Source: Candidatus Rokuibacteriota bacterium
GTDB lineage: Bacteria; Methylomirabilota; Methylomirabilia; Rokubacteriales; CSP1-6
Assembly: GCA_003220345.1 (NCBI GenBank)
Contig: QHSC01000078.1
Location: forward strand, 1 to 64,000
Direction: 5' to 3'
DNA: 64,000 nucleotides
A program made the translations under genes and the position numbers. Numbering within the stretch: the first letter of the stretch is position 1; every line of letters begins with the position of its first letter. Of this stretch, positions 1 through 64,000 are shown in pieces. The notes below the pieces were generated by a model. That model was not told the origin of the DNA, ran no database searches, and saw nothing but the letters and a program-made list of their open reading frames with translations.

Positions 1-246
1 GAAGTGGGGATTGAGAAGCGTCGGGGCCTGCCACCAGAGCACCTTGAGAGGCCCTCCGCCTCCGCGGCGCGTGGGCGTGAAGATGGGATTCCTGGGCTGC
101 GCCTGGGCCACGCCGGCCTGGGCGAGCAACTGAGCGGCCATGGGCGCCGTGAGTCCGAGCGTTACCATGGCCTGCACGAAGCCTCGCCGGCTCCATCGTC
201 CCGCGCGCACGTCTTCGATCAGCTCGCGAAGCGTCTGCTCGTGCAT
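1..246 (-). CDS. ABC transporter substrate-binding protein (peptide/nickel type), 3' part outside the window
   Basis: Only the first 82 codons are in the window; the gene runs off the left edge. It starts with ATG behind a GGAGG box 8 nt upstream. Residues 19-23 (SRRGF), followed by a hydrophobic stretch and an AQAQ end near residue 50, form a twin-arginine signal, so the protein should be exported folded. The mature N-terminus (GGGPLKVLWWQAP, then LLNPHF) resembles the start of family-5 extracellular solute-binding proteins for oligopeptides. It lies 16 nt downstream of the dehydrogenase gene on the same strand, so it may be the importer component of that catabolic cluster. The substrate is unknown. 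Confidence 0.75.
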   Translation of the reverse strand, partial: MHEQTLRELIEDVRAGRWSRRGFVQAMVTLGLTAPMAAQLLAQAGVAQAQPRNPIFTPTRRGGGGPLKVLWWQAPTLLNPHF

Positions 247-262
247 GTCGATGTCCTCCGAA

Positions 263-1342
263 CTAGCAGGCCTTGATCACCGCATCGCTCGCGGCGCGCG
301 TGGTGGCGGCGCCGCCGATGTCCGGCGTGCGTCCTGTCGGATCCTGGAGCGCGTTGCCCACGGCCGCCTCGATGCGGTCGGCGGCGGCGGCGGCCAGCGG
401 ATCCCTGTGCTGGCGGCCCAGCCAGCGGCACATCATGGCCGCGGAGAGGATGGTTGCCGTCGGGTTCGCGATGCCCTTGCCGGCGATGTCCGGGGCCGTC
501 CCGTGCGAGGGCTGAAAGAGCGCCCAGCGGTCGCCCACGTCGCCGGAGGGAGCCATGCCGAGACCGCCGACGGTGGCCGCGCCCAGGTCCGAGAGGATGT
601 CGCCGAACATGTTCTCGAGCACGATCACGTCGTACTGCCAGGGGGCCTGGATGGCGTACATGGTCATGGCGTCGATGTACGCAAAGTCGGTGCGCACGCC
701 GGGAAAGGCGCGCGCCGTCTCCTGGAAGACCTGACGGAAGAAGGCATAGGAGCGGAAGACATTGGCCTTGTCCACGCACGTGACCTTACCCAGGGATCTG
801 CCGCTGCGCTCCGCGCGCCCCTGGCACGCCTCGAAGGCGCGTCGCACGATGCGCTCCGTGCCCTTGCGCGTGATGACGAGGGTGTCCACGGCCAGGTCTT
901 CCCCCACCTTGGAGCCGCCTCCGAGAGAGGCGAAGAGGCCCTCCGTGTTCTCCCGGAAGATGACGTAGTCGATCGTCGCGCCCTCGGGCAGCGCGAGCGG
1001 GCTGGGCACCCCCGGGAAGAGCTTGATCGGCCGCACGCCCGCATAGAGATCGAGGACCATCCGGAGCGTGATCTGGGGCACCAGCTCGGTGCCGTCGGCG
1101 TGGCGGACGTCAGGCAGCCCGGCGGCGCCGAAGAGGATGGCGTCGGTCTGTCGGCACAGCTCGATGGTCTCGCGCGGCAGATCCTCGCCCGTCCTCCGGT
1201 AGAGCGCGGCGCCCACCTCGGCCTCCTCGAACGAGAAGTGCAGGCCGCCACCTTCCACGGCTTTGAGCACGCGCGCCGCTTCCTGGACGACTTCAGGTCC
1301 AATGCCGTCACCGCCGATCAGCGCGATCCGGTAGTAGGGCAT
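263..1342 (-). CDS. Isocitrate/isopropylmalate dehydrogenase family protein (tartrate/D-malate-type candidate)
   Basis: A 359-residue NAD-dependent beta-decarboxylating dehydrogenase. Family motifs are clear: GGDGIGPEV (10-18), RENTEG (130-135), the catalytic-lysine motif DKANV (191-195) and NMFGDILSD (244-252). The length fits the family. It sits downstream of a PdxA-type dehydrogenase and a DUF1537 kinase rather than leu genes, which favours a role on a C4 hydroxy-acid such as tartrate or malate over leucine synthesis; this is inference from context. The start codon follows the last mini-ORF of the upstream repeat by one base, so its translation may depend on coupling. Confidence 0.85.
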   Translation of the reverse strand: MPYYRIALIGGDGIGPEVVQEAARVLKAVEGGGLHFSFEEAEVGAALYRRTGEDLPRETIELCRQTDAILFGAAGLPDVRHADGTELVPQITLRMVLDLYAGVRPIKLFPGVPSPLALPEGATIDYVIFRENTEGLFASLGGGSKVGEDLAVDTLVITRKGTERIVRRAFEACQGRAERSGRSLGKVTCVDKANVFRSYAFFRQVFQETARAFPGVRTDFAYIDAMTMYAIQAPWQYDVIVLENMFGDILSDLGAATVGGLGMAPSGDVGDRWALFQPSHGTAPDIAGKGIANPTATILSAAMMCRWLGRQHRDPLAAAAADRIEAAVGNALQDPTGRTPDIGGAATTRAASDAVIKAC

Positions 1343-1343
1343 T

Positions 1344-1474
1344 CTACTCAGCCCTCGCCTCGCCGCTCTCGTCGCCTGCGGCTCCTCGGCAGCGTCTCGG
1401 CTCGAACATCATTCAGCCCTCGCCTCGCCGCTCTCGTCGCCTGCGGCTCCTCGGCAGCGTCTCGGCTCGAACAT
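1344..1474 (-). repeat. Two tandem 65-bp repeat units, each a 21-codon mini-ORF with TGATG coupling
   Basis: Read on the minus strand, the spacer holds two almost identical 65-bp units. Each unit is an open frame from ATG to stop encoding MFEPRRCRGAAG followed by DESGEARAE. The TGA of one unit shares its A with the ATG of the next (TGATG), which sets the 65-bp period (66 nt minus one). Starts are at 1474 and 1409; the second copy ends in TAG at 1344-1346, and the dehydrogenase ATG follows at 1342. A related unit lies before rpsB at 52372-52440. No known repeat class was recognised. Confidence 0.8.
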
Positions 1475-1635
1475 CATTCAGCCCTCGCCTCGCCGCTGAT
1501 CCACTCAGCCCTCGCCTCAGGGCTACGCCCTTCGGCTCGAACTGCCAGGCCTGCGGGATTGACCCAACTCTCGCCTCGCGACGGCCAGGCGCCGTCGTTC
1601 AGCTTGAAGAGCGGGCCGCGTCTCAGCTCGAACAT
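1474..1635 (-). other. 53-codon mini-ORF, divergent first member of the repeat chain
   Basis: The pdxA stop codon overlaps an ATG as TGATG at 1633-1637. The frame opened there runs 53 codons to a TGA at 1474, which again overlaps the next ATG. It begins MFELRRGPLFKLNDG and ends in EARAE, the same ends as the 21-codon units downstream. The middle contains RAEGRSPEARAEW, which looks like a second internal copy of the unit end. No known domain was recognised. Whether it is translated as a peptide or serves only as a coupling spacer cannot be told from sequence. Confidence 0.5.
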
Positions 1636-2672
1636 CAGGTGGTTTTGGCCGCGAGCATGCGGACGGCGACGTCGATGGCCTCGAGCATGCTCTCGGGATT
1701 CGCGATGCCCTTCCACGCCCGGTCGAAGGCGGTGCCGTGGTCGACGGAGACGCGTAGAAAAGGCAGCCCCACGGTGACGTTGACACCGGAGAGACCCGTC
1801 CACTGACCCTTGGCCTCGTCGTAGGTGAAGCCGAGGGTCTTGACGGGCACGTGCCCCTGGTCGTGGTACATGGCGACCACGATGTCGAACTCGCCCCCGC
1901 GCGCGCGGGAGAAGAGCGTGTCCGCGGGGAGGGGACCGTGGACGTCGAGGCCATCGCGGCGCGCCGCCTCGGCGGCGGGAATGATCTCGCGCTTCTCTTC
2001 GTCGCCGAAGAGCCCGTCCTCACCCGCGTGCGGGTTCAGTCCGCACACCGCGATGCGCGGGCGAGGCACCCCGAGCCCGTTCATGGTCTGCTGGGCCAAG
2101 CGAATGACCTTGAGGACGCGCTCCCGCGTGCAGAGCTCGGGCACGCGCCGGAGGGCCACGTGGGTCGTGACGTGTATGACTTTGAGCTCCCGGCCCATGA
2201 GGAGCATGGCGAAGTCCCTGGTGTCGGAGAGGCGCGCCAGGATCTCCGTGTGCCCCGAGTGCTGCACGCCGGCCGCGGCCAGCCCCTCCTTGTTCACGGG
2301 CGCCGTCACCATGCCGTCGATCTCTCCCGCCTGACAGAGCCGGACGGCGGCCTCGATGTAGGCATACGCGGCCCGCCCCGCTTCCGCGCTGACCTGGCCC
2401 CGGGGCAGGCTCGCCGCGTCCACGTTGCCAAGGTCGAGACATTCGAGCGTGCCGGGCTCGAAGCGGGCCTCCCCCGGCTTTGCCACGACGTGCAGACGGA
2501 GCGGGGAGCGGAGCAGCGACAGCGTGGCCTCCATCACCGAGCGATCGCCGATGACGACGGGGCGACACGACGTCGTCACCGAAGGGGTGGCCAGGGCCTT
2601 GGCCGTGATCTCGGGACCCACCCCGGCGGGATCGCCCATGGTGATGCCGATGAGCGGTGAGCGGCCGGGCAT
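1635..2672 (-). CDS. pdxA2: PdxA family dehydrogenase (PdxA2-like, 4-phospho-threonate/erythronate type)
   Basis: A 345-residue protein with the PdxA opening GDPAGVGPE (13-21), HSGHTE (138-143), and three metal-ligand histidines H171, H215 and H270 (AMYHDQGH) placed like H166, H211 and H266 of E. coli PdxA. PdxA oxidises 4-phosphohydroxy-threonine in vitamin B6 synthesis. PdxA2 enzymes act on 4-phospho-threonate or 4-phospho-erythronate and release CO2 and DHAP. It directly abuts the DUF1537 kinase (stop and start adjacent), the pairing known from C4 sugar-acid catabolism, so the PdxA2 role is preferred. Its stop codon begins the mini-ORF repeat chain. Confidence 0.85.
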   Translation of the reverse strand: MPGRSPLIGITMGDPAGVGPEITAKALATPSVTTSCRPVVIGDRSVMEATLSLLRSPLRLHVVAKPGEARFEPGTLECLDLGNVDAASLPRGQVSAEAGRAAYAYIEAAVRLCQAGEIDGMVTAPVNKEGLAAAGVQHSGHTEILARLSDTRDFAMLLMGRELKVIHVTTHVALRRVPELCTRERVLKVIRLAQQTMNGLGVPRPRIAVCGLNPHAGEDGLFGDEEKREIIPAAEAARRDGLDVHGPLPADTLFSRARGGEFDIVVAMYHDQGHVPVKTLGFTYDEAKGQWTGLSGVNVTVGLPFLRVSVDHGTAFDRAWKGIANPESMLEAIDVAVRMLAAKTT

Positions 2673-3842
2673 TCAGGCAGCTCCCCGCGCGAGGGTCAAG
2701 AGCAGCTCGGGGGAGCCGAATCCACCCGCCTTGGTCAGGACGGAAAGCGTCGAGCCGTCGGTGGCGACGAGCCGGCCAAGAGCGAGCCCGGGCGCGGGCG
2801 CGCCGTCGAGCTCGAGCCGCGTTGCCCCCCAGGCGTGCATGAACGCATGCGCCGTCTCGCCGCCGGCGATGGCGACGATGGAAGGGGAGGCGATCATCGC
2901 CCTCACCGACAAGGCCGCGAGAGTCGCTGCCGTCTTCTCGTCGGCTCCCCCCGGTCCGTCCGGGCTGGCCACGAAGGCGGGCTTGCCGCTTCTGAGCGCG
3001 GCGATGACCGAGTCAAGAGTGGTCTCGCCCGTCGGGGATACCCGAGCGCCCGCGACTCCCGCGGCCTCGAGCACCGCGATCTGAGCGCGGGTCGACGGAT
3101 GCCGGCTTCCCGCGACGATGAGCCACGCCCCTGGAGCGGGGCACGCGACAGGCCGAGAGGTCAGGCCGAGCGCGGCGGAGACGGCACCGGCGAGGCCCGC
3201 CGAGCCGGCGAGCAGCAGGGATCCTTGCGCGAGACCCGCACGCGCGAGGGCCTCGAGGTCGGCGTCGGTCTCGGCATCCGCGACGCGGATCCCGCGTCGT
3301 CCCTGGAGCCCGCGTCGGAGCTCCTCGGCTCCGCCGCGCACTTCTTTTAAAGGAAGAAGGGTCACGGGGATGCCCGGCGTGCCCTCGCGGCTCAGGATGT
3401 CGAGGAGATCGGAGAGGGGACCGGGGTAGGCGGGATCGAGGCCGACGGGAGTCTCGTGGGCGGGCACGCCGTCGACGAGGAGCATGCCATTGAGCACGGT
3501 GCGGCCTTGGGCCGGGAAGGCCGGGCACACGAGCACCGTCGAGGCCTGCATCGCCTCGAGCAAGGCCGCGAGCTCGGAGGCAATGGGGCCACGAAAGGTC
3601 GAGTCGATCTTCTTGAAGACGGTTCCGTCTCGCCGCCCGGCGAGCCCCGCCACGGTCCGGCGCATGCGCGTGGCGGCCTCCGCCGCCGCCAGGCCGCGAC
3701 TCTCGGTGTCCACGGCGGCCGCCGGCCAGTCCGCCGAGGGCGCGAGGGCGCCGACGAAGACGGGGACGGGGCCGCGACCGGCGAACAGCGCGCCCGCATC
3801 GCAGGCACCGGTGAGATCATCGGCGATGACGGTGACAGGCAT
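2673..3842 (-). CDS. Four-carbon acid sugar kinase family protein (DUF1537)
   Basis: 389 residues from the ATG at 3842, where the protein starts MPVTVIADDLTGACDAG, the typical DUF1537 N-terminus. An in-frame ATG at 3863 is possible but adds only seven residues. FKKIDSTFRGP and a glycine-rich C-terminal part (VAIAGGETAHAFM) are the substrate- and ATP-side signatures. Characterised members (OtnK, DtnK) phosphorylate 3-oxo-tetronate, D-threonate or D-erythronate. With the adjoining PdxA2 the predicted path is kinase, then oxidative decarboxylation to DHAP. The exact substrate cannot be read from sequence. The gene is divergent from tlpA across a 73-bp gap. Confidence 0.85.
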   Translation of the reverse strand: MPVTVIADDLTGACDAGALFAGRGPVPVFVGALAPSADWPAAAVDTESRGLAAAEAATRMRRTVAGLAGRRDGTVFKKIDSTFRGPIASELAALLEAMQASTVLVCPAFPAQGRTVLNGMLLVDGVPAHETPVGLDPAYPGPLSDLLDILSREGTPGIPVTLLPLKEVRGGAEELRRGLQGRRGIRVADAETDADLEALARAGLAQGSLLLAGSAGLAGAVSAALGLTSRPVACPAPGAWLIVAGSRHPSTRAQIAVLEAAGVAGARVSPTGETTLDSVIAALRSGKPAFVASPDGPGGADEKTAATLAALSVRAMIASPSIVAIAGGETAHAFMHAWGATRLELDGAPAPGLALGRLVATDGSTLSVLTKAGGFGSPELLLTLARGAA

Positions 3843-3900
3843 GGAATCTCTGTAAGCTACCATAGAAGCGCGCGCGATGATTCCCGGTGCCTCGGCCATG

Positions 3901-3906
3901 TATACT
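3901..3906 (+). promoter_or_regulatory. Putative -10 box of tlpA
   Basis: TATACT lies 9 nt before the ATG at 3916 and no Shine-Dalgarno sequence separates them. No good -35 box is visible at 17 nt. A start site near 3912 would leave almost no leader. Confidence 0.35.
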
Positions 3907-3915
3907 CGCAAGACC

Positions 3916-4461
3916 ATGAGGCCACGCGTGGTGCCGATTGTGCTCCTCGCCTTGCTGGCGGCGCTTCCCGCCGGGGCGATGGAGGATCCCGCCCGCGCCC
4001 TCGATCTCATCAAGCCAAGCCGCCAGCGATTGGCCAAGGACTTCAAGGTCTCCTCTCTGGACGGGGGGACTCTGCGATTGTCCGAGCTCCGAGGCAAGGT
4101 CGTCTTCCTGAATCTCTGGGCGACCTGGTGTGGACCGTGCAAGGAAGAGATGCCCGCCATGGAGCGCCTGTGGCGCCGCTACAAGGCGAATGGGCTGATC
4201 GTCGTCGCCCTCAGCATGGACGCCCAGGGGGCGAGAGTGGTCAAGCCGTTCGTGGACCAGGCGCGATTCAGCTATCCCATCGGGCTCGACCCGAAGATGG
4301 AGGTCGCTCAGCTCTACGGAGCCCGCGCGGTGCCCGCCACCTTCATCATCGACCGGAGCGGCAACCTCTTCGCCTTCGCCCTGGGTCCTCGCGAATGGGA
4401 CAGCAAGGCGGCCGCGCCGTTCTTCGATGCCCTGCTCGGGCCGGACAAGCCTCGTGGCTGA
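3916..4461 (+). CDS. tlpA: TlpA-family thioredoxin-like protein, exported
   Basis: 181 residues from the ATG at 3916. In-frame ATGs at 3877 and 3898 exist, but 3916 gives a clean signal sequence (MRPRVVPIVLLALLAALPAG) and follows a TATACT box. The thioredoxin-fold active site WCGPC is at 71-75 in a typical setting (NLWATWCGPC, later VPATFIID). Such proteins act outside the cytoplasmic membrane as thiol-disulfide reductants, often in cytochrome c maturation. The next gene is ccdA, overlapping its stop, so the pair forms a reductant relay: CcdA carries electrons across the membrane and TlpA delivers them. Confidence 0.88.
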   Translation: MRPRVVPIVLLALLAALPAGAMEDPARALDLIKPSRQRLAKDFKVSSLDGGTLRLSELRGKVVFLNLWATWCGPCKEEMPAMERLWRRYKANGLIVVALSMDAQGARVVKPFVDQARFSYPIGLDPKMEVAQLYGARAVPATFIIDRSGNLFAFALGPREWDSKAAAPFFDALLGPDKPRG

Positions 4462-5191
4462 GCCCCTCACCTTCGGCGTCGCGTTCTCGGCGGGGCTGGT
4501 GTCCTTTCTCTCCCCCTGCGTGCTCCCGCTCTTTCCCTCCTATGTCTCCTTCGTCACGGGCATGTCGGTGGACAGGCTGAGCGCGGACCTTCAGATCGCC
4601 GAGCGCGTCCGAGTATTGGTGCACTCGCTGGCCTTCATCGGCGGCTTCACCATCATCTTCGTGAGCCTGGGCGCTTCCTTCAGCGCGGCGGGGCAATTCC
4701 TCCTCGACTACCGCGACTGGATACGGATCGCGGGTGGCGTGCTCATCGCGCTCTTCGGTCTCTACATCGCGGGACTCCTGAAATGGGGAGTGCTCGACCG
4801 GACGCGCCAGGTTCAGGTCCGCACCAAGCCGGCGGGATTTCTGGGCTCCCTCGCGGTGGGCATGACCTTCGCCATCGGCTGGACTCCCTGCGTGGGGCCC
4901 ATATTGGGGTCCATCCTGACGCTGGCGAGCACGGAGAAGACGGTGAACGAGGGTGTCTGGCTGCTCCTGGCCTATTCGTCTGGGCTGGGCGTGCCTTTTC
5001 TGGTCTTTTCTCTGGCCCTGGGCGGCTTCCTGCGATTCTTCAAGAGGTATCGGCCGTTCATCCCGATCGTGGAGCGGACGGCGGGGGTTCTGCTCGTGGT
5101 GGTCGGCGTTCTCGTCGCCACCAACTACTACATCGTCCTGAATTCGTGGGCCATCTCGCTGACCCCAGAGTGGCTCCTCCGCCGCCTCTAG
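4454..5191 (+). CDS. ccdA: Cytochrome c biogenesis protein CcdA (thiol-disulfide electron carrier)
   Basis: 245 residues from the GTG at 4454, which overlaps the tlpA stop (GTGGCTGA). An ATG at 4427 in the same frame would overlap more and add a non-hydrophobic tail. The two redox cysteines are in family motifs: C22 in FLSPCVLPLFPSY and C146 in GWTPCVGPILGS. At least six hydrophobic segments are visible, as expected for this inner-membrane DsbD-like carrier. It moves electrons from cytoplasmic thioredoxin to the TlpA protein encoded just upstream. A palindromic element starts directly after the stop codon. Confidence 0.9.
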   Translation: MAEPLTFGVAFSAGLVSFLSPCVLPLFPSYVSFVTGMSVDRLSADLQIAERVRVLVHSLAFIGGFTIIFVSLGASFSAAGQFLLDYRDWIRIAGGVLIALFGLYIAGLLKWGVLDRTRQVQVRTKPAGFLGSLAVGMTFAIGWTPCVGPILGSILTLASTEKTVNEGVWLLLAYSSGLGVPFLVFSLALGGFLRFFKRYRPFIPIVERTAGVLLVVVGVLVATNYYIVLNSWAISLTPEWLLRRL

Positions 5192-5320
5192 CGCAGGCCG
5201 CTGAAAAAGGCCCATCTGCTTCGTTGGCGCCCTCGATCGCACGCTCAACGTACAGAAAGTACGCCTCGCGTGCGACCTTCGTGCGCCGCCTCGCATCTGG
5301 ACCTTTTTGAGCGGCCTGCG
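5192..5320 (+). repeat. 129-bp palindromic MITE/REP-like element
   Basis: The ends are an inverted repeat: CGCAGGCCGCTGAAAAAGG at 5192 against CCTTTTTGAGCGGCCTGCG ending at 5320, with one mismatch in the outer 19 bp. An inner pair around ACGTACAGAAAGTACG (5249-5264) gives a second small hairpin. There is no coding capacity. It starts on the base after the ccdA stop. Size, palindromy and intergenic position fit a non-autonomous transposable or REP-like repeat; it could also act as a terminator through its central fold. Confidence 0.7.
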
Positions 5321-5359
5321 AGGTTCACGGGTCCTTAGGTCGATGACCAGAGGTACGGG

Positions 5360-5365
5360 TATTCT
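5360..5365 (+). promoter_or_regulatory. Putative -10 box of thrB (leaderless)
   Basis: TATTCT ends 6 nt before the ATG at 5372, with no Shine-Dalgarno sequence between. No convincing -35 box is seen. The spacing puts the start site on or next to the start codon. Confidence 0.35.
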
Positions 5366-5371
5366 GTGGTC

Positions 5372-6310
5372 ATGACGATCGAAGTGCGCGTGCCGGCGAC
5401 GTCCGCCAACCTGGGCCCCGGCTTCGACGTGCTGGGTCTGGCCCTTGGTCTCTACAACGAGATCCTCTACGAGGAAGCCGATCGCGTCGCCGTCTCGGTC
5501 GAAGGCGAGGGGGCGGAGGGTCTCGATACCGGCGCCGACAATGTTGTGTCCCGGGGCGCGCGCATGGTCTACGAGGCCGCCGGTCGCCGATTCCATGGCG
5601 CGACCATACGCTGCATCAACCGGATTCCTCTGGCCCGCGGGCTCGGCTCGAGCGCCGCGGCCTGGGTAGGCGGGCTCGTCGCCGCCAATGCCGCGCTGGG
5701 CTCTCTCCTGGACCGCGACGCCGTCCTGGCGCTCGCCTGCCGGGCCGAAGGCCATCCCGACAATGTCGCGGCGGCGCTCCTGGGCGGGCTGACTGTCTCC
5801 TGCGCCGTCGGTCAGCGCGTGGTCGCCGTGTCCTTGCCCGTCCCCGCGGAGGTCACCTGGGTCGTGCTCGTGCCGGAGGCGCAGAGCTCGACTCGCGAGG
5901 CGCGCGCGCTCCTGCCCTCCACGGTCTCGCGCGTGGATGCCGTCTTCAACCTGCAGCGCATGGGACTGCTCCTCGCGGCGCTCGGCACGGGACAGACGGA
6001 CCTCCTCGGCCTCGGCATGGAGGACAGGCTCCACCAGCCGCAGCGATTGCCGCTCTTTCCTTGGATGGAGACGGTGCGCCGGGCCGCGCTGGAGGCGGGC
6101 GCGCTCGGCTGCGCGCTCTCCGGCGCCGGCCCTTCTCTCCTGGCCGCGGTTCGAGGCGCCGCCGAGCCCGTCGGGCGCGCCATGGAGCAGGCCTTGCGCC
6201 GTGCGGGCGGAGCGGGGAGAGCCTTCGGTCTGCCCGTGGACACTGCGGGAGCGACCTGGAACCCCGCCGGGCCGTCGCCTGTTAGCGTGAGTAAGGAGGT
6301 CGAGACTTGA
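5372..6310 (+). CDS. thrB: Homoserine kinase
   Basis: 312 residues from ATG 5372 (a GTG two codons earlier is possible). It is a GHMP kinase: N-terminal [16 protein letters not shown], the ATP loop around [16 protein letters not shown], and the C-terminal motif [14 protein letters not shown]. It phosphorylates L-homoserine for threonine synthesis in the cytoplasm. No thrC or homoserine dehydrogenase is adjacent. The gene stands alone between the palindromic element and dcd. The length matches the bacterial family. Confidence 0.9.
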
Positions 6311-6380
6311 CTCGATCGAAGCTCGGGCGATACCATTCGAGCATGACGGGCCACGGTCGCGGGTCGAGCAGGGCGAGCCG

Positions 6381-6932
6381 GTGATCAAGAGCGATCGCTG
6401 GATCAGGCAGATGGCCATCGAGCACGACATGATCAAGCCCTTCGAGGAGCGGCAGGTCCGCACCGGGGTGATCTCGTACGGGGTGTCCTCCTACGGCTAT
6501 GACCTCAGGATCGCCGACGAGTTCAAGATCTTCACGAACATCAACAACACCCTCGTCGATCCGAAGCGCTTCGACACCCGCTCCTTCGTGGACTATCAGG
6601 GAGAGGTGTGCATCGTTCCCCCCAACTCCTTCGCCCTGGGTCGATCGATGGAGTACTTCAAGATCCCGCGCAATGTCCTCACGATCTGCGTGGGCAAGTC
6701 CACCTACGCGCGCTGCGGGATCATCACGAACGTCACGCCCTTCGAGCCCGAGTGGGAGGGCTACGTGACGCTCGAGATCAGCAACACCACGCCACTGCCT
6801 GCCAAGATCTACGCGAACGAGGGTATCGCGCAAGTGCTCTTCTTCGAATCCGACGAGGCCTGCGAGACGTCGTATGCAGACAGGCAGGGGAAGTACCAGG
6901 GCCAGCAGGGGATCGTCCTGCCGACGATCTAG
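6381..6932 (+). CDS. dcd: dCTP deaminase
   Basis: 183 residues starting with GTG. It makes dUTP from dCTP for thymidylate synthesis. The family motif KSTYARCG (106-113) contains R111, matching Arg115 of the E. coli enzyme, and [10 protein letters not shown] contains E132, matching the catalytic Glu138. [10 protein letters not shown] and GKYQGQQG follow as in typical homotrimeric Dcd. The tail ends right after PTI, close to the usual length. The pup gene follows 45 nt downstream on the same strand and could share its transcript. Confidence 0.92.
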
Positions 6933-6977
6933 GCCCCGGCGCCGGGCCCGATGATCCGGGCCCAGAAGGAGTCGTTC

Positions 6978-7178
6978 ATGGCCGAGCAGAAGAAGAAGGA
7001 AACGAGACCGACCAAGCCTGAAGGCGGCGATGACGCGGCGGGGGCGAACCCCGAGGTCGCCAAGAAGGGCAAGAAGATCAAGGAGGACCTCGACAACCTC
7101 CTCGACGAGATCGACGATATCCTCGAGGAGAACGCCGAGGAGTTCGTGAAGAGCTACGTCCAGCGCGGCGGCCAGTAG
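6978..7178 (+). CDS. pup: Prokaryotic ubiquitin-like protein Pup
   Basis: 66 residues from the ATG at 6978, which has an AAGGAG box 6 nt upstream; an upstream ATG at 6951 lacks this. The C-terminal half reads LDNLLDEIDDILEENAEEF and ends VKSYVQRGGQ, nearly the same as actinobacterial Pup (LLDEIDDVLEENAEDFV...GGQ). The last Gln means Dop must deamidate it before PafA can attach it to substrate lysines. The N-terminal half is low-complexity and charged (disordered), also typical. No dop, pafA, mpa or prcBA gene is in this window; neighbours are dcd and an FmdB zinc ribbon. The identity is strong; function here depends on partner genes elsewhere. Confidence 0.9.
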   Translation: MAEQKKKETRPTKPEGGDDAAGANPEVAKKGKKIKEDLDNLLDEIDDILEENAEEFVKSYVQRGGQ

Positions 7179-7230
7179 GCGCGAGCCGGCGCGCGAGAAA
7201 GGCGGACGAAGGCGACCGCCGGGAGCCACC

Positions 7231-7452
7231 ATGCCGATCTACGAGTACCGCTGCAATCAGTGCGCAGGTGAGTTCGAGAAGTACCTCCCCTCGGGCTCGA
7301 CGGCCGTCGTCTGCCCGACCTGCGAGAGCGCGCGCGTGACGCGCCGCCTCTCGCTGCTCTCCGTGCGAACCAACGCCGCCAGCGCCGGCGCGGCTGCCAT
7401 GCCCATGCAAGGGGGCGGCGGCTGTTGCGGCGGCGGGTGCGGCTGTCACTAG
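7231..7452 (+). CDS. FmdB/CxxC_CxxC_SSSS-family zinc ribbon protein
   Basis: 73 residues starting MPIYEYRCNQC, the hallmark of FmdB-family small regulatory or zinc-ribbon proteins. C8, C11, C28 and C31 form one zinc site. The C-terminal tail is a glycine-cysteine run ending in a CH (GGCCGGGCGCH), which is common in this family and may bind a second metal. No defined function is established for most members. It lies 52 nt after pup and before a divergent-function LysR gene that has its own promoter. Confidence 0.8.
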   Translation: MPIYEYRCNQCAGEFEKYLPSGSTAVVCPTCESARVTRRLSLLSVRTNAASAGAAAMPMQGGGGCCGGGCGCH

Positions 7453-7489
7453 TCCCGCCCTCCGGGCCGCCTCGCTCCCCTACTCGCAG

Positions 7490-7518
7490 TAGACACTGGC
7501 GCGACCCGCGCCTATACT
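7490..7518 (+). promoter_or_regulatory. Sigma-70 promoter of the LysR gene, probably leaderless
   Basis: TAGACA (7490-7495) and TATACT (7513-7518) are separated by 17 nt and each match five of six consensus bases. The ATG follows 6 nt after the -10 box, so transcription should begin at or beside the start codon. Confidence 0.65.
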
Positions 7519-7524
7519 CCGGCC

Positions 7525-8418
7525 ATGGACCTGCGACAGCTCGAGATCTTCGTCAAAGTTGCCGAGCTCAAGTCGTTCTCCAAGGCGGCGGAAGCGCTCT
7601 TCCTGACGCAGCCCACGGTGTCGGAGCACATCCGCACCCTCGAGCAGGAGCTGGGCGTGCGGCTGCTCGATCGCCTCGGGCGCGGCGCGGAAGCGACGCG
7701 CGCGGGCCAGCTCCTCGTCACCCACGCCACGCGCATCCTCCAGCTCCAGCGCGAAGCGCGACAGGCCATGGACCAGTTCCAGGGAAAGCTCGTGGGCGAG
7801 CTGGCCGTGGGCGCGAGCACCATTCCGGGCGAATACGTCCTTCCGCCCCTGCTGGGCCGCTTCAAGGAGAAGTTTCCCGATATCTCGGTCACCCTCCTGA
7901 TCGGTGACAGTCGGCAGGTCGCCGAGTGGATCGCCGAAGGCAAGGTGGAGCTGGGCGTGGTGGGCGGCCGACTCGGGCATCGCGGTGTCGAGTATCGCGA
8001 GCTGATGCCCGACGAGATGGTGCTGGTCGTGTCCGCGGCGCATCCCTGGCACGGCCGGGAGCAGGTCGAGATCGCCGAGCTCGCGGGACAGCCGCTGCTC
8101 TTGCGCGAGCGTGGGTCGGGCACGCGCGCCGCCCTCGAGGCCTCCCTCGGCGAGGCGGGCCTCGACCTTTCCGCCTTCCGTGTCGTGGGCGAGATGGGCT
8201 CGACGCAGGCCATCAAGCAGGCCGTCAAGGCGGGTGTCGGCGTCTCCATTCTGTCGCGACGGGCCATCGAGGACGAGTGCCGGGTCGGGCTCATGTGGGC
8301 GCTGACCGTGCGCGGCCTGCATATTCCGCGCTCGTTCTACGTCGCCACACATCGCGACCGGAGCCGCTCGCCCCTGGCCGAGGCGTTCCGAGCCTTCGTC
8401 GAGTCCGAGTCGGTCTAG
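7525..8418 (+). CDS. LysR-family transcriptional regulator, linked to selenium metabolism by context
   Basis: 297 residues. The N-terminal winged helix-turn-helix is clear (MDLRQLEIFVKVAELKSFSK, then TQPTVSEHIRTLEQELG at about 30-46), followed by the effector-binding domain (ELAVGASTIPGEYVLPP...). It resembles CysB/CbbR-type members. The next gene on the same strand is selD, only about 34 nt away, and LysR regulators next to selenium genes form a recognised subfamily. The ligand could be a selenium or sulfur metabolite, but this is inference. Its promoter leaves no room for a ribosome-binding site. Confidence 0.85.
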   Translation: MDLRQLEIFVKVAELKSFSKAAEALFLTQPTVSEHIRTLEQELGVRLLDRLGRGAEATRAGQLLVTHATRILQLQREARQAMDQFQGKLVGELAVGASTIPGEYVLPPLLGRFKEKFPDISVTLLIGDSRQVAEWIAEGKVELGVVGGRLGHRGVEYRELMPDEMVLVVSAAHPWHGREQVEIAELAGQPLLLRERGSGTRAALEASLGEAGLDLSAFRVVGEMGSTQAIKQAVKAGVGVSILSRRAIEDECRVGLMWALTVRGLHIPRSFYVATHRDRSRSPLAEAFRAFVESESV

Positions 8419-8451
8419 GGCCCGCGCCGTCTCGCTCCGCGGCCCCCTCGC

Positions 8452-9528
8452 ATGAGCACGGAAATCATCGATCCCAAAACCGGCAGGGCGATCCGTCTCA
8501 CCAGCTACGCCGCCTGCGCCGGCTGAGCGTCCAAGATGGGTCCCGGAGATCTCCGGGACGTGCTGGAGGGCCTGCGCGACCACGCGCATCCGGATCTCCT
8601 CGTCGGCCTCGGCAAGAGCGACGATGCCGCCGTCTATCGCGTCTCCGACGAGGTGGCGGTGGTCAGCACCGTGGATTTCTTCGCTCCCATCGTGGACGAC
8701 CCCTATCTCTTCGGTGCCATCGCCGCCGCCAACGCCATGTCCGACGTCTACGCCATGGGAGGCGAGGTCCTCTTCGCGCTGAACCTCGCGGGCTTCCCGC
8801 GCGAGATGCCCAAGGCCGTCATCGCGGCCATCTTCAAGGGCGGCGCCGACAAGGTGCTGGAGGCGGGAGGGGTGGTGGCGGGCGGGCACACCGTGGTCGA
8901 CGCCGAGCCCAAGTATGGGCTCTGCGTCACCGGCCGCGTGCATCCGAAGCGCGTCCTGATCAAGGGAGGGCTGCGGCCTGGACACCGGCTGTTCCTCTCC
9001 AAGCCGCTCGGGACGGGCGTCATCGCCACCGCGGCCAAGAACGACGCCTGCGACGCCGCCGTCCTCGAAGGCGCGGTGCAAAGCATGCTCAGGCTCAACC
9101 GGGGCGCCGCCGAGGTCGTGAGGGAATCAGGCGCGCGAGGGGCGACCGACGTGACGGGCTTTGGTCTCCTCGGCCATGCCGCCGAGATGGTGGAAGCCTC
9201 GGGCGCGGGTATCGCGCTCCGCCTCAGGGACATCCCCCTCCTCCCCGGGGCGCTCGAGCTCGCCGAGAAGGGGCAGTGGAGCGGAGGCATGAAGCGCAAT
9301 CGGGTGTACCTCGAGGGCACCCTGGGAGCGCGCGGCCGGCTGTCGCTGGCGCCAGGCATCTCGAGCGCCCAGGCCGGCCTGCTCTTCGAGTCCGAGACGT
9401 CGGGAGGGCTCCTCTTCGGCGTGGCGCGCGAAGACGTCAACCTCGTCCTCGACGGATTCGCGCGGCGGGGCGAGCCCTGCTGGGAGATCGGTGAAGTGGC
9501 GGGGGAGATCGGGATCGCGGTTCGCTAG
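8452..9528 (+). CDS. selD: Selenide, water dikinase SelD, itself a selenoprotein (UGA = Sec25)
   Basis: The frame opens at ATG 8452 and reads through a TGA at 8524-8526 (codon 25). The N-terminus is MSTEIIDPKTGRAIRLTSYA, then ACAG-U-ASK-MGPG. The UGA sits where E. coli SelD has catalytic Cys17, and K28 matches essential Lys20, so Sec insertion is expected and gives a 358-residue full-length enzyme. A start at 8536 would lose both catalytic residues. The product makes selenophosphate from selenide and ATP for Sec-tRNA. DYNAMIC parts GKSDDAAVY, STVDFFAPIVDDP and the C-terminal EVAGEIG are typical. A hairpin suited to a SECIS lies just after the UGA. It converges with the anti-sigma gene, one base apart. 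Confidence 0.92.
8540..8559 (+). promoter_or_regulatory. Putative bacterial SECIS hairpin in selD
   Basis: A perfect 20-nt palindrome (arms GTCCCGG and CCGGGAC, loop AGATCT) begins 13 nt after the UGA codon of selD. The loop is about 21 nt downstream of the UGA, within the range used by SelB-binding bacterial SECIS elements. It lies inside the coding sequence, as is usual in bacteria. Confidence 0.6.
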
Positions 9529-9529
9529 A

Positions 9530-9781
9530 CTACTGGCGAACGGAACGCTTCAGGAACGCTCGGAGCTTCTCTTTCAGCTCGGGGGGCAGGGTCGTTTCTC
9601 GCAGGCGCTTGGCCGCGTCCACCGTTCCCTTGTACGTGCGCACGAAGGCCACGCAGGGCCCGCAGCCTTCCAGATGCCATTCGAGTAGCTCGGCCTGGTG
9701 CTTGGGGAGAGCGCCGTCCACGTAGTCCGCGAGGAGGTCCATGCACTCGCGACACTCCATCTCATCCTGCGCGTCGGCCAT
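9530..9781 (-). CDS. Zinc-finger anti-sigma factor-like protein (zf-HC2)
   Basis: 83 residues from the ATG at 9781. It contains an anti-sigma zinc motif: C10, C13, then H36-x3-C40-x2-C43 (WHLEGCGPC). The C-terminus is a short basic helix with no transmembrane segment, so this is a soluble ZAS-type protein. Such proteins hold ECF sigma factors inactive, sometimes in response to thiol oxidation. No ECF sigma gene is adjacent, so the partner is unknown. It converges on selD with one base between stops and diverges from the glycosyltransferase gene. Confidence 0.78.
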   Translation of the reverse strand: MADAQDEMECRECMDLLADYVDGALPKHQAELLEWHLEGCGPCVAFVRTYKGTVDAAKRLRETTLPPELKEKLRAFLKRSVRQ

Positions 9782-9867
9782 GAGGCCCTCCCTCGCCCGT
9801 AAGTCGATGCTGGCGGGAACGATACCACAGCCGCAATCTGGAGGCCTCCGGTTGTTGCGCGGCTGCG

Positions 9868-9896
9868 TTGCCCCGCCCGCGCTTCCCTTGTAGGCT
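9868..9896 (+). promoter_or_regulatory. Putative promoter of the GT4 gene
   Basis: TTGCCC (9868-9873) and TAGGCT (9891-9896) with a 17-nt spacer. The ATG at 9905 follows 8 nt after the -10 box, again leaving almost no leader. Both boxes are moderate matches. Confidence 0.4.
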
Positions 9897-9904
9897 GAGA
9901 CGCC

Positions 9905-10939
9905 ATGCCCTCGCGCGGGACCCGGCGCGTCGCCATGCTGACCCCGTTCGCCTTTCCCTCCCCGAGCGGGAACGCCGTCACCGTCGAACGAATCGCTTCC
10001 GGGCTGTCCGCCCGCGGGATCGAGCCGCGCGTTTGGGACCTCTCGGCCGGAGATGCGGCCACCGTGGAGCGCGAAGTCTGCCAGTGGCGGCCTGATCTCG
10101 TGCACGCTTTCCACGCGTTTCACGCGGGGCCGCTCGGCGCGCGGGTGGCGCGCCTGCTCGGGCTCCCCCTCGTCGTCACCCTCACCGGCACCGACGCCAA
10201 TCACGATCTCGCGGACGCGCAGCGAGGGCCGACGGTGCGCGAGGTTCTCGAGGGCGCGGCCGCCATCACGGTCTTTCACCGCTCGATAGGCGCGCGCGTC
10301 TCGGCCGCGCGGCCCGAGCTGGCCGCCCGGATCGTCGTGATCGCCCAGTCCGTCTCGTTCCGATCGTCCGACGGACCCCCGCCGCCGCGCGTGGCGGGAC
10401 CGGTCATGCTCTTTCCCGCCGGCATTCGCCCCGTCAAGCGCCCCCTCATGCCGCTGGGTCCGCTCGATGCGGTGGCCGCGCGCCATGAGGGCTTCGAGCT
10501 TCACTACGTCGGGCCCGTCCTGGACGCGGCAGAGGGCGCGAAGCTCTTCCTCGGGCTCACGGGCCGGCCCTGGTGTCGCTATCTCGGAGCGGTGCCGCAC
10601 GCCCGCATGCCCGCCCTCCTCCGCGCGGCCGACGTCGTGCTCAACTGCTCGATCTCCGAAGGAGGCATGTCGAACTCGGTGCTCGAGGCGCTCACGCTCG
10701 GACGCCCGGTGCTCGCCTCCGACATCGAGGGCAACCGCGCGCTGATCGAAGATGGGGTCACCGGCCTTCTCTTCTCCGACGCTTCGGAGCTGGCCTCCCA
10801 GGCCGAGCGGCTCCTCGACGATGTCGAGCTTCGCGCGCGCCTAGGCGCGGAGGGGCAATCGCGCGCCGCCGGATTCCGTCCGGAGACCGAGGTCGACGGC
10901 TATGTCAGACTTTTCGACACCCTGGTGCCTGCTTCCTGA
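9905..10939 (+). CDS. GT4-family glycosyltransferase
   Basis: 344 residues with a GT-B fold pattern. The N-terminal half has a substrate-side Rossmann region (MLTPFAFPSPSGNAVTVERI, LVVTLTGTDANHDL). The C-terminal half carries the nucleotide-sugar EX7E region: SEGGMSNSVLEALTLGRPVL, then ASDIEGNRALI. Cytoplasmic, no signal. The LTGTD and ASDI-GN motifs resemble SenB-type selenosugar synthases, and selD is close by (with one antisense gene between). However no senA-like gene is present, so a general glycosyl transfer role is just as possible. The acceptor is unknown. Confidence 0.75.
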   Translation: MPSRGTRRVAMLTPFAFPSPSGNAVTVERIASGLSARGIEPRVWDLSAGDAATVEREVCQWRPDLVHAFHAFHAGPLGARVARLLGLPLVVTLTGTDANHDLADAQRGPTVREVLEGAAAITVFHRSIGARVSAARPELAARIVVIAQSVSFRSSDGPPPPRVAGPVMLFPAGIRPVKRPLMPLGPLDAVAARHEGFELHYVGPVLDAAEGAKLFLGLTGRPWCRYLGAVPHARMPALLRAADVVLNCSISEGGMSNSVLEALTLGRPVLASDIEGNRALIEDGVTGLLFSDASELASQAERLLDDVELRARLGAEGQSRAAGFRPETEVDGYVRLFDTLVPAS

Positions 10940-10980
10940 ATGGGCATGTTGCGCGAGCGCGAGCCGCGCCGCGCGATCAG

Positions 10981-11009
10981 TTGACGGATCGGCGAACCAC
11001 CCCTATCAT
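10981..11009 (+). promoter_or_regulatory. Sigma-70 promoter of the Bat-like operon
   Basis: TTGACG (10981-10986) and TATCAT (11004-11009) with a 17-nt spacer, each matching five of six consensus bases. The predicted start site near 11016 leaves a leader of about 43 nt with a good GGAAAGGAG box before the moxR ATG. Confidence 0.7.
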
Positions 11010-11058
11010 GGCTAAAATCTTTGGTCCGCTGTTCCCAAGATGCGGAAAGGAGTCGCGA

Positions 11059-12096
<1,038 letters not shown>

Positions 12097-12113
12097 GGTG
12101 TCGAGGAGGGCGC

Positions 12114-13574
12114 ATGCCCGATCTCACGATACTTGAGCGCGCAGTGGCCGGCGTCGGCCGGGAAGTCCGGATCCGGCGCGCGGAGTTCTACGGGCTCCGC
12201 GGCCTGTTCCTGGGCGCGCTCGCTGCCCTCGTCCCGCTCGTCCTGCGCGACTCCCTGGGCATGGTGGGGTTCGCGTGGGCCGCGGCCTGTCTCGCCGTGG
12301 GGGCTGTCGCGGGCGCCGTCACGGGTCTCCTCATGCGACTGCCCGCCACCGAGGCCGCGCGTCTCGCCGATCGGGGCTACGGGCTCCAGGACCGCATCGC
12401 CACCGCGCTGGAGTGGGCGGATCGGCCGGACCGCACGCCGCTCGTGGCCGCGCTGGTGGCCGACGCCGTCGCGCGCGTCCAGGCCCTCGCCGGCCGGCGC
12501 ATCATTCCGCGCCGCATTCCACGCGAGGCCAAGTTCGTGCCGGTGCCGCTGGCGCTCGGGCTGGCCCTGGCCCTGGCCCCCGCCATTCCGCTGCCCCAGG
12601 GCGCGCTGCCCAGCTTGTCCCCCACTCGGCAGGAGGACGAGGCGAAGGTGCCCGATCGGAGCGGTGGGCTGGAGAGCCAGGATCAGCCACGCGGCGTCAA
12701 GCGCGACGATGTCCGGCGCGCGGACATGCAGGAGAAGACCTTCGGCCCGCGCGGAGGCACGGGGACGTCGTCCCAGCCGGGCGATCTCTCCGCGATCTTC
12801 AAGGACACGTCGATCTCCGGCCAGGCCCCGGACTTCAACGCCTTCCTGAAGAAGGGTGACGACCGCATCCGCATGCTCGATCAGCTCGATCGGCTGCCCG
12901 ATCTCCAGCGCGACTTCACGCAGAGCCAGCAGCGCATGGTCTTCCAGAAGGCCAAGGCGCTGCGCGGGGGCCTGCGCGGGGAGCAGTTCTCGCCGGACAA
13001 GCTACGCGAGCTCATGAAGGAGATGGAGCGGCTCGGGCGCAAGGGCGATCCGAGCTACCAGGGCGACCTCGGGGAAGGGATGGAGGCGCTCGAGCAGGGC
13101 CAGACCGACCGCGCCATGGAGGCCATGGAGCGCGCGCTCAACAAGCTTCGCGCCATGGAGGAGAAGGGACGCGACGGCAAGGGCCTGCGCGGCGGGCGCG
13201 ACGACGAGCGGCGGGGCGGCCGACGCGGCGACGGCCGGCAGGGCGGCGGGCCGGGCGACGACGGCGACTTCCCGGAGGGCGAGGGCTCCCTCCCGGGCAA
13301 GGGCAAGAGCGGCAGCCCCAAGGGCGATCCCACCCAGCGTCTCCGCACCAACCCATACGACGTCGGCGTCGAGGGCGAATCGCGGGCGGGGCGAAAGGAG
13401 GGCGTCGACACCAACATGGTCGGACGCGGCGGCAAGGTGCCCTCGCGGCTGCAATACCTCGGGGTGCTCGGCCAGTACCGCAAGCAGATGGAAGAGGACA
13501 TCGCCCGCGAGCAGGTCCCCCGCGACTATCACGGACAGGTGAAGGAATACTTCAAGGCGTTGGACGAGAGATAG
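12114..13574 (+). CDS. Bat-operon membrane protein with disordered charged C-terminal half
   Basis: 486 residues. The N-terminus has two hydrophobic segments near 28-75 and a third near 142-162. From about 165 onward the protein is hydrophilic, with EDEAKV, long basic-acidic helices (LMKEMERLGRKG, ALEQGQTDRAMEAMERALNK) and a Gly/Arg/Asp-rich linker around 350-410, then a conserved-looking C-terminal piece (RLQYLGVLGQYRKQMEEDI). This resembles DUF4175-like membrane partners in Bat-type loci, but no exact family was recognised. Position between moxR and DUF58 points to a structural role in the same complex. Confidence 0.7.
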   Translation: MPDLTILERAVAGVGREVRIRRAEFYGLRGLFLGALAALVPLVLRDSLGMVGFAWAAACLAVGAVAGAVTGLLMRLPATEAARLADRGYGLQDRIATALEWADRPDRTPLVAALVADAVARVQALAGRRIIPRRIPREAKFVPVPLALGLALALAPAIPLPQGALPSLSPTRQEDEAKVPDRSGGLESQDQPRGVKRDDVRRADMQEKTFGPRGGTGTSSQPGDLSAIFKDTSISGQAPDFNAFLKKGDDRIRMLDQLDRLPDLQRDFTQSQQRMVFQKAKALRGGLRGEQFSPDKLRELMKEMERLGRKGDPSYQGDLGEGMEALEQGQTDRAMEAMERALNKLRAMEEKGRDGKGLRGGRDDERRGGRRGDGRQGGGPGDDGDFPEGEGSLPGKGKSGSPKGDPTQRLRTNPYDVGVEGESRAGRKEGVDTNMVGRGGKVPSRLQYLGVLGQYRKQMEEDIAREQVPRDYHGQVKEYFKALDER

Positions 13575-13577
13575 CTC

Positions 13578-14471
13578 GTGCCCACCGCGACCCGCGGTCA
13601 GGACCTGCTCTCTCCCGAGTTCCTTCTCCAGCTCGAGCGGCTCGCCCTTCTGTCACGCCGAGCCTTTCGGGGTCGCACCCGTGGCGAGCGCAAGAGTCCC
13701 CGCAAGGGGATGAGCGTCGAGTTCTCCGACTACCGGCCCTATGGCGCCGGGGATGACCTCCGCTACGTCGACTGGAACATCTACGGCCGCCTCGACCGCC
13801 TGTACCTCAAGCTCTTCGTGGACGAGGAAGATCTGCGCCTGCACCTCCTCCTCGACGGCTCCGCGTCGATGAGCTTCGGTGAGCCCGGCAAGCTCCACTA
13901 CGCGGCGCGCCTGGCCGCCGCCCTCGGCTTCGTCGGCCTCGCCAGCCACGAGCGGGTGAGCGTCGCCGTCATTCGCGATCGCATGGCCGAGGGCTGGAGC
14001 CCCGCGCGGGGGCGCGGGCAATTGCTCTCGCTGCTCGAGTTCGCCGCCCGTCTGCGCGGCGAAGGCCCCACGGGCCTCTCGGACGCGCTCGTGGCCTACG
14101 CGCTCCGCTCGCGCGAGGCGGGGCTGGCCGTGCTGATCTCCGATCTACTCGACCCCGCCGGATACGAGCGGGGCCTCAAGGCCCTGCTGGAGCGGCGCTT
14201 CGACGTCCACGTGGTCCACCTGCTCTCGCCAGAGGAGCTGAACCCGGTCCTGGCGGGGGATCTCCGGCTCACTGACGCCGAGACGGGTGAGATCCAGGAC
14301 TTCACCATGGACGGCGAAGCCATGCGCAGCTACCGCGAGCGCCTGGGCGAGTTCCTCGAGAGCGCCGAGAGCTTCTGCCGCGCCAACGAGATCAGCTATC
14401 ACCGCGTGGCCACCGACACTCCGGTGGAAGAGCTCGTGCTTCGCGAGCTCAAGGGGCTCCTGCTCGCATGA
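13578..14471 (+). CDS. DUF58 domain-containing protein
   Basis: 297 residues, GTG start 3 nt after the previous stop. The DUF58 signature EFSDYRPYGAGDDLRYVDW spans 48-66. A VWA-like metal site DGSAS follows at 93-97. DUF58 proteins pair with MoxR ATPases and VWA proteins, apparently as adaptors; the biochemical job is not settled. The gene overlaps the next one by 4 nt (ATGA), so the two are translationally coupled. Confidence 0.9.
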   Translation: MPTATRGQDLLSPEFLLQLERLALLSRRAFRGRTRGERKSPRKGMSVEFSDYRPYGAGDDLRYVDWNIYGRLDRLYLKLFVDEEDLRLHLLLDGSASMSFGEPGKLHYAARLAAALGFVGLASHERVSVAVIRDRMAEGWSPARGRGQLLSLLEFAARLRGEGPTGLSDALVAYALRSREAGLAVLISDLLDPAGYERGLKALLERRFDVHVVHLLSPEELNPVLAGDLRLTDAETGEIQDFTMDGEAMRSYRERLGEFLESAESFCRANEISYHRVATDTPVEELVLRELKGLLLA

Positions 14472-17400
14472 GCTTCCTCCAGCCCCTCGCCCTGCTCCTG
14501 GCCGCCCTCTCCGTTCCCCTCCTTCTCCTGTATTTCCTGAAGGTGCGGCGCCGTCAGGCCACGGTGCCGAGCCTGATGCTCTGGAAGCCCTCGCTCCGCG
14601 ACCGCGAGGCCTCGACCTTCTTCCAGCGCCTCCAGCGGGATCCCCTCCTGATCTTGCAGCTGCTCGCCCTCCTCGCGCTTGCCTTTGCCCTGGCGCGACC
14701 GGCCGTCACCGTCATGGGTCATGGCGCCAAGCGCATCGTCATCGTCCTCGACAGCTCGGCCTCCATGAAGGCGACCGATGTCGAGCCCTCACGCTTCGTC
14801 CGCGCCCAGCGCGAGGCCCTCGGGCTCGTGGGCCGGCTGGGCGTCGGCGCCGAGGTCATGGTCATCGAGGCGGCCGTGCAGCCGCGCGTGCTCGCGCCCT
14901 TCAGCCGCGATCGCCAGCTCACCCTGGCCGCCATCCGCGGGGCCCAGCCACGCGACCTGCCGAATCGGCTCGGGGAGGCCGTGCGGACCGCCCGCGCCCT
15001 CGTGGGGCAGGACTCCCGCGCGGAGATCCACGTCTTCACCGACGGGGCCCACCCGGCGGCCCTGCGCGGCCAGGCGGACGACGTGCGCGTGCGCTGGGTC
15101 GGCGTGGGACAGCGCGGCCGCAACGTGGCCATCACCAACCTGGCGGTGCGGCGCAACTACATCGGCACCTACGACTCCCAGGCCTTCCTGTCCGTGGTGA
15201 ACTTCTCGGATCAGCCCGAGACGTTCAGCTTCACCCTCACCCTCAACAACGACGTCGTGGCCGAGAAGACGCTGACCCTGGAGCCGCAGGTGCGGCGCGC
15301 GGTGGTGATGCCCTTCTCCCACGAGGGCGGCGGCGTGGTGAGGGCGCGGCTCAACGTTTCCGACGACCTCGCGGCCGACGACGTCGCCTATGCCGTCATT
15401 CCGCCCGTCCGCGCCATCAACGTCCTGCTCGTGAGCCCCGGCAATCTCTTCCTCGAGAAGGAGCTGTCGACCGATCCCCAGGTCAAGCTCGAGGTGCGCA
15501 AGCCCGACGCCTACCAGGGGGGCATGGAGACTTTCGACGTGGTGGTCCTCGATGGCGTCAGCCCCACAAAGCTCGGGCCCGGCCGGTTCGTCCTCGTCAA
15601 TACCGCGCCGCCCGACGTGCCCATCGAGGTGCTGGGACGCATCGAGACGCCCGTGATCATGGACTGGGACCGGAAGCATCCGATCATGCGCCAGGTGGAC
15701 CTCGCCAAGATCGCCATCCAGGACGCCATGCGCGTGCGGCCCCTGGCCGCGGGGAAGATCCTCGTGGAGGCCGTGGGAGGCCCTCTCGTCTACCTCCTGG
15801 AGGAGCCGAACCGGAAGGCCGTCTTCTTCGGCTTCGACCTCTTCCAGTCCGACTTGCCTCTCCGCGTGGCCTTCCCCCTCATGATGTCCAAGTCTCTCCG
15901 CTGGCTGCATCCGGCGGGCCTGGACCAATCCAGCCTGTCATTGCAGACGGGCCAGCCCATCCAGCTGCCCGTCGAGCACGGCGTGAACACGGCCACGGTG
16001 ACCACGCCGGGAGGCCGGAGCGTGCGGGCGCAGGTGACCCGCGGGGCCATCAGCTACACGGAGACCGACGAGGTCGGCGTCTACACGATCTCGACGCCGC
16101 GCGGAGAGACCAAGGTCGCGGTCAACCTCTTCAATCCCGACGAGTCGGAGCTGGCGCCCAAGCCGCTGCCCGCCTTTGTCGAGGGCGCGCGCGCCGAGAC
16201 CGTGCCCGTGCCCGTGCAGCGCGAGCTCTGGCAGTTCCTCGTCCTCCTCGCCCTCGTCCTCCTGATCGTCGAGGGCGTCCTCTACTGGCGGCGGCAGACG
16301 GCGGGCAGGTACGGGCTGCCCTTCAACGAGGGCGACCGCTGGGCGCTCGGCCTCCGGTGCGTGCTTCTCATCCTGCTCGCGACGGCCCTGGTCAGGCCCA
16401 TGCTCCCGCGCGGCGTCGACCGGCTCAACGTCATCTATCTTCTCGACGTCTCCGACAGCGTGAGCCTGGCCGCGCGCGAGAGCGCGTTCCGCTTCGCCGC
16501 CCAGTCCGCGGGGGCCGCGCGGCCGGGCGACCAGTCAGGGGTCATCGTCTTCGGCGAGGAAGCGGTGGTCGATCAGCCCCTCAAGCCCGGCAACAAGATC
16601 GATCGTCCGCAGGCGACCGTGGGCGGGCGGGGGACGAACCTCGCGCAGGCGCTCCAGCTGGCCCTCGCCACGGCGCCTCCCGGCCACGCCAACCGCTTCG
16701 TGCTCCTCTCCGACGGGCGGCAGAACGTGGGCAATGCCCTCGCCGTCGCGCAGGCGGCCAAGGATGCCGGGGCCGACATCTGGTACGTTCCGGCACCGCT
16801 GACCTTCAAGCAGGAGGTCGTGGTCGAGTCCATGCTCCTGCCTCAGGAGGTGAAATTCGGCGAGCCCTTCAAGGCCAAGGTTGTCGCGTGGAGCCAGGCG
16901 GAGACGCAGGGACGGCTCTCTCTGTTCCGGAACGGCGAGTTTCTCGGCTCGCAGGTCGTCAAGCTCAACGCCGGCAAGAACGTCTTCTCCTACCGGCAGT
17001 CGCTCGAGCAGAGCGGCATCCACGTCTTCCAGGCCGCCATCGACGTCGAGGGCGACATCATCGAGGAAAACAATCGCGCGGTGGGCACGGTGGTGGTGCG
17101 CGGCCGGCCCCAGGTGCTCCTCGTGGAGAAGGACCGCAGCCAGGCCCAGGCCCTGACCGCGGCCCTGCGCGCCCAGCACGTGGACGTGGATCTCGTGGAG
17201 GCGGAGCGCATCCCCAAGGACGCGCAAGGGCTCCAGAAGTACGACGGGGTCATCCTGTCCAACGTGTCGTCGCTCAAGATGACCAAGAAGCAGATGGAGA
17301 ACATCCGCGACTACGTCCGTGAGCAGGGGGGCGGGCTCATCATGGTGGGGGGCGAGGAGAGCTTCGGCCTGGGCGGCTACTACCGGACGCCCATCGAGGA

Positions 17401-18862
17401 AGCATTGCCCGTGACCATGGAGGTCAAGCAGAAGATCGAGATCCCGAGCCTGGCCGTGGTGCTCTCCATCGACCGATCGGGCTCCATGGCCATGACCACC
17501 GACGACAAGGCGACCAAGCTCGACATCGCCAAAGAAGCCTCGCATCTCGTGGTCGACCTTCTCGATGACCGCAACGAAGTCGGGGTCATGAGCTGGGATA
17601 CCGAGTTCGTGTGGGACTCGGCCATGCGTCCGGCGCGCGACAAGCAGGCGATTCACCACGCCATCGCCACCATCAAGGCGGGCGGCGGCACCGACGGCTA
17701 CCCGGCCCTCAAGGAGGCCTACCAGGTCCTCTTCGACCGGCCGGCCCTGCTCAAGCACGTCATCTTCCTGTCCGACGGACAGATGACCCGTGGCGACTTC
17801 GCCGGCCTGATCCGGCGCATGGCCAAGGACAAGATCACGGTGTCGACGGTGGCCATCGGCAAGGACGCCGACATCCAGCTCATGGTCGACATCGCGAAGT
17901 GGGGGCGCGGGCGCTTCTATTACACGGACGAGGGTGCGACCGTCCCGCGCATCTTCACGCTCGAGACCCAGCTCGCCTCCAAGGCCTCGCTCGTGGAGCA
18001 GCCGTTCAAGCCCGCCGTCGCCCAGCCGGGGCACGAGGCGATCCAGGACATCGACTGGAAGGAGGCGCCGCCCCTCGGCGGCTATGTCGCCACCACCCTC
18101 AAGGGCAACGGCGAGATGGTGCTGATGACGCATCAGGAGGATCCGCTCCTCGCCACCTGGCGCTACGGGCTGGGGCGGGCCGCTGCGTTCACCTCGGACG
18201 CCAAGGGCAAGTGGGCCGTGCTCTGGCTGCGCTGGGGCGGGTTCAACAAATTCTGGGCCCAGATCACGCGCTGGACCCTCCGGACGGGCTCGCGCAGCGA
18301 CACGGTGGCGAGCGTGTCGCGGGTGGACGAGGACGGTGAAGTCGTCGTCGACGCCATCGACTCGAAGGGCGAGTTCGTCAACTTCCTCGACTCCCAGGTC
18401 GGCGTGGTCGCTCCGGACAAGTACCGCACCGTGGTCGAGCTCGAGCAGATCGCGCCCGGCCGCTATCGGGGGCGTTTCCGGGCGGCCCAGGAGGGCGTGT
18501 ACCTGGTCGGCATGGCGCAGCGTCGCGGTGACCAGATGGTGGGCTCGCAGCTGGCGGGCCTGGTGGTACCCTATGCGCAGGAGTTCCGAGACTTGGGCGT
18601 GGACGAGTCATTCCTGCGGGAGATCTCGGAAGTGACGGGGGGCGGAGCCGTCGCCCAGCCGCGCGATGTCTTCCTGCAGAACCGGCGCAAGTCTCGGCTA
18701 TGGATCGACCTCTGGCCGTGGCTGGTCGGATTGTCGGCCGTCCTGCTGATCCCCGAGATCGCGCTGCGGCGCATCGGCCCCGGTGCTCTCGGTCGCATGG
18801 TGGCGCGGATACGCGCCCTGCGTCACACCCAGGGAGGGCCCGGACGTGAACCTATTCAGTAG
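14468..18862 (+). CDS. Giant BatA-like membrane protein with three VWA domains
   Basis: 1464 residues, starting in the overlap with DUF58. The N-terminus is a BatA-type membrane segment pair (about 3-24 and 60-80). Three VWA metal sites occur: DSSAS at 95-99, DVSDS at 660-664 and DRSGS at 1002-1006. Between VWA2 and VWA3 a class-I glutamine-amidotransferase-like fold fits about 880-985 (VLLVEKDRSQ ... GGGLIMVGGEESFG). Further membrane spans are near 587-606, 632-650 and 1415-1435. It looks like a fusion of BatA/BatB-type proteins with a large extracytoplasmic VWA protein. It probably scaffolds the MoxR complex in the membrane. The next gene starts inside its 3' end. Confidence 0.88.
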   Translation: MSFLQPLALLLAALSVPLLLLYFLKVRRRQATVPSLMLWKPSLRDREASTFFQRLQRDPLLILQLLALLALAFALARPAVTVMGHGAKRIVIVLDSSASMKATDVEPSRFVRAQREALGLVGRLGVGAEVMVIEAAVQPRVLAPFSRDRQLTLAAIRGAQPRDLPNRLGEAVRTARALVGQDSRAEIHVFTDGAHPAALRGQADDVRVRWVGVGQRGRNVAITNLAVRRNYIGTYDSQAFLSVVNFSDQPETFSFTLTLNNDVVAEKTLTLEPQVRRAVVMPFSHEGGGVVRARLNVSDDLAADDVAYAVIPPVRAINVLLVSPGNLFLEKELSTDPQVKLEVRKPDAYQGGMETFDVVVLDGVSPTKLGPGRFVLVNTAPPDVPIEVLGRIETPVIMDWDRKHPIMRQVDLAKIAIQDAMRVRPLAAGKILVEAVGGPLVYLLEEPNRKAVFFGFDLFQSDLPLRVAFPLMMSKSLRWLHPAGLDQSSLSLQTGQPIQLPVEHGVNTATVTTPGGRSVRAQVTRGAISYTETDEVGVYTISTPRGETKVAVNLFNPDESELAPKPLPAFVEGARAETVPVPVQRELWQFLVLLALVLLIVEGVLYWRRQTAGRYGLPFNEGDRWALGLRCVLLILLATALVRPMLPRGVDRLNVIYLLDVSDSVSLAARESAFRFAAQSAGAARPGDQSGVIVFGEEAVVDQPLKPGNKIDRPQATVGGRGTNLAQALQLALATAPPGHANRFVLLSDGRQNVGNALAVAQAAKDAGADIWYVPAPLTFKQEVVVESMLLPQEVKFGEPFKAKVVAWSQAETQGRLSLFRNGEFLGSQVVKLNAGKNVFSYRQSLEQSGIHVFQAAIDVEGDIIEENNRAVGTVVVRGRPQVLLVEKDRSQAQALTAALRAQHVDVDLVEAERIPKDAQGLQKYDGVILSNVSSLKMTKKQMENIRDYVREQGGGLIMVGGEESFGLGGYYRTPIEEALPVTMEVKQKIEIPSLAVVLSIDRSGSMAMTTDDKATKLDIAKEASHLVVDLLDDRNEVGVMSWDTEFVWDSAMRPARDKQAIHHAIATIKAGGGTDGYPALKEAYQVLFDRPALLKHVIFLSDGQMTRGDFAGLIRRMAKDKITVSTVAIGKDADIQLMVDIAKWGRGRFYYTDEGATVPRIFTLETQLASKASLVEQPFKPAVAQPGHEAIQDIDWKEAPPLGGYVATTLKGNGEMVLMTHQEDPLLATWRYGLGRAAAFTSDAKGKWAVLWLRWGGFNKFWAQITRWTLRTGSRSDTVASVSRVDEDGEVVVDAIDSKGEFVNFLDSQVGVVAPDKYRTVVELEQIAPGRYRGRFRAAQEGVYLVGMAQRRGDQMVGSQLAGLVVPYAQEFRDLGVDESFLREISEVTGGGAVAQPRDVFLQNRRKSRLWIDLWPWLVGLSAVLLIPEIALRRIGPGALGRMVARIRALRHTQGGPGREPIQ

Positions 18863-20258
18863 CCGCGTGTCGAAGAGAGGTATCTCGCGGGCCCGCGCCG
18901 CCGTCACCCGTCTCGCCTGGCTCTGGATGGCCTGCCTGCTCGTCTTCATGGCGACGCCCGCGTGGGCCCAGACGCACGCGGCGGCCGCCACCAAGGTCCG
19001 CAACGTGCTGATCTTTCCCTTTGCTACCCCCGACCTTCCGCGCGAGGAGCAGTGGATGGGTGAGGCGGTCGCCCAGGCGATCATGAGCGGCTTCCGGCAG
19101 ATCCCGGGCATCATCCAGATCGAGCGGTCGCGCCTGCAGGCCTTGACCCAGCCCGAAGCCTGGGACGAGCAGGCGGCCATCACCGCCGCGCGCGTGCTCC
19201 GCGCCGACGTGGCCTTCTTCGGCGAGATACGGCGGACGGCGGGCGACGCGACGCTCCAGGCCCGCTGGGTCGAGGTGCGCGGCGAGCGCGTGGAGCGCGG
19301 GACCCTGGATCCGATCGCCGTGCCGGACGGCGCGCTCCTCGAGAAGCTGCGCCAGCTCCCCGTCGCCTATGCGCGCTCGCTCAAGATTCCGCTCACCGAT
19401 GTCGAGGCGGCGCGCATGCAGAAGTGGGCGGCGCCCACGACCTCGCTCAAGGCCTGGGAGGCGTACGTCCGTGGCCGCGCCGCAGCCGTCCGCGGCAGCC
19501 AGGACGCCAACGAGGCGGCGGTGGAGCACCTCTCTCGCGCCATCGAGGCCGACGCGCAGTTCGTCCTCGCCCAATACGCGCTCGGATCGGTGCATCAGGC
19601 CCTCGGGAACCGGTGGAAGGCGGCCGCGCAGTTCCGCGCCTCGACCCAGCTCGATTCGACCTTCCCCGAGCCCTACAAGTCCCTGGGCGATCTGTTCCTC
19701 ACGGCTCCGCGCCGGCTCTTCGATCAGGCCGAGGAGGCCTACGTCAAGGCCATCGACCTCCGGCCGTTCTACTCCGACGCCTACGTGGGGCTCGGTGATG
19801 CCAAGGCCGCCAAGGGCGACGTCAACGGCGCCATCGGCGCCTACCAGAAGGCGCTCATCCACAACCCGCTCTCCGCTCAGGTGCACGCGAGCCTCGGCAA
19901 GATCTACTACGCGGAGAAGGGGCTCTATTACGAGTCGGTGCAAGCCTACAAGAAGGCCGTCGACCTCGATCCGCTCAACACCGAGGCCCGGATGGGGCTG
20001 GCCGAGGTCTACGAGGACAAGGGCCTCTACCCCGAGGCCATCGCGGAGTACAAGAAGGTCGTGGAGCTGGCTCCCACGAACACGGGCGCGCTCTACAACC
20101 TCGCCCTCGTCTACGAGCGGACGGACCCGCGGGAGGCGATGGCGCTCTGGGAGCGCTACATCCAGCTCGCGGGACCGCTGCCCACGGAGAAGGACTGGGT
20201 GGACGTGGCCAAGCTCCACCTGCGCAAGCTCAAGAACCAGTTCGAGAAAGACAAGTAA
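18846..20258 (+). CDS. Exported TPR-repeat protein (BatE-like position)
   Basis: 470 residues from the GTG at 18846, overlapping the VWA gene by 17 nt. A basic N-terminus and hydrophobic core (WLWMACLLVFMATPAWA) give a signal peptide with cleavage after AWA. Residues 45-150 resemble a FlgO/TolB-like domain (NVLIFPFATPDLPREEQW, ADVAFFGEIRRTAG). From about 210 to 455 there are at least six TPR units (SDAYVGLGDAKAAKGDVNGA, TEARMGLAEVYEDKGLYPEA). It ends the Bat-like operon, where a TPR protein is expected, and probably binds partners outside the membrane. Confidence 0.85.
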   Translation: MNLFSSRVSKRGISRARAAVTRLAWLWMACLLVFMATPAWAQTHAAAATKVRNVLIFPFATPDLPREEQWMGEAVAQAIMSGFRQIPGIIQIERSRLQALTQPEAWDEQAAITAARVLRADVAFFGEIRRTAGDATLQARWVEVRGERVERGTLDPIAVPDGALLEKLRQLPVAYARSLKIPLTDVEAARMQKWAAPTTSLKAWEAYVRGRAAAVRGSQDANEAAVEHLSRAIEADAQFVLAQYALGSVHQALGNRWKAAAQFRASTQLDSTFPEPYKSLGDLFLTAPRRLFDQAEEAYVKAIDLRPFYSDAYVGLGDAKAAKGDVNGAIGAYQKALIHNPLSAQVHASLGKIYYAEKGLYYESVQAYKKAVDLDPLNTEARMGLAEVYEDKGLYPEAIAEYKKVVELAPTNTGALYNLALVYERTDPREAMALWERYIQLAGPLPTEKDWVDVAKLHLRKLKNQFEKDK

Positions 20259-20322
20259 CGACCAATTCGTGGGCTGAGCAGCCTGCGAGATGCCGAGCGG
20301 GGCGCGCCACCGCTCGCGAACC

Positions 20323-20351
20323 TTGACTTGCCTGGCCCGCTTTCCTACTCT
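20323..20351 (+). promoter_or_regulatory. Putative promoter of the galT-like gene
   Basis: TTGACT (20323-20328) and TACTCT (20346-20351), spacer 17 nt. The ATG at 20362 follows after 10 nt with no Shine-Dalgarno sequence. Confidence 0.45.
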
Positions 20352-20361
20352 GGGCTAGAGC

Positions 20362-21257
20362 ATGAGCGATCTTCGGAAAGACCCCACCCGGGGCCAATGG
20401 GTGCTGGTGAGACCCGCGGGCGCGGTGGCCCCTGCGAGCGACGATTGCCCGTTCTGTCCCGGCAACGAATCCCGCACGCCGGCCGAGATCGTCGCCTATC
20501 GCAAGGACGGCTCCTCCCCCGATGGCCCGGGCTGGAGCGTGCGGGTCATCCCCGAGATCGACCCGTACTTCAGCGTGGAGCGCAACGTCGGTCGCGAAGG
20601 CGTGGGGCTCTACGACAAGGTGCCGCCACGGGGGGCGACCGAGCTCATCATCGAGAGCCCCGAGCACGACCTGACCCCCGCGGCCATGGACGAGGCGCGC
20701 TGGGAGCAGGTGCTCTGGATGTATCGCGATCGCCTGCGCGACCTGAAGAAGGATCCCGCCATCCGCGACATCCTGATCACGCGACGCTACCGCAAGCCCG
20801 GCTCGCGCATCACCCATCCGTATTCTCGTGTCATCGCCGTGCCCAGGAGGTCGCCGACGAGGAGCGCCTGATCCGGTTGACGCCTCACTTCGCTCTCATG
20901 GTGCCGTATGCTGCGCGCTCCCCGTACGAGGCGTGGATTCTTCCCCGCCGCCACGCCTGCGCGTACGAGCGGGACCTCACGCCCGAGACGGTGACCGACC
21001 TCGCGAGTCTGCTTCGGGGCTACTTCGGGATGCTGGTGGGGACCCAGGGGGATCCGTCCTTCGAGATGGTGCTTTACACGGCGCCCAATCAGGCGGCCAA
21101 GCTCCTTCCCAACGAATGGTCCACCATCGCGGAGGATTATCACTGGCATATCGAGATCACGCCCACCCCTGAGCGCCTCACCCGGATCGGGGGGATCCAT
21201 GTCAATGAGACCTCCCCGGAGGATGCTGCCCGGCGTCTCCGGGACGCCTGGGCCTGA
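20362..21257 (+). pseudogene. galT: Broken galT-like gene (galactose-1-phosphate uridylyltransferase family)
   Basis: The first frame (20362-20871) encodes the N-terminal half: DPTRGQWVLVRP, CPFCPGNE (a zinc CxxC) and ITHPYSRVIAVP. The homology then continues in another frame from 20844 (QEVADEERLIRLTPHFAL, WILPRRHACAYE, EDYHWHIEITPTPERL) to 21257. About 30-40 residues normally found between ALPVVP and AQEVAD, including a CxFC pair, are missing at the junction. In addition the catalytic HPHSQ motif reads HPYSR, so the nucleophilic histidine and the following Gln are both changed. Two independent defects argue for a dead gene, although the deletion alone could be an assembly fault. Confidence 0.8.
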
Positions 21258-21308
21258 ACTCCTTCCTCTGAAGGGCTCCCATCAGGTTGAATTATCGATG
21301 TTTAGGGC

Positions 21309-21376
21309 TTGACAGGGGTCCCGACCGGTGGCAAACTCCGACTATAAGTGTCGGAGATGGATTTGGTCGGATATAG
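21309..21376 (+). promoter_or_regulatory. Promoter and possible Rrf2/IscR operator of the isc operon
   Basis: TTGACA is present at 21309-21314; the -10 at 17 nt is weak (CAAACT, 21332-21337), as in regulated promoters. Downstream, CTATA (21342) and TATAG (to 21376) are inverted around two direct GTCGGA copies 16 nt apart. The first gene encodes an Rrf2 regulator, so autoregulation through this region is likely. Confidence 0.45.
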
Positions 21377-21412
21377 GCTCGTGGACGAGATAACCGAAAG
21401 GGCAGAACCAGA

Positions 21413-21856
21413 ATGTTGAGATTCACGAAGCGGGCGGACTATGGGCTCATGGCCATGCACTACATCGCCGCCCACGGCGATGAGGGGGCGGTGAGCACCA
21501 AGCGCATCGCCGAGGAGTTCCACATCCCGGCGGAGCTCCTCGCCAAGATCCTCCAGCGCCTGGCCAAGAGTCGGCTCATCACCGCCCACAATGGCCCCAA
21601 GGGTGGCTATGAGCTCACGCGCCGCCCCGATGCGATCACGGTGGGGCAGGTGGTGCGGGCCCTCGAGGGGCCGATCAAGATCGTCAGCTGCATGACCGAC
21701 GGGGACGACTGCCCGCAGTACTCGCGCTGCAACCTGCGGCGGCCGGTCCAGAAAATCCAGACCAGCATCAGCCGACTGCTGGACACCATGACGCTCGCCG
21801 AGCTCGCGGCGGACGCGGTGGTGGTGCCCGTTGGCGAGCTGGTCTCCACGAGGTAG
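21413..21856 (+). CDS. iscR: Rrf2-family regulator (IscR-like)
   Basis: 147 residues. The winged helix fits MLRFTKRADYGLMAMHYIA through NGPKGGYELTR (1-68). Three cysteines in CMTDGDDCPQYSRC (about 98-111) match the [2Fe-2S] ligand region of IscR-type proteins. It heads the iscS-iscU-iscA-hscB-hscA-fdx-iscX operon, so it most likely senses Fe-S status and represses this operon. The desulfurase gene begins 11 nt after its stop. Confidence 0.88.
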   Translation: MLRFTKRADYGLMAMHYIAAHGDEGAVSTKRIAEEFHIPAELLAKILQRLAKSRLITAHNGPKGGYELTRRPDAITVGQVVRALEGPIKIVSCMTDGDDCPQYSRCNLRRPVQKIQTSISRLLDTMTLAELAADAVVVPVGELVSTR

Positions 21857-21866
21857 GAGAGAGACG

Positions 21867-23093
21867 ATGCCGCTCAAGCTTCCCATCTTCATGGACAGCC
21901 AGTCCACGACCCCGATGGATCCGCGGGTGCTCGAGGCCATGCTGCCCTACTTCACCGAGAAGTTCGGCCACCCCGCGAGCCGAAATCATCCGTTCGGGTG
22001 GGAGGCCGAGGCTGGCGTGGACAAGGCGCGCGAGCAGATCGCGACCCTCATCGGGGCGCGGGACCCCAAGGAAGTCGTCTTCACCTCCGGGGGGACGGAG
22101 TCCATCAACCTCGCCCTCAAGGGTGTGGCGGAGATGTATCGCGAGAAGGGCAATCACATCCTGACCACGACCATCGAGCAGCGGGCGAGCTTGGACGTCT
22201 GCAAGCGCCTGGAGCGCCAGGGCTTCGAGGTGACGTATCTCCCCGTGGGTCGGGAAGGCCTGGTGGACGTGGAGACGCTCAGGGCGGCCATCACCGACAA
22301 GACCATCCTGATCTCGGTCATGTTCGCGAACAACGAGATCGGGACGATCCAGCCCATCGCGGAGATCGGCAAGCTCGCCAAGGAGCGCGGCATCATCTTC
22401 CACACCGACGCGACTCAGGCCGCGGGCAAGGTGCCCGTGAACGTGGAAGCCATGGGCATCGACCTTCTCTCGGCCACCGCCCACCTCCTGTACGGGCCCA
22501 AGGGCGTGGGCTGCCTCTACGTGCGCCGGAAGAATCCCCGGGTGCGCGTGGCCGCCATGATGGACGGCGGCGGCCACGAGCGCGGCATGCGCTCGGGCAC
22601 GGTGCCGGTGCCCCTGGCCGTGGGGTTCGGCAAGGCGGCGGAGATCTGCCGCGAGGTCATGGGGGAAGAGGGCAAGCGCCTGGGGGTGCTCCGCGATCGG
22701 CTGCAGGACCTCATCCTCTCGAAAGTGGACGAGGCCTATGTCAACGGGCATCCGACACAGAGACTGCCCCACAACCTGAACATCTCCTTCGCCTACGTCG
22801 AAGGCGAGTCCGTGCTCATGGGACTCAACAAGGAGTCGGCGCTCTCCTCGGGCTCGGCGTGCACCTCCTCGACCCTCGAGCCTTCGTATGTCATCGCGGC
22901 CCTCGGCGTCGACTCCGAGCTGGCCCACTCCTCGATCCGGTTCGGGCTGCATCGCTTCTCGACCGAAGAGGAGGTGGACTTCGTGGGCCGGCGCTCGGTG
23001 GAGGTGGTGCAGCGCCTCCGCGAGATGTCGCCACTCTACGAGCTCGCGAAGGAAGGCGTGGATCTCAAGACCATCCAGTGGAAGGGTGAATAG
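21867..23093 (+). CDS. iscS: IscS-type protein lacking the PLP lysine (degenerate cysteine desulfurase)
   Basis: 408 residues, aligning throughout with IscS: FTSGGTESINLALKG (72-86), HTDATQAAGK (179-188), and the persulfide loop SGSACTSSTLEPSYV with C332. Two active-site residues are changed. The PLP-stacking histidine (E. coli H104, usually EHKAV) is Q105 in EQRAS. The Schiff-base lysine (E. coli K206, usually HKxYGPKG) is L207 in AHLLYGPKG. Without the lysine, normal desulfurase chemistry should fail. The frame is intact, codon use matches neighbours, and it keeps the iscU/iscA operon position. A canonical IscS is encoded at 27897. It may be a scaffold or persulfide carrier, or a recently inactivated copy. 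Confidence 0.88.
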   Translation: MPLKLPIFMDSQSTTPMDPRVLEAMLPYFTEKFGHPASRNHPFGWEAEAGVDKAREQIATLIGARDPKEVVFTSGGTESINLALKGVAEMYREKGNHILTTTIEQRASLDVCKRLERQGFEVTYLPVGREGLVDVETLRAAITDKTILISVMFANNEIGTIQPIAEIGKLAKERGIIFHTDATQAAGKVPVNVEAMGIDLLSATAHLLYGPKGVGCLYVRRKNPRVRVAAMMDGGGHERGMRSGTVPVPLAVGFGKAAEICREVMGEEGKRLGVLRDRLQDLILSKVDEAYVNGHPTQRLPHNLNISFAYVEGESVLMGLNKESALSSGSACTSSTLEPSYVIAALGVDSELAHSSIRFGLHRFSTEEEVDFVGRRSVEVVQRLREMSPLYELAKEGVDLKTIQWKGE

Positions 23094-23128
23094 GGGCGCC
23101 GTCCGGGCGCCAGGAGGCATGGTGAGTC

Positions 23129-23551
23129 ATGGCCTATAGCGACAAGGTGGTGGACCACTACAACAACCCGCGCAACGTCGGGTCCTTCACGAAGGACACG
23201 CCGGGGGTGGGCACGGGGTTGGTGGGCGCTCCGGAGTGTGGCGACGTCATGAAGCTGCAGATCAGGGTCAACCTCGAGACGGGAGTCATCGAGGACGCGA
23301 AGTTCAAGACCTTCGGCTGCGGGTCCGCCATTGCCTCGTCGAGCCTGGCCACGGAGTGGCTCAAGGGGCGCACGGTGGACGACGCCGCCAAGATCAAGAA
23401 CACCGATATCGTCAACGAGCTCAAGCTGCCTCCCGTGAAGATCCACTGCTCCGTGCTTGCCGAGGACGCCATCAAGGCGGCGCTGCACGACTACAAGGAG
23501 AAGTGGAGCAAGGCGGAAGCCGACGCCCCGGGCGCGGCATCGAAAGAGTAG
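23129..23551 (+). CDS. iscU: Fe-S cluster assembly scaffold IscU
   Basis: 140 residues. All IscU ligands are present: C37 and D39 (PECGD), C64 (GCGSA) and H106-C107 (KIHCSVLAEDA). The HscA recognition motif LPPVK is at 100-104. It builds [2Fe-2S] and [4Fe-4S] clusters on sulfur from IscS and iron or electrons from Fdx and IscX, and HscA/HscB help release them. All of these partners are encoded in the same operon. The C-terminal tail (KAEADAPGAASKE) is longer than in E. coli. Confidence 0.95.
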   Translation: MAYSDKVVDHYNNPRNVGSFTKDTPGVGTGLVGAPECGDVMKLQIRVNLETGVIEDAKFKTFGCGSAIASSSLATEWLKGRTVDDAAKIKNTDIVNELKLPPVKIHCSVLAEDAIKAALHDYKEKWSKAEADAPGAASKE

Positions 23552-23565
23552 GAGGGTCTGAATCG

Positions 23566-23892
23566 ATGGCGCTGGCACTGACCGAGAAGGCGACGCAGCA
23601 GGTCAAGAAGCTCCTGGAGGATCAGAACCTCCACGGCGTCTTCCTGCGCATGGGCGTCAAGGGTGGAGGCTGCTCGGGCCTGTCGTACTCGCTCGAGTTT
23701 GATTCGGAGCTGGGGCCCCACGACAAGAAGTTCGACATCGATGGTGTGGCCGTGGTCTGCGACGCCAAGAGCTATCTGTATCTCAATGGCACCACGCTCG
23801 ACTACGTGACCGAGGGACTGCAGGGGGGCTTCACCTTCAACAATCCCCAGGCCAAATCGAGTTGTGGCTGTGGAACCTCGTTTTCGGCATAG
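23566..23892 (+). CDS. iscA: A-type Fe-S carrier IscA/HesB family
   Basis: 108 residues from the ATG at 23566, with a GGAGGG box upstream. The three conserved cysteines are C36 (GGGCSGLSY), C100 and C102 (SSCGCGTSF). A-type carriers take clusters from IscU to target apoproteins. It lies 14 nt after iscU. A terminator-like hairpin follows before hscB, which may lower expression of the chaperone part of the operon. Confidence 0.94.
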   Translation: MALALTEKATQQVKKLLEDQNLHGVFLRMGVKGGGCSGLSYSLEFDSELGPHDKKFDIDGVAVVCDAKSYLYLNGTTLDYVTEGLQGGFTFNNPQAKSSCGCGTSFSA

Positions 23893-23944
23893 GGCCGGGA
23901 CCGTGGCGTAACCGGGGCTCACGGACCGAGCGGACGGAAACCAG

Positions 23945-23974
23945 AACGGGCCCCGACGGGCCCGTTCGTATTTT
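23945..23974 (+). terminator. Hairpin with U-tract inside the isc operon
   Basis: A perfect 9-bp stem (AACGGGCCC, loop CGAC, GGGCCCGTT) is followed by CGTATTTT. It sits between iscA and hscB, 15 nt before the hscB GTG, so it is a partial terminator or a processing/stability hairpin. Confidence 0.7.
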
Positions 23975-23990
23975 AGGGAGAGGCTGTAAC

Positions 23991-24587
23991 GTGACGGATT
24001 ACTTCGAGGTGTTCGGGCTGCCGCGGAAGCTCTCGCTGGATCTCCAGGAGCTCCAGCGGCGCTTCTACGACCTCTCGCGACGTCACCATCCGGACTTCCA
24101 TCAGACAGCAGACGCGGAAGCCCAGACGGCAGCTCTCGAGGCCTCGGCCCTGGTCAACCGCGCCTATCGGACGCTCCGCGACCCCCTCGCCCGCGTCGAG
24201 TACGTGATCGCACTCGAGGAAGGACGGGAGGTCCGCGAGGAAACCTCGGCCAAGCCCAAGCCGCCCGTGGACCTCCTCGAGGAGATGCTCGAGGTGCAGG
24301 AGGCGCTCCAGGAGGCCAAGTCTGCGGGGCTGACCGCTGAAACGGCCGAGCGTCTGCGCGGGGAGCGGGATCGCCTCGAGGCGCGCCGACGCGCGGAGGA
24401 GACCGCGGTCATCGAGGGGGCGGCCGAGTGGGATTCCGCGGTGGACGGCGGAGCGGACCGTCGGCCGCTCGTCGATCGATTCAAGCAGCGCCTGGCCGCG
24501 CGGGCCTACCTGCGCACCGTCATCGAGGACCTGGGCCAGGCCTTGGGAGAGGACGCAGAGACGCATGTCGCGCATCGTCGGCATTGA
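23991..24587 (+). CDS. hscB: Co-chaperone HscB
   Basis: 198 residues, GTG start. The N-terminal J domain has HPD at 33-35 (SRRHHPDF) and starts TDYFEVFGLP. The C-terminal IscU-binding helix bundle follows from about 85 (VDLLEEMLEVQEALQEA). HscB brings IscU to HscA and stimulates its ATPase. A loop of acidic/Gly residues near 150-160 is longer than in E. coli. The gene overlaps hscA by 23 nt. The J domain keeps the helix II basic residues. Confidence 0.9.
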   Translation: MTDYFEVFGLPRKLSLDLQELQRRFYDLSRRHHPDFHQTADAEAQTAALEASALVNRAYRTLRDPLARVEYVIALEEGREVREETSAKPKPPVDLLEEMLEVQEALQEAKSAGLTAETAERLRGERDRLEARRRAEETAVIEGAAEWDSAVDGGADRRPLVDRFKQRLAARAYLRTVIEDLGQALGEDAETHVAHRRH

Positions 24588-26394
24588 CCTCGGCACCACC
24601 AATAGCCTGGTCGCCCACGTGGACGCGGCCGGGATCCCGCGCGTCATCCCGGACGCGGAAGGGCGCCGGCTCCTGCCCTCCGTGGTCGCCTATACGCCCG
24701 CGGGCATCGTGGTCGGGGAGGCCGCGCGGCGGCAGCTCGCGCGGAATCCGGCGCGGACCATCTACTCCGTCAAGCGCTTCATGGGCCGGGGCGGCGAGGA
24801 TGTGAGGGAAGAGGCGCGCCACGTGCCCTTCGAGATCGCGCCGAGCGACGAGGTGGTGCGGATCCGCGTGGGCGACCGCGAGGTGACGCCGCCCGAGGTG
24901 TCCGCCGAGATCCTGCGCACGCTGAAGCAGCAGGCCGAGGCCCATTTCGGCGAGCCCGTGCACAAGGCGGTCATCACCGTGCCCGCATACTTCAACGATG
25001 CGCAGCGCCAGGCGACCAAGGACGCCTCGCGCATCGCGGGGCTCGAGGCGCTGCGGATCGTCAACGAGCCCACGGCGGCCTCGCTCGCCTATGGCCTGCA
25101 GAAGCTCGCCCAGGGCTTGATCGCCGTCTACGACCTGGGCGGCGGCACCTTCGACATCTCCATTCTCCGCGTCAAGGACGGGGTCTTCGAAGTCCTGGCC
25201 ACCAACGGCAACACGCATCTGGGCGGCGACGACTTCGATCGCGCCCTGGTCGAGTGGCTGCTCGCCGACATCAAGGCCGTCCATGGCGAGGACCTCTCGA
25301 GCGATCCGGAGGCCGTGCAGGAGCTGCGTCTCGGCGCGGAAGCCGCCAAGTGCCGGCTGTCGTCCGAGGAGCGGACCACCCTCACCATCCCGTTCGAGCG
25401 CTTCACCTACCGCCGCGAGATCACGCGGGCCGAGCTGGAGCGCCTGATCGCGGCCCTCGTGGACCAGACGCTCGGCCCCTGTCGCCTTGCCCTCAAGGAC
25501 GCGGGACTCACGCCCGATCAGGTGGGCGAGATCGTGCTCGTGGGAGGGTCGACCAGGGTGCCGCTCGTGCGGCGTCGTGTCGAGGAGCTCTTCGGGAAGA
25601 CGCCGCACAGCCAGCTCAATCCCGACGAGGTGGTGGCCCTCGGCGCCGCCGTGCAGGCGCACATCCTGGCGGGCGGGATCACGGACATGCTCCTGCTCGA
25701 CGTCACCCCTCTCTCCCTGGGCATCGAGACGCTGGGGGGCATCGTGAGCGTGCTGATCTCGCGCAACACGACGATCCCCACCATGGCCAAGGAGTACTTC
25801 ACGACCTCGGTCGACGGGCAGACGGCCGTCGACATGCACGTGCTGCAGGGCGAGCGGGAGCTGGCCAAGGACAACCGGTCCCTTGCGCGCTTCGACCTCA
25901 CCGGGATCGATCCCATGCCGGCGGGCATGCCCAAGATCGAGGTCACCTTCCTCATCGACGCCAACGGCATGCTGCAGGTGCAGGCGAGGGAGCAGCGGAC
26001 GGGCAAGGCGGCCTCCATCGAGGTCAAGCCCACCTACGGGCTCAGCGAAGCGCAGGTGGCCCAGATGGTCGAGGACTCCTTCACGCACGCCGAGGCCGAC
26101 GTCAACGCGCGGCTCCTCATCGAGACGAAAACCGAGGCGGAGACCGTCATGAACCACGTGCGGCGGGCCCTTGCCCAGGGCGGTCATCTCATGAGTGCCG
26201 AGGAGCGATCGCTGATCACCGGGGCCCTCGACGCCCTCCGCGCCGTCGAGGAGAGCGGCGACCGCGACGCGATCCGCGAGCGCACGATCGAGCTCAACCG
26301 GGCGACCGAGCCGCTCGCGCAGCGCATGATGGACAAGGCGCTCCGGGACGCCGTGACCTCCCGTCGCGCCGACGACATCTTGAAGAGGCCGTGA
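24565..26394 (+). CDS. hscA: Hsp70-type chaperone HscA
   Basis: 609 residues, somewhat shorter than DnaK. The ATPase domain has [12 protein letters not shown] (6-17), [12 protein letters not shown] and [15 protein letters not shown], and the substrate domain contains [17 protein letters not shown]. The length, the position between hscB and fdx, and the absence of the long DnaK C-terminal tail support HscA over DnaK. It uses ATP to release clusters from IscU via the LPPVK motif present in the upstream IscU. Its TGA overlaps the ferredoxin ATG (TGATG), so they are coupled. Confidence 0.92.
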
Positions 26395-26717
26395 TGGCGA
26401 CCCACAAGGTGACCTTCCTGCCCTTGAACGTCACGGTCGAGGTGGACGACAGCAAGTACCCCCTGGCCGACCACGGGAAGCCGGGCTCGCTGCTCGACAT
26501 CGCGCTCGCCAACAATATCAAGCTCGAGCACAACTGCGGCGGCAGCTGCGCCTGCACGACCTGTCACGTCGTCGTGCGAGAAGGCGAGGAGAACCTCTCG
26601 ACGATGGAGCAGGACGAGGAAGACCGCCTCGACACGGCCGAGGGGCTCACCTTGCATTCGCGCCTGGGCTGCCAGGCCGTGGTGCGGGGTGACGTCGTCG
26701 TTGAAATTCCCAAATGA
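26394..26717 (+). CDS. fdx: [2Fe-2S] ferredoxin of the ISC system
   Basis: 107 residues. Cluster ligands C48, C54, C57 (C-x5-C-x2-C) and C93 (SRLGCQAVV) fit adrenodoxin/ISC-type ferredoxins. It donates electrons for cluster assembly on IscU. The start overlaps the hscA stop. The TMEQDEEDRLD stretch at 70-80 is the usual acidic partner-binding helix. Confidence 0.93.
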   Translation: MATHKVTFLPLNVTVEVDDSKYPLADHGKPGSLLDIALANNIKLEHNCGGSCACTTCHVVVREGEENLSTMEQDEEDRLDTAEGLTLHSRLGCQAVVRGDVVVEIPK

Positions 26718-26746
26718 TCGAGATTCCGCGATAGACGGAGACGGCC

Positions 26747-26947
26747 ATGACCTGGAAGGATGCCGAGGACATCGCGCTCGCTCTCATGGATGAGCACCCC
26801 GACGTGGATCCGCTCACCGTGCGCTTCACCGACCTGCACAAGTGGGTGGTGGCGCTCCCGGAATTCAGCGACGACCCCAAGGCCTCGAACGAGGGTGTCC
26901 TCGAGAAGATCCAGATGAAGTGGCACGAAGAATACCAGGACAGGTAG
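26747..26947 (+). CDS. iscX: Fe-S assembly protein IscX
   Basis: 66 residues, the normal IscX length. It begins MTWKDAEDIALALMDEHPD and has the acidic, iron-binding face and the C-terminal MKWHEEYQDR typical of the family. IscX binds IscS and iron and tunes desulfurase activity. It is the last gene of the operon; the next three genes run in the opposite direction and converge on it with 11 nt between stops. Confidence 0.92.
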   Translation: MTWKDAEDIALALMDEHPDVDPLTVRFTDLHKWVVALPEFSDDPKASNEGVLEKIQMKWHEEYQDR

Positions 26948-26958
26948 CGCCCACGTGA

Positions 26959-27183
26959 CTACCAGGTGACCACGTGATCGCTTTCGAAGATGAGGTCCAG
27001 GAGCTTGTCGTGATCGAGGTCGGCGCCGAGGCGCTTGACGGCAACACCCGCGGGCAGGGGGGGAGCGGCGCCGTCGAGGAGCACGACGATCACCTCGGCT
27101 TCGGACTCCTGGAGCTGACGCGCCAGGATGTCGGCGGTGAGGGGCGGGGAGTCTCGCTTGATGAGATGAAGGAAGCGCGGCAT
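26959..27183 (-). CDS. Small DsrH/TusB-like protein
   Basis: 74 residues. Size and the pattern MPRFLHLIKRDSPPL...VIVVLLDGAAPP fit DsrH/TusB-type sulfur-relay subunits, but the usual cysteine is absent (there is no Cys at all). It ends a three-gene minus-strand run with two other DsrE-like proteins, with the start overlapping the stop of the upstream gene. Such trimers pass persulfide sulfur in tRNA thiolation or sulfur oxidation. Lack of the cysteine suggests a structural role. Low sequence complexity makes the family call tentative. Confidence 0.5.
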   Translation of the reverse strand: MPRFLHLIKRDSPPLTADILARQLQESEAEVIVVLLDGAAPPLPAGVAVKRLGADLDHDKLLDLIFESDHVVTW

Positions 27184-27539
27184 CAGAAGATGACGAAGCG
27201 CTCGGCTCGCGGGAGGAGGGCGGCGATCTCCTCCGCGGTGATCGACCTCACGGGGTGGCCGTCGGCGTTCCAGGAGGGATCCGCGGGCGCTGCGCCCGCT
27301 TCCACGAGGAAGGGAATGCCGAGCTTCTTCAGCGAGGCGCGGAACTTGGCGATGTCGTCGCCGTCCACGAGGTCGTCGGTGTCCTCGTCGAGCAGGTGGA
27401 CCGCGGGGCCGGTGAGGACGACGTCCACGGGGGTCTCGCCGGCCACGATACCCAGCGCGATGCGCATGGCCTCGTTGGCGCGGTGGGAGACGCGCGGATC
27501 CTCCGAGATCAGCACGAGCACGGGGTGGCGGGCTGCCAC
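27183..27539 (-). CDS. DsrE/DsrF-like family protein
   Basis: 118 residues with an alternating beta/alpha pattern (PVLVLISEDPRVSHRANEAM, PVDVVLTGPAVHLL, LGIPFLVEAG) like the DsrE/F fold. No cysteine is present. It is the middle gene of the DsrE-like trio. The role is unknown; it probably forms a complex with its neighbours in sulfur transfer or sensing. Confidence 0.55.
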   Translation of the reverse strand: MAARHPVLVLISEDPRVSHRANEAMRIALGIVAGETPVDVVLTGPAVHLLDEDTDDLVDGDDIAKFRASLKKLGIPFLVEAGAAPADPSWNADGHPVRSITAEEIAALLPRAERFVIF

Positions 27540-27540
27540 G

Positions 27541-27858
27541 CTAGTTGAAGGAGAGGAAGCGGTCGGTCGCGTTGACGATGTCGGCGAGCACCACGAGGCC
27601 GCAGTTGGTGGCCTTGTCGGAGAGCGGGAGCCGGCGCTTCTGGCAGCCGTAGGCGCACACGAAGAGCTTGGCGCCGCGCTCGGCCAGGCCCTGCACGCGC
27701 GCGTCCTCCACGCCGGTCACGCCGTCGTCGATCAAATACAGGTACACATCGGCACCGCGGTCGAGCGCGGCGCGGCCGAGGCCGAGGGCCGTGTCGAGGT
27801 TCGCGTGCTCGGGCCCCGTGGAAACCATGAGTCCAAGCTTGCGCTTCGCGAGGTTCAT
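27541..27858 (-). CDS. DsrE-family sulfur-relay protein
   Basis: 105 residues from ATG 27858. KRKLGLMVSTGPEHANLDTA starts the DsrE fold and YLYLIDDGVTGVE follows. It is the only one of the three small proteins with cysteines (CAYGCQKRRLPL, TNCGLVV), so it is the likely persulfide carrier. It is divergent from the second iscS across 38 nt, which fits a shared regulatory region and a role in accepting sulfur from that desulfurase. Confidence 0.65.
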   Translation of the reverse strand: MNLAKRKLGLMVSTGPEHANLDTALGLGRAALDRGADVYLYLIDDGVTGVEDARVQGLAERGAKLFVCAYGCQKRRLPLSDKATNCGLVVLADIVNATDRFLSFN

Positions 27859-27896
27859 CGCGAGGCCGAGCGTAGCACCCAGAGAGAGGAGCGTCA

Positions 27897-29060
27897 ATGA
27901 ATCGCCGAGTCTATCTCGATCACAACGCATCCACGCCGGTGCATCCCGAGGTGCTCCAGGCGATGCTGCCCTATTTCAGCGAGCGCTACGGCAATCCCTC
28001 GAGCGTGCACGGCTTCGGCCGCGAGTCTCGCGAGGGCATCGACGCGGCCCGCGAGCAGATCGCCGCCTTCCTCAAGGTGTCGAAGGACGAGATCGTCTTC
28101 ACCTCGGGGGGCACGGAATCGGACAACCTGGGCATCAAGGGCGTGGCCGCCGCGCGGCGGGCGGGCCACATCATCACCTCGCAGATCGAGCATCACGCGG
28201 TGCTGCGCACGGTGCAGACGCTGGAGCAGGAAGGGTTCACCGCCACCTATCTGCCCGTGGACGGCGACGGCATGGTCAGCCCCGACGACGTCCGCGCGGC
28301 GCTGCGGCCGGACACCATCGTGGTCTCGCTCATGGGCGCGAACTCGGAGGTCGGCACCCTTCAGCCCATCCGCGAGATCGGACGCATCACCCGGGAGGCG
28401 GGAGTGCCCCTGCACGTGGACGGCGTCCAGACTTTCGGCAAGGTGCCCATCGACGTGGAGGCTTCCGGCATCGACCTCCTGTCCTTCTCGGGACACAAGA
28501 TCTACGGCCCCAAGGGCGTGGCCGGGCTCTACATCCGGAAAAGCACGAAGATGGCCTCCATCCAGCACGGCGGCGAGCACGAGCGGCGGCGGCGCGCGGG
28601 CACCGAGAACGTGGCGGGCATCGTCGGGCTGGGCAAGGCAGTGGAGATCCGCGCCCGCGAGATGGGCGAGGAGGCGACGCGTCTGACCGCCCTCCGCGAC
28701 CGGCTCTGGCAGGGCGTGCGGGAGGGCGTGGGCGAGGTGCGCTTGAACGGGCATCCGACCCAGCGCCTCCCCGGCACGTGCAACATGTGCTTCCGCAACG
28801 TCGAGTCCGAATCCATCGTGCTGGGCCTGGATCTGAAGGGCATTGGCGTGTCGGCGGGCTCGGCATGCACGTCGGGCAATGTCGAGCCGTCGTACGTGCT
28901 GGTGGCCATGGGCATCCCGCTCGACTGGGCCATGGGCTCGGTGCGCTCCTCGCTGGGCCACGCCACCTCCGCCGAGGACATCGAGTACGTGATCGAGTCG
29001 ATCGTGCCGCTCGTGGCCAAACTGCGCACCCAGTCGCCCGTCGGGGCCGGCCGCCCCTAG
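27897..29060 (+). CDS. iscS: Cysteine desulfurase (canonical active site)
   Basis: 387 residues. All catalytic residues are present: H99 (IEHHAV), D175 and Q178 (LHVDGVQTFGK), K201 (SGHKIYGPKG) and the sulfur-bearing C324 (AGSACTSGNVEPS). It releases sulfur from cysteine as a persulfide. It is followed by an IscU-like protein and cysE, so it may supply a second, perhaps non-ISC, sulfur route, with the DsrE-like proteins on the other side. It is also the only window-encoded enzyme able to replace the activity missing in the first IscS. Confidence 0.93.
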   Translation: MNRRVYLDHNASTPVHPEVLQAMLPYFSERYGNPSSVHGFGRESREGIDAAREQIAAFLKVSKDEIVFTSGGTESDNLGIKGVAAARRAGHIITSQIEHHAVLRTVQTLEQEGFTATYLPVDGDGMVSPDDVRAALRPDTIVVSLMGANSEVGTLQPIREIGRITREAGVPLHVDGVQTFGKVPIDVEASGIDLLSFSGHKIYGPKGVAGLYIRKSTKMASIQHGGEHERRRRAGTENVAGIVGLGKAVEIRAREMGEEATRLTALRDRLWQGVREGVGEVRLNGHPTQRLPGTCNMCFRNVESESIVLGLDLKGIGVSAGSACTSGNVEPSYVLVAMGIPLDWAMGSVRSSLGHATSAEDIEYVIESIVPLVAKLRTQSPVGAGRP

Positions 29061-29090
29061 GAGTCTCAAGGGCCTTGGGATCGGGACCTC

Positions 29091-29170
29091 GTTCTTTCGA
29101 GCGCCGGCTTCGCCGACGCAACCCGATGTTGCGGGAGGCTCGGAGGGGGCCGTCGAGACCTCCTTCGATC
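29091..29170 (+). repeat. Intergenic repeat, family shared with 59660-59800
   Basis: TTCGAGCGCCGGCTTCGCCG (29096-29115) is matched at 59665 with one change, and both copies are followed by GA-rich to GGGGG-type sequence. The core folds as a GCCGGC-like hairpin. It fills the gap between iscS and the IscU-like gene and has no coding sense. Confidence 0.55.
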
Positions 29171-29175
29171 GACTA

Positions 29176-29553
29176 GTGCAATACAGCCCGACCCTCATCG
29201 ATCACTTTCGCAACCCGCGGAACGCGGGAGTGATGCGGGAGCCCGACGGGGTGGGCGAGGACGAGTTCACGGAGTGCATGGACCTGGCACGCTTCTACCT
29301 GCGGGTGCGGGACGGCCGGGTGGAGGAGGCGCGGTTCCAGGCCTACGGATGCGGGCCCACGCTGGCGGCATGCAGCGCGGGCACCGAGATGGCCGCGGGC
29401 TTCACGCTTGAGGATCTCGCCACGGTGCCCCCGGCGCAAATCGAGGCGGCCGTGGGAGGGCTGCCGCCGGAGCGACGCCACGCGGCGCTCGTGGTCGCGG
29501 GAGCCCTGCGCGCGGCGGCACGAGATGCCCTGGCCCGGAACGGGCGGGGATAG
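29176..29553 (+). CDS. IscU/NifU-N-like protein missing the third cysteine
   Basis: 125 residues, GTG start. Two ligand cysteines are kept (C34 in [12 protein letters not shown]59 in YGCGPT), with D36. The third, usually in RHC/IHC near the C-terminus, is replaced: the sequence reads [18 protein letters not shown], with A103. A free C66 is nearby. The LPP motif is present without the final VK. It lies between a desulfurase and cysE. It may be a two-cysteine carrier rather than a true scaffold. Confidence 0.78.
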
Positions 29554-29563
29554 GAGGCTTTCC

Positions 29564-30223
29564 ATGTTCGAGCAGATGCGGCGTGACATCCGGACGGTGC
29601 TGGAGCGCGATCCCGCGGCGCGGTCGTCCCTGGAGGTCGTGCTTTGCTGTCCCGGTGTGCACGCCATCTGGTTCCACCGCCTCGCCCATCCCGTCTGGAG
29701 GGGCGGGTGGCACACCCTGGCCCGCTTCATCTCCCACGTCGGACGCTTCATGACCGGGGTCGAGATCCATCCCGCGGCCGTGCTCGGGCCCGGGCTTTTC
29801 ATCGACCACGGCATGGGCGTGGTCATCGGCGAGACAGCCGAGGTGGGAGAGAACGTCTCGATCCTGCAGGGCGTGACGCTCGGGGGGACCAGCACCAAGC
29901 GCGAGAAGCGCCACCCGACCCTGGGCGACAACGTGGTGGTGGGCGCGGGCGCCAAGATCATCGGCGGGTTCCGCATCGGCAACGGCAGCCGGATCGGCGC
30001 CGGGTCCGTGGTGGTGCGTGAGGTGCCCGAGAACTCGGTTGTGGTTGGGGTGCCTGGACGCGTAACATTCCGGGATGGGGCGAGGTCGGGCATCGACCTC
30101 AACCAGAGCGATCTGCCCGATCCCCTGGCCCGCACCCTGGAGCAGATGGTGGAGCGCATCCACGCCCTCGAGGCGGAGATCGAGTCACTCAGGCAGGCAC
30201 TCAAGGAGACCTCGCGCACGTGA
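29564..30223 (+). CDS. cysE: Serine O-acetyltransferase
   Basis: 219 residues, the short bacterial/Bacillus type. The left-handed beta-helix hexapeptide region spans about 70-180 and contains the catalytic D81-H82 ([17 protein letters not shown]), [11 protein letters not shown] and [10 protein letters not shown]. It makes O-acetylserine, the precursor of cysteine. The next step enzyme (cysK) is not in the window. Context with the second desulfurase makes a cysteine-supply operon likely. It overlaps the following small gene by 4 nt. Confidence 0.9.
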
Positions 30224-30405
30224 TTCCCAAAGACACGATGACGGTGGCCGAAGCCTCGACCTATCTCTCCATGGACGCCGCCACCCTCGAGCGCCTGGCC
30301 GTGGAGCGTCGCATCCCGGCCCTCGAGCAGGACGGGCAATGGCTGTTCTCGAAGAAGTCCGTCGACAAGTGGCGGGCCCGGAGCGCCGCGGCCGGGCCGC
30401 AGTAG
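30220..30405 (+). CDS. Small helix-turn-helix (excisionase/MerR-type) DNA-binding protein
   Basis: 61 residues, GTG start overlapping the cysE stop. [20 protein letters not shown] is a typical helix-turn-helix of the excisionase family, followed by [19 protein letters not shown], the wing. It lacks an effector domain. A role regulating this sulfur cluster is possible but unproven. Confidence 0.75.
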
Positions 30406-30426
30406 GCGCGAGCCGCCACCGTCGTC

Positions 30427-31017
30427 GTGCCGGACTCACACGCGGATTTGCTGGACCGCGCCGCCGCGTGGTCGCTCCTCGCAGAATTCACCCAGTCGGA
30501 CAACCTCCGCAAGCACGCCCTGGCCGTCGAGGCGACCATGCGCGCCTACGCCACCCGCTATGGCGAGGACGTGGACGCCTGGGGCGTGGCGGGCATGCTC
30601 CACGACTTCGACTACGAGATGCATCCCGCGGCGCCCCAGCATCCCATGAAGGGGGCGGAGATCCTGCTCGCGCGAGGCGCGCCTCCCGACATCGTGCGTG
30701 CCATCCTTGCCCACGCCGACTACTCCGGCTATCCGCGCCTCTCCCTGCTCGAGCGGGGTCTGTACGCGTGTGACGAGCTGTCCGGCTTCGTCACCGCGTG
30801 CGCCCTCGTCCGCCCCGGCCGCGTCATTGTCGGCCTCGAGGCGGCGTCGGTGAGGAAGAAGCTCAAGGACAAGGGCTTCGCGCGCACGGTGAACCGGCAG
30901 GACGTCTACCGCGGCGCCGAGGAGCTCGGCGTGGATCTCGACGAGCACATCGCCTTCGTCATCTCTGCCTTAACCGCGGTCGCGCCCCGCATCGGTCTCG
31001 CGGGCGGGCCGTCGTAG
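30427..31017 (+). CDS. HD-domain hydrolase family protein
   Basis: 196 residues, GTG start. The HD metal site is visible: H30 (LRKHAL), then H59-D60 (MLHDFDYE), with HADYSG farther on. The family includes nucleotidohydrolases and phosphohydrolases such as YfbR and HDOD relatives. Substrate unknown. It is co-directional with cysE and polymerase IV, with short spacers. Confidence 0.8.
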   Translation: MPDSHADLLDRAAAWSLLAEFTQSDNLRKHALAVEATMRAYATRYGEDVDAWGVAGMLHDFDYEMHPAAPQHPMKGAEILLARGAPPDIVRAILAHADYSGYPRLSLLERGLYACDELSGFVTACALVRPGRVIVGLEAASVRKKLKDKGFARTVNRQDVYRGAEELGVDLDEHIAFVISALTAVAPRIGLAGGPS

Positions 31018-31024
31018 CACGGCC

Positions 31025-32227
31025 GTGGGCCAGGAGGCGGGCCCCCGGACCATCGTGCACGTGGACATGGACGCCTTCTACGCGTCCGTGGAGCAGCGCG
31101 ATCGCCCCGAGCTTCATGGGCTGCCCGTCATCGTGGGGGCGGACCCTCGAGGCCGCGGCGTGGTCTCGGCCGCCTCCTACGAGGCCCGGCGCTTCGGCGT
31201 GCATTCGGCCATGCCCATCAGCCGCGCCTTCCGGCTCTGTCCCGAGGGCGTCTTCCTTCCCGTCGACATGGACAAGTATGCCCGCGTGTCCGTCGAGGTC
31301 ATGGCCATCCTCGCCGAGTTCACACCGCTCGTGGAGCCCTTGTCCATCGACGAGGCCTTTCTGGACGTCACGGCGAGCGGCGCCTTGTGGGGCGACGGGG
31401 CCGCCATCGGGCGTCAGATCAAGTCGAAGATCCGGTCCCGGGTGAGCCTCACCGCCTCTGTCGGAGTCGCCGCAAACAAGTTCGTGGCCAAGGTCGCATC
31501 TGAGCTCGAGAAGCCCGACGGGCTTGTCGTGGTCGCGCCGGGCAGGGAGGGGGAATTCCTGTCACCGCTGCCCGTGGGGCGGCTGTGGGGAGTGGGCAAG
31601 GTGGCGGGAGCCGAGCTCCAGGCCATGGGGATTCTCACCATCGGTCAGCTTGCCCAGACTCCCGCCGCGCACCTGAAGGCCCGCTTCGGCCCTCACGGGC
31701 CCGATCTCCTTCAGCTCGCGCGGGGCCTCGACGACCGGCCGGTCCAGCCCGACGCCGCGCCCAAATCCATGGGCGCCGAGGAGACCTTCGAGCAGGATAC
31801 GCGCGACGTCGAGCTGGTTCGGGCGACGCTCCGGGGTCAGAGCGAGCGGGTGGCCCGCGAGCTCCGGGGAACCGGTTATGCCGGCCGGACAGTGACGCTC
31901 AAGCTCCGCTTCGCCGACTTCTCCACCATCACGCGCGCGCAGACGGGTGATCCGACCCAGGATGGCCTGGCCATCTATCGCCGGGTCGAGGCGCTCTTCT
32001 CCCGCGTCCGCCTGACGCAGGCCGTGCGGCTCATCGGTGTCTCCGTCTCGATGCTGGGGTCCGCCGGCAGCGGGCAGCTCTCCCTTCTCGAGCCCGACGT
32101 GGCACGCACGGAGCGCCTCGCCCGCGCGGTGGACCGTCTCGCTGCGCGCTTCGGAGATGAGGCCGTCCGTCCCGCGAGTCTCGTCCCGGGTAGGCGCCGG
32201 CCCCGACCGAGGCAGCCCTCCGAGTAG
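31025..32227 (+). CDS. dinB: DNA polymerase IV (Y-family)
   Basis: 400 residues, GTG start. Catalytic residues D14 (VHVDMDAFYASVEQ), D109 and E110 (PLSIDEAFLDV) are present. The helix-hairpin-helix region (RLWGVGKVAGAELQ) and the little-finger part follow. The C-terminal GQLSLLEPD is a beta-clamp-binding motif. It performs translesion synthesis. It starts 7 nt after the HD gene. Confidence 0.92.
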   Translation: MGQEAGPRTIVHVDMDAFYASVEQRDRPELHGLPVIVGADPRGRGVVSAASYEARRFGVHSAMPISRAFRLCPEGVFLPVDMDKYARVSVEVMAILAEFTPLVEPLSIDEAFLDVTASGALWGDGAAIGRQIKSKIRSRVSLTASVGVAANKFVAKVASELEKPDGLVVVAPGREGEFLSPLPVGRLWGVGKVAGAELQAMGILTIGQLAQTPAAHLKARFGPHGPDLLQLARGLDDRPVQPDAAPKSMGAEETFEQDTRDVELVRATLRGQSERVARELRGTGYAGRTVTLKLRFADFSTITRAQTGDPTQDGLAIYRRVEALFSRVRLTQAVRLIGVSVSMLGSAGSGQLSLLEPDVARTERLARAVDRLAARFGDEAVRPASLVPGRRRPRPRQPSE

Positions 32228-32245
32228 ACGGTAGACGCGTCCCGA

Positions 32246-32274
32246 TTGCCTTCGGGTTCCGCTTCGGCTAGACT
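32246..32274 (+). promoter_or_regulatory. Putative promoter of the ferritin-like/acyl-CoA carboxylase operon
   Basis: TTGCCT (32246-32251) and TAGACT (32269-32274) with a 17-nt spacer. The -35 and -10 are moderate. The predicted start near 32281 lies inside the palindrome that follows. Confidence 0.5.
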
Positions 32275-32275
32275 C

Positions 32276-32293
32276 ACTGAACAGTCGTTCAGT
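32276..32293 (+). promoter_or_regulatory. Perfect palindromic operator candidate
   Basis: ACTGAAC-AGTC-GTTCAGT, seven-base arms with a four-base centre, placed directly downstream of the -10 box over the expected transcription start. This is the typical place and size of a TetR/FadR-type repressor site. The regulator gene is not in the window. Confidence 0.6.
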
Positions 32294-32322
32294 CTGCTGG
32301 GAAGGTCATCGAGGAGACAGCG

Positions 32323-33078
32323 ATGGAGCGTCAGATCGCGTTCGACAAGCTCGCCCGGGAAGATCGCATGGTGCGCATGCGCGCGCGGGAAGTCGCGGAG
32401 AGCAAGATCAGTCAGGGCCTGCCGCCGTTTCCCGGGCTCTCCAGCCGCGACTCCATCAAGGAGCGGGCCCACGGCATCATGGTGGGAGAGATGCAGGCCA
32501 TGGAGGGAGCCGGCCGCACGGTGTACGACTTCCCCGACGCGCCATGGGAGTTCAGCCTGGACATGGCGCGGCAGGTCTGGGACGAGTCCCGCCACGTCGA
32601 GATCTACATCCGCCTGCTCGAGCACCTGGACGGCTATATCGGCGAATTTCCCGAGACGACCATCCTCTGGCGTTGCGCCTGCGCGGAAGACGCCGCCGCC
32701 CGCGTGGCCGGCGTCAACCGGGGTCTCGAGGGCCTCGCGTGCGACGTCTTCAACCAGCTCGTCTACATCGGCAAGAAGATCGGCGATCCCATCCTGGAGC
32801 GCGCGGTGGACTTCGTCCTCGCCGACGAGATCACCCATGTGCGCATGGGGTCGAAGTGGCTCACGAAGCTGACCGAAGGCGATCCGGAGCGGCGGCGCAA
32901 GGCCATCGAGTTCCAGGAGACCATCGACGAGCGCTTCAACCTGGGCGGGGCCCGCCAGCTCGGGGACCATGAAGTGGTTCCCATCTCCATCGCCACCGAG
33001 GCCCGCAAGCTCGCCGGCTTCACGGACGAAGAGATCGAGCGGCTGATCAAGTCAACTCAGCGCTCGCAAGTCTACTAG
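32323..33078 (+). CDS. DUF455 ferritin-like protein
   Basis: 251 residues. Ferritin-type ligands are visible: E57, E61 (GEMQAMEGAGRT), E88-x2-H91 (WDESRHVEIY), E136, and E169-x2-H172 (ADEITHVRMG). This is the DUF455 signature of a diiron four-helix bundle. A start at the ATG 32323 has a GAGACAGC leader. The function of DUF455 proteins is not established. It is the first gene of an operon with a second ferritin-like protein and acyl-CoA carboxylase subunits. Confidence 0.85.
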   Translation: MERQIAFDKLAREDRMVRMRAREVAESKISQGLPPFPGLSSRDSIKERAHGIMVGEMQAMEGAGRTVYDFPDAPWEFSLDMARQVWDESRHVEIYIRLLEHLDGYIGEFPETTILWRCACAEDAAARVAGVNRGLEGLACDVFNQLVYIGKKIGDPILERAVDFVLADEITHVRMGSKWLTKLTEGDPERRRKAIEFQETIDERFNLGGARQLGDHEVVPISIATEARKLAGFTDEEIERLIKSTQRSQVY

Positions 33079-33084
33079 CTGGCC

Positions 33085-34056
33085 GTGGAGCTCCTCGAAG
33101 GGCAGTTCTCGGCGGACGAATCCGCCCGCCTCTGCCGCAACTATCGGTACGCGGCCGAGCGTGTGATGCGGATCATGGCCGGCTGGATCGCGCTGACGCC
33201 CGAGCTCTCCGCCAAGCTCCTCCTTGGCCGCCACGTCTGGGACAACGCTCAGCACGCCGACGCCTGGGGCAAGCGGCTGCCGGAGCTCCGGGCCCATGCC
33301 CAGGAGTCCGAGCCGCCCAACCAGGCCTTCGTGGCTCTCATGGACGCCCTCGAGGCGCCCGAAGCGCCCGGCCAGACCGTCGAGCGACTGGCCGGCGTCT
33401 ATCGCGTGCTCAAGCCCCATCTCCTGAGCGTCTACGAGCAGCATCTCGTCCGCGCGAACCCCGTGTACGAGCCGCCGACCTGCCGTATCCTTTCCCGCTG
33501 CATCGAGGACGAGCGCCGCCACGTCGTGGCCGGCGAGACCATCATTCGCCATCTCGCGGTTTCTTCCGAGTCTCAAGCGCGCGCGGGCGCCTGGCAGAGC
33601 AAGCTCCAGGGTCTGCTCGAAGCGGCGGGCGGAGTGACGGGACAGGGACTGCCTCCGGCCGTCGGCCTGCCGGCCAGCCCGTCCGCTCCCGTGTCTGACG
33701 ACGCGGGCGAGTTCATCCGTCTGGAGCGGGCGCAGACTCGCTGGCCCATACCGGAAGACCTCGAGGGCGCCATTCGCGCTCTGGGCGATGCCCTCGTCTC
33801 CGCGGACGAGAGCACGCTGGCCCGCTTCCTGAGTGCGCCGATGGACACGGCCGTCCTGGCCGCCCTCAAGGCCGGGCGCCTCGCAAGCCACCGGGCGGTG
33901 GCGTTCGTGAAGCTGGGCCGGCACCGCATCGTGAAGTATCGGTTGGAGGGTGGGGGAGGCGCCGTCACCCTCAATGCGCGCTGGGAGCAGGGCGCGGAGG
34001 GCTGGCGCGTGGGCGCCGTCGACGTCGTGAAGATCGAGCAGACGCAGCCCGCCTGA
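33085..34056 (+). CDS. Ferritin-like protein with C-terminal extra domain
   Basis: 323 residues, GTG start 6 nt after the previous gene. A second helical bundle of the same type: WDNAQHADAW (D53, H57) in place of ExxH, and EDERRHVVAGE (E143-x2-H146). The first site has lost its glutamate, so metal binding may be partial. From about 225 a separate alpha/beta domain of unknown family follows (ADESTLARFLSAPMDTA, VKYRLEGGGGAVTLNARW). It appears to be a diverged paralogue of the upstream gene fused to a new domain. Confidence 0.7.
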   Translation: MELLEGQFSADESARLCRNYRYAAERVMRIMAGWIALTPELSAKLLLGRHVWDNAQHADAWGKRLPELRAHAQESEPPNQAFVALMDALEAPEAPGQTVERLAGVYRVLKPHLLSVYEQHLVRANPVYEPPTCRILSRCIEDERRHVVAGETIIRHLAVSSESQARAGAWQSKLQGLLEAAGGVTGQGLPPAVGLPASPSAPVSDDAGEFIRLERAQTRWPIPEDLEGAIRALGDALVSADESTLARFLSAPMDTAVLAALKAGRLASHRAVAFVKLGRHRIVKYRLEGGGGAVTLNARWEQGAEGWRVGAVDVVKIEQTQPA

Positions 34057-34058
34057 GC

Positions 34059-35402
34059 GTGCTCGAGAGCGTCCTCATCGCCAATCGCGGCGAGATCGCC
34101 CGCCGCGTCATCCGCGCTTGCCGCGCCCTCGGGGTCCGATCCATCGCCGTCTACTCCGAGGCTGACGCCGGCTGGCCCCACGTCACCGATGCCGACGAGG
34201 CCGTGCTCATCGGCCCCGCCCCCGCGCGGGAGAGCTATCTCGACGGGCAGCGCATCTTGACGGCCGCCCGCGAGCGCGGCGCCCAGGCCATTCATCCCGG
34301 CTACGGCTTTCTCTCCGAGAACTGGCGCTTCGCCAAGGCCTGCGAGGAGGCGGGTCTCGTCTGGATCGGACCGCCCTGGCGAGTCATCCAGCAGATGGGA
34401 GACAAGGTGGGCGCGCGGCGCGAGATGCAGCGGGCCGGCGTGCCCGTGGTGCCGGGGAGCGAGGGGCCCGTCGGCTCCGCGGAGGAGGCACGCCGGATGG
34501 CCGGAGAGATCGGCTATCCCGTCATGCTGAAGGCCGCGGCGGGCGGCGGCGGCATCGGCATGGTAAAAGTGGCGGATGCGGCCGCCCTCGAGCAATCGTA
34601 TGCCGCGGCCGAGCGCCGGGCTCAGGCGGCCTTCGGCGCCCCCGCCCTCTTCGTCGAGCGCTATCTGACCCAGCCCCGCCACGTCGAGGTCCAGATCTTC
34701 GGTGACGCGCGGGGACGGGTCGTGCACCTCCACGAGCGCGAGTGCTCAATCCAGCGCCGACATCAGAAGCTCATCGAGGAGAGCCCGGCTCCCAGCCTGA
34801 CCTCCGACCTCAAGGAGCAGCTCACCGCGGCCGCCGTCACCGGGGCGACGTCCGTCGGCTACGTCAACGCGGGCACCGTGGAATTCATCGTCCAGGGCAG
34901 GGAGTACTACTTCCTCGAGATGAATACCCGGCTCCAGGTGGAGCATCCGGTGACCGAGGAAGTGACGGGGCGAGATCTCGTCCAGGAGCAGCTGAAGGTC
35001 GCTTCGGGAGAGCCCCTGACCTGGCGTCAGGAGGACATCGTCCAGCGCGGCGCGAGCATCGAGTGCCGCATCTACGCCGAGGATGCGGCCCGGAACTTCA
35101 TGCCGTCACCCGGAACCCTCGTGCGCTGGGTCCCTCCCGAAGGACCCGGCCTCCGGCTCGAAAGCGGAGTCACCGAAGGCTGCCAGGTTTCGGTACACTA
35201 CGACCCGCTCCTAGCCAAGCTGGTCGCCACGGGCGCCACGCGGGAGGAGGCAAGGGCCCGCATGGAGGCGGCCCTCGAGGCCTTCGTGATCGAGGGCGTC
35301 AAGACCGCGATCCCGTTCCATCTGCGCGTCATGCGGAGCGCCGCCTTTCGAGAGGGGCGCGTGCATACCCAACTCGTCGAGCAAGGAGCGTTCAATGCCT
35401 GA
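34059..35402 (+). CDS. accC: Biotin carboxylase subunit of an acyl-CoA carboxylase
   Basis: 447 residues, GTG start 2 nt after the previous stop. ATP-grasp carboxylase motifs: LIANRGEIARRVIRAC (6-21), HPGYGFLSEN, KAAAGGGGIGM (the glycine loop), HVEVQIFGD and the catalytic FLEMNTRLQVEHPVTEE. It carboxylates biotin on the BCCP encoded next, with which it overlaps by 8 nt. Together with the carboxyltransferase gene it forms an acetyl-, propionyl- or methylcrotonyl-CoA-type carboxylase. Confidence 0.92.
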   Translation: MLESVLIANRGEIARRVIRACRALGVRSIAVYSEADAGWPHVTDADEAVLIGPAPARESYLDGQRILTAARERGAQAIHPGYGFLSENWRFAKACEEAGLVWIGPPWRVIQQMGDKVGARREMQRAGVPVVPGSEGPVGSAEEARRMAGEIGYPVMLKAAAGGGGIGMVKVADAAALEQSYAAAERRAQAAFGAPALFVERYLTQPRHVEVQIFGDARGRVVHLHERECSIQRRHQKLIEESPAPSLTSDLKEQLTAAAVTGATSVGYVNAGTVEFIVQGREYYFLEMNTRLQVEHPVTEEVTGRDLVQEQLKVASGEPLTWRQEDIVQRGASIECRIYAEDAARNFMPSPGTLVRWVPPEGPGLRLESGVTEGCQVSVHYDPLLAKLVATGATREEARARMEAALEAFVIEGVKTAIPFHLRVMRSAAFREGRVHTQLVEQGAFNA

Positions 35403-35610
35403 GGACGTGAAGGCGCATATCACGGGCGTGGTCTTCCAGATCACGAGCAAGGTCGGCGACGCCGTGGCGGCCGGCGACCCCGTCATCGTGCTGGAGTCCA
35501 TGAAGATGGAGATCCCCGTGGAGGCGCCGAGGGCCGGCAAGGTCAAGGAGATCAAGGTGGCCGAGGGGCAGACCGTGCAGGAAGGCGAGACCGTCGCGGT
35601 CCTCGACTAA
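35395..35610 (+). CDS. Stand-alone biotinyl-domain protein (BCCP)
   Basis: 71 residues, almost only a biotinyl domain. The target lysine is K37 in ESMKMEIPVEAP. It is the mobile carboxyl carrier between AccC and the carboxyltransferase downstream. It is much shorter than AccB, as in decarboxylase or propionyl-type systems with separate small carriers. Confidence 0.9.
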   Translation: MPEDVKAHITGVVFQITSKVGDAVAAGDPVIVLESMKMEIPVEAPRAGKVKEIKVAEGQTVQEGETVAVLD

Positions 35611-35619
35611 GGGGGCGGC

Positions 35620-36079
35620 ATGGAGCTCGATCTCATCCGGGGCAGCTGGAACTATCACTGGTGGGGCAATCGCAAGCTCTTCGACATCGTCTCGGGCCTC
35701 GGCGAGGACACCGCGGCTCGGGCGCTGGGGTCGCAGTTCAGCTTTCCCTCGCTCAAGGGCATGCTCGCGCACATCCACGGGGCCGACAGGATCTGGCTCG
35801 AGCGCTGGACGGGGAAGAAACCGGCGAAGTTGCTCGGTGACGCGGACTTCACGAGCCTGGCCGATCTCCGCAAGCGCTGGGATGGCCTCGAGGACGAGCA
35901 GCGCCGCTTCGTAGACGCGCTGACTCCGTCCGAGCTCCAGCGCGTGGTCGTCCACACCGGCCTCGACGGCAAGGGGACATTCCGAGCTCGCGACCATGAT
36001 CACCATGGTCAAGGACTCGCCGCCGTCCACCGACATGGTCGTCTACTACCGCATCGCCTCGGGCCAGCTCCGGCCCTGA
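35620..36079 (+). pseudogene. DinB/YfiT-like family gene with internal deletion and frame change
   Basis: The first frame gives a normal DinB-family N-terminus (RGSWNYHWWGNRKLFDIVSG, LAHIHGADRIWLERW) to about 35980. The family C-terminus continues in another frame from 35984 (ELATMITMVKDSPPSTDMVV, then YYR) to a TGA at 36077. The segment between, which normally holds the HxxxH metal site (NHxTHHR), is missing. Both flanks look undecayed. Either a recent deletion or an assembly error. It sits between BCCP and the carboxyltransferase. Confidence 0.75.
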
Positions 36080-36110
36080 GGCGATCGGACGGCGCGGGGG
36101 CAGAGCGGCC

Positions 36111-37661
36111 ATGGGAATGAAGGAGCTGGTCGACGAGCTTCGCGCCCGTCGTGAGCGCGCGCTCGCCATGGGTGGGGCGGCGGCCATCGCCAAGCAGCAT
36201 GACGAGGGCAAGCTCACGGTTCGAGAGCGGATCGCCCGGCTCTTCGATCCCGGCTCCTTCCACGAGATCGGCCTCCTGGCCACCCACGCGAACGTCTCAC
36301 CAGCGATGCAAGGGAGAGAGACGCCCGCCGACGGCGTGGTCACGGGCTTCGGAAAGATCAACGACCGGCCCGCCTCCCTGATCGCCTACGACTTCACGGT
36401 GATGGCAGGTTCCATGGGGCGCACGGCCGAGGTCAAATGCAACCGCGCCCGCGAGATCGCCCTCACCAAGCGCATGCCCATGATCTGGCTGATCGACTCG
36501 GCGGGCGCGCGGATCCAGGAGGCGATCGGCTCGACCTTCGCCCAGTCCGGATTTCTCTTCCGCGAAGAGTCGATCATGTCCGGGGTCGTTCCCATGGTCG
36601 CGGCCATGATGGGGCCGGGCGCCGCCGGCACCGCCTATATCCCGGCCCTCTCTGACTTCGTGCCCATGGTCAAGGGAACGAGCCACATGGCCCTGGGCGG
36701 CCCGCCCCTCGTCAAGGCGGTGGTGGGCGAGGACATCACCCCCGAAGAGCTCGGGGGCTCCAAGGTGCACACGGAGATCTCCGGCGTGGCCGACCTCGAG
36801 GTGGCCGACGACGCGGCCTGCATCGATGCGATCAAGGAATACCTCTCGTATTTCCCGACCTCGAATCTCGAGCGGGCGCCCGTGGTCGCCTGCGAGGACC
36901 CCGCCGATCGAATGGACGAGGCCCTCCTCTCCATCGTGCCCGACAGCGCGCGCCGCGCCTATGACATGAAGAAGGTGATCTCCGCCGTGGTCGACGGAGG
37001 GCGCTTCTTCGAGATCAAGCCCGGATGGGCGAGGAATCTGATCACGTGCCTGGCCCGCCTGGGCGGCCGATCCGTGGGCATCCTCGCCAATCAGCCCATG
37101 GTCCTGGGGGGCGCCCTCGATGTCGACGCGGCCGACAAGGCCGCGCGCTTCATCATGCTGTGCGACGCCTTCCATATCCCGCTCGTCTTCCTGCAGGACG
37201 TGCCGGGCTTCATGGTCGGCTCCAAGGTCGAGCGGCAGGGCATCATCCGCCACGGCGCCAAGATGCTCTATGCGGTCAGCGAGGCAACGGTGCCCAAGGT
37301 GACGGTGGTGATTCGGAAGGCGTATGGCGCGGGCTATTTCGTCATGTGCGGCAAGGCGTATGAGCCGGACCTCATCGTGGCCTGGCCCACCGCAGAGATC
37401 TCCGTCATGGGGCCCGAGGGCGGCACCAACATCATCTTCCGCAAGGAGATCGCCGCGGCCGCCCATCCCGAGGAGGAGCGCGCGCGGCGGGTGGAGGAAT
37501 TCCGCAAGCTCATCAACCCGTACATTGCGGCGGGCGGCGCCTTCATCGATGACGTCATCGATCCCCGTGAGACCCGGCCGGTGATCATCCGCGCCCTCGA
37601 GATGGCCGCGACCAAGAAGGTGGAGCGCCCCTGGAAGAAGCACGGAGTCATGCCCGTTTGA
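36111..37661 (+). CDS. Acyl-CoA carboxylase carboxyltransferase subunit
   Basis: 516 residues (ATG 36111 or the ATG two codons later). Two crotonase-fold carboxyltransferase domains: the biotin half (GFGKINDRPASLIAYDFTVM, LIDSAGARIQEA) and the CoA half (FLQDVPGFMVGSKVERQG, IVAWPTAEISVMGPEG). It transfers the carboxyl from biotin to an acyl-CoA. The single long chain fits propionyl-/methylcrotonyl-CoA carboxylase beta subunits; the acyl chain cannot be decided from sequence alone. Confidence 0.9.
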   Translation: MGMKELVDELRARRERALAMGGAAAIAKQHDEGKLTVRERIARLFDPGSFHEIGLLATHANVSPAMQGRETPADGVVTGFGKINDRPASLIAYDFTVMAGSMGRTAEVKCNRAREIALTKRMPMIWLIDSAGARIQEAIGSTFAQSGFLFREESIMSGVVPMVAAMMGPGAAGTAYIPALSDFVPMVKGTSHMALGGPPLVKAVVGEDITPEELGGSKVHTEISGVADLEVADDAACIDAIKEYLSYFPTSNLERAPVVACEDPADRMDEALLSIVPDSARRAYDMKKVISAVVDGGRFFEIKPGWARNLITCLARLGGRSVGILANQPMVLGGALDVDAADKAARFIMLCDAFHIPLVFLQDVPGFMVGSKVERQGIIRHGAKMLYAVSEATVPKVTVVIRKAYGAGYFVMCGKAYEPDLIVAWPTAEISVMGPEGGTNIIFRKEIAAAAHPEEERARRVEEFRKLINPYIAAGGAFIDDVIDPRETRPVIIRALEMAATKKVERPWKKHGVMPV

Positions 37662-37689
37662 GTCGGTCTACCTCGCGAGCCTGCCGGCG

Positions 37690-38676
37690 ATGCTGATCCT
37701 CACGGAAGCCCAGGTCCGCGAGCTGCTCGACCTCGACGCGCTCGTGGACGCCATGGCGGCCGCCATGGTCGACGCCAGCACGGGCGCGGCCTCCATGCCC
37801 CAGCGGATCGCGGCGCTCGTGCCGGGCCAGGAGGGGATGGTGGCGGCCATGCCCGCCTTTCTTCCTTCCGCGAAGGCGCTGGCCGTCAAGCTCGTGTCCC
37901 TCTTCCCGCGGAATGCCGGGTCCACGCTTCCCACCCATCAGGGTGTCATCGTCGCTTTCGATCCCGATACCGGAACCCCCGTCGCCCTCATGGACGCCAT
38001 TTACATCACGGCGGCGCGGACGGCGGCGGGCTCGGCGCTCGCCACGCGCCTCCTCGCCCGTCCGGACGCCGCGGTGCTCGCTGTGCTGGGCAGCGGCGTC
38101 CAGGCCCGGAGCCATGCCCGGGCCATCCCGCGCGTGCGGCCGGTTCGCGAGGTCCGTATCGCGAGCCGCAATCGGGCCGCCGTCGAGCGGCTCGCGCAGG
38201 AGCTCGCGGATGAGCTGAGGATCCCGGTCCGTCCCGCAGGCTCCTACCGAGAAGCGATGCAGGGGGCGGACATCGTGGCGGCAACCACGCATACCGCCGA
38301 GCCCGTGGTGCGTCGAGAATGGGTCGCTCCCGGCATGCACATCACCTCCGTCGGCTTCAATCGGGAGGGCCGGGAAGTCGATGGGGACACGGTGCGGGAC
38401 GCGCTCGTGGTGGTGGAGACGCGGGCGGCCGCTCTTGCCCCGTATCCGAGCGGAGCCAATGACCTGCTCTGGGCCGTCCGGGACGGGCTCATCGATGCCG
38501 GGCACGTCCACGCCGAGCTCGGAGAGCTGGTGAGCGGCCGACGACCTGGACGCACCTCGCGGGATCAGATCACGCTCTACAAGTCCGGAGGCGTGGCCGT
38601 GCAGGATGTGGCGGCCGCCGCTCTCGTGCTGCGCGAGGCGCGCGCACGAGGGGTCGGCCGCGACATCCCAATCTAG
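37690..38676 (+). CDS. Ornithine cyclodeaminase/mu-crystallin family protein
   Basis: 328 residues. N-terminal LTEAQVRELLDLDALVDAM and the NAD-binding LAVLGSGVQARSHARAI (about 131-147) identify the family. K67 (LAVKLVSLFPRN) is in the family substrate-binding position. Members act as ornithine cyclodeaminases, alanine or ketimine dehydrogenases, so the substrate is unsure. It is the last gene on this strand before a convergent LLM gene 3 nt away. Confidence 0.85.
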   Translation: MLILTEAQVRELLDLDALVDAMAAAMVDASTGAASMPQRIAALVPGQEGMVAAMPAFLPSAKALAVKLVSLFPRNAGSTLPTHQGVIVAFDPDTGTPVALMDAIYITAARTAAGSALATRLLARPDAAVLAVLGSGVQARSHARAIPRVRPVREVRIASRNRAAVERLAQELADELRIPVRPAGSYREAMQGADIVAATTHTAEPVVRREWVAPGMHITSVGFNREGREVDGDTVRDALVVVETRAAALAPYPSGANDLLWAVRDGLIDAGHVHAELGELVSGRRPGRTSRDQITLYKSGGVAVQDVAAAALVLREARARGVGRDIPI

Positions 38677-38679
38677 AAC

Positions 38680-39519
38680 CTACTTCTTGACGAACTTGCT
38701 CCACTGGTCGAGGAGCGGCAGCACCGCGTCCCGGCCCTCGGGGGGCAGCCGCAAGATGGCCCGCGTGATCCCCGCCTGCGCGTAGGTCTCGAGCGTGGCC
38801 TCGTCGGGCTTGGCTCCGAAGACCGACACCGAGATGGTCTTCATGTCGCGCCCCGCCTTGGCGGCGCGCTCACCCAAGTCCTTGAGGGCGGGCAGGATGA
38901 TCTCGGCCGCCCGCCCGCGCGGAAACCACCCGTCGCAGAAATCCACGACCCGCTGGAGCGTGTACGCGCTCTCGCCGCCCAGGAGCACGGGCGGGTGGGG
39001 CTTCTGAGCGGGCTTCGGCCAGGACCAGATCTTGTCGAAGTTGACGAACTTCCCGTGGAACTCGGCCTCGTCCTTTGTCCAGATCTCCTTCATGGCCAAG
39101 ACCTGCTCGCGCAGCTTCTTGAAGCGTGTGGCGAATACGGCGCCGTGGTTCTCCATCTCCTCGGCGTTCCATCCTCCCCCGATGCCGAACTCGAAGCGCC
39201 CGCCCGACAGCGCGTCGAGGCTCGCCACCTCCTTGGCCGTGATGATGGTGTCGCGCTCGATGACCAGGCAGATGCCGGTGCCGATCCGGAGTCGCTTGGT
39301 CGCGGCGGCGGCGGCCATGAGCGAGACGAAAGGGTCGAAGGTGTGCGCGTATTCCTTGGGGAGCTGGCTGCCGCCGGGGAACGGGGTCCGGCGACTCGTC
39401 GGGATGTGAGTGTGCTCGGGCACCCAGAGCGATTCGAAGCCGCGCGCCTCTGCCTCGCGGGCAAGCTCGTCGATGCGAATCGCGTAATCGGTGAAGAACA
39501 TGCACACGCCGATATTCAT
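38680..39519 (-). CDS. LLM-class (F420-dependent type) oxidoreductase
   Basis: 279 residues. The luciferase-like TIM barrel is shown by MNIGVCMFFTDYAIRIDELA, LWVPEHTHIPTS, IGTGICLVIERDTI and GIGGGWNAEEMENHG. Many such proteins use coenzyme F420, others FMN. Substrate unknown. It runs opposite to its neighbours; the upstream gap holds the mmpL promoter region. Confidence 0.85.
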   Translation of the reverse strand: MNIGVCMFFTDYAIRIDELAREAEARGFESLWVPEHTHIPTSRRTPFPGGSQLPKEYAHTFDPFVSLMAAAAATKRLRIGTGICLVIERDTIITAKEVASLDALSGGRFEFGIGGGWNAEEMENHGAVFATRFKKLREQVLAMKEIWTKDEAEFHGKFVNFDKIWSWPKPAQKPHPPVLLGGESAYTLQRVVDFCDGWFPRGRAAEIILPALKDLGERAAKAGRDMKTISVSVFGAKPDEATLETYAQAGITRAILRLPPEGRDAVLPLLDQWSKFVKK

Positions 39520-39675
39520 GGGCAGCCTCCTTGAGGTCGGGGCGGTTTTGCGACGGGGGCAGTCTAACGCCGATCAGGCTTCTCGGCCAGCGGGAGGCTG
39601 GTTCTCTCTGTTACAGTATGAGCACGCCGGCGGTCGGTGTCTCTCCGGCGACACGCCGCGGGAGGCTGGACCACG

Positions 39676-42000
39676 ATGAGCGACATGCTGGGCGCGTGGG
39701 GCCGGTGGGTGTACCGCTTCCGCTGGTGGCTCCTTGCCGCCTCCGCCCTCTCGCTCGCGCCGGCCTCCGTCATTCTGATCCAGGGCGCCCAGCTCGAAGC
39801 CGGCACCATGCTCACGACGACGGAATCCGGTCGGGCGGCCTCCCTGATGGCCCGGCAGCTCCCGGGACAGCCCGTCTCGTTCGAGCTCATCCTGAGCAGC
39901 GCCACCCTGCGTGCCACCGACCGCGTGTTCCGCGACGAGGTGCAGCGGGCCCTGGCCCCGCTCAAGGCCGACCCGCGCGTGGCGCGCGTCCGCACCCCGT
40001 ACGATGTGAGTCCGCCGGACCCGGCCATGCTCTCGCGCGATGGCCATCGCGCGCGGGTCCTGGTCGAGCTTGCCGTCCGCGCGTCGGGCCTGGTCACCCT
40101 CGGATTCTCCTCCGTGTCGCCCGAGGTGTACGCCTCTCTCCGCGCCAAGGTGCAGTCACGGACTCTCGAGGTGGTCGGGGCAGGCATGCTGGCCATCAAC
40201 CACGACTTCGTCGAGGTCGCCAAGCGCGACCTCAAGCGAGCCGAGCTCGTGATCCTTCCCGTGGTCGTGGTCTTCCTGTTGCTGGCCTTCGGCTCGGTGG
40301 TGGCCGCCCTTCTCCCTCTGGGCGTGGGCGTGCTGGCGATGATCGGCGGCATCGCGGGGACCGAGCTGCTTGCGCGCCACATGTCCGTCTCGGCCTATGC
40401 CCCGAACATCGTGACCATGATCGGGCTCGGCGTCGCCATCGACTACTCGCTGTTCATCGTGAACCGCTTTCGCGAGGAGATCGGGCGGCGGCCGGTTCCC
40501 GAGGCCCTCGCCCGCACCATGTCGACGACGGGGCGCGCCATTCTCTTCTCCGGGGTCACGGTGGCCATCGGGCTTCTCGGCATGCTCGCGCTCGGCCTCG
40601 GCAACATCGGGTCGCTGGGGCTGGCGGGGACCATCGTGGTCGCGCTGTCCGTGCTCTACGGGCTGACCTTCCTGCCCGCCGCCCTCGCCATCCTTGGCCC
40701 GCACGTGAATGCCCTGTCGCTACCCCGCCTCGGCTTCCTCGGGCTGGGCGACGGCTCGGGATTCTGGCATCGCCTGGCCGCGCTCGTCATGACACACCCG
40801 TGGCGATTCTTCCTGCCCGCGGCGGGCCTGCTTCTCCTCCTGGGGCAACCCTTTCTGCATATCCGGCTGGGCGCGGGCGATGTCACGGCATTGCCCCGGT
40901 GGGCGGAGGCGCGCCGCGGGGCCGAGCTTCTCGCGCGGGAGTTCCCGAGTGACGACGAGACGCCCATCATCGTGGTGCTGAGCTACCGGGAGGGGTCGCC
41001 CCTCTCGCCTCCGCGCGTGGGCGAGGTCTATGACCTGAGCCACTGGCTCGTGAAGCTCCCCGGAGTGACCGCGGTGCGAAGCCTGCTCGACCTGTCCCCC
41101 GACATGAGCCGCGAGGACTATCAGCGGTTCGTGAAGATCCCGCAGGCCATGTGGCCGTCGGAGATGCAAGAGGCCGTATCCCGGATGGTCGGGGAGCGCA
41201 TCATGGTCCTTGCGGTCTCCACATCGCACTCCCCAGGCAGCGACGAGGCGCGCGCCCTCGTCCGCGCCATTCGCGCTTCGCACCCGCCCGTGGACGGCGA
41301 GGTCCTGATCACCGGCGCCACCGCCTTCGATCTCGATTTCATGGGTGTCGTGCAGCGCAATGCGCCGTTCGCCATCGCCCTCGTGGTCGTGGCCACCTAC
41401 GCGGCGCTCCTCGTCCTCCTGGGCTCGGTGCTCCTGCCCCTCAAGGCCGTCATCGTCAACCTGCTGTCCATCAGCGCCTCCTACGGTGCCCTCGTGTGGA
41501 TCTTCCAGGATGGGCATCTCTCCCGCTGGCTCGACTTCACGCCCGGGTCGATCCAGACCGCCACGCCCATCATCATGTTCTGCCTGATCTTCGGGCTCTC
41601 CATGGACTACGAGGTGCTGCTCTTGAGCCGCGTGCGAGAGGAATACGAGCGGACGGGCGACAACATCCTGGCGGTGGGCGCGGGGCTCGAACGGACGGGA
41701 CGGCTCATCACATGGGCGGGCGCGATCATGGCCGCGGTCTTCTTTGCCTTCGCCTTGGCTGATTCCGTGATCATCAAGGCCGTGGGGGTGGGGATAGGCA
41801 TCGCGGTCGTCCTCGACGCCACGGTCGTGCGGGCCCTCTTGGTCCCCGCGACCATGCGACTCATGGGGACGTGGAACTGGTGGGTGCCAGGACCGATGGC
41901 GCGGCTCGCCCGCATGGCCCGGCCGGAGATGGGACAGCCCGCCGCCCGCGGGGTGTCCGCGGACGGCGGGCGGGGAATCAGTTCTCGACGAAGGCCTTGA
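39676..42000 (+). CDS. MMPL/RND-family transporter
   Basis: 774 residues from ATG 39676. One N-terminal transmembrane helix (about 10-32), two extracytoplasmic loops, and two blocks of membrane helices (about 190-350 and 555-700). [19 protein letters not shown] and [20 protein letters not shown] carry the DY pair of MMPL proton relays. Such transporters export lipids or drugs in exchange for protons. Its 3' end overlaps the convergent rpoD gene by 23 nt. Confidence 0.9.
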
Positions 42001-43516
42001 GGGCCCGGCCCCGCAGGGGGTGGCGCAGCTTGCGGAGGGCCTTGGTCTCGATCTGGCGGATACGCTCTCTCGTCACCGAGAAGCGCCGGCCCACCTCTTC
42101 GAGCGTGTGCTCGCCTTCCTCGCCGATGCCGAAGCGCAGCCGGAGGATCTCCTTCTCCTTGGGGCTGAGCGTGCTGAGCGCCCGCTCGACCTGGGTCGTG
42201 AGGTCCTGCGTGATCAGCGTCTCGTTCGGGGACTCGGCGCTCTTGTCCTCGAGGAAATCCCCGAGCTCGGAGTCTTCTCCGATCGGCGTCTCCAGCGACA
42301 GCGGCTTACGCGAGGACTCCAGGATGAGCCGGACCTTGCGCGCGGGCACGCCCGTCTTCTGGGCCAGCTCCTCGGGCGTGGGCTCGCGGCCCAGGTCATT
42401 GACCATGCTCCGGTTGACCCGGGCGATGCGATTGAGCGTCTCGACCATGTGGACAGGGATGCGGATGGTCCGGGAATGGTCGGCGATCGCCCGCGTGATG
42501 GCCTGGCGGATCCACCAGGTGGCATAGGTCGAGAACTTGAAACCGCGCCGGTACTGAAAGCGGTCCACCGCCTTCATGAGCCCGATGTTGCCTTCCTGGA
42601 CGAGGTCGAGCAGGGTGAGCTCGCTTCCCAGGTAGCGCTTGGCCACCGAGACGACGAGGCGCAGGTTGGCCTCCATGAGCTCGCGCTTGGCCTGACGCAC
42701 CACTCGGTCATGCCCCTCGATCTCGTGGAGCGCGGACTGCAGGGCCTTCTTCCCCAGGCCGATCTGGGCCTCGAGCTCGCGCACTTCCCTCGGGGTCTTG
42801 AGCTCGGCGAGGCGCTTGGCCTGCCGTCGAATATCTGCCACCACCCGGTCCACGAGGGCGGGCTTGAGGGGCAGCTTCTCGACGACACCCTGGATCGACG
42901 CACGGTTCTGCGCGATCCACTTGTGGTAGTTGGCGCGCGTGGTCTTGCCGCGGCGCCGATCGGCGAGGGCCAGCTCGAGCCGCTCGATCTCGCGCTCGAG
43001 ACGCCGGATCCTCGCGAAAGCGGCGAGGAGCGGCTTGACCTCCTCGGGCTTGGGCTCGACACCGTCGGGCAGCAGGATGACCTCGTCGAGAGCCATCTCC
43101 TGCCGGCGAATCAGGTCGGCCAATCCGAGCAGCCGGGCCGTCGCCATCGGAATGCCAGCGAGCGCACGGCGGAGCTGGATCTGACCCGCCTCGATCCGTC
43201 GACCGATCGCGACCTCGTGCTCCGCCGTGAGCAGGCGCACCTTGCCGATCTCCTTGAGATACAGGCGGACCGGATCCTCGCCCGACGTGACGCCGGGACG
43301 GAGAGCTTCCTCCGAGAGGGCTGGGGTCTCTTCCAGGATCACTGGCCGGCCCGCTTCTTCCTCCTCGATCTCAGGCGCGATGGGCTCGGCCACGGCCTTG
43401 AGCTTGGGGAGTCCGTCGTGGCGGAGCTTTGACCGGATCTTGACCTTTGACTGCGCGCCCGCACCGCTCGAGATCATTGCGGCGGTTACCGCTTCGTCGG
43501 CTTCCCTGAACGTCAT
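41978..43516 (-). CDS. rpoD: RNA polymerase sigma-70 factor (RpoD type)
   Basis: 512 residues. Region 1.2 ([20 protein letters not shown]), a non-conserved insert rich in basic helices (about 180-260), region 2 ([34 protein letters not shown]), region 3 and region 4 ([20 protein letters not shown]) are all present. Region 1.1 is not recognisable. A GAGGAG box lies 11 nt upstream of the ATG. It is the primary or a primary-like sigma factor, matching the TTGACA/TATAAT-type promoters seen here. Confidence 0.92.
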
Positions 43517-43820
43517 GGCTTATCACGCTCCTCGCTGCCTCCCCGGGTCTGGCGCCTGGAGAGGCCCCTTATCAATTGTTTAGACGCGACCGGACATCCG
43601 AAAGTTTCAGGCGAAAGCTTCAGGGCCTGGCTTCCGAGAACGAAACGTCGGCAGGATGCCAATTGTTCCGTAATCCCGCGTTTTTCAAGGGACGCACGGA
43701 GTGAAACCTTTATTCACACCAGCCGCGGCCTTATGAAGATTACGAGGGCTGAGGGCTGCGCTTCTCGGCCCCGATAACGGAACGAGACGCGCTTGCCTTT
43801 GACCTCGATGGCCGCGCGCG
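43517..43820. other. Gene-free gap between rpoD and yceI
   Basis: No coding sequence was seen. The side near rpoD must hold its promoter; AATTGTT occurs twice (near 43574 and 43660) in a slightly AT-richer stretch than its surroundings. No hairpin terminator with a U-run is obvious for the convergent-facing yceI end. Confidence 0.5.
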
Positions 43821-44483
43821 CTAGGGGAGGTCGGGCCCTGGTTCGGGGGGCCGCGTCGGCGATACCGGCGCCGGCCTTGGCGGGGGCGCCTGGAGCGATC
43901 CGTCCTTCGGATCGAGCAGGAGATCAAAGCCCACGCCCACCTCGTCCTTCACGCTCAAGAGGAGATACGTGGGCGGCTTGATACCGAAGTCGGTCATCTT
44001 GAAGCGCGTCTCACCCCGCACCCAGAGCCGGTGATCCTTCCACCGAACGCGGCCCGAGAAGCGCTTGACGCGATCGACGCCGGCGATGGTGAGCCGCCCC
44101 TGGATGGTCAATAGCACGTCGGAGTGCTCGCTGACTGAGGGGAACGAGACGCTCACGGCCTGGATGACGAAGGCCATGGTCGGATATCTCTCGGCGGCCA
44201 GGGCCTTCATCATCTCCTTGTCCCTCCCATCCAGCCCCGTGCTGAGGCTCGCGACCCTCACCGTCAGTTGGCCGCTGACTCCGTCACTCAGATTCCGCGG
44301 ATTGGCCTGGAACTCGCCGGAGACCTCTCGACCGAGGCCGCTGAATGCGCCGGGCGCGAAGTCGACGTCGACGGAGACGAAGCATCGGCTTGATACCGTC
44401 ACCCATCGTGGAGTCTCGGCAAGGGCGGGGGAGGCGGAGAGACAGGCGATCGCGAGGCACCGGAGCGCCAGGGTCCACGCCAT
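43821..44483 (-). CDS. YceI-family protein, exported
   Basis: 220 residues from ATG 44483. A signal peptide (MAWTLALRCLAIACLSASPA, cut after ALA) precedes a YceI beta-barrel (SVDVDFAPGAFSGLGREVSG, GRLTIAGVDRVKRFSG, RFKMTDFGIKPP). The family binds isoprenoid chains. The C-terminus is a proline-rich tail. An ATG-containing extension upstream would break the signal sequence, so the start is well set. Confidence 0.85.
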   Translation of the reverse strand: MAWTLALRCLAIACLSASPALAETPRWVTVSSRCFVSVDVDFAPGAFSGLGREVSGEFQANPRNLSDGVSGQLTVRVASLSTGLDGRDKEMMKALAAERYPTMAFVIQAVSVSFPSVSEHSDVLLTIQGRLTIAGVDRVKRFSGRVRWKDHRLWVRGETRFKMTDFGIKPPTYLLLSVKDEVGVGFDLLLDPKDGSLQAPPPRPAPVSPTRPPEPGPDLP

Positions 44484-44551
44484 GCGCGTGGGATAACACG
44501 GTGGCGAGCCCAGGGTCAATCGGCGCCCCACCTCAAACCTGGGGAATTTGG

Positions 44552-44581
44552 TTGACAGGGACCGAGCCAGGGCCGTATCGT
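44552..44581 (+). promoter_or_regulatory. Promoter of the malic enzyme gene
   Basis: TTGACA (44552-44557, perfect) and TATCGT (44576-44581), 18-nt spacer. Predicted leader about 35 nt with GGAG near 44600. Confidence 0.6.
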
Positions 44582-44622
44582 AAAAAGTCCAATCTTACTG
44601 GAGTTTGACTACACCTCGACCC

Positions 44623-46059
44623 ATGGCTGTTGCCCCCAGCGCTTCCTATAGCTTTACGGTCAGGATGGGCATCCTGAACCGCCCCGGCATGCTCGGGCGT
44701 GTCACCTCGGTCATAGGCAAGGCCGGTGGGGACATCGGTGCCGTGGACCTGGTCGAGATGACGGGCGACCGGGTCTTCCGGGACATGACCATCAAGGCCC
44801 GCGACAGCGAGCACGGCCAGCGCATCATCGACAAGCTCCGCAAGCTTCCCGTGGTCAAGATCTCGAACATCTCCGACCGGACCTTCCTGATGCATCTTGG
44901 CGGCAAGATCGAGGTCAGGAGCAAGGTGCCGATCCGCACGCGCGACGATCTCTCCATGGCCTACACCCCGGGGGTGGCGCGAGTCAGCTTGGCCATCAAG
45001 GAGGATCCACAGCGGGCATTCTCGCTGACGATCAAGCAGAACAGCGTCGCCGTCGTGACCGATGGCACGGCGGTGCTCGGGCTGGGTGACATCGGACCCC
45101 TGGCCGCCATGCCCGTCATGGAGGGCAAGGCCATGCTCTTCAAGGAGCTGGCCGGGGTGGACGCCTTCCCCATTTGCCTGGACACCAAGGATCCCGACAA
45201 GATCGTCGAGACCGTGAAGCTGATCGCTCCCGCCTTCGGGGGCGTCAACCTCGAGGACATCTCCGCCCCTCGCTGCTTCGAGATCGAGGCGCGCCTTCGC
45301 AAGGAACTGGACGTCCCGGTCTTTCACGACGATCAGCACGGCACCGCGGTGGTGGTGGTGGCGGCGCTCCTCAACGCGCTGAAGATCGTCCGGAAGGACC
45401 CGCGACGGCTCAAGGTGACCGTGTGCGGGGTGGGCGCGGCCGGCACGGCCGTCATCAAGATGCTCATGACCCTGGGTGTCCGGCAGATCATCGGCGTGGA
45501 TGAGCATGGCACCATTCATCGTGGGCGAACGGTGGGCATGGACTTCATGAAGACGTGGGTCAGCGAGGCGACCAATCCACAGAACGTCAAGGGCAAGATG
45601 CCGGAGGCACTCAAGGACGCCGACGTCTTCATCGGGCTCTCCGTCCCCGGGGTCCTCGCCCTCCGCGACGTCAAGCGGATGGCGCGCGACCGCATCGTGT
45701 TTGCCATGGCGAATCCCGTGCCGGAGATCCAGCCAGAACAGGCCGAGCGTCACGTGCGCGTGATGGCCACCGGGCGCTCCGACTATCCCAACCAGATCAA
45801 CAACGTGCTCTGCTTCCCCGGATTCTTCCGCGGGCTCCTGGACATCCGCGCGCGGCTCGTGAACGACGAGATGAAGCTGGCGGCGGCGCACGCCATCGCC
45901 TCGTGCGTGGGGAAGAGCGAGCTGGGGCCCGAGTACATCATCCCGAGCGTGTTCAACAAGCAGGTCGCTCCCGCCGTCGCCCGCGAGGTCGCGCGCGCCG
46001 CCCACAAGACGGGGGTGGCTCGCCGCCGTCCCCGCGCCGACGCGTCCATCTGGGCGTAG
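44623..46059 (+). CDS. NAD(P)-malic enzyme with N-terminal ACT domain
   Basis: 478 residues from ATG 44623 (a TTG at 44605 is too close to the GGAG). Residues 8-80 form an ACT domain (FTVRMGILNRPGMLGRVTSV), which suggests allosteric control by an amino acid or other small ligand. The malic domain follows (AYTPGVARVSLAIKEDP, the catalytic LEDISAPRCFEIEARLR, FHDDQHGTAVVVVAALLNAL) and an NAD-binding part (VCGVGAAGTAVIKMLM). It decarboxylates malate to pyruvate. The ACT fusion is known in several bacteria. Confidence 0.9.
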   Translation: MAVAPSASYSFTVRMGILNRPGMLGRVTSVIGKAGGDIGAVDLVEMTGDRVFRDMTIKARDSEHGQRIIDKLRKLPVVKISNISDRTFLMHLGGKIEVRSKVPIRTRDDLSMAYTPGVARVSLAIKEDPQRAFSLTIKQNSVAVVTDGTAVLGLGDIGPLAAMPVMEGKAMLFKELAGVDAFPICLDTKDPDKIVETVKLIAPAFGGVNLEDISAPRCFEIEARLRKELDVPVFHDDQHGTAVVVVAALLNALKIVRKDPRRLKVTVCGVGAAGTAVIKMLMTLGVRQIIGVDEHGTIHRGRTVGMDFMKTWVSEATNPQNVKGKMPEALKDADVFIGLSVPGVLALRDVKRMARDRIVFAMANPVPEIQPEQAERHVRVMATGRSDYPNQINNVLCFPGFFRGLLDIRARLVNDEMKLAAAHAIASCVGKSELGPEYIIPSVFNKQVAPAVAREVARAAHKTGVARRRPRADASIWA

Positions 46060-46064
46060 CGCGC

Positions 46065-46808
46065 GTGCCGTCCGCGGGCATCCCTGGCTGGTCCGTGATC
46101 ATTCCTGCGTACAACGAAGCGCGGCGCCTGCCCGCGTATCTCGACGAGGTGGTGGCGTACTTCGAAGGGCTGGACCGATCGTACGAGGTGCTCGTGGTCG
46201 ACGACGGCAGCAGCGATGGCACCGCGACGCACGTGCTCGAAGCGCAGGCGGGGCACCCCGCGGTCACCCTGCATCGCCTGGCCGTGAACCACGGCAAGGG
46301 CTTCGCCGTCCGCGCCGGGATGCTTGCCGCCCGCGGTGAGCTCCGCCTCATGGCCGATGCCGACGGCGCCACGCCCATCGGGGAGCTCAAGCGCCTCGAG
46401 GCCGCCATCCTGGCGGGCGCCGACATCGCCGTGGGCTCGCGGGCGCTCCGGGATCCTTCCGTCACTCGCCAGGTTCGCCTGCACCGGAAGCTCTCCGGTG
46501 AGGTGTTCAACTTCCTCGTCCGGCGCCTCGGACTGCCCGACGTGGCGGACACGCAGTGCGGCTTCAAGCTCTTCCGGGCCGAGGTGGCTACGGTGCTCTT
46601 TGGTGAGCTCGAGACGATCGGCTTCGGTTTCGATGTCGAGCTCCTGCTCCTCGCGCAGAGGCGCGGCTACCGGGTGACCGAGGTCGCCGTCAACTGGGCC
46701 GACCAGCCGGGCTCCAAGGTCACTGTCTTCCGCGATGGGCCCCACATGGTCCGGCAGATCCTGGCCGCGCGCCGGCGGCTCGCCCGTCGGCCGAGCGCCT
46801 CGTCGTGA
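46065..46808 (+). CDS. GT2-family glycosyltransferase (dolichyl-phosphate-glucosyltransferase-like)
   Basis: 247 residues, GTG start. WSVIIPAYNEARRLPAYLDE, VLVVDDGSSDGT, the metal site DADGATP and QCGFKLFRAE are classic for polyprenyl-phosphate sugar transferases of GT2. No transmembrane segment is present. It probably charges a lipid carrier with a sugar on the inner face of the membrane. It overlaps the following aminotransferase by 4 nt. Confidence 0.88.
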   Translation: MPSAGIPGWSVIIPAYNEARRLPAYLDEVVAYFEGLDRSYEVLVVDDGSSDGTATHVLEAQAGHPAVTLHRLAVNHGKGFAVRAGMLAARGELRLMADADGATPIGELKRLEAAILAGADIAVGSRALRDPSVTRQVRLHRKLSGEVFNFLVRRLGLPDVADTQCGFKLFRAEVATVLFGELETIGFGFDVELLLLAQRRGYRVTEVAVNWADQPGSKVTVFRDGPHMVRQILAARRRLARRPSASS

Positions 46809-47950
46809 TCGCCAGGCGCGCGGGCTCCATCGCCCCCTTCCTGGCCGTCGAGGTTTTCCAGCGCGCCCAGGAGCTGGAGCGGCAGGGTGCCGACATCATC
46901 CACCTCGAGTTCGGCGAGCCCGATTTCGATACGCCGCCCGTGATCCGGGAAGCGGCCGAGAAGGCCCTCAAGGACGGCCGGACCCGGTACGCGCACAGCC
47001 TCGGGCTCGTGCCCCTGCGCGAGGCCATCGCGGAGCATTACCTTGCGCGCTACGGCGTGACGGTCTCGCCCGACCAGGTCCTCGTCACCGCCGGGACCTC
47101 TCCTGCCATGCTCCTCCTGTTCTCCACGCTCCTGGATCCCGGCGATCGCGTCCTGCTCACGGACCCGCACTACGCCGTCTACCCGAACCTCATCCGCTAT
47201 CCCGGCGGAGAGCCGATCTTCGCGGCGACCTTCGAGGCCGAAGGCTTCCAGTGCCGGACCGACGAGCTCGCCGCGCTCGTGACACCGCGGACCAAGGCCG
47301 CGCTCGTCAACTCGCCCGCGAATCCGACGGGGGCCGTCATGCCGGCGGAGCGCTTGAGGGCCGTGGGCGGGCTCGGGCCCTGGGCGATTTCCGACGAGAT
47401 CTACCATGGGCTGACGTACGAGGGTGAAGAGCACACCATCCTCGAGTACACCGACCGTGCCTTCGTGCTGAACGGATTTTCCAAGGCCTACGCCATGACG
47501 GGCTGGCGGCTTGGATATCTCATCGCCCCGCGGGAGTTCATGCGGCCCCTCCAGACGGCTCATGGCAACTTCTTCATCTCCACCAACGAGTTCGTCCAGT
47601 GGGCCGCCCTCGCCGCGCTTCGCGAGGCCTCGGAGGACGCCGAGCGCTTCCGGCGCATCTTCGACGAGCGCCGGCACGCCATGGTCGCCGGCCTCCGCCG
47701 TATCGGTCTCGGCGTCGCGGTGCCCCCCACGGGCGCCTTCTACGTCCTCGCCAACGCCCAGCGCTTCGGAGCCGATTCGAAAGCATTGGCATTCGACATC
47801 CTCGAGCACGCGCACGTCGGGGTGACCCCGGGGGTCGATTTCGGCCGTCGCGCCGAAGGATTTCTGCGCTTCTCCTACGCCAATTCCCTCGAGCGAATCG
47901 AGGAGGCCATCGAGCGGATCGGACGCTACTTCGCGGAGAGGGAGGGATGA
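46805..47950 (+). CDS. Class I/II pyridoxal-phosphate aminotransferase
   Basis: 381 residues, GTG start. K227 (LNGFSKAYAMTGWRLGY) is the PLP lysine; N173, D197 and Y200 (SPANPTG, ISDEIYHGLTYEGEE) fit fold-type I. Residues 36-45 (FGEPDFDTPP) match the N-terminal arm of aspartate-type aminotransferases. Substrate unknown; alanine-, aspartate- or aromatic-type. It overlaps the HIT gene (ATGA). Confidence 0.88.
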   Translation: MIARRAGSIAPFLAVEVFQRAQELERQGADIIHLEFGEPDFDTPPVIREAAEKALKDGRTRYAHSLGLVPLREAIAEHYLARYGVTVSPDQVLVTAGTSPAMLLLFSTLLDPGDRVLLTDPHYAVYPNLIRYPGGEPIFAATFEAEGFQCRTDELAALVTPRTKAALVNSPANPTGAVMPAERLRAVGGLGPWAISDEIYHGLTYEGEEHTILEYTDRAFVLNGFSKAYAMTGWRLGYLIAPREFMRPLQTAHGNFFISTNEFVQWAALAALREASEDAERFRRIFDERRHAMVAGLRRIGLGVAVPPTGAFYVLANAQRFGADSKALAFDILEHAHVGVTPGVDFGRRAEGFLRFSYANSLERIEEAIERIGRYFAEREG

Positions 47951-48363
47951 CGGAGGAGTGCTTCATGTGCACCCGGCTCTCCGACAACGGGCCGCTCTTC
48001 GTCGCCGACCTGCCCTCGAGCCGCGTCTACTTCAACGAGGACCAGTTCTTCCCCGGCTGGGTCTTCGTGGTCCTCAAGCGTCATGCCGTCGAGCTCTACG
48101 ATCTCGATCCCGGCGAGCGCGCGGCCCTGATCGAGGACGTCACCCGGGTCGCGCGGGCGCTGGCGCGTGTCTATCGCCCGGTCAAGATGAACTACGAGCT
48201 CCTGGGCAACCTCGTGCCGCACATCCACTGGCACCTCGTGCCGCGCCTCGAGGGTGATCCCGAGCCGCAGGGGCCGGTGTGGCGCGTCGAGCACGAGCCC
48301 CGCGCGCTGCCCCTCGACGAGGCCCGCCGGCGCATTGCCGAGATCCGCGCGGCCCTCGGCTGA
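47947..48363 (+). CDS. HIT-family hydrolase
   Basis: 138 residues. The histidine triad is HIHWH at 92-96 (NLVPHIHWHLVPR). N-terminal CFMC (5-8) may bind zinc. HIT proteins hydrolyse or transfer nucleoside monophosphates on small nucleotide substrates. It starts within the aminotransferase stop. Confidence 0.9.
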   Translation: MTEECFMCTRLSDNGPLFVADLPSSRVYFNEDQFFPGWVFVVLKRHAVELYDLDPGERAALIEDVTRVARALARVYRPVKMNYELLGNLVPHIHWHLVPRLEGDPEPQGPVWRVEHEPRALPLDEARRRIAEIRAALG

Positions 48364-48375
48364 GACCTTCACCCC

Positions 48376-49032
48376 ATGCCCGAATCAGCGCAGGCGAAGA
48401 AGACGCGCGCGGCAAAGATACTGACCCGGCTGGCGCGCGCCTATCCCACCGCGGGCATCGAGCTCCGCTTCGCCAATGCCCTCGAGCTGCTCGCCGCCAC
48501 CATTCTCTCGGCGCAGTGCACCGACGAGCGCGTGAATGCCGTGACGAGCACGCTCTTTCGACGCTACCGCAACGCCGAGGACTGGGCACGCGCGAAGCCG
48601 GCGACGCTCGAGAAAGAGATCCATTCGACGGGCTTCTTCAAGGCCAAGGCGCGCTCGCTCATGGGCATGGGCCAGGCCCTCGTCGAGCGTCACGGGGGAG
48701 AGGTCCCGCGCACCCTCGCCGAGCTCGTGGAGCTGCCCGGCGTGGGACGGAAGACAGCCAATGTCGTCCTCGGCAATGCCTTCGGCATTCCCGCCGTCGC
48801 CGTCGATACGCACGTGACGCGTGTCTCACAGCGTCTCGGATTCACTCGGGCGGATGACGCGGAGAAGATCCACGATGAGCTCTGCGCTCTCCTGCCCCGG
48901 CCCAAGTGGATCCAGGCCACTCATCTCTTGATCATTCACGGGCGGCGCACGTGCCATGCCCGCAGACCCGAGTGCCCGCGTTGTCCGGTCTTCGCGCTTT
49001 GCCCCTGGCCGGACAAGACGCGGCCCGGGTAG
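48376..49032 (+). CDS. nth: Endonuclease III
   Basis: 218 residues. The helix-hairpin-helix LPGVGRKTANVVLG contains catalytic K126, the Asp is D144 (VAVDTHV), and the [4Fe-4S] loop has C193, C200, C203 and C209. It removes oxidised pyrimidines and cleaves the DNA at AP sites. The length fits the family. Confidence 0.95.
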   Translation: MPESAQAKKTRAAKILTRLARAYPTAGIELRFANALELLAATILSAQCTDERVNAVTSTLFRRYRNAEDWARAKPATLEKEIHSTGFFKAKARSLMGMGQALVERHGGEVPRTLAELVELPGVGRKTANVVLGNAFGIPAVAVDTHVTRVSQRLGFTRADDAEKIHDELCALLPRPKWIQATHLLIIHGRRTCHARRPECPRCPVFALCPWPDKTRPG

Positions 49033-49060
49033 CGGACAAGTACCCGGACCCTGAGCGCGG

Positions 49061-49089
49061 TTGACTCTCAAAGCAATCTCCTATACGAT
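49061..49089 (+). promoter_or_regulatory. Promoter of rplM-rpsI
   Basis: TTGACT (49061-49066) and TACGAT (49084-49089) with a 17-nt spacer. The leader to the rplM ATG is about 64 nt, long enough for ribosomal-protein control, but no clear structure was seen. Confidence 0.5.
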
Positions 49090-49159
49090 TACCCGTTGCC
49101 AATTTACGTATCAGTGATCTCCAAGTAGCTGACTTCTAAGCGGGAAGAGGGCTCGGACC

Positions 49160-49606
49160 ATGGCGACCGTGATGGCAAAGGAAGACGCGATAGAGCGGAA
49201 ATGGTTCCTGGTCGACGCCCAGGGCAAGGTGCTGGGCCGACTGGCCAGTCAGGTGGCTCACGTCCTGAGGGGGAAGCACAAGCCGACCTTCGCGCCGCAT
49301 CTCGACATGGGAGATCACGTCGTGGTGATCAACGCCGAGAAGATCCATCTCACCGGGCGCAAGCTGACGGACAAGATCTATCGGTGGCACTCGGGGTACA
49401 TCGGAGGTCTCCGCGAAGTCAGCGCCGAGCGCATGCTCAAGAGCCATCCTGAGCGAGTCGTGGAGTGGGCCATTCAGGGCATGCTGCCCAAGGGCCGCCT
49501 CGGCCGCGCCATGGCTCGCAAGCTCAAGGTCTACAAAGGCACCGATCACCCGCATGCCGCGCAGAAGCCGGAGCCGCTGACCGTGGGCAGCCGGAACAAG
49601 GCCTAG
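49160..49606 (+). CDS. rplM: Ribosomal protein uL13
   Basis: 148 residues. [20 protein letters not shown], the core [20 protein letters not shown] and [20 protein letters not shown] are typical L13 sequences. It is an early-assembly 50S protein. A short N-terminal extension ([12 protein letters not shown]) precedes the usual start. It is followed by rpsI, the classic pair. Confidence 0.97.
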
Positions 49607-49642
49607 TTCAAGGTTTCCCGCCGGGATTCGAGAGGAGAGCGC

Positions 49643-50038
49643 ATGGCTGCAGCAACGCAGTTTTACGGAACGGGACGGCGGAAGACCTCGGTGGCGCGCG
49701 TGTGGCTGCGACCCGGCCCGGGGCGCATCCTCGTCAACCGGCGTCCCTTCGAGGACTACTTCCCGCGGGAGACGCTGCGCATGATCATCGCGCAGCCGCT
49801 CCAGCTGACCAATACCGTCGGGCAATTCGACGCCACCATCAACGTGGGCGGCGGCGGGCCGACGGGACAGGCGGGGGCCGTCCGTCATGGCATCGCGCGG
49901 GCCCTTCTCGAATTCGACGTCAACCTGCGCCCGACCCTCAAGCGGGCCGGGCTCCTCACGCGCGACCCGCGCATGAGAGAGCGCAAGAAGTACGGCCAGC
50001 CGGGCGCCCGCTCCAAGTTCCAGTACTCCAAGCGGTAG
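49643..50038 (+). CDS. rpsI: Ribosomal protein uS9
   Basis: 131 residues. [20 protein letters not shown] and the C-terminal RSKFQYSKR (the tail reaching the P-site tRNA) are typical. It is preceded by GAGGAG. The argC gene begins 5 nt after its stop. Confidence 0.97.
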
Positions 50039-50043
50039 GCGCC

Positions 50044-51093
50044 GTGCTGCGCGTGGCGGTTGCGGGGGCGAGCGGCTACATGGGGGCGGAGCTCCTTCGC
50101 CTCCTCTCCGTTCATCCCGAGGTCCAGCTCACGGCGGTCACCTCGGAGCGGCTCGCGGGCGAGCGCCTCGATCGCGTGTTCCCGCATCTGCGGGGCCTCT
50201 CCGGTCTGACCATGAGTGAGCTCGACCCTTCTCGTCTGGCGGACCAGGCTGACGTCGTGTTCCTCGCCCTCCCCCACATGGAATCCCAGCGCGCCGTGCC
50301 CATCCTGCGCGGGCAGGGGCGCAAGGTCATCGACCTCTCCGCGGACTACCGACTGCGCGATGCCGCACTCTACGGCACTTGGTACAAGGCCGATCACATC
50401 GATGCGGTAGGGCTTGCGGAAGCCGTGTACGGGTTGCCCGAACTTCACCGCAAGGCCATCGCCACGGCGTCGCTCGTGGCCAATCCGGGCTGTTATCCGA
50501 TGGGCGCGGTGCTCGCCACGGCGCCCCTCATCAAGAGCGGGCTCGGTCGCGGCGAGGGCATCGTCGTCGACGGCAAGTCGGGGGTGACGGGGGCAGGGGC
50601 GCAGGGACGGAAGGTCGAGCCCATGTACCTCTACACCGAGGCGAACGAGAACGTGCAGGCGTATGGCATCGGAACGCACCGCCACACGCCGGAGATCGAG
50701 CAGGAGCTCTCGGCGCTGGCAGGCCAGCCCGTGGTGGTGGGTTTCACGCCCCATCTTCTGCCCATGAACCGCGGGCTTTTCACCACGGCCTCGGTGCCGC
50801 TGACCAAGAGCGCGGGGTCGGGTGACCTCCTCGCCCTGTACCGCGAGTTTTACGCCGGCGAGCCCTTCGTGCGCGTGGTCCCCGAGGGCGAGCGCCCGAC
50901 CACGCGCGCGGTGGTCGGCTCCAATTTCTGCGACGTCACCGTGGTATCCGATCCGCGCACCGGCCGCGCGGTGTGTGTCTCTGCCCTCGACAACCTGGGC
51001 AAGGGCGGCTCCGCCAATGGCATCCAGAACCTCAATATCATGATGGGGTGGGACGAGCGGACGGGCCTCGAAGCGCCGCCCGTGTACCCGTAG
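50044..51093 (+). CDS. argC: N-acetyl-gamma-glutamyl-phosphate reductase
   Basis: 349 residues, GTG start. Nucleotide-binding AVAGASGYMGAELLR (5-19) and the active cysteine C150 in VANPGCYPMG. It reduces acetylglutamyl phosphate with NADPH in arginine synthesis. The argJ gene follows within 8 nt. Length fits type-1 ArgC. Confidence 0.94.
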   Translation: MLRVAVAGASGYMGAELLRLLSVHPEVQLTAVTSERLAGERLDRVFPHLRGLSGLTMSELDPSRLADQADVVFLALPHMESQRAVPILRGQGRKVIDLSADYRLRDAALYGTWYKADHIDAVGLAEAVYGLPELHRKAIATASLVANPGCYPMGAVLATAPLIKSGLGRGEGIVVDGKSGVTGAGAQGRKVEPMYLYTEANENVQAYGIGTHRHTPEIEQELSALAGQPVVVGFTPHLLPMNRGLFTTASVPLTKSAGSGDLLALYREFYAGEPFVRVVPEGERPTTRAVVGSNFCDVTVVSDPRTGRAVCVSALDNLGKGGSANGIQNLNIMMGWDERTGLEAPPVYP

Positions 51094-51100
51094 GGTGCGC

Positions 51101-52315
51101 ATGACCGACATGCAATGGCTCGACGGAGGCATCACGGCCGTCCCCGGCATCCTGGCCTCGGGGATGGCCGCGGGGATCAAGCCGAGCGGCAAGAAGGATC
51201 TCGCGCTGATCTATTCCTCGGCTCCCGCCCGCGCCGCCGCCGTCTTCACCACCAACCAGGTCAAGGGCGCTCCCGTCCTCGTCTCCCAGGAGCACATTCG
51301 GGACGGTCGGGCTCAGGCGATCGTGGCGTCGAGCGGATGCGCCAACGTGTGTACGGGCGAACAGGGAATCAAGGACGCCCGCGAGATGACGAAGACGGTG
51401 GGCGAGCTTCTGCGGATCAAGCCGGGCCAGGTGCTGATTGCCGCCACCGGCGTGATCGGCCAGCCTCTCCCCATGGACAAGATCCGCGGCGCCCTGCCGA
51501 AGCTCGTGAAGGGACTTACTCCGCAGGGTGGCCGCAGCGCGGCCGAGGCGATCATGACCACCGACACGCGGCCGAAGGAGGCGGCCCTCCGGCTCGATCT
51601 CGGCGGGCGCCCCATCACCATCGGAGGCATCGCCAAGGGCGTGGCCATGCTCGAGCCACACCTGGCGACGATGTTCTGCTTCCTCGCCACCGATGCCATG
51701 GTGTCGGCTGATGCCCTGCCGCGCGTGCTGAAGCGGACCGCCGACGTCTCCTTCAATCGGATCACGGTGGACGGCGACCAATCCACGAGCGACACGGTGG
51801 CCGTGCTCGCGAATGGGCTCGCCGAGAACGCCCCCCTCGAGCGGGGCAGCCGCGGGCTGCGCGAGTTCGCGCGTGGGCTGGAGGCGGTGGCGGCACGCCT
51901 GGCCCGCATGCTGGTGGCCGACGGTGAAGGCGCCACCAAGCTGGTCGAGGTGGCGGTGAGCGGGGCGCGGACGAGGCGCGAGGCCCTCCTGGCCGCTCGC
52001 GCGGTGGCGAACTCGCCGCTCGTCAAGACGGCCATCTATGGCGCCGATCCCAACTGGGGGCGTATCATGATGGCGCTCGGCAAGTCGGTGGCCCGGGTGG
52101 CCCAGGACAGGGTGTCCATCCGATTCGGCGACGAGGTGCTGGTCGAGAAGGGAACGCTCAGGAGCGGGGCCCGCCTCGAGAAGATTCGGGCGCTGATGGC
52201 GGAGCCGGAATACATGATCGGCATCGACCTCGGCCTCGGCCGCGGTCAGGACCGCGTGTGGACATCGGACCTGAGCGAGGAGTACGTGCGCCTGAACGGG
52301 AAATACACGACCTGA
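51101..52315 (+). CDS. argJ: Glutamate N-acetyltransferase/amino-acid acetyltransferase
   Basis: 404 residues from ATG 51101 (a GTG two codons earlier is possible). The self-cleavage site is before T153 in IMTTDTRPKEAALR. KGVAMLEPHLATMFCFLATD and the oxyanion-site ATGVIGQPL are family motifs. It recycles the acetyl group from acetylornithine to glutamate and may also use acetyl-CoA. A repeat unit follows before rpsB. Confidence 0.93.
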   Translation: MTDMQWLDGGITAVPGILASGMAAGIKPSGKKDLALIYSSAPARAAAVFTTNQVKGAPVLVSQEHIRDGRAQAIVASSGCANVCTGEQGIKDAREMTKTVGELLRIKPGQVLIAATGVIGQPLPMDKIRGALPKLVKGLTPQGGRSAAEAIMTTDTRPKEAALRLDLGGRPITIGGIAKGVAMLEPHLATMFCFLATDAMVSADALPRVLKRTADVSFNRITVDGDQSTSDTVAVLANGLAENAPLERGSRGLREFARGLEAVAARLARMLVADGEGATKLVEVAVSGARTRREALLAARAVANSPLVKTAIYGADPNWGRIMMALGKSVARVAQDRVSIRFGDEVLVEKGTLRSGARLEKIRALMAEPEYMIGIDLGLGRGQDRVWTSDLSEEYVRLNGKYTT

Positions 52316-52371
52316 GCAACACGCAGTTAACTCGCACGATCGCGAGCTTCGGTGCCCGGCTGCAGTGCTGA

Positions 52372-52440
52372 ATGAGCTTCGAGCTGAGACGTGACCGAGC
52401 CCCGTGAGGGGCCGGGCGCGGCGAAGCGAGGGCTGAATGA
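52372..52440 (+). repeat. Mini-ORF repeat unit before rpsB, related to the units at 1344-1635
   Basis: From the ATG at 52372 it reads MSFELRRDRAP, TGA, then GAGRGEARAE and a TGA at 52438-52440. The next ATG (52437) is 65 bp later, the same period as at 1344-1474. Shared elements are GCTGAATGA, TTCGAGC-GAGACG and GCGAGGGCTGAATGA. The centre differs: here a hairpin CCCCGTGAGGGG. It occupies the region where the rpsB 5' end and ribosome-binding site are expected. Confidence 0.7.
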
Positions 52441-52449
52441 GCTGTCGGG

Positions 52450-53130
52450 ATGGAGGCCGGTGTGCACTTCGGCCACCAGACCAAGCGCTGGAACCCCAAG
52501 ATGCAGAAGTACATCTTCGGGGAGCGCAACGGCATCTACATCATCGACCTGCAGAAGACCCTCAAGAAGTTCCGTGAAGCGTACGCGTACGTGCGCGACC
52601 TCGCGGCGGGCGGGGGGACCGTGCTCTTCGTGGGCACCAAGAAGCAGGCCCAGGAGACCGTGCTCGAGGAGGCCGGCCGCTGCGGCATGTACTACGTCAA
52701 TCATCGCTGGCTGGGCGGGACGCTGACGAACTTCGCCACCATCCGCAAGTCCATCGCCAGGCTCAAGAAGCTCGACGAGATGAAGGAGACGGGCGAGTAC
52801 GATCGGCTGCCCAAGAAAGAAGTCATCGTGCTCGAGCGCGAGCGCGAGAAGCTCCAGCACACCCTGGTGGGAATCAAGAACATGGACCGGCTGCCCTCCG
52901 CCGTGTTCGTGATCGACCCGAAGAAGGAGACGATCGCGGTGGAGGAGGCGCAGCGCCTCGCCATTCCCATCATCGCCATCGTGGACACCAACTGCGATCC
53001 CATGCTGGAAGGCGCGGGCACGCTGGCCAAGGAAGCGGCGGAGGCTGCGGAGATTCCCGCCTCTCCCGATCTGCCCGTGGTGACGGAAGCCGAGATGGCG
53101 GCCGCGGCCGAAGCGCCGGCCCAGGCCTGA
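52450..53130 (+). CDS. rpsB: Ribosomal protein uS2, N-terminus shortened
   Basis: 226 residues from ATG 52450. [44 protein letters not shown] and IVDTNCDP are typical. About nine residues that normally precede LEAGVHFGH (such as MxxxxMKEL) are missing; an in-frame TGA stands four codons before the ATG, and there is no Shine-Dalgarno sequence. The repeat unit ends just upstream. Either the start has been replaced by the repeat or the sequence is faulty here. C-terminal AAAEAPAQA is an acidic/Ala tail. Confidence 0.9.
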
Positions 53131-53145
53131 GGAACGGTCTCGCGC

Positions 53146-54503
<1,358 letters not shown>

Positions 54504-54507
54504 AGCC

Positions 54508-55062
54508 ATGCAACAGGTCGTGAAAGATCTGGAGACTCGAATGCAGGCCGCGCTCGATCTCTTGAGCCGCGAGTTCGCGGGGGTGCGCACGGGCCGCGCG
54601 AGCACGGCGCTCCTCGACAACCTCCGCGTCGAGGCCTACGGCAACCTGACGCCCATCAACCAGCTCGCCTCGCTGTCCGTGCCCGATTCCAAGACCCTGA
54701 TGATCCAGGCGTGGGACGCCTCTCAGCTCGGCCACATCGAAAAGGCCATCCTGAAGTCCGACATCGGCATCACGCCCTCGAGCGACGGCAAGGTCTTGCG
54801 CCTCACCATGCCGACCCTGACCGAGGAGCGGCGGAAGCAGCTCGCCAAGACCATCGGCAAGTACGCGGAGGACGCCCGCGTGGCTATTCGCAACGTCCGC
54901 CGGGAGGCCAACGACAAGCTCAAGGGCATGGCCAAGGACAAGAAGGTGTCGCAGGACGACGAGCGGCGCGGCCACGACGCCATCCAGAAGGCCACCGACA
55001 AGTTCATCGGCAAGGTCGAGGAGCTCGCCAAGAAGAAGGAGCAGGAGATCCTGGCGATCTGA
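54508..55062 (+). CDS. frr: Ribosome recycling factor
   Basis: 184 residues, normal length. REFAGVRTGRASTALLDNLR, YGNLTPINQLASLSVPD and the C-terminal helix DERRGHDAIQKATDKFIGKV are typical. With EF-G it splits the ribosome after termination. It is 4 nt after pyrH. Confidence 0.96.
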   Translation: MQQVVKDLETRMQAALDLLSREFAGVRTGRASTALLDNLRVEAYGNLTPINQLASLSVPDSKTLMIQAWDASQLGHIEKAILKSDIGITPSSDGKVLRLTMPTLTEERRKQLAKTIGKYAEDARVAIRNVRREANDKLKGMAKDKKVSQDDERRGHDAIQKATDKFIGKVEELAKKKEQEILAI

Positions 55063-55090
55063 TTCTTGCTTTTGCGTTTCGCGGGGCGGT

Positions 55091-55123
55091 TTTACGTGGA
55101 ATTCGTCTGCGCCGTCACGTAAA
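55091..55123 (+). repeat. Perfect inverted repeat between frr and uppS
   Basis: TTTACGTG (55091-55098) and CACGTAAA (55116-55123) around a 17-nt centre. It may be an operator or hairpin near the uppS start; no U-run follows, so a terminator is less likely. Confidence 0.6.
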
Positions 55124-55134
55124 CTGTGAGGAGC

Positions 55135-55911
55135 ATGCCTCTCAAGTCAGGCGTGACGGCGCCGGAGCTTTCCACGCTCGGAGAGCGGGAGCTCCGCGAG
55201 CGGGTCCTGTCCCGCCCATTGCCCCGACACGTTGCCATCATCATGGATGGGAACGGTCGATGGGCGACCTCCCGCGGGCTCCCGCGCGTGGCTGGCCACG
55301 GCGAGGGCGTCAAGTCCGTGCGCAGCGTCGTGCGGGCGGCGGGCGAAGTCGGCATCGAGTACCTGACGCTCTACGCCTTCTCCTCAGAGAACTGGAACCG
55401 CCCGAGCCACGAGGTCTCCACGCTCATGAGCCTGCTCGAGCGGTCGATCGATCGCGAGCTGCCGGAGCTCATGGCGCGCAGCGTCCGCTTCCGCGTCATC
55501 GGACGTCCGAATGGGGTGCCCGCCGAAGTGCAGCGTCGCATCGACCACGTCGTGGAAGCGACCGCGGCCAACACGGGCCTCAACCTGCTCATGGCCTTCA
55601 ACTATGGAGCGCGGGACGAGATTGTCGATGCCTGCCGTCGCCTGGCGCGTGATGTCGCCGAAGGCCGACTCGGCCCGGAGCAGATCGACGAGGTGCGCCT
55701 GGGCCGGGCCCTCTACACGGACGGCGTTCCCGACCCGGATCTCCTCATCCGCACGAGCGGCGAGATGCGGCTGTCGAACTTCCTGCTCTGGCAGATCGCC
55801 TACACGGAGCTCTGGGTGACGCCCACTCGCTGGCCGGACTTCGAGCCGCGCGACCTGTATCTGGCCGTGGCCGATTTCCAGCAGCGCGACCGCCGCTTCG
55901 GGCGGGTTTGA
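55135..55911 (+). CDS. uppS: Undecaprenyl diphosphate synthase
   Basis: 258 residues from ATG 55135 (a GTG at 55126 is in frame). RHVAIIMDGNGRWA (31-44) carries catalytic D38; SSENWNRP and the C-terminal PDLLIRTSGEMRLSNFLLWQ follow. It makes the C55 carrier for cell-wall synthesis by cis-prenyl transfer. A short AGGAG sits right before the ATG. The stop overlaps cdsA. Confidence 0.94.
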   Translation: MPLKSGVTAPELSTLGERELRERVLSRPLPRHVAIIMDGNGRWATSRGLPRVAGHGEGVKSVRSVVRAAGEVGIEYLTLYAFSSENWNRPSHEVSTLMSLLERSIDRELPELMARSVRFRVIGRPNGVPAEVQRRIDHVVEATAANTGLNLLMAFNYGARDEIVDACRRLARDVAEGRLGPEQIDEVRLGRALYTDGVPDPDLLIRTSGEMRLSNFLLWQIAYTELWVTPTRWPDFEPRDLYLAVADFQQRDRRFGRV

Positions 55912-56780
55912 TGCCCGGGGCGCACGGCATGCCGCTGCCCACGCCGCTCGAGCGGCCCACGACCTCCCGGTGGAGCGGGCTCGCCAAGCGCACGCTGTCC
56001 ACCGTCGTTCTCCTGCCCCTGTTCATCTGGATCGTGCTGGGAGGTGTCCCTCTCGCCTTCGATCTCATGATCGTGGCCGTCGGTATCCTCGCGAGCTGGG
56101 AGTTCTCCCGGATGTTCCAGCGGGCGGGCGTGCCCGTCTTCCGTGACGCCGGCGTCGTGCTGGGCGCCCTCCTCACGGCGAGCTTCCTCGCCCCGGAGCG
56201 GATAGCCCTCGTGGCGACAGCATCCGTCATGGCCGTCCTCACCCTCAGCCTCGCTCGGCCCGAGCCCGGTCCCGCGCGCTGGCAGGCGGTGGCAGTCACC
56301 CTTCTCGGGCTGGCCTGGATCAATGCGCTCCTCGGCCACACCATCCTGCTCCGCGCCTTGCCGGAAGGGCTTCACTGGGTGCTGCTCCTCGTGTGGGTGA
56401 CGTGGATCGGAGAGACGGCAGCCTATACGGTGGGCTCTCTCGTGGGCCGGCACAAGCTGGCGCCCGGCATCAGCCCCGGCAAGACGGTCGAGGGCGCGCT
56501 GGCCCAGCTCGTTGGGTCGCCGCTGGCCGCGCTCGCGGCCCAGGGCTGGCTCTTTCCGGGGCTCGGCACGAGGGACGCGCTGCTCGTCGGCCTCCTCCTG
56601 GGCGTCGTCGGGCAGCTCGGCGATCTCGCGGAATCCGCCCTCAAGCGGAGCGTCGGCACCAAGGACGCCGGGCAGCTCATTCCCGGCCATGGGGGCATGC
56701 TCGACCGCGTGGACGGCCTCCTCTTCAATGCCCCCGCCCTGTTCTACTATGTGACGCACGGGAGGATGTGGAGCGCATGA
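55911..56780 (+). CDS. cdsA: Phosphatidate cytidylyltransferase
   Basis: 289 residues, multi-spanning. The CDP-DAG synthase signature is RSVGTKDAGQLIPGHGGMLD, then RVDGLL near the C-terminus. It makes CDP-diacylglycerol for phospholipids. Several hydrophobic helices from 30 to 230. It overlaps uppS and, by 4 nt, the dxr gene. Confidence 0.93.
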   Translation: MPGAHGMPLPTPLERPTTSRWSGLAKRTLSTVVLLPLFIWIVLGGVPLAFDLMIVAVGILASWEFSRMFQRAGVPVFRDAGVVLGALLTASFLAPERIALVATASVMAVLTLSLARPEPGPARWQAVAVTLLGLAWINALLGHTILLRALPEGLHWVLLLVWVTWIGETAAYTVGSLVGRHKLAPGISPGKTVEGALAQLVGSPLAALAAQGWLFPGLGTRDALLVGLLLGVVGQLGDLAESALKRSVGTKDAGQLIPGHGGMLDRVDGLLFNAPALFYYVTHGRMWSA

Positions 56781-57914
56781 AGCGGGTGACCGTGCTGGGA
56801 GCGACGGGTTCGGTGGGGCGGCGCGCCCTCGAGCTGTGTGCGCAGTTCACCGACGTCTTCCGCATCGAAGGGCTGGCCGCGCGGGGCTCGAGCCCGGATC
56901 TGGTGGTCGAGCTCTGCCGCATCCACCGGCCCAAGGCCCTCGCGCTGATCGACGAGCGCGCGATCGACCGCGTATCGCGCGCGCTGCCGCACCCGCGACC
57001 CGAGATCCTGGCCGGTCCGCGCGGGCTCGACACCCTCGCGCGCGAGGTCGACGCCGACGTGGTGCTCTCCGCCATCGTGGGCGGGGCGGGGCTCCTGCCG
57101 ACCATGGCCGCCCTCGAGTCCGGCAAGGCCGTGGCCATCGCCAACAAAGGTGCCGCTCCTCCCCGTTGACTCCGAGCACAGCGCCATCTTTCAATGCCTC
57201 GAGGGCCACAAGCGTGCTCAGGTGCACCGGATCCTCCTCACGGCTTCCGGCGGCCCCTTCCGCCAGACGCCCCAGGAGGGCCTTGCCTCCGTCACCGTCG
57301 AGGACGCGCTCAATCACCCCACGTGGAAGATGGGCGCCAAGATCACCATCGACTCCGCCACCTTGATGAACAAGGGCCTCGAAATCATCGAGGCCCGCTG
57401 GCTCTTCGACGTGCAGTCCTCGCAGGTGCAGGTGGTCGTGCATCCGCAATCCATCATCCACTCCATGGTCGAGTACGTCGACGGCTCGGTCATCGCTCAG
57501 CTCGGGGTGGCCGACATGGGTATTCCCATCCTCTACGCCCTCAACCATCCGGACCGGCTGCCCTGGCCCGACGAGCGGCTCGACCTGACCAAGGTGGGAG
57601 CGCTCACCTTCGAAGCGCCCGATCCGGTGCGCTTCCCGTGCCTCCGGCTGGCTCGCGAGGCCCTCTCGGCCGGGGGCTGCGCGCCCGCGATCCTGAACGC
57701 CGCCAACGAAGTCGCCGTGGCCGCCTTCCTCAAGGGCCACGTCCGCTTCATCCAGATCGCCGATCTCATTGCCCGCGCCCTCGACCGCGTGTCTCCGCGC
57801 CCCCTCGACAGCATCGAGACGTGCGTGGACGTGGACACCGAGACGCGTCGGCTCGTGGAAAGCTGGCTGCCCGCTGCCGCGGCAGCCGGGTCGCCCGGGA
57901 GGGTCGTCCGTTGA
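56777..57914 (+). pseudogene. dxr: Broken dxr (1-deoxy-D-xylulose-5-phosphate reductoisomerase)
   Basis: The first frame (56777-57169) gives the NADPH-binding part (VLGATGSVGRRALELC, VGGAGLLPTMAALESGKAVA, then IANK) and stops soon after. Homology resumes in another frame from about 57152 (PLLPVDSEHSAIFQCLEGHK, including the D-S-E metal site, then TIDSATLMNKGLEIIEARWL) to 57914. About 15-20 residues (normally KEALVxAG ... RRGV) are lost at the junction and the frame shifts. dxr is essential in bacteria using the MEP pathway, so an assembly fault is a serious option. The neighbour order uppS-cdsA-dxr-rseP is standard. Confidence 0.88.
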
Positions 57915-59272
57915 CCACCGTCATCGCGTTCGTCGTCGTCATCGGCATTCTCATCCTCATCCACGAATGGGGCCATTTCGTGGTGGCGCGCCTGTCGGGC
58001 GTGGGGGTCGAGCGTTTCTCGATCGGCTTCGGCCCCGTTCTCTGGCGCATCAAGGGTAAGGAGACCGAGTACTGCCTCTCGGCGATTCCCATGGGCGGCT
58101 ACGTCAAGATGATGGGCGACGACGAGAACCCGCTCGAGGGTGGCAAGACCGACGCGGTGGACCCGAAGAAGTCGTTCAACCTCAAGCCCGTCTGGGTCCG
58201 CTTCCTCATCGTGTTCGCCGGCCCCGGCATGAACTTCGTGCTCGCCGTGCTCCTGACCGCCCTCGCCTTCATGGTGTGGGGCCGTCCCGTGGTGCCGGCG
58301 GTAGTTGGCCGCGTGGCCGACGGCAGCGTGGCAGCGCAGGCGGGGATCAAGCCGGGCGACCGGATCGTCGCGGTGGACGGTCGTCCCGTCCAGTACTGGG
58401 ATGAGGTGCTGACCCAGGTGCAGGCGAGCAAGGGCCGGAGCCTCCGCCTGACCGTCACCGACGGAGGGGCCACGCGCGAGATCGCCGTCACTCCGCAGCG
58501 CATCGCCGGTCGCGACATCTTCGGCGATGAGCAGGATTACTGGGAGCTCGGGGCCCGGCAGTCGGTCTCGGATCAGGCGACGATCGGCGACGTCGTGCCG
58601 GGAGGGGCCGCGGCCAAGGGCGGGCTCAAGCCGGCCGACATCATCGTCTCGCTGGAGGGGCAGCCCATCACGTCGTGGGACGAGCTCGCGGACGGCATCA
58701 GCAAACGGGCGGGCCAGGCGACCGTGCTCGGCGTCAAGCGGGGAGATCAGGTCCTGACGTTGACGGTCACGCCCGCCCCCACTGGCCCCGATGGCAAGGG
58801 ACGCATCGGCATCAGCCACTCGATGGCGCCCGCCGTCGGCGCCGTGTTCGTCCGCTCCGATCCACTCACCGCGATCCGCGAGGGCGTGCTCAAGACCTGG
58901 GAGTGGACGCAGCTCACCGTCAAGGGGATGTACAAGCTGATCACCGTACAGCTCGCCCCCTCCAACATCGGGGGGCCCATCCAGATCGCGGCGGCGGCCG
59001 GTGAGCAGGCGCGCCAGGGCCTGCCGTATCTCACGCTCTTCACGGCTCTCATCAGCGTGAACCTCGCCGTGCTCAATCTGTTGCCCGTGCCCATGCTGGA
59101 CGGCGGACATCTCCTCTTCTTCGTGTGCGAGGCGGTCCTGGGCAGACCCATCTCCGTGCGCAAGCGCGAGATCGCCCAGCAGGTCGGCTTCGTGCTCCTC
59201 ATGATGCTGATGGTGTACGCGGTCTACAACGATCTGTCGCGACTCGACGTCTTCCACCGGTTCTTCCGCTGA
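57911..59272 (+). CDS. rseP: Site-2 protease RseP (M50 family)
   Basis: 453 residues, TTG start overlapping the dxr stop. Zinc site HEWGH (18-22) in the first membrane helix; the second part of the active site is NLLPVPMLDGGH near the C-terminus. Two PDZ domains lie at about 125-200 and 215-290 (AGIKPGDRIVAVDGRPV, GGLKPADIIVSLEGQPI). It cuts transmembrane anti-sigma factors or signal-peptide remnants in the membrane. Four membrane helices fit the family. Confidence 0.94.
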   Translation: MTTVIAFVVVIGILILIHEWGHFVVARLSGVGVERFSIGFGPVLWRIKGKETEYCLSAIPMGGYVKMMGDDENPLEGGKTDAVDPKKSFNLKPVWVRFLIVFAGPGMNFVLAVLLTALAFMVWGRPVVPAVVGRVADGSVAAQAGIKPGDRIVAVDGRPVQYWDEVLTQVQASKGRSLRLTVTDGGATREIAVTPQRIAGRDIFGDEQDYWELGARQSVSDQATIGDVVPGGAAAKGGLKPADIIVSLEGQPITSWDELADGISKRAGQATVLGVKRGDQVLTLTVTPAPTGPDGKGRIGISHSMAPAVGAVFVRSDPLTAIREGVLKTWEWTQLTVKGMYKLITVQLAPSNIGGPIQIAAAAGEQARQGLPYLTLFTALISVNLAVLNLLPVPMLDGGHLLFFVCEAVLGRPISVRKREIAQQVGFVLLMMLMVYAVYNDLSRLDVFHRFFR

Positions 59273-59283
59273 CGGGGACGGCC

Positions 59284-59616
59284 ATGGGCCAATATCGCTC
59301 CCACGTGTTCGTCTGCACCTCGGGGGAGACCTGTCCTCAGCAGGGCGACGTGGAGAAGTTCGTCAAAACCCTTCGCGCGGGCGCGATCGCGGCCGGGAAG
59401 CAGGCGGAGGTCCGCGTCAACAAGGCGGGGTGCTTCTCGCAGTGCGGCCACGGCCCCATGATCGTCGTGTATCCCGAGAACGTGTGGTACGCGGGTGTGC
59501 AGGAATCCGATCTGCAAGAGATCCTCGAGTCGCACATCCTGGGCGGCCGACCCGTCAAGCGCTTGCTCTACGATCCGGGCGTGCCCGGAGCCAACAAGGT
59601 CCCGGGCGTCTCCTAG
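59284..59616 (+). CDS. Thioredoxin-like [2Fe-2S] ferredoxin
   Basis: 110 residues. SHVFVCTSGETCPQQG and NKAGCFSQCGHGPMIVVYPE carry C11, C17, C50 and C54, the ligand set of thioredoxin-fold ferredoxins (NuoE/Shethna type). WYAGVQESDLQEILESHI is also a family motif. A partner is not apparent. It may move electrons in nitrogen, hydrogen or other redox routes. Confidence 0.88.
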   Translation: MGQYRSHVFVCTSGETCPQQGDVEKFVKTLRAGAIAAGKQAEVRVNKAGCFSQCGHGPMIVVYPENVWYAGVQESDLQEILESHILGGRPVKRLLYDPGVPGANKVPGVS

Positions 59617-59659
59617 GAGGTTGCCGAAGTCATTCCCATGGCCTCGCGAGCACGAATGT

Positions 59660-59800
59660 TCCGCTTCGAGTGCCGGCTTCGCCGGCGCGATTCTCAGATT
59701 GCTCGCCTCGGACGGCGGGGCCCCAGCCCCGCGACGTCCTCCGGATCGCACTGCGTCGGGGGGAGGTTTCGGAAGGGGGGCGGAGCCCCCCTCCGAGCTT
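59660..59800 (+). repeat. Intergenic repeat with terminal GC hairpin
   Basis: The core TTCGAGTGCCGGCTTCGCCG (59665-59684) matches the copy at 29096. It continues with AGATTGCTCGCCTCGGACGG and ends in a hairpin GGGGGG-CGGAG-CCCCCC (59775-59791) only 19 nt before the proS ATG. There is no coding sense. The hairpin may block or attenuate read-through into proS. Confidence 0.6.
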
Positions 59801-59810
59801 CCTAGACCCC

Positions 59811-61532
59811 ATGCGCTGGACCCGCTCTCTCATTCCCACGCTTCGCGAGGATCCTGCCGACGCCGAAGCCATCAGCCACAAGCTCATGGTCCGCGCGGGG
59901 CTCGTTCGCCAGCTCGCCGCGGGCATCTACGTCTACCTGCCCGTGGGGTTGCGGGTCATCGAGAAGGTCAACGCCATCATCCGCGAGGAGATGAATCGCA
60001 TCGGCGGCCAGGAACTGACCATGCCGGTGCTGCATCCCGCGGAGATCTGGCAGCAGTCGGGGCGCTGGGACGCCATCGGCGGGGAGATGTTCCGCCTCAA
60101 GGATCGGAACCAGCGCGACATGTGCCTGGGCATGACGCATGAAGAAGTCGTGGCGTGGCTGGCCGCGCGGGAGATCCGCTCCTATCGCGACCTTCCGCAG
60201 ATCTGGTACCAGATCCAGACCAAGGAGCGCGACGAGGCACGGCCCCGGTCGGGGGTGCTGCGCACCCGGGAGTTCCTCATGAAGGACTCCTACACCCTCG
60301 ATCCCGACCAGGCCGCCCTCGACGTCTCGTACAACGCGCACAAGCAGGCCTATGGCAAGATCTTCGACCGCTGCGGCCTCCGCTACGTCGTTGTGGATTC
60401 CGATCCGGGCATGATGGGCGGGTCGGGATCGCACGAGTTCATGGCTCCGAGCGCCGCCGGGGAGGACGAGGTCGCCCTCTGCGCGGGCTGCGACTACGCA
60501 GCCAATGTCGAGCTGGCTCGCGGGGTGCCGCAGCCCGCCTCCCCGTCGCCCGCCTCAATGCCAGAGGACGCCGGGCCGCGCGAAGTCGCCACGCCCGGGT
60601 CCCGGACCATCGCCGAGGTGGCGGCGCAGCTCCAGATCGACCCCGCTGGCATGATCAAGAGCCTGCTCTACATGGCGGGTGACACGCCCGTTCTCGCCCT
60701 CGTACGTGGCGACCACAGTCTCCACGAGCGCAAGCTCGCGCGCGCGCTCGGCGCCGAGCCCCGCCCGGCGCGCCCGGAGGAGGTGCGCGAGCGTCTCGGC
60801 GTCTCCGTGGGCTCCGTCGGTCCCGTGGGTCTCAAGGGTGGCGTACGCGTGATCGCCGATGAGTCGCTCAAGAGCGGGCCATACGTGGTCGGCGCCAACC
60901 GCGACGGCTTTCATCTCGTCGGGGTGAGGCCGGGCAAGGACTTCGGCTGCGACTGGGCCGATCTCCAGGTGGCCCTGCCCGGCGAGGGCTGTCCCCGGTG
61001 CGGCCAGCCCCTCCAGGTCGAGCGGGTGATCGAGGTGGGCAACATCTTCAAGCTCGGAACCAAGTACTCCGTGGGGCTCAACGCCATGTACCTGGACGAG
61101 GCGGGCCAGCAGAAGCCCATCGTCATGGGCTCGTACGGTATCGGCCCCGCACGCATCGCCGCGGCCGCGGTGGAGCAGCGCCACGATGCCGACGGCATCA
61201 TCTGGCCATGGGCGATCGCACCGTTTCACGTCCATCTCATCCCCGTGGCCGTGAAGGATGCCTCGCAGATGGCGGCGGCCGAGGACATCGAGCGATCTCT
61301 CGTCAGCGCGGGATTCGACGTCCTCATGGACGATCGGGACGAGCGTGCGGGCGTCAAGTTCAAGGATGCTGACCTCCTGGGCGTCCCGATCCGCGTGACG
61401 GTGGGCAATGCTTTCATCAAGGAAGGGGTCGTGGAGGTCAGAGACCGTGCCACCCGGGTCGACCAGAGGGTTCCCAAGTCCCGGGTGGTCGAAGCCGCCC
61501 GGGTCATCGAGGCCGTGCAAGCCATGGGCTGA
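59811..61532 (+). CDS. proS: Prolyl-tRNA synthetase (bacterial type)
   Basis: 573 residues with the bacterial arrangement: class II motifs (HPAEIWQQSGRWDAIGGEMF, TREFLMKDSYTLD), the editing (INS/YbaK-like) domain at about 230-390 (IKSLLYMAGDTPVLALVRGD, SVGPVGLKGGVRVIAD) and the C-terminal anticodon domain (DVLMDDRDERAGVKFKDADL). It charges tRNA-Pro and hydrolyses mis-charged alanine. No Shine-Dalgarno sequence is visible before the ATG. Confidence 0.95.
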   Translation: MRWTRSLIPTLREDPADAEAISHKLMVRAGLVRQLAAGIYVYLPVGLRVIEKVNAIIREEMNRIGGQELTMPVLHPAEIWQQSGRWDAIGGEMFRLKDRNQRDMCLGMTHEEVVAWLAAREIRSYRDLPQIWYQIQTKERDEARPRSGVLRTREFLMKDSYTLDPDQAALDVSYNAHKQAYGKIFDRCGLRYVVVDSDPGMMGGSGSHEFMAPSAAGEDEVALCAGCDYAANVELARGVPQPASPSPASMPEDAGPREVATPGSRTIAEVAAQLQIDPAGMIKSLLYMAGDTPVLALVRGDHSLHERKLARALGAEPRPARPEEVRERLGVSVGSVGPVGLKGGVRVIADESLKSGPYVVGANRDGFHLVGVRPGKDFGCDWADLQVALPGEGCPRCGQPLQVERVIEVGNIFKLGTKYSVGLNAMYLDEAGQQKPIVMGSYGIGPARIAAAAVEQRHDADGIIWPWAIAPFHVHLIPVAVKDASQMAAAEDIERSLVSAGFDVLMDDRDERAGVKFKDADLLGVPIRVTVGNAFIKEGVVEVRDRATRVDQRVPKSRVVEAARVIEAVQAMG

Positions 61533-61576
61533 GGCCCGTCCTTGCGGGTGACCGCTACATGTGCTAAAGTTTTGAT

Positions 61577-61602
61577 AAAAGTGGGCGCCGCCCACTTTTT
61601 TG
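61577..61602 (+). terminator. Intrinsic terminator after proS
   Basis: AAAAGTGGGC-GCC-GCCCACTTTT, 10-bp stem and 3-nt loop, followed by a T-run (TTTTTTGTT). It lies 45 nt after the proS stop and 32 nt before rimP. Confidence 0.85.
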
Positions 61603-61633
61603 TTCTCTATAAGTGGACGAGGGGTAGACGGCT

Positions 61634-62122
61634 ATGGGCCTGATGGCCGGTGACGGTGAGGCGCTCTTGGCCAAGGTCGAAGCGGTTCTGTCTCAGGTCC
61701 TGGAAGCGCACGGGCTCGAGCTCGTGGACGCGCAGTGGCGCCGCGAGGGACGGCGCTGGGCTCTGCGCTTCTTCGTGGACAAGCCGGGCGGGGCGGGCAT
61801 CGCCGATTGTCAGCGCTTCAGTCACGAAGCGGGCGATGTGCTGGACGTGTCGGGTCTTCTGACGGAGTCGTACGACCTCGAGGTATCCTCTCCCGGGCTC
61901 GACCGCGAGCTCCGGAAGGATAGGGAGTTTGTCTGGGCGGTCGGAAAGGACGTGCGGTGCTGGGTGCGCGAGCCGGTAGCAGGCCGGCTCGAGTTCGCGG
62001 GGCGTCTCGAGTCGGCGTCGACGGAGCGGCTGGTCATCCAGGCTCCAGACGGCGGGCGGGAGGAGGTGCCCCGGGCGCTCCTGACCAAGGCACGGCTCGA
62101 CCCGCCGTTCAGACGGAAGTGA
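61634..62122 (+). CDS. rimP: Ribosome maturation factor RimP
   Basis: 162 residues. LVDAQWRREGRRWALRFFVD, SHEAGDVLDVSG, YDLEVSSPGLDREL and the C-terminal SH3-like part are typical. It assists 30S maturation. It heads the conserved rimP-nusA-ylxR-infB operon. Its promoter is not clear; TATAAG at 61608 has no good partner box. Confidence 0.93.
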   Translation: MGLMAGDGEALLAKVEAVLSQVLEAHGLELVDAQWRREGRRWALRFFVDKPGGAGIADCQRFSHEAGDVLDVSGLLTESYDLEVSSPGLDRELRKDREFVWAVGKDVRCWVREPVAGRLEFAGRLESASTERLVIQAPDGGREEVPRALLTKARLDPPFRRK

Positions 62123-62134
62123 GCGGACGCAGCC

Positions 62135-63556
62135 ATGATGAACAAAGAGCTCATCTACGTGATCGGCCAGATGGCGACGGAGAAGGGGATAGACAAAGAG
62201 GTCCTCTTCGAGGCGCTGGAGTCTGCCCTGCTGTCGGCCTCCAAGAAGACCATGGGCGTGGCCGACAACGCCCGCATGGAGCTCGATCGGCACACGGGGG
62301 CCCTCAGGGTCTTCGCGCGCAAGAAGGTCGTGGAGAGCGTCGGCGACGCCAAGCTCGAGATCGCGCTCAGCGAGGCGCGCAAGCTCAACGCGGAGGCCGA
62401 TCTCGAGGACGAGATCGAGGTCGAGCTGCCCCCGCAGGAGTTCGGCCGCATCGCCGCCCAGACGGCCAAGCAGGTGATCCTGCAGCGGGTGCGGGATGCC
62501 GAGCGTGACGCCGTCTACTCCGACTTCATCGACAAGCAGGGCAAGATCATCCGCGGCACCGTCCATCGGATCGAGAAGCGCAACGTGATCGTGGACCTGG
62601 GCAAGGCGGAGGCGGTGATCACCGAGCGCGAGCAAATTCCCGGCGAGCGCTACAACCCCAATGATCGGGTGCGTGCCTACGTCCAGGAGGTGAAGAAGAC
62701 GGCCAAGGGGCCGCAGATCCTCCTCTCTCGCGCGGACGCGGGTTTTCTCGTGCGCCTCTTCGAGGCCGAGATTCCCGAGATCGCCGAGGGGATCGTGCAG
62801 GTCAAGGCGGCGGCGCGAGAGCCGGGGGAGCGCGCCAAGGTCGCCGTCGTCTCCACCAAGCGCGACGTCGATCCCATCGGCGCCTGCGTGGGGCTTCGTG
62901 GCACGCGCATCCAGGTCATCAGCCGGGAGCTGCGCAGCGAGAAGATCGACATCGTGGAGTGGGCGGCCGACCCCGCCGCCTTCGTGGCGCGGGCTCTCTC
63001 CCCGGCCAAGGTGTCCTCGGTCACCCTCGGCCCGCCGGACGAGAGCGGGGAGGCGCGCGCGGTGCTCGTGATCGTGCCGGACAACCAGCTCTCGCTCGCC
63101 ATCGGCAAGAAGGGCCAGAATGCCCGGCTCGCGGCGAAGCTGACCGGGCTTCACGTCGACATCAAGAGCGAGGGCGAGGTGGAGGAAGAGCGGCGGCTTC
63201 TCGAAGAGGAGCGCGCCTGGGGGCAGGCTGCCCTCGCCGAGTTCCCGGGCCTGGGCCCTCAGATGGTCGAGCGCCTTTCCGAGCACGGTCTGTTCTCGCC
63301 GGTACGCATCGTGCGCGCCGGCTTCGAGGCCCTCGAGGCGATACCTGGGCTCGGAGAAAAGAAGGCGGCCGCCGTTCTCGCGGCTGCCGAAGATTGGATC
63401 ACGCGGCATCCTCCCGTCGAGCCAGAGCCCGAGGCCCCGCCGGAGAGCACGGACGATGCCCGGGCGGTCGAGGCAGAGTCTCAACCAGTCGAGGCAGAGT
63501 CTCAACCAGAGGGTGAGGCTCCGCCCGAGAGCGTGGCGCGGACATCGACCGAGTGA
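62135..63556 (+). CDS. nusA: Transcription factor NusA
   Basis: 473 residues. N-terminal RNAP-binding domain (1-125), S1 domain (GTVHRIEKRNVIVDLGKAEA), KH1/KH2 (CVGLRGTRIQVISRELRSEK, LSLAIGKKGQNARLAAKLTG) and a helix-hairpin-helix (LEAIPGLGEKKAAAVLAAAE). The C-terminal tail is acidic with a 7-residue repeat. It controls pausing, termination and antitermination. The last codons overlap ylxR by 4 nt. Confidence 0.95.
   Translation: MMNKELIYVIGQMATEKGIDKEVLFEALESALLSASKKTMGVADNARMELDRHTGALRVFARKKVVESVGDAKLEIALSEARKLNAEADLEDEIEVELPPQEFGRIAAQTAKQVILQRVRDAERDAVYSDFIDKQGKIIRGTVHRIEKRNVIVDLGKAEAVITEREQIPGERYNPNDRVRAYVQEVKKTAKGPQILLSRADAGFLVRLFEAEIPEIAEGIVQVKAAAREPGERAKVAVVSTKRDVDPIGACVGLRGTRIQVISRELRSEKIDIVEWAADPAAFVARALSPAKVSSVTLGPPDESGEARAVLVIVPDNQLSLAIGKKGQNARLAAKLTGLHVDIKSEGEVEEERRLLEEERAWGQAALAEFPGLGPQMVERLSEHGLFSPVRIVRAGFEALEAIPGLGEKKAAAVLAAAEDWITRHPPVEPEPEAPPESTDDARAVEAESQPVEAESQPEGEAPPESVARTSTE
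63467..63508 (+). repeat. 21-bp tandem duplication in the nusA 3' end
   Basis: Two exact copies of a 21-bp unit encode VEAESQP twice, in frame, in the acidic tail of NusA. It looks like recent slippage duplication. Confidence 0.85.
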
Positions 63557-63879
63557 CGGCCGGACCCACCCGCACCTGTATCGGATGCCGGCGCGTGCGG
63601 CCCCAGCGAGAGCTCGCGCGGCTGGTGAGGGGTAGGGACGGGCGAGTGATCGTGGATGAGAGGGGACGAGCGCCCGGCCGAGGCGCATACGTGTGTCGCG
63701 ATGCTGAGTGCGTGGACAAGGCCCTGCGGGCGGGCCAGCTGGCGCACGCGTTCAAGCGGGCCAGCGAGCCGCCCACGACGGGCGCGGCGGGGATCCTGGG
63801 TGAGTTCAGGGGAAAGCCCGCCATCGGGCGCGAGCCTCTCGAGGACGTCGAGGCTCTCAACTTCAAGCTGAGGAGGTAA
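63553..63879 (+). CDS. ylxR: YlxR-family RNA-binding protein
   Basis: 108 residues, GTG start. RTCIGCRRVRPQRELARLVR and GRGAYVCRDAECVDKAL are the DUF448/YlxR motifs, with C9, C12 and two later cysteines. It lies between nusA and infB as usual. The C-terminal part (EDVEALNFKLRR) is a short extension. Confidence 0.9.
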   Translation: MTAGPTRTCIGCRRVRPQRELARLVRGRDGRVIVDERGRAPGRGAYVCRDAECVDKALRAGQLAHAFKRASEPPTTGAAGILGEFRGKPAIGREPLEDVEALNFKLRR

Positions 63880-63886
63880 CGGGGCT

Positions 63887-64000
63887 GTGGCAGCACGAGT
63901 GAAGGTCATCGACCTTGCGAAAGAGCTTGGAGTCACCAGCAAAGATCTGATCGTCGCCCTCGAGTCCATGGGCCAGAAGGGCATGCGGGCCATGAGCCCG
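63887..64000 (+). CDS. infB: Translation initiation factor IF-2, N-terminal 38 codons
   Basis: GTG start after an AGGAGG box 10 nt upstream. The frame reads MAARVKVIDLAKELGVTSKD, then LIVALESMG, the IF2-N domain. It runs off the right edge. The operon order nusA-ylxR-infB supports the call. Confidence 0.9.
   Translation, partial: MAARVKVIDLAKELGVTSKDLIVALESMGQKGMRAMSP

Follow-up and report, generated by a model that had tools for sequence, protein, structure and literature searches.

The window, a 64,000-nt stretch of a Candidatus Rokuibacteriota genome (contig QHSC01000078.1), carries on its minus strand a PdxA-family gene followed by a gene of the isocitrate/isopropylmalate dehydrogenase family, and the 292 nt that separate them are occupied by one 155-nt repeat unit and two 65-bp units (Table 1). 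Three mini-ORFs joined by TGATG/ATGA overlaps run through these units, with a single base (1343) left between the stop of the third and the dehydrogenase ATG. Mini-ORF 1, with the peptide MFELRR...SGEARAE, also has an in-frame CTG with a 4-nt overlap with the pdxA TGA, and mini-ORF 2 has an alternative start at ATG 1477, which would give 22 codons and a -4 overlap (ATGA) with the stop of mini-ORF 1; the peptides of mini-ORFs 2 and 3 are both MFEPRRCRGAAGDESGEARAE. Read directly on the minus strand, the mini-ORF coordinates and peptides given by the first-pass annotation of this DNA proved right to the base. The 65-bp period that it described is also present, but as one among several unit lengths, next to the 155-nt unit and modules of about 37 nt. 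Its argument that the frame is kept although the units differ has to be dropped, given that both 65-bp units are identical and the first frame belongs to a different, longer unit; two identical units lend no independent support to frame retention.

Table 1. Features of the pdxA–dehydrogenase junction and a second copy of the repeat family in the window.
Feature	Position	Strand	Remarks
PdxA-family gene (pdxA2-like), upstream	2672-1635	minus	Pfam PF04166, E=1e-108; stop TGA 1637-1635
Isocitrate/isopropylmalate dehydrogenase-family gene, downstream	1342-263	minus	Pfam PF00180, E=4e-92; ATG at 1342
Long repeat unit, 155 nt, head TTCGAG to tail GCTGA	1632-1478	minus	two short hairpin modules nested inside; orthologue in sister genome G003 (L142) at the same junction
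Nested module 1: TTCAAGCTGA, stem, GAGGCGAGAGTTGG	1563-1608	minus	boundaries by eye, from family patterns
Nested module 2: TTCGAGCCGA-AGGGC-GTA-GCCCT-GAGGCGAGGGCTGA	1505-1541	minus	exact core match; fold
65-bp unit, copy 1	1413-1477	minus	missing from the orthologous G003 site
65-bp unit, copy 2	1348-1412	minus	sequence identical to copy 1
Mini-ORF 1, 53 codons	1635-1474	minus	ATG shares one base (A, 1635) with the pdxA TGA; stop TGA 1476-1474 within GAATGATG
Mini-ORF 2, 21 codons from ATG 1474	1474-1409	minus	stop TGA 1411-1409
Mini-ORF 3, 21 codons	1409-1344	minus	stop TAG 1346-1344
GAGGG, Shine-Dalgarno-like	1352-1356	minus	9 nt ahead of the dehydrogenase ATG
Second family copy, between same-strand genes	52364-52440	plus	repeat match

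The segment in the window has 51-56 matches in its own genome (G000) and many in four sister genomes, and this abundance, together with stop-to-start mini-ORF chains in excess of shuffled sequences (below), argues that it did not arise by chance. The exact core of the family, defined by the pattern TTCGAGCYGA-N(9-39)-GAGGCGAGGGCTGA, was found 25 to 194 times per genome in 5 of 5 genomes of one Rokubacteria genus, with the highest copy number in G003, and in 0 of 52 further genomes searched from the same taxonomic family (57 in total); the reversed pattern, used as a control, gave 0 matches in the same genome set. The closest relatives of the dehydrogenase mark the source organism as a Rokubacterium. 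No core was found in viral contigs, Rfam covariance models gave 0 matches to the window region up to E=1, and a search for literature on intergenic repeats of Rokubacteria returned nothing relevant. Units come in several sizes, from a minimal module of about 37 nt and a short unit of about 59 nt to the 65-bp and 155-nt units, the last of which looks by eye like a short unit into which two modules have been nested. We read the family as a dispersed hairpin repeat, presumably mobile now or in the past, that persists at coupled junctions in a form through which ribosomes could pass.

From its conserved arms, covarying stems and nested copies, the repeat unit is a predicted hairpin module. The variable stem, compared across 119 distinct modules, has a paired fraction of 0.815 at its outer positions, where 500 shuffles of the partners never exceeded 0.672, and the next stem outward also covaries (GCY/GGC, GTT/GAC, GGT/GCC), being fully paired in 102 of 119 modules against at most 86 in shuffles. 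In 65-bp-type units the stem occurs as CGCT/AGCG, CGTG/CACG, CGGG/CCCG, CACT/AGTG, CATG/CATG and CGCG/CGCG, with 0.875 paired and at most 0.802 in shuffles. All these shuffle controls are lenient, since the copies are related, and for the outermost stem the covariation test gave no support. The search pattern itself prescribes GA/GA internal loops that separate the stems, and these loops hence serve as description only. Because single-sequence folds barely beat shuffled sequences (z -0.6 to -1.6), it is the covariation that carries the hairpin structure. The consensus is unchanged across all copy orientations, and the conserved foot of the hairpin, TTCGAG/GAGGCGAGGG, is not a classical REP tetranucleotide.

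Taken as a whole, the family has no fixed orientation to genes, and most copies lie outside tight junctions. A census over 860 kb of contigs gave 43 elements, of which 16 were sense, 11 antisense, 10 divergent and 3 convergent; in gaps with at most 40 nt to spare, 4 of 4 were sense. In an enlarged set of 172 elements, which adds selected loci, the ratio of sense to antisense was 49:5 where the room was at most 40 nt (binomial p=4e-10) and 40:27 at loose sites, but this set includes sister-genome loci picked as orthologues of sense junctions, and the fair figure is therefore that of G000 alone, where repeat sequence was the sole means of finding copies and tight junctions held 17 in sense and 2 in antisense orientation. 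Both antisense cases look like gene-calling artefacts. The position of the repeat at these junctions is as regular as its orientation: in 25 sense copies, several of them at orthologous sites and thus not all independent insertions, the upstream TGA lies exactly 2 nt before the head TTCGAG (TGA+2), a spacing that necessarily puts the NTG of an NTGA into the frame of TTC GAG. ATGA is found in 15 of these 25, compared with an A before the TGA in 21% of all TGA-ending genes. TGANN stands before the head in 28 of the 41 junction copies and in just 3 of 40 loose sense and 8 of 61 other copies, and so does not belong to the repeat itself. The TGA+2 register is also seen in one copy before a convergent gene (G000:C79), with a closed frame, which indicates that it can arise without coupling and argues that targeting contributes to it; at three further sense sites and one convergent site the head directly follows a TAG.

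Five distinct loci have a long unit (140-175 nt) at a TGA+2 junction; in four of them the head frame is open, and in the fifth it meets a stop directly ahead of an ATG. Elsewhere 0 of 13 long units (9 in non-sense orientation and 4 loose sense) are open, with 1-6 stops each (Fisher p about 0.002 for the difference, by hand). The long unit of the window is also open in the head frame. When all unit sizes are taken together the excess is modest, with 13 of 23 open at TGA+2 junctions versus 10 of 33 elsewhere (p=0.06). That the frame is lost at other sites speaks for selection maintaining it at junctions, and the open junction copies, between which 12 to 25 of the 51 codons differ, are not all recent. 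Mini-ORF chains that span the junction from stop to start were found in 12 of 23 junction copies, compared with 3.1 on average and never more than 8 across 200 dinucleotide shuffles; the complete relay is thus present in about half of the tight sense copies, the others being interrupted, of insufficient length, or in the same frame as the downstream gene. GAGG, GGAG or AGGA lies 4-16 nt ahead of 38 of 46 element-borne starts versus 47% of all genes, where starts in both groups alike were called by an in-house program that favours Shine-Dalgarno motifs, and where the anti-Shine-Dalgarno sequence is an assumed one, the 16S 3' end having been searched for in the genome and not found. At L135:6373-6508 (G003:C28) and L140:6478-6639 (G003:C146) the repeat frame continues into the downstream gene, and the downstream proteins could there carry a repeat-encoded N-terminal extension from an ATG that overlaps the upstream stop.

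In sister genomes the junction is often free of the repeat, as in AAATGATCAGG, AAGTGAAGG, AAAATGACTCG, GGCATGAGCG and CTGTGAAATAC, which are ATGA or GTGA overlaps, and at several filled sites (A/G)TGA flanks the repeat on both sides. In another Rokubacterium (L066) pdxA and the dehydrogenase gene overlap directly as ATGA. At the same junction G003 has the long unit alone, so the two 65-bp units were either gained in G000 or lost in G003.

We consider it probable that the segment consists of tandem copies of a dispersed hairpin repeat, specific to one genus, which sits at a co-directional stop/start junction and works there in the manner of the mycobacterial MIRU; its translation, the coupling and the mobility of the family we infer from sequence. 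What sequence comparison shows is the existence of the family, the register at junctions, the orientation bias, the retention of the frame at junctions more than at other sites, the covariation, the empty sites and the lack of constraint on the peptide. With the head TTCGAG 2 nt past the upstream TGA, an NTG overlapping the stop, or an ATG following it, would start a mini-ORF in the open frame of the repeat, and a ribosome terminating at the upstream stop could re-initiate on it. The ribosome would then pass through the repeat, crossing each tandem copy by way of a further TGATG/ATGA overlap, and would terminate next to the downstream start, behind the GAGG motif of the repeat tail. We propose that by such a relay an insertion at a coupled junction would leave the genes coupled. 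The suggestion in the first-pass annotation of a coupling spacer is largely borne out by the junction orientation, the TGA+2 register, the junction-biased frame and the roughly half of the copies that close at the downstream start, but the frame is not universal: its expectation that copies would always keep ATG-to-TGA frames fails outside tight junctions, where they are mostly closed. It had also held that random orientation or closed frames would count against the idea, and here the outcome is divided, as tight junctions nearly always hold sense copies but copies elsewhere lie in any orientation.

Two other explanations leave the relay out. If the repeat simply inserts by preference at stop codons or NTGA overlaps, its orientation and register would be set by the target, and open frames would mark young copies or an open founder. 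Such neutral targeting would account for the TGA+2 copy with a closed frame before a convergent gene, for the heads placed straight after TAG and for the (A/G)TGA found on both ends at some sites, yet it fits poorly with long units that are open at junctions and closed at each of the 13 sites elsewhere with a unit of that size, with the excess over shuffles of frames that end at the downstream start, and with the age implied by the codon differences among open junction copies; we regard it as unlikely. Alternatively, the repeat could act as a REP-kind hairpin in RNA or in single-stranded DNA, in transcript stability, termination or as a transposase substrate, with an incidental coding frame. 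The pairing of the variable stem and of the second stem beyond shuffled values, and the single consensus shared by copies of every orientation, are what such an element would show, but the orientation bias, the TGA+2 register and the junction frame retention would be left unexplained, and REP-type Y1 transposase genes are missing in G001 and in the copy-richest G003, while G006 has one and no repeats. This we judge to be improbable.

The frames could also be peptide genes, the alternative offered by the first-pass annotation for the MFEPRR...EARAE repeats, and the open copies are indeed alike at their N- and C-termini. However, the 53-codon frame compared between the window and G003 has dN 0.08 and dS 0.12 (dN/dS about 0.7), with substitutions spread about evenly over the three codon positions, against dN/dS of 0.038/0.344 and 0.044/0.423 (about 0.1) for the two flanking genes in the same genome pair. 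Moreover, nonsynonymous changes predominate among paralogous copies, a Pfam search of the mini-ORF peptides gave no match, and the shared peptide ends are the DNA arms of the repeat, kept equally in antisense copies. Judged from these substitutions, the frame is preserved and the amino acids are not, so the mini-ORF is read as a spacer that would preserve coupling rather than as a peptide gene, and a function of the peptides themselves appears very improbable. An artefact in assembling tandem repeats in a metagenome-assembled genome would explain why the 65-bp units are identical to each other and absent at the G003 site, but is hardly credible given the long unit at the same junction in this sister genome and the presence of the family in five genomes. 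More tentatively, and with considerable doubt, the family may be a new kind of mobile hairpin element that seeks stop/start overlaps, inserts between the overlapping codons, duplicates (A/G)TGA on both sides and brings with it an open frame, a GAGG and a stop, by which coupling would be restored.

Among known systems the closest resemblance is to the MIRU (Supply et al. 1997, as described in review PMC12548453, beyond which the open literature yielded nothing on the MIRU insertion site), short dispersed and partly tandem repeats at operon junctions whose internal ORF overlaps the start of the neighbour and whose insertion does little harm to the downstream gene. The Rokubacteria repeat, compared with the MIRU by description only, shares the dispersed and tandem arrangement at operon junctions and the internal ORF that overlaps its neighbours. 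An ORF coupled by start/stop overlap is found in the 25 TGA+2 copies with an overlapping NTG, in keeping with empty ATGA/GTGA sites, though not in all copies, and the orientation of the adjacent genes is followed 49:5 at tight junctions but is mixed over the whole family. The differences are that the MIRU belongs to another phylum, and that in the Rokubacteria repeat the hairpins covary, copies are nested within others and many copies lie away from junctions, facing either way. MIRUs are described as without dyad symmetry. Because of its hairpins and its many copies outside junctions, which set it apart from MIRU descriptions, we do not class the repeat as a MIRU.

With REP/BIME elements and their RAYT (Y1) transposases the repeat has in common short dispersed intergenic hairpins, many copies and a conserved foot sequence; the junction register and the open frame are features of the Rokubacteria repeat and not of REP. 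A Y1/RAYT transposase was considered as the mobiliser and rejected, being absent in G001, G003 and G004, found as single matches in G000 and G002, and present in the repeat-free G006. BOX elements of Streptococcus and ERIC are modular or palindromic intergenic repeats with a variable number of units, as is the present family, but to our knowledge they are not tied to stop/start overlaps and keep no mini-ORFs there, whereas the Rokubacteria repeat is fixed at many such overlaps and carries mini-ORFs. Rickettsia palindromic elements are likewise hairpin repeats compatible with translation, but they lie in frame inside genes and the Rokubacteria repeat lies between them.

These comparisons suggest that MIRU-like repeats acting as a ribosome relay may have arisen independently in a distant uncultured phylum. 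If that is so, the toleration of insertions at coupled junctions would be a general evolutionary solution and not a mycobacterial oddity. Its numerous copies, clean empty sites and variant hairpins make the family a natural experiment on whether selection acts on translational coupling, on how far a relay can reach, and on whether intergenic open frames must encode useful peptides.

One copy of the repeat, L099:6148-6235 (G000:C119), lies directly 5' of a gene whose product starts, by eye, like the carbamoyl-phosphate synthase large subunit, which suggests that operons of central metabolism also carry the repeat. In roomy intergenic regions the hairpin module occurs as an inverted pair within a palindromic composite of about 250-300 nt with the outer sequence aagttgcgagcca...tggcgaagcaaattggccc (G000:C105:99748-99961 (L115), G003:C1:40010-40180 and 55583-55802, G003:C28:24364-24537 and G000:C326:8242-8409), and its stems vary between copies. 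Weaker, diverged relatives of similar layout, often with heads that begin GTGCGAGCC, were found in other genera of the same taxonomic family, at L042 and L060 (G021), L043 (G030), L044 (G017) and L046 (G033); the relative at L044 directly follows a TAG, and that at L046 fills a tight same-strand junction.
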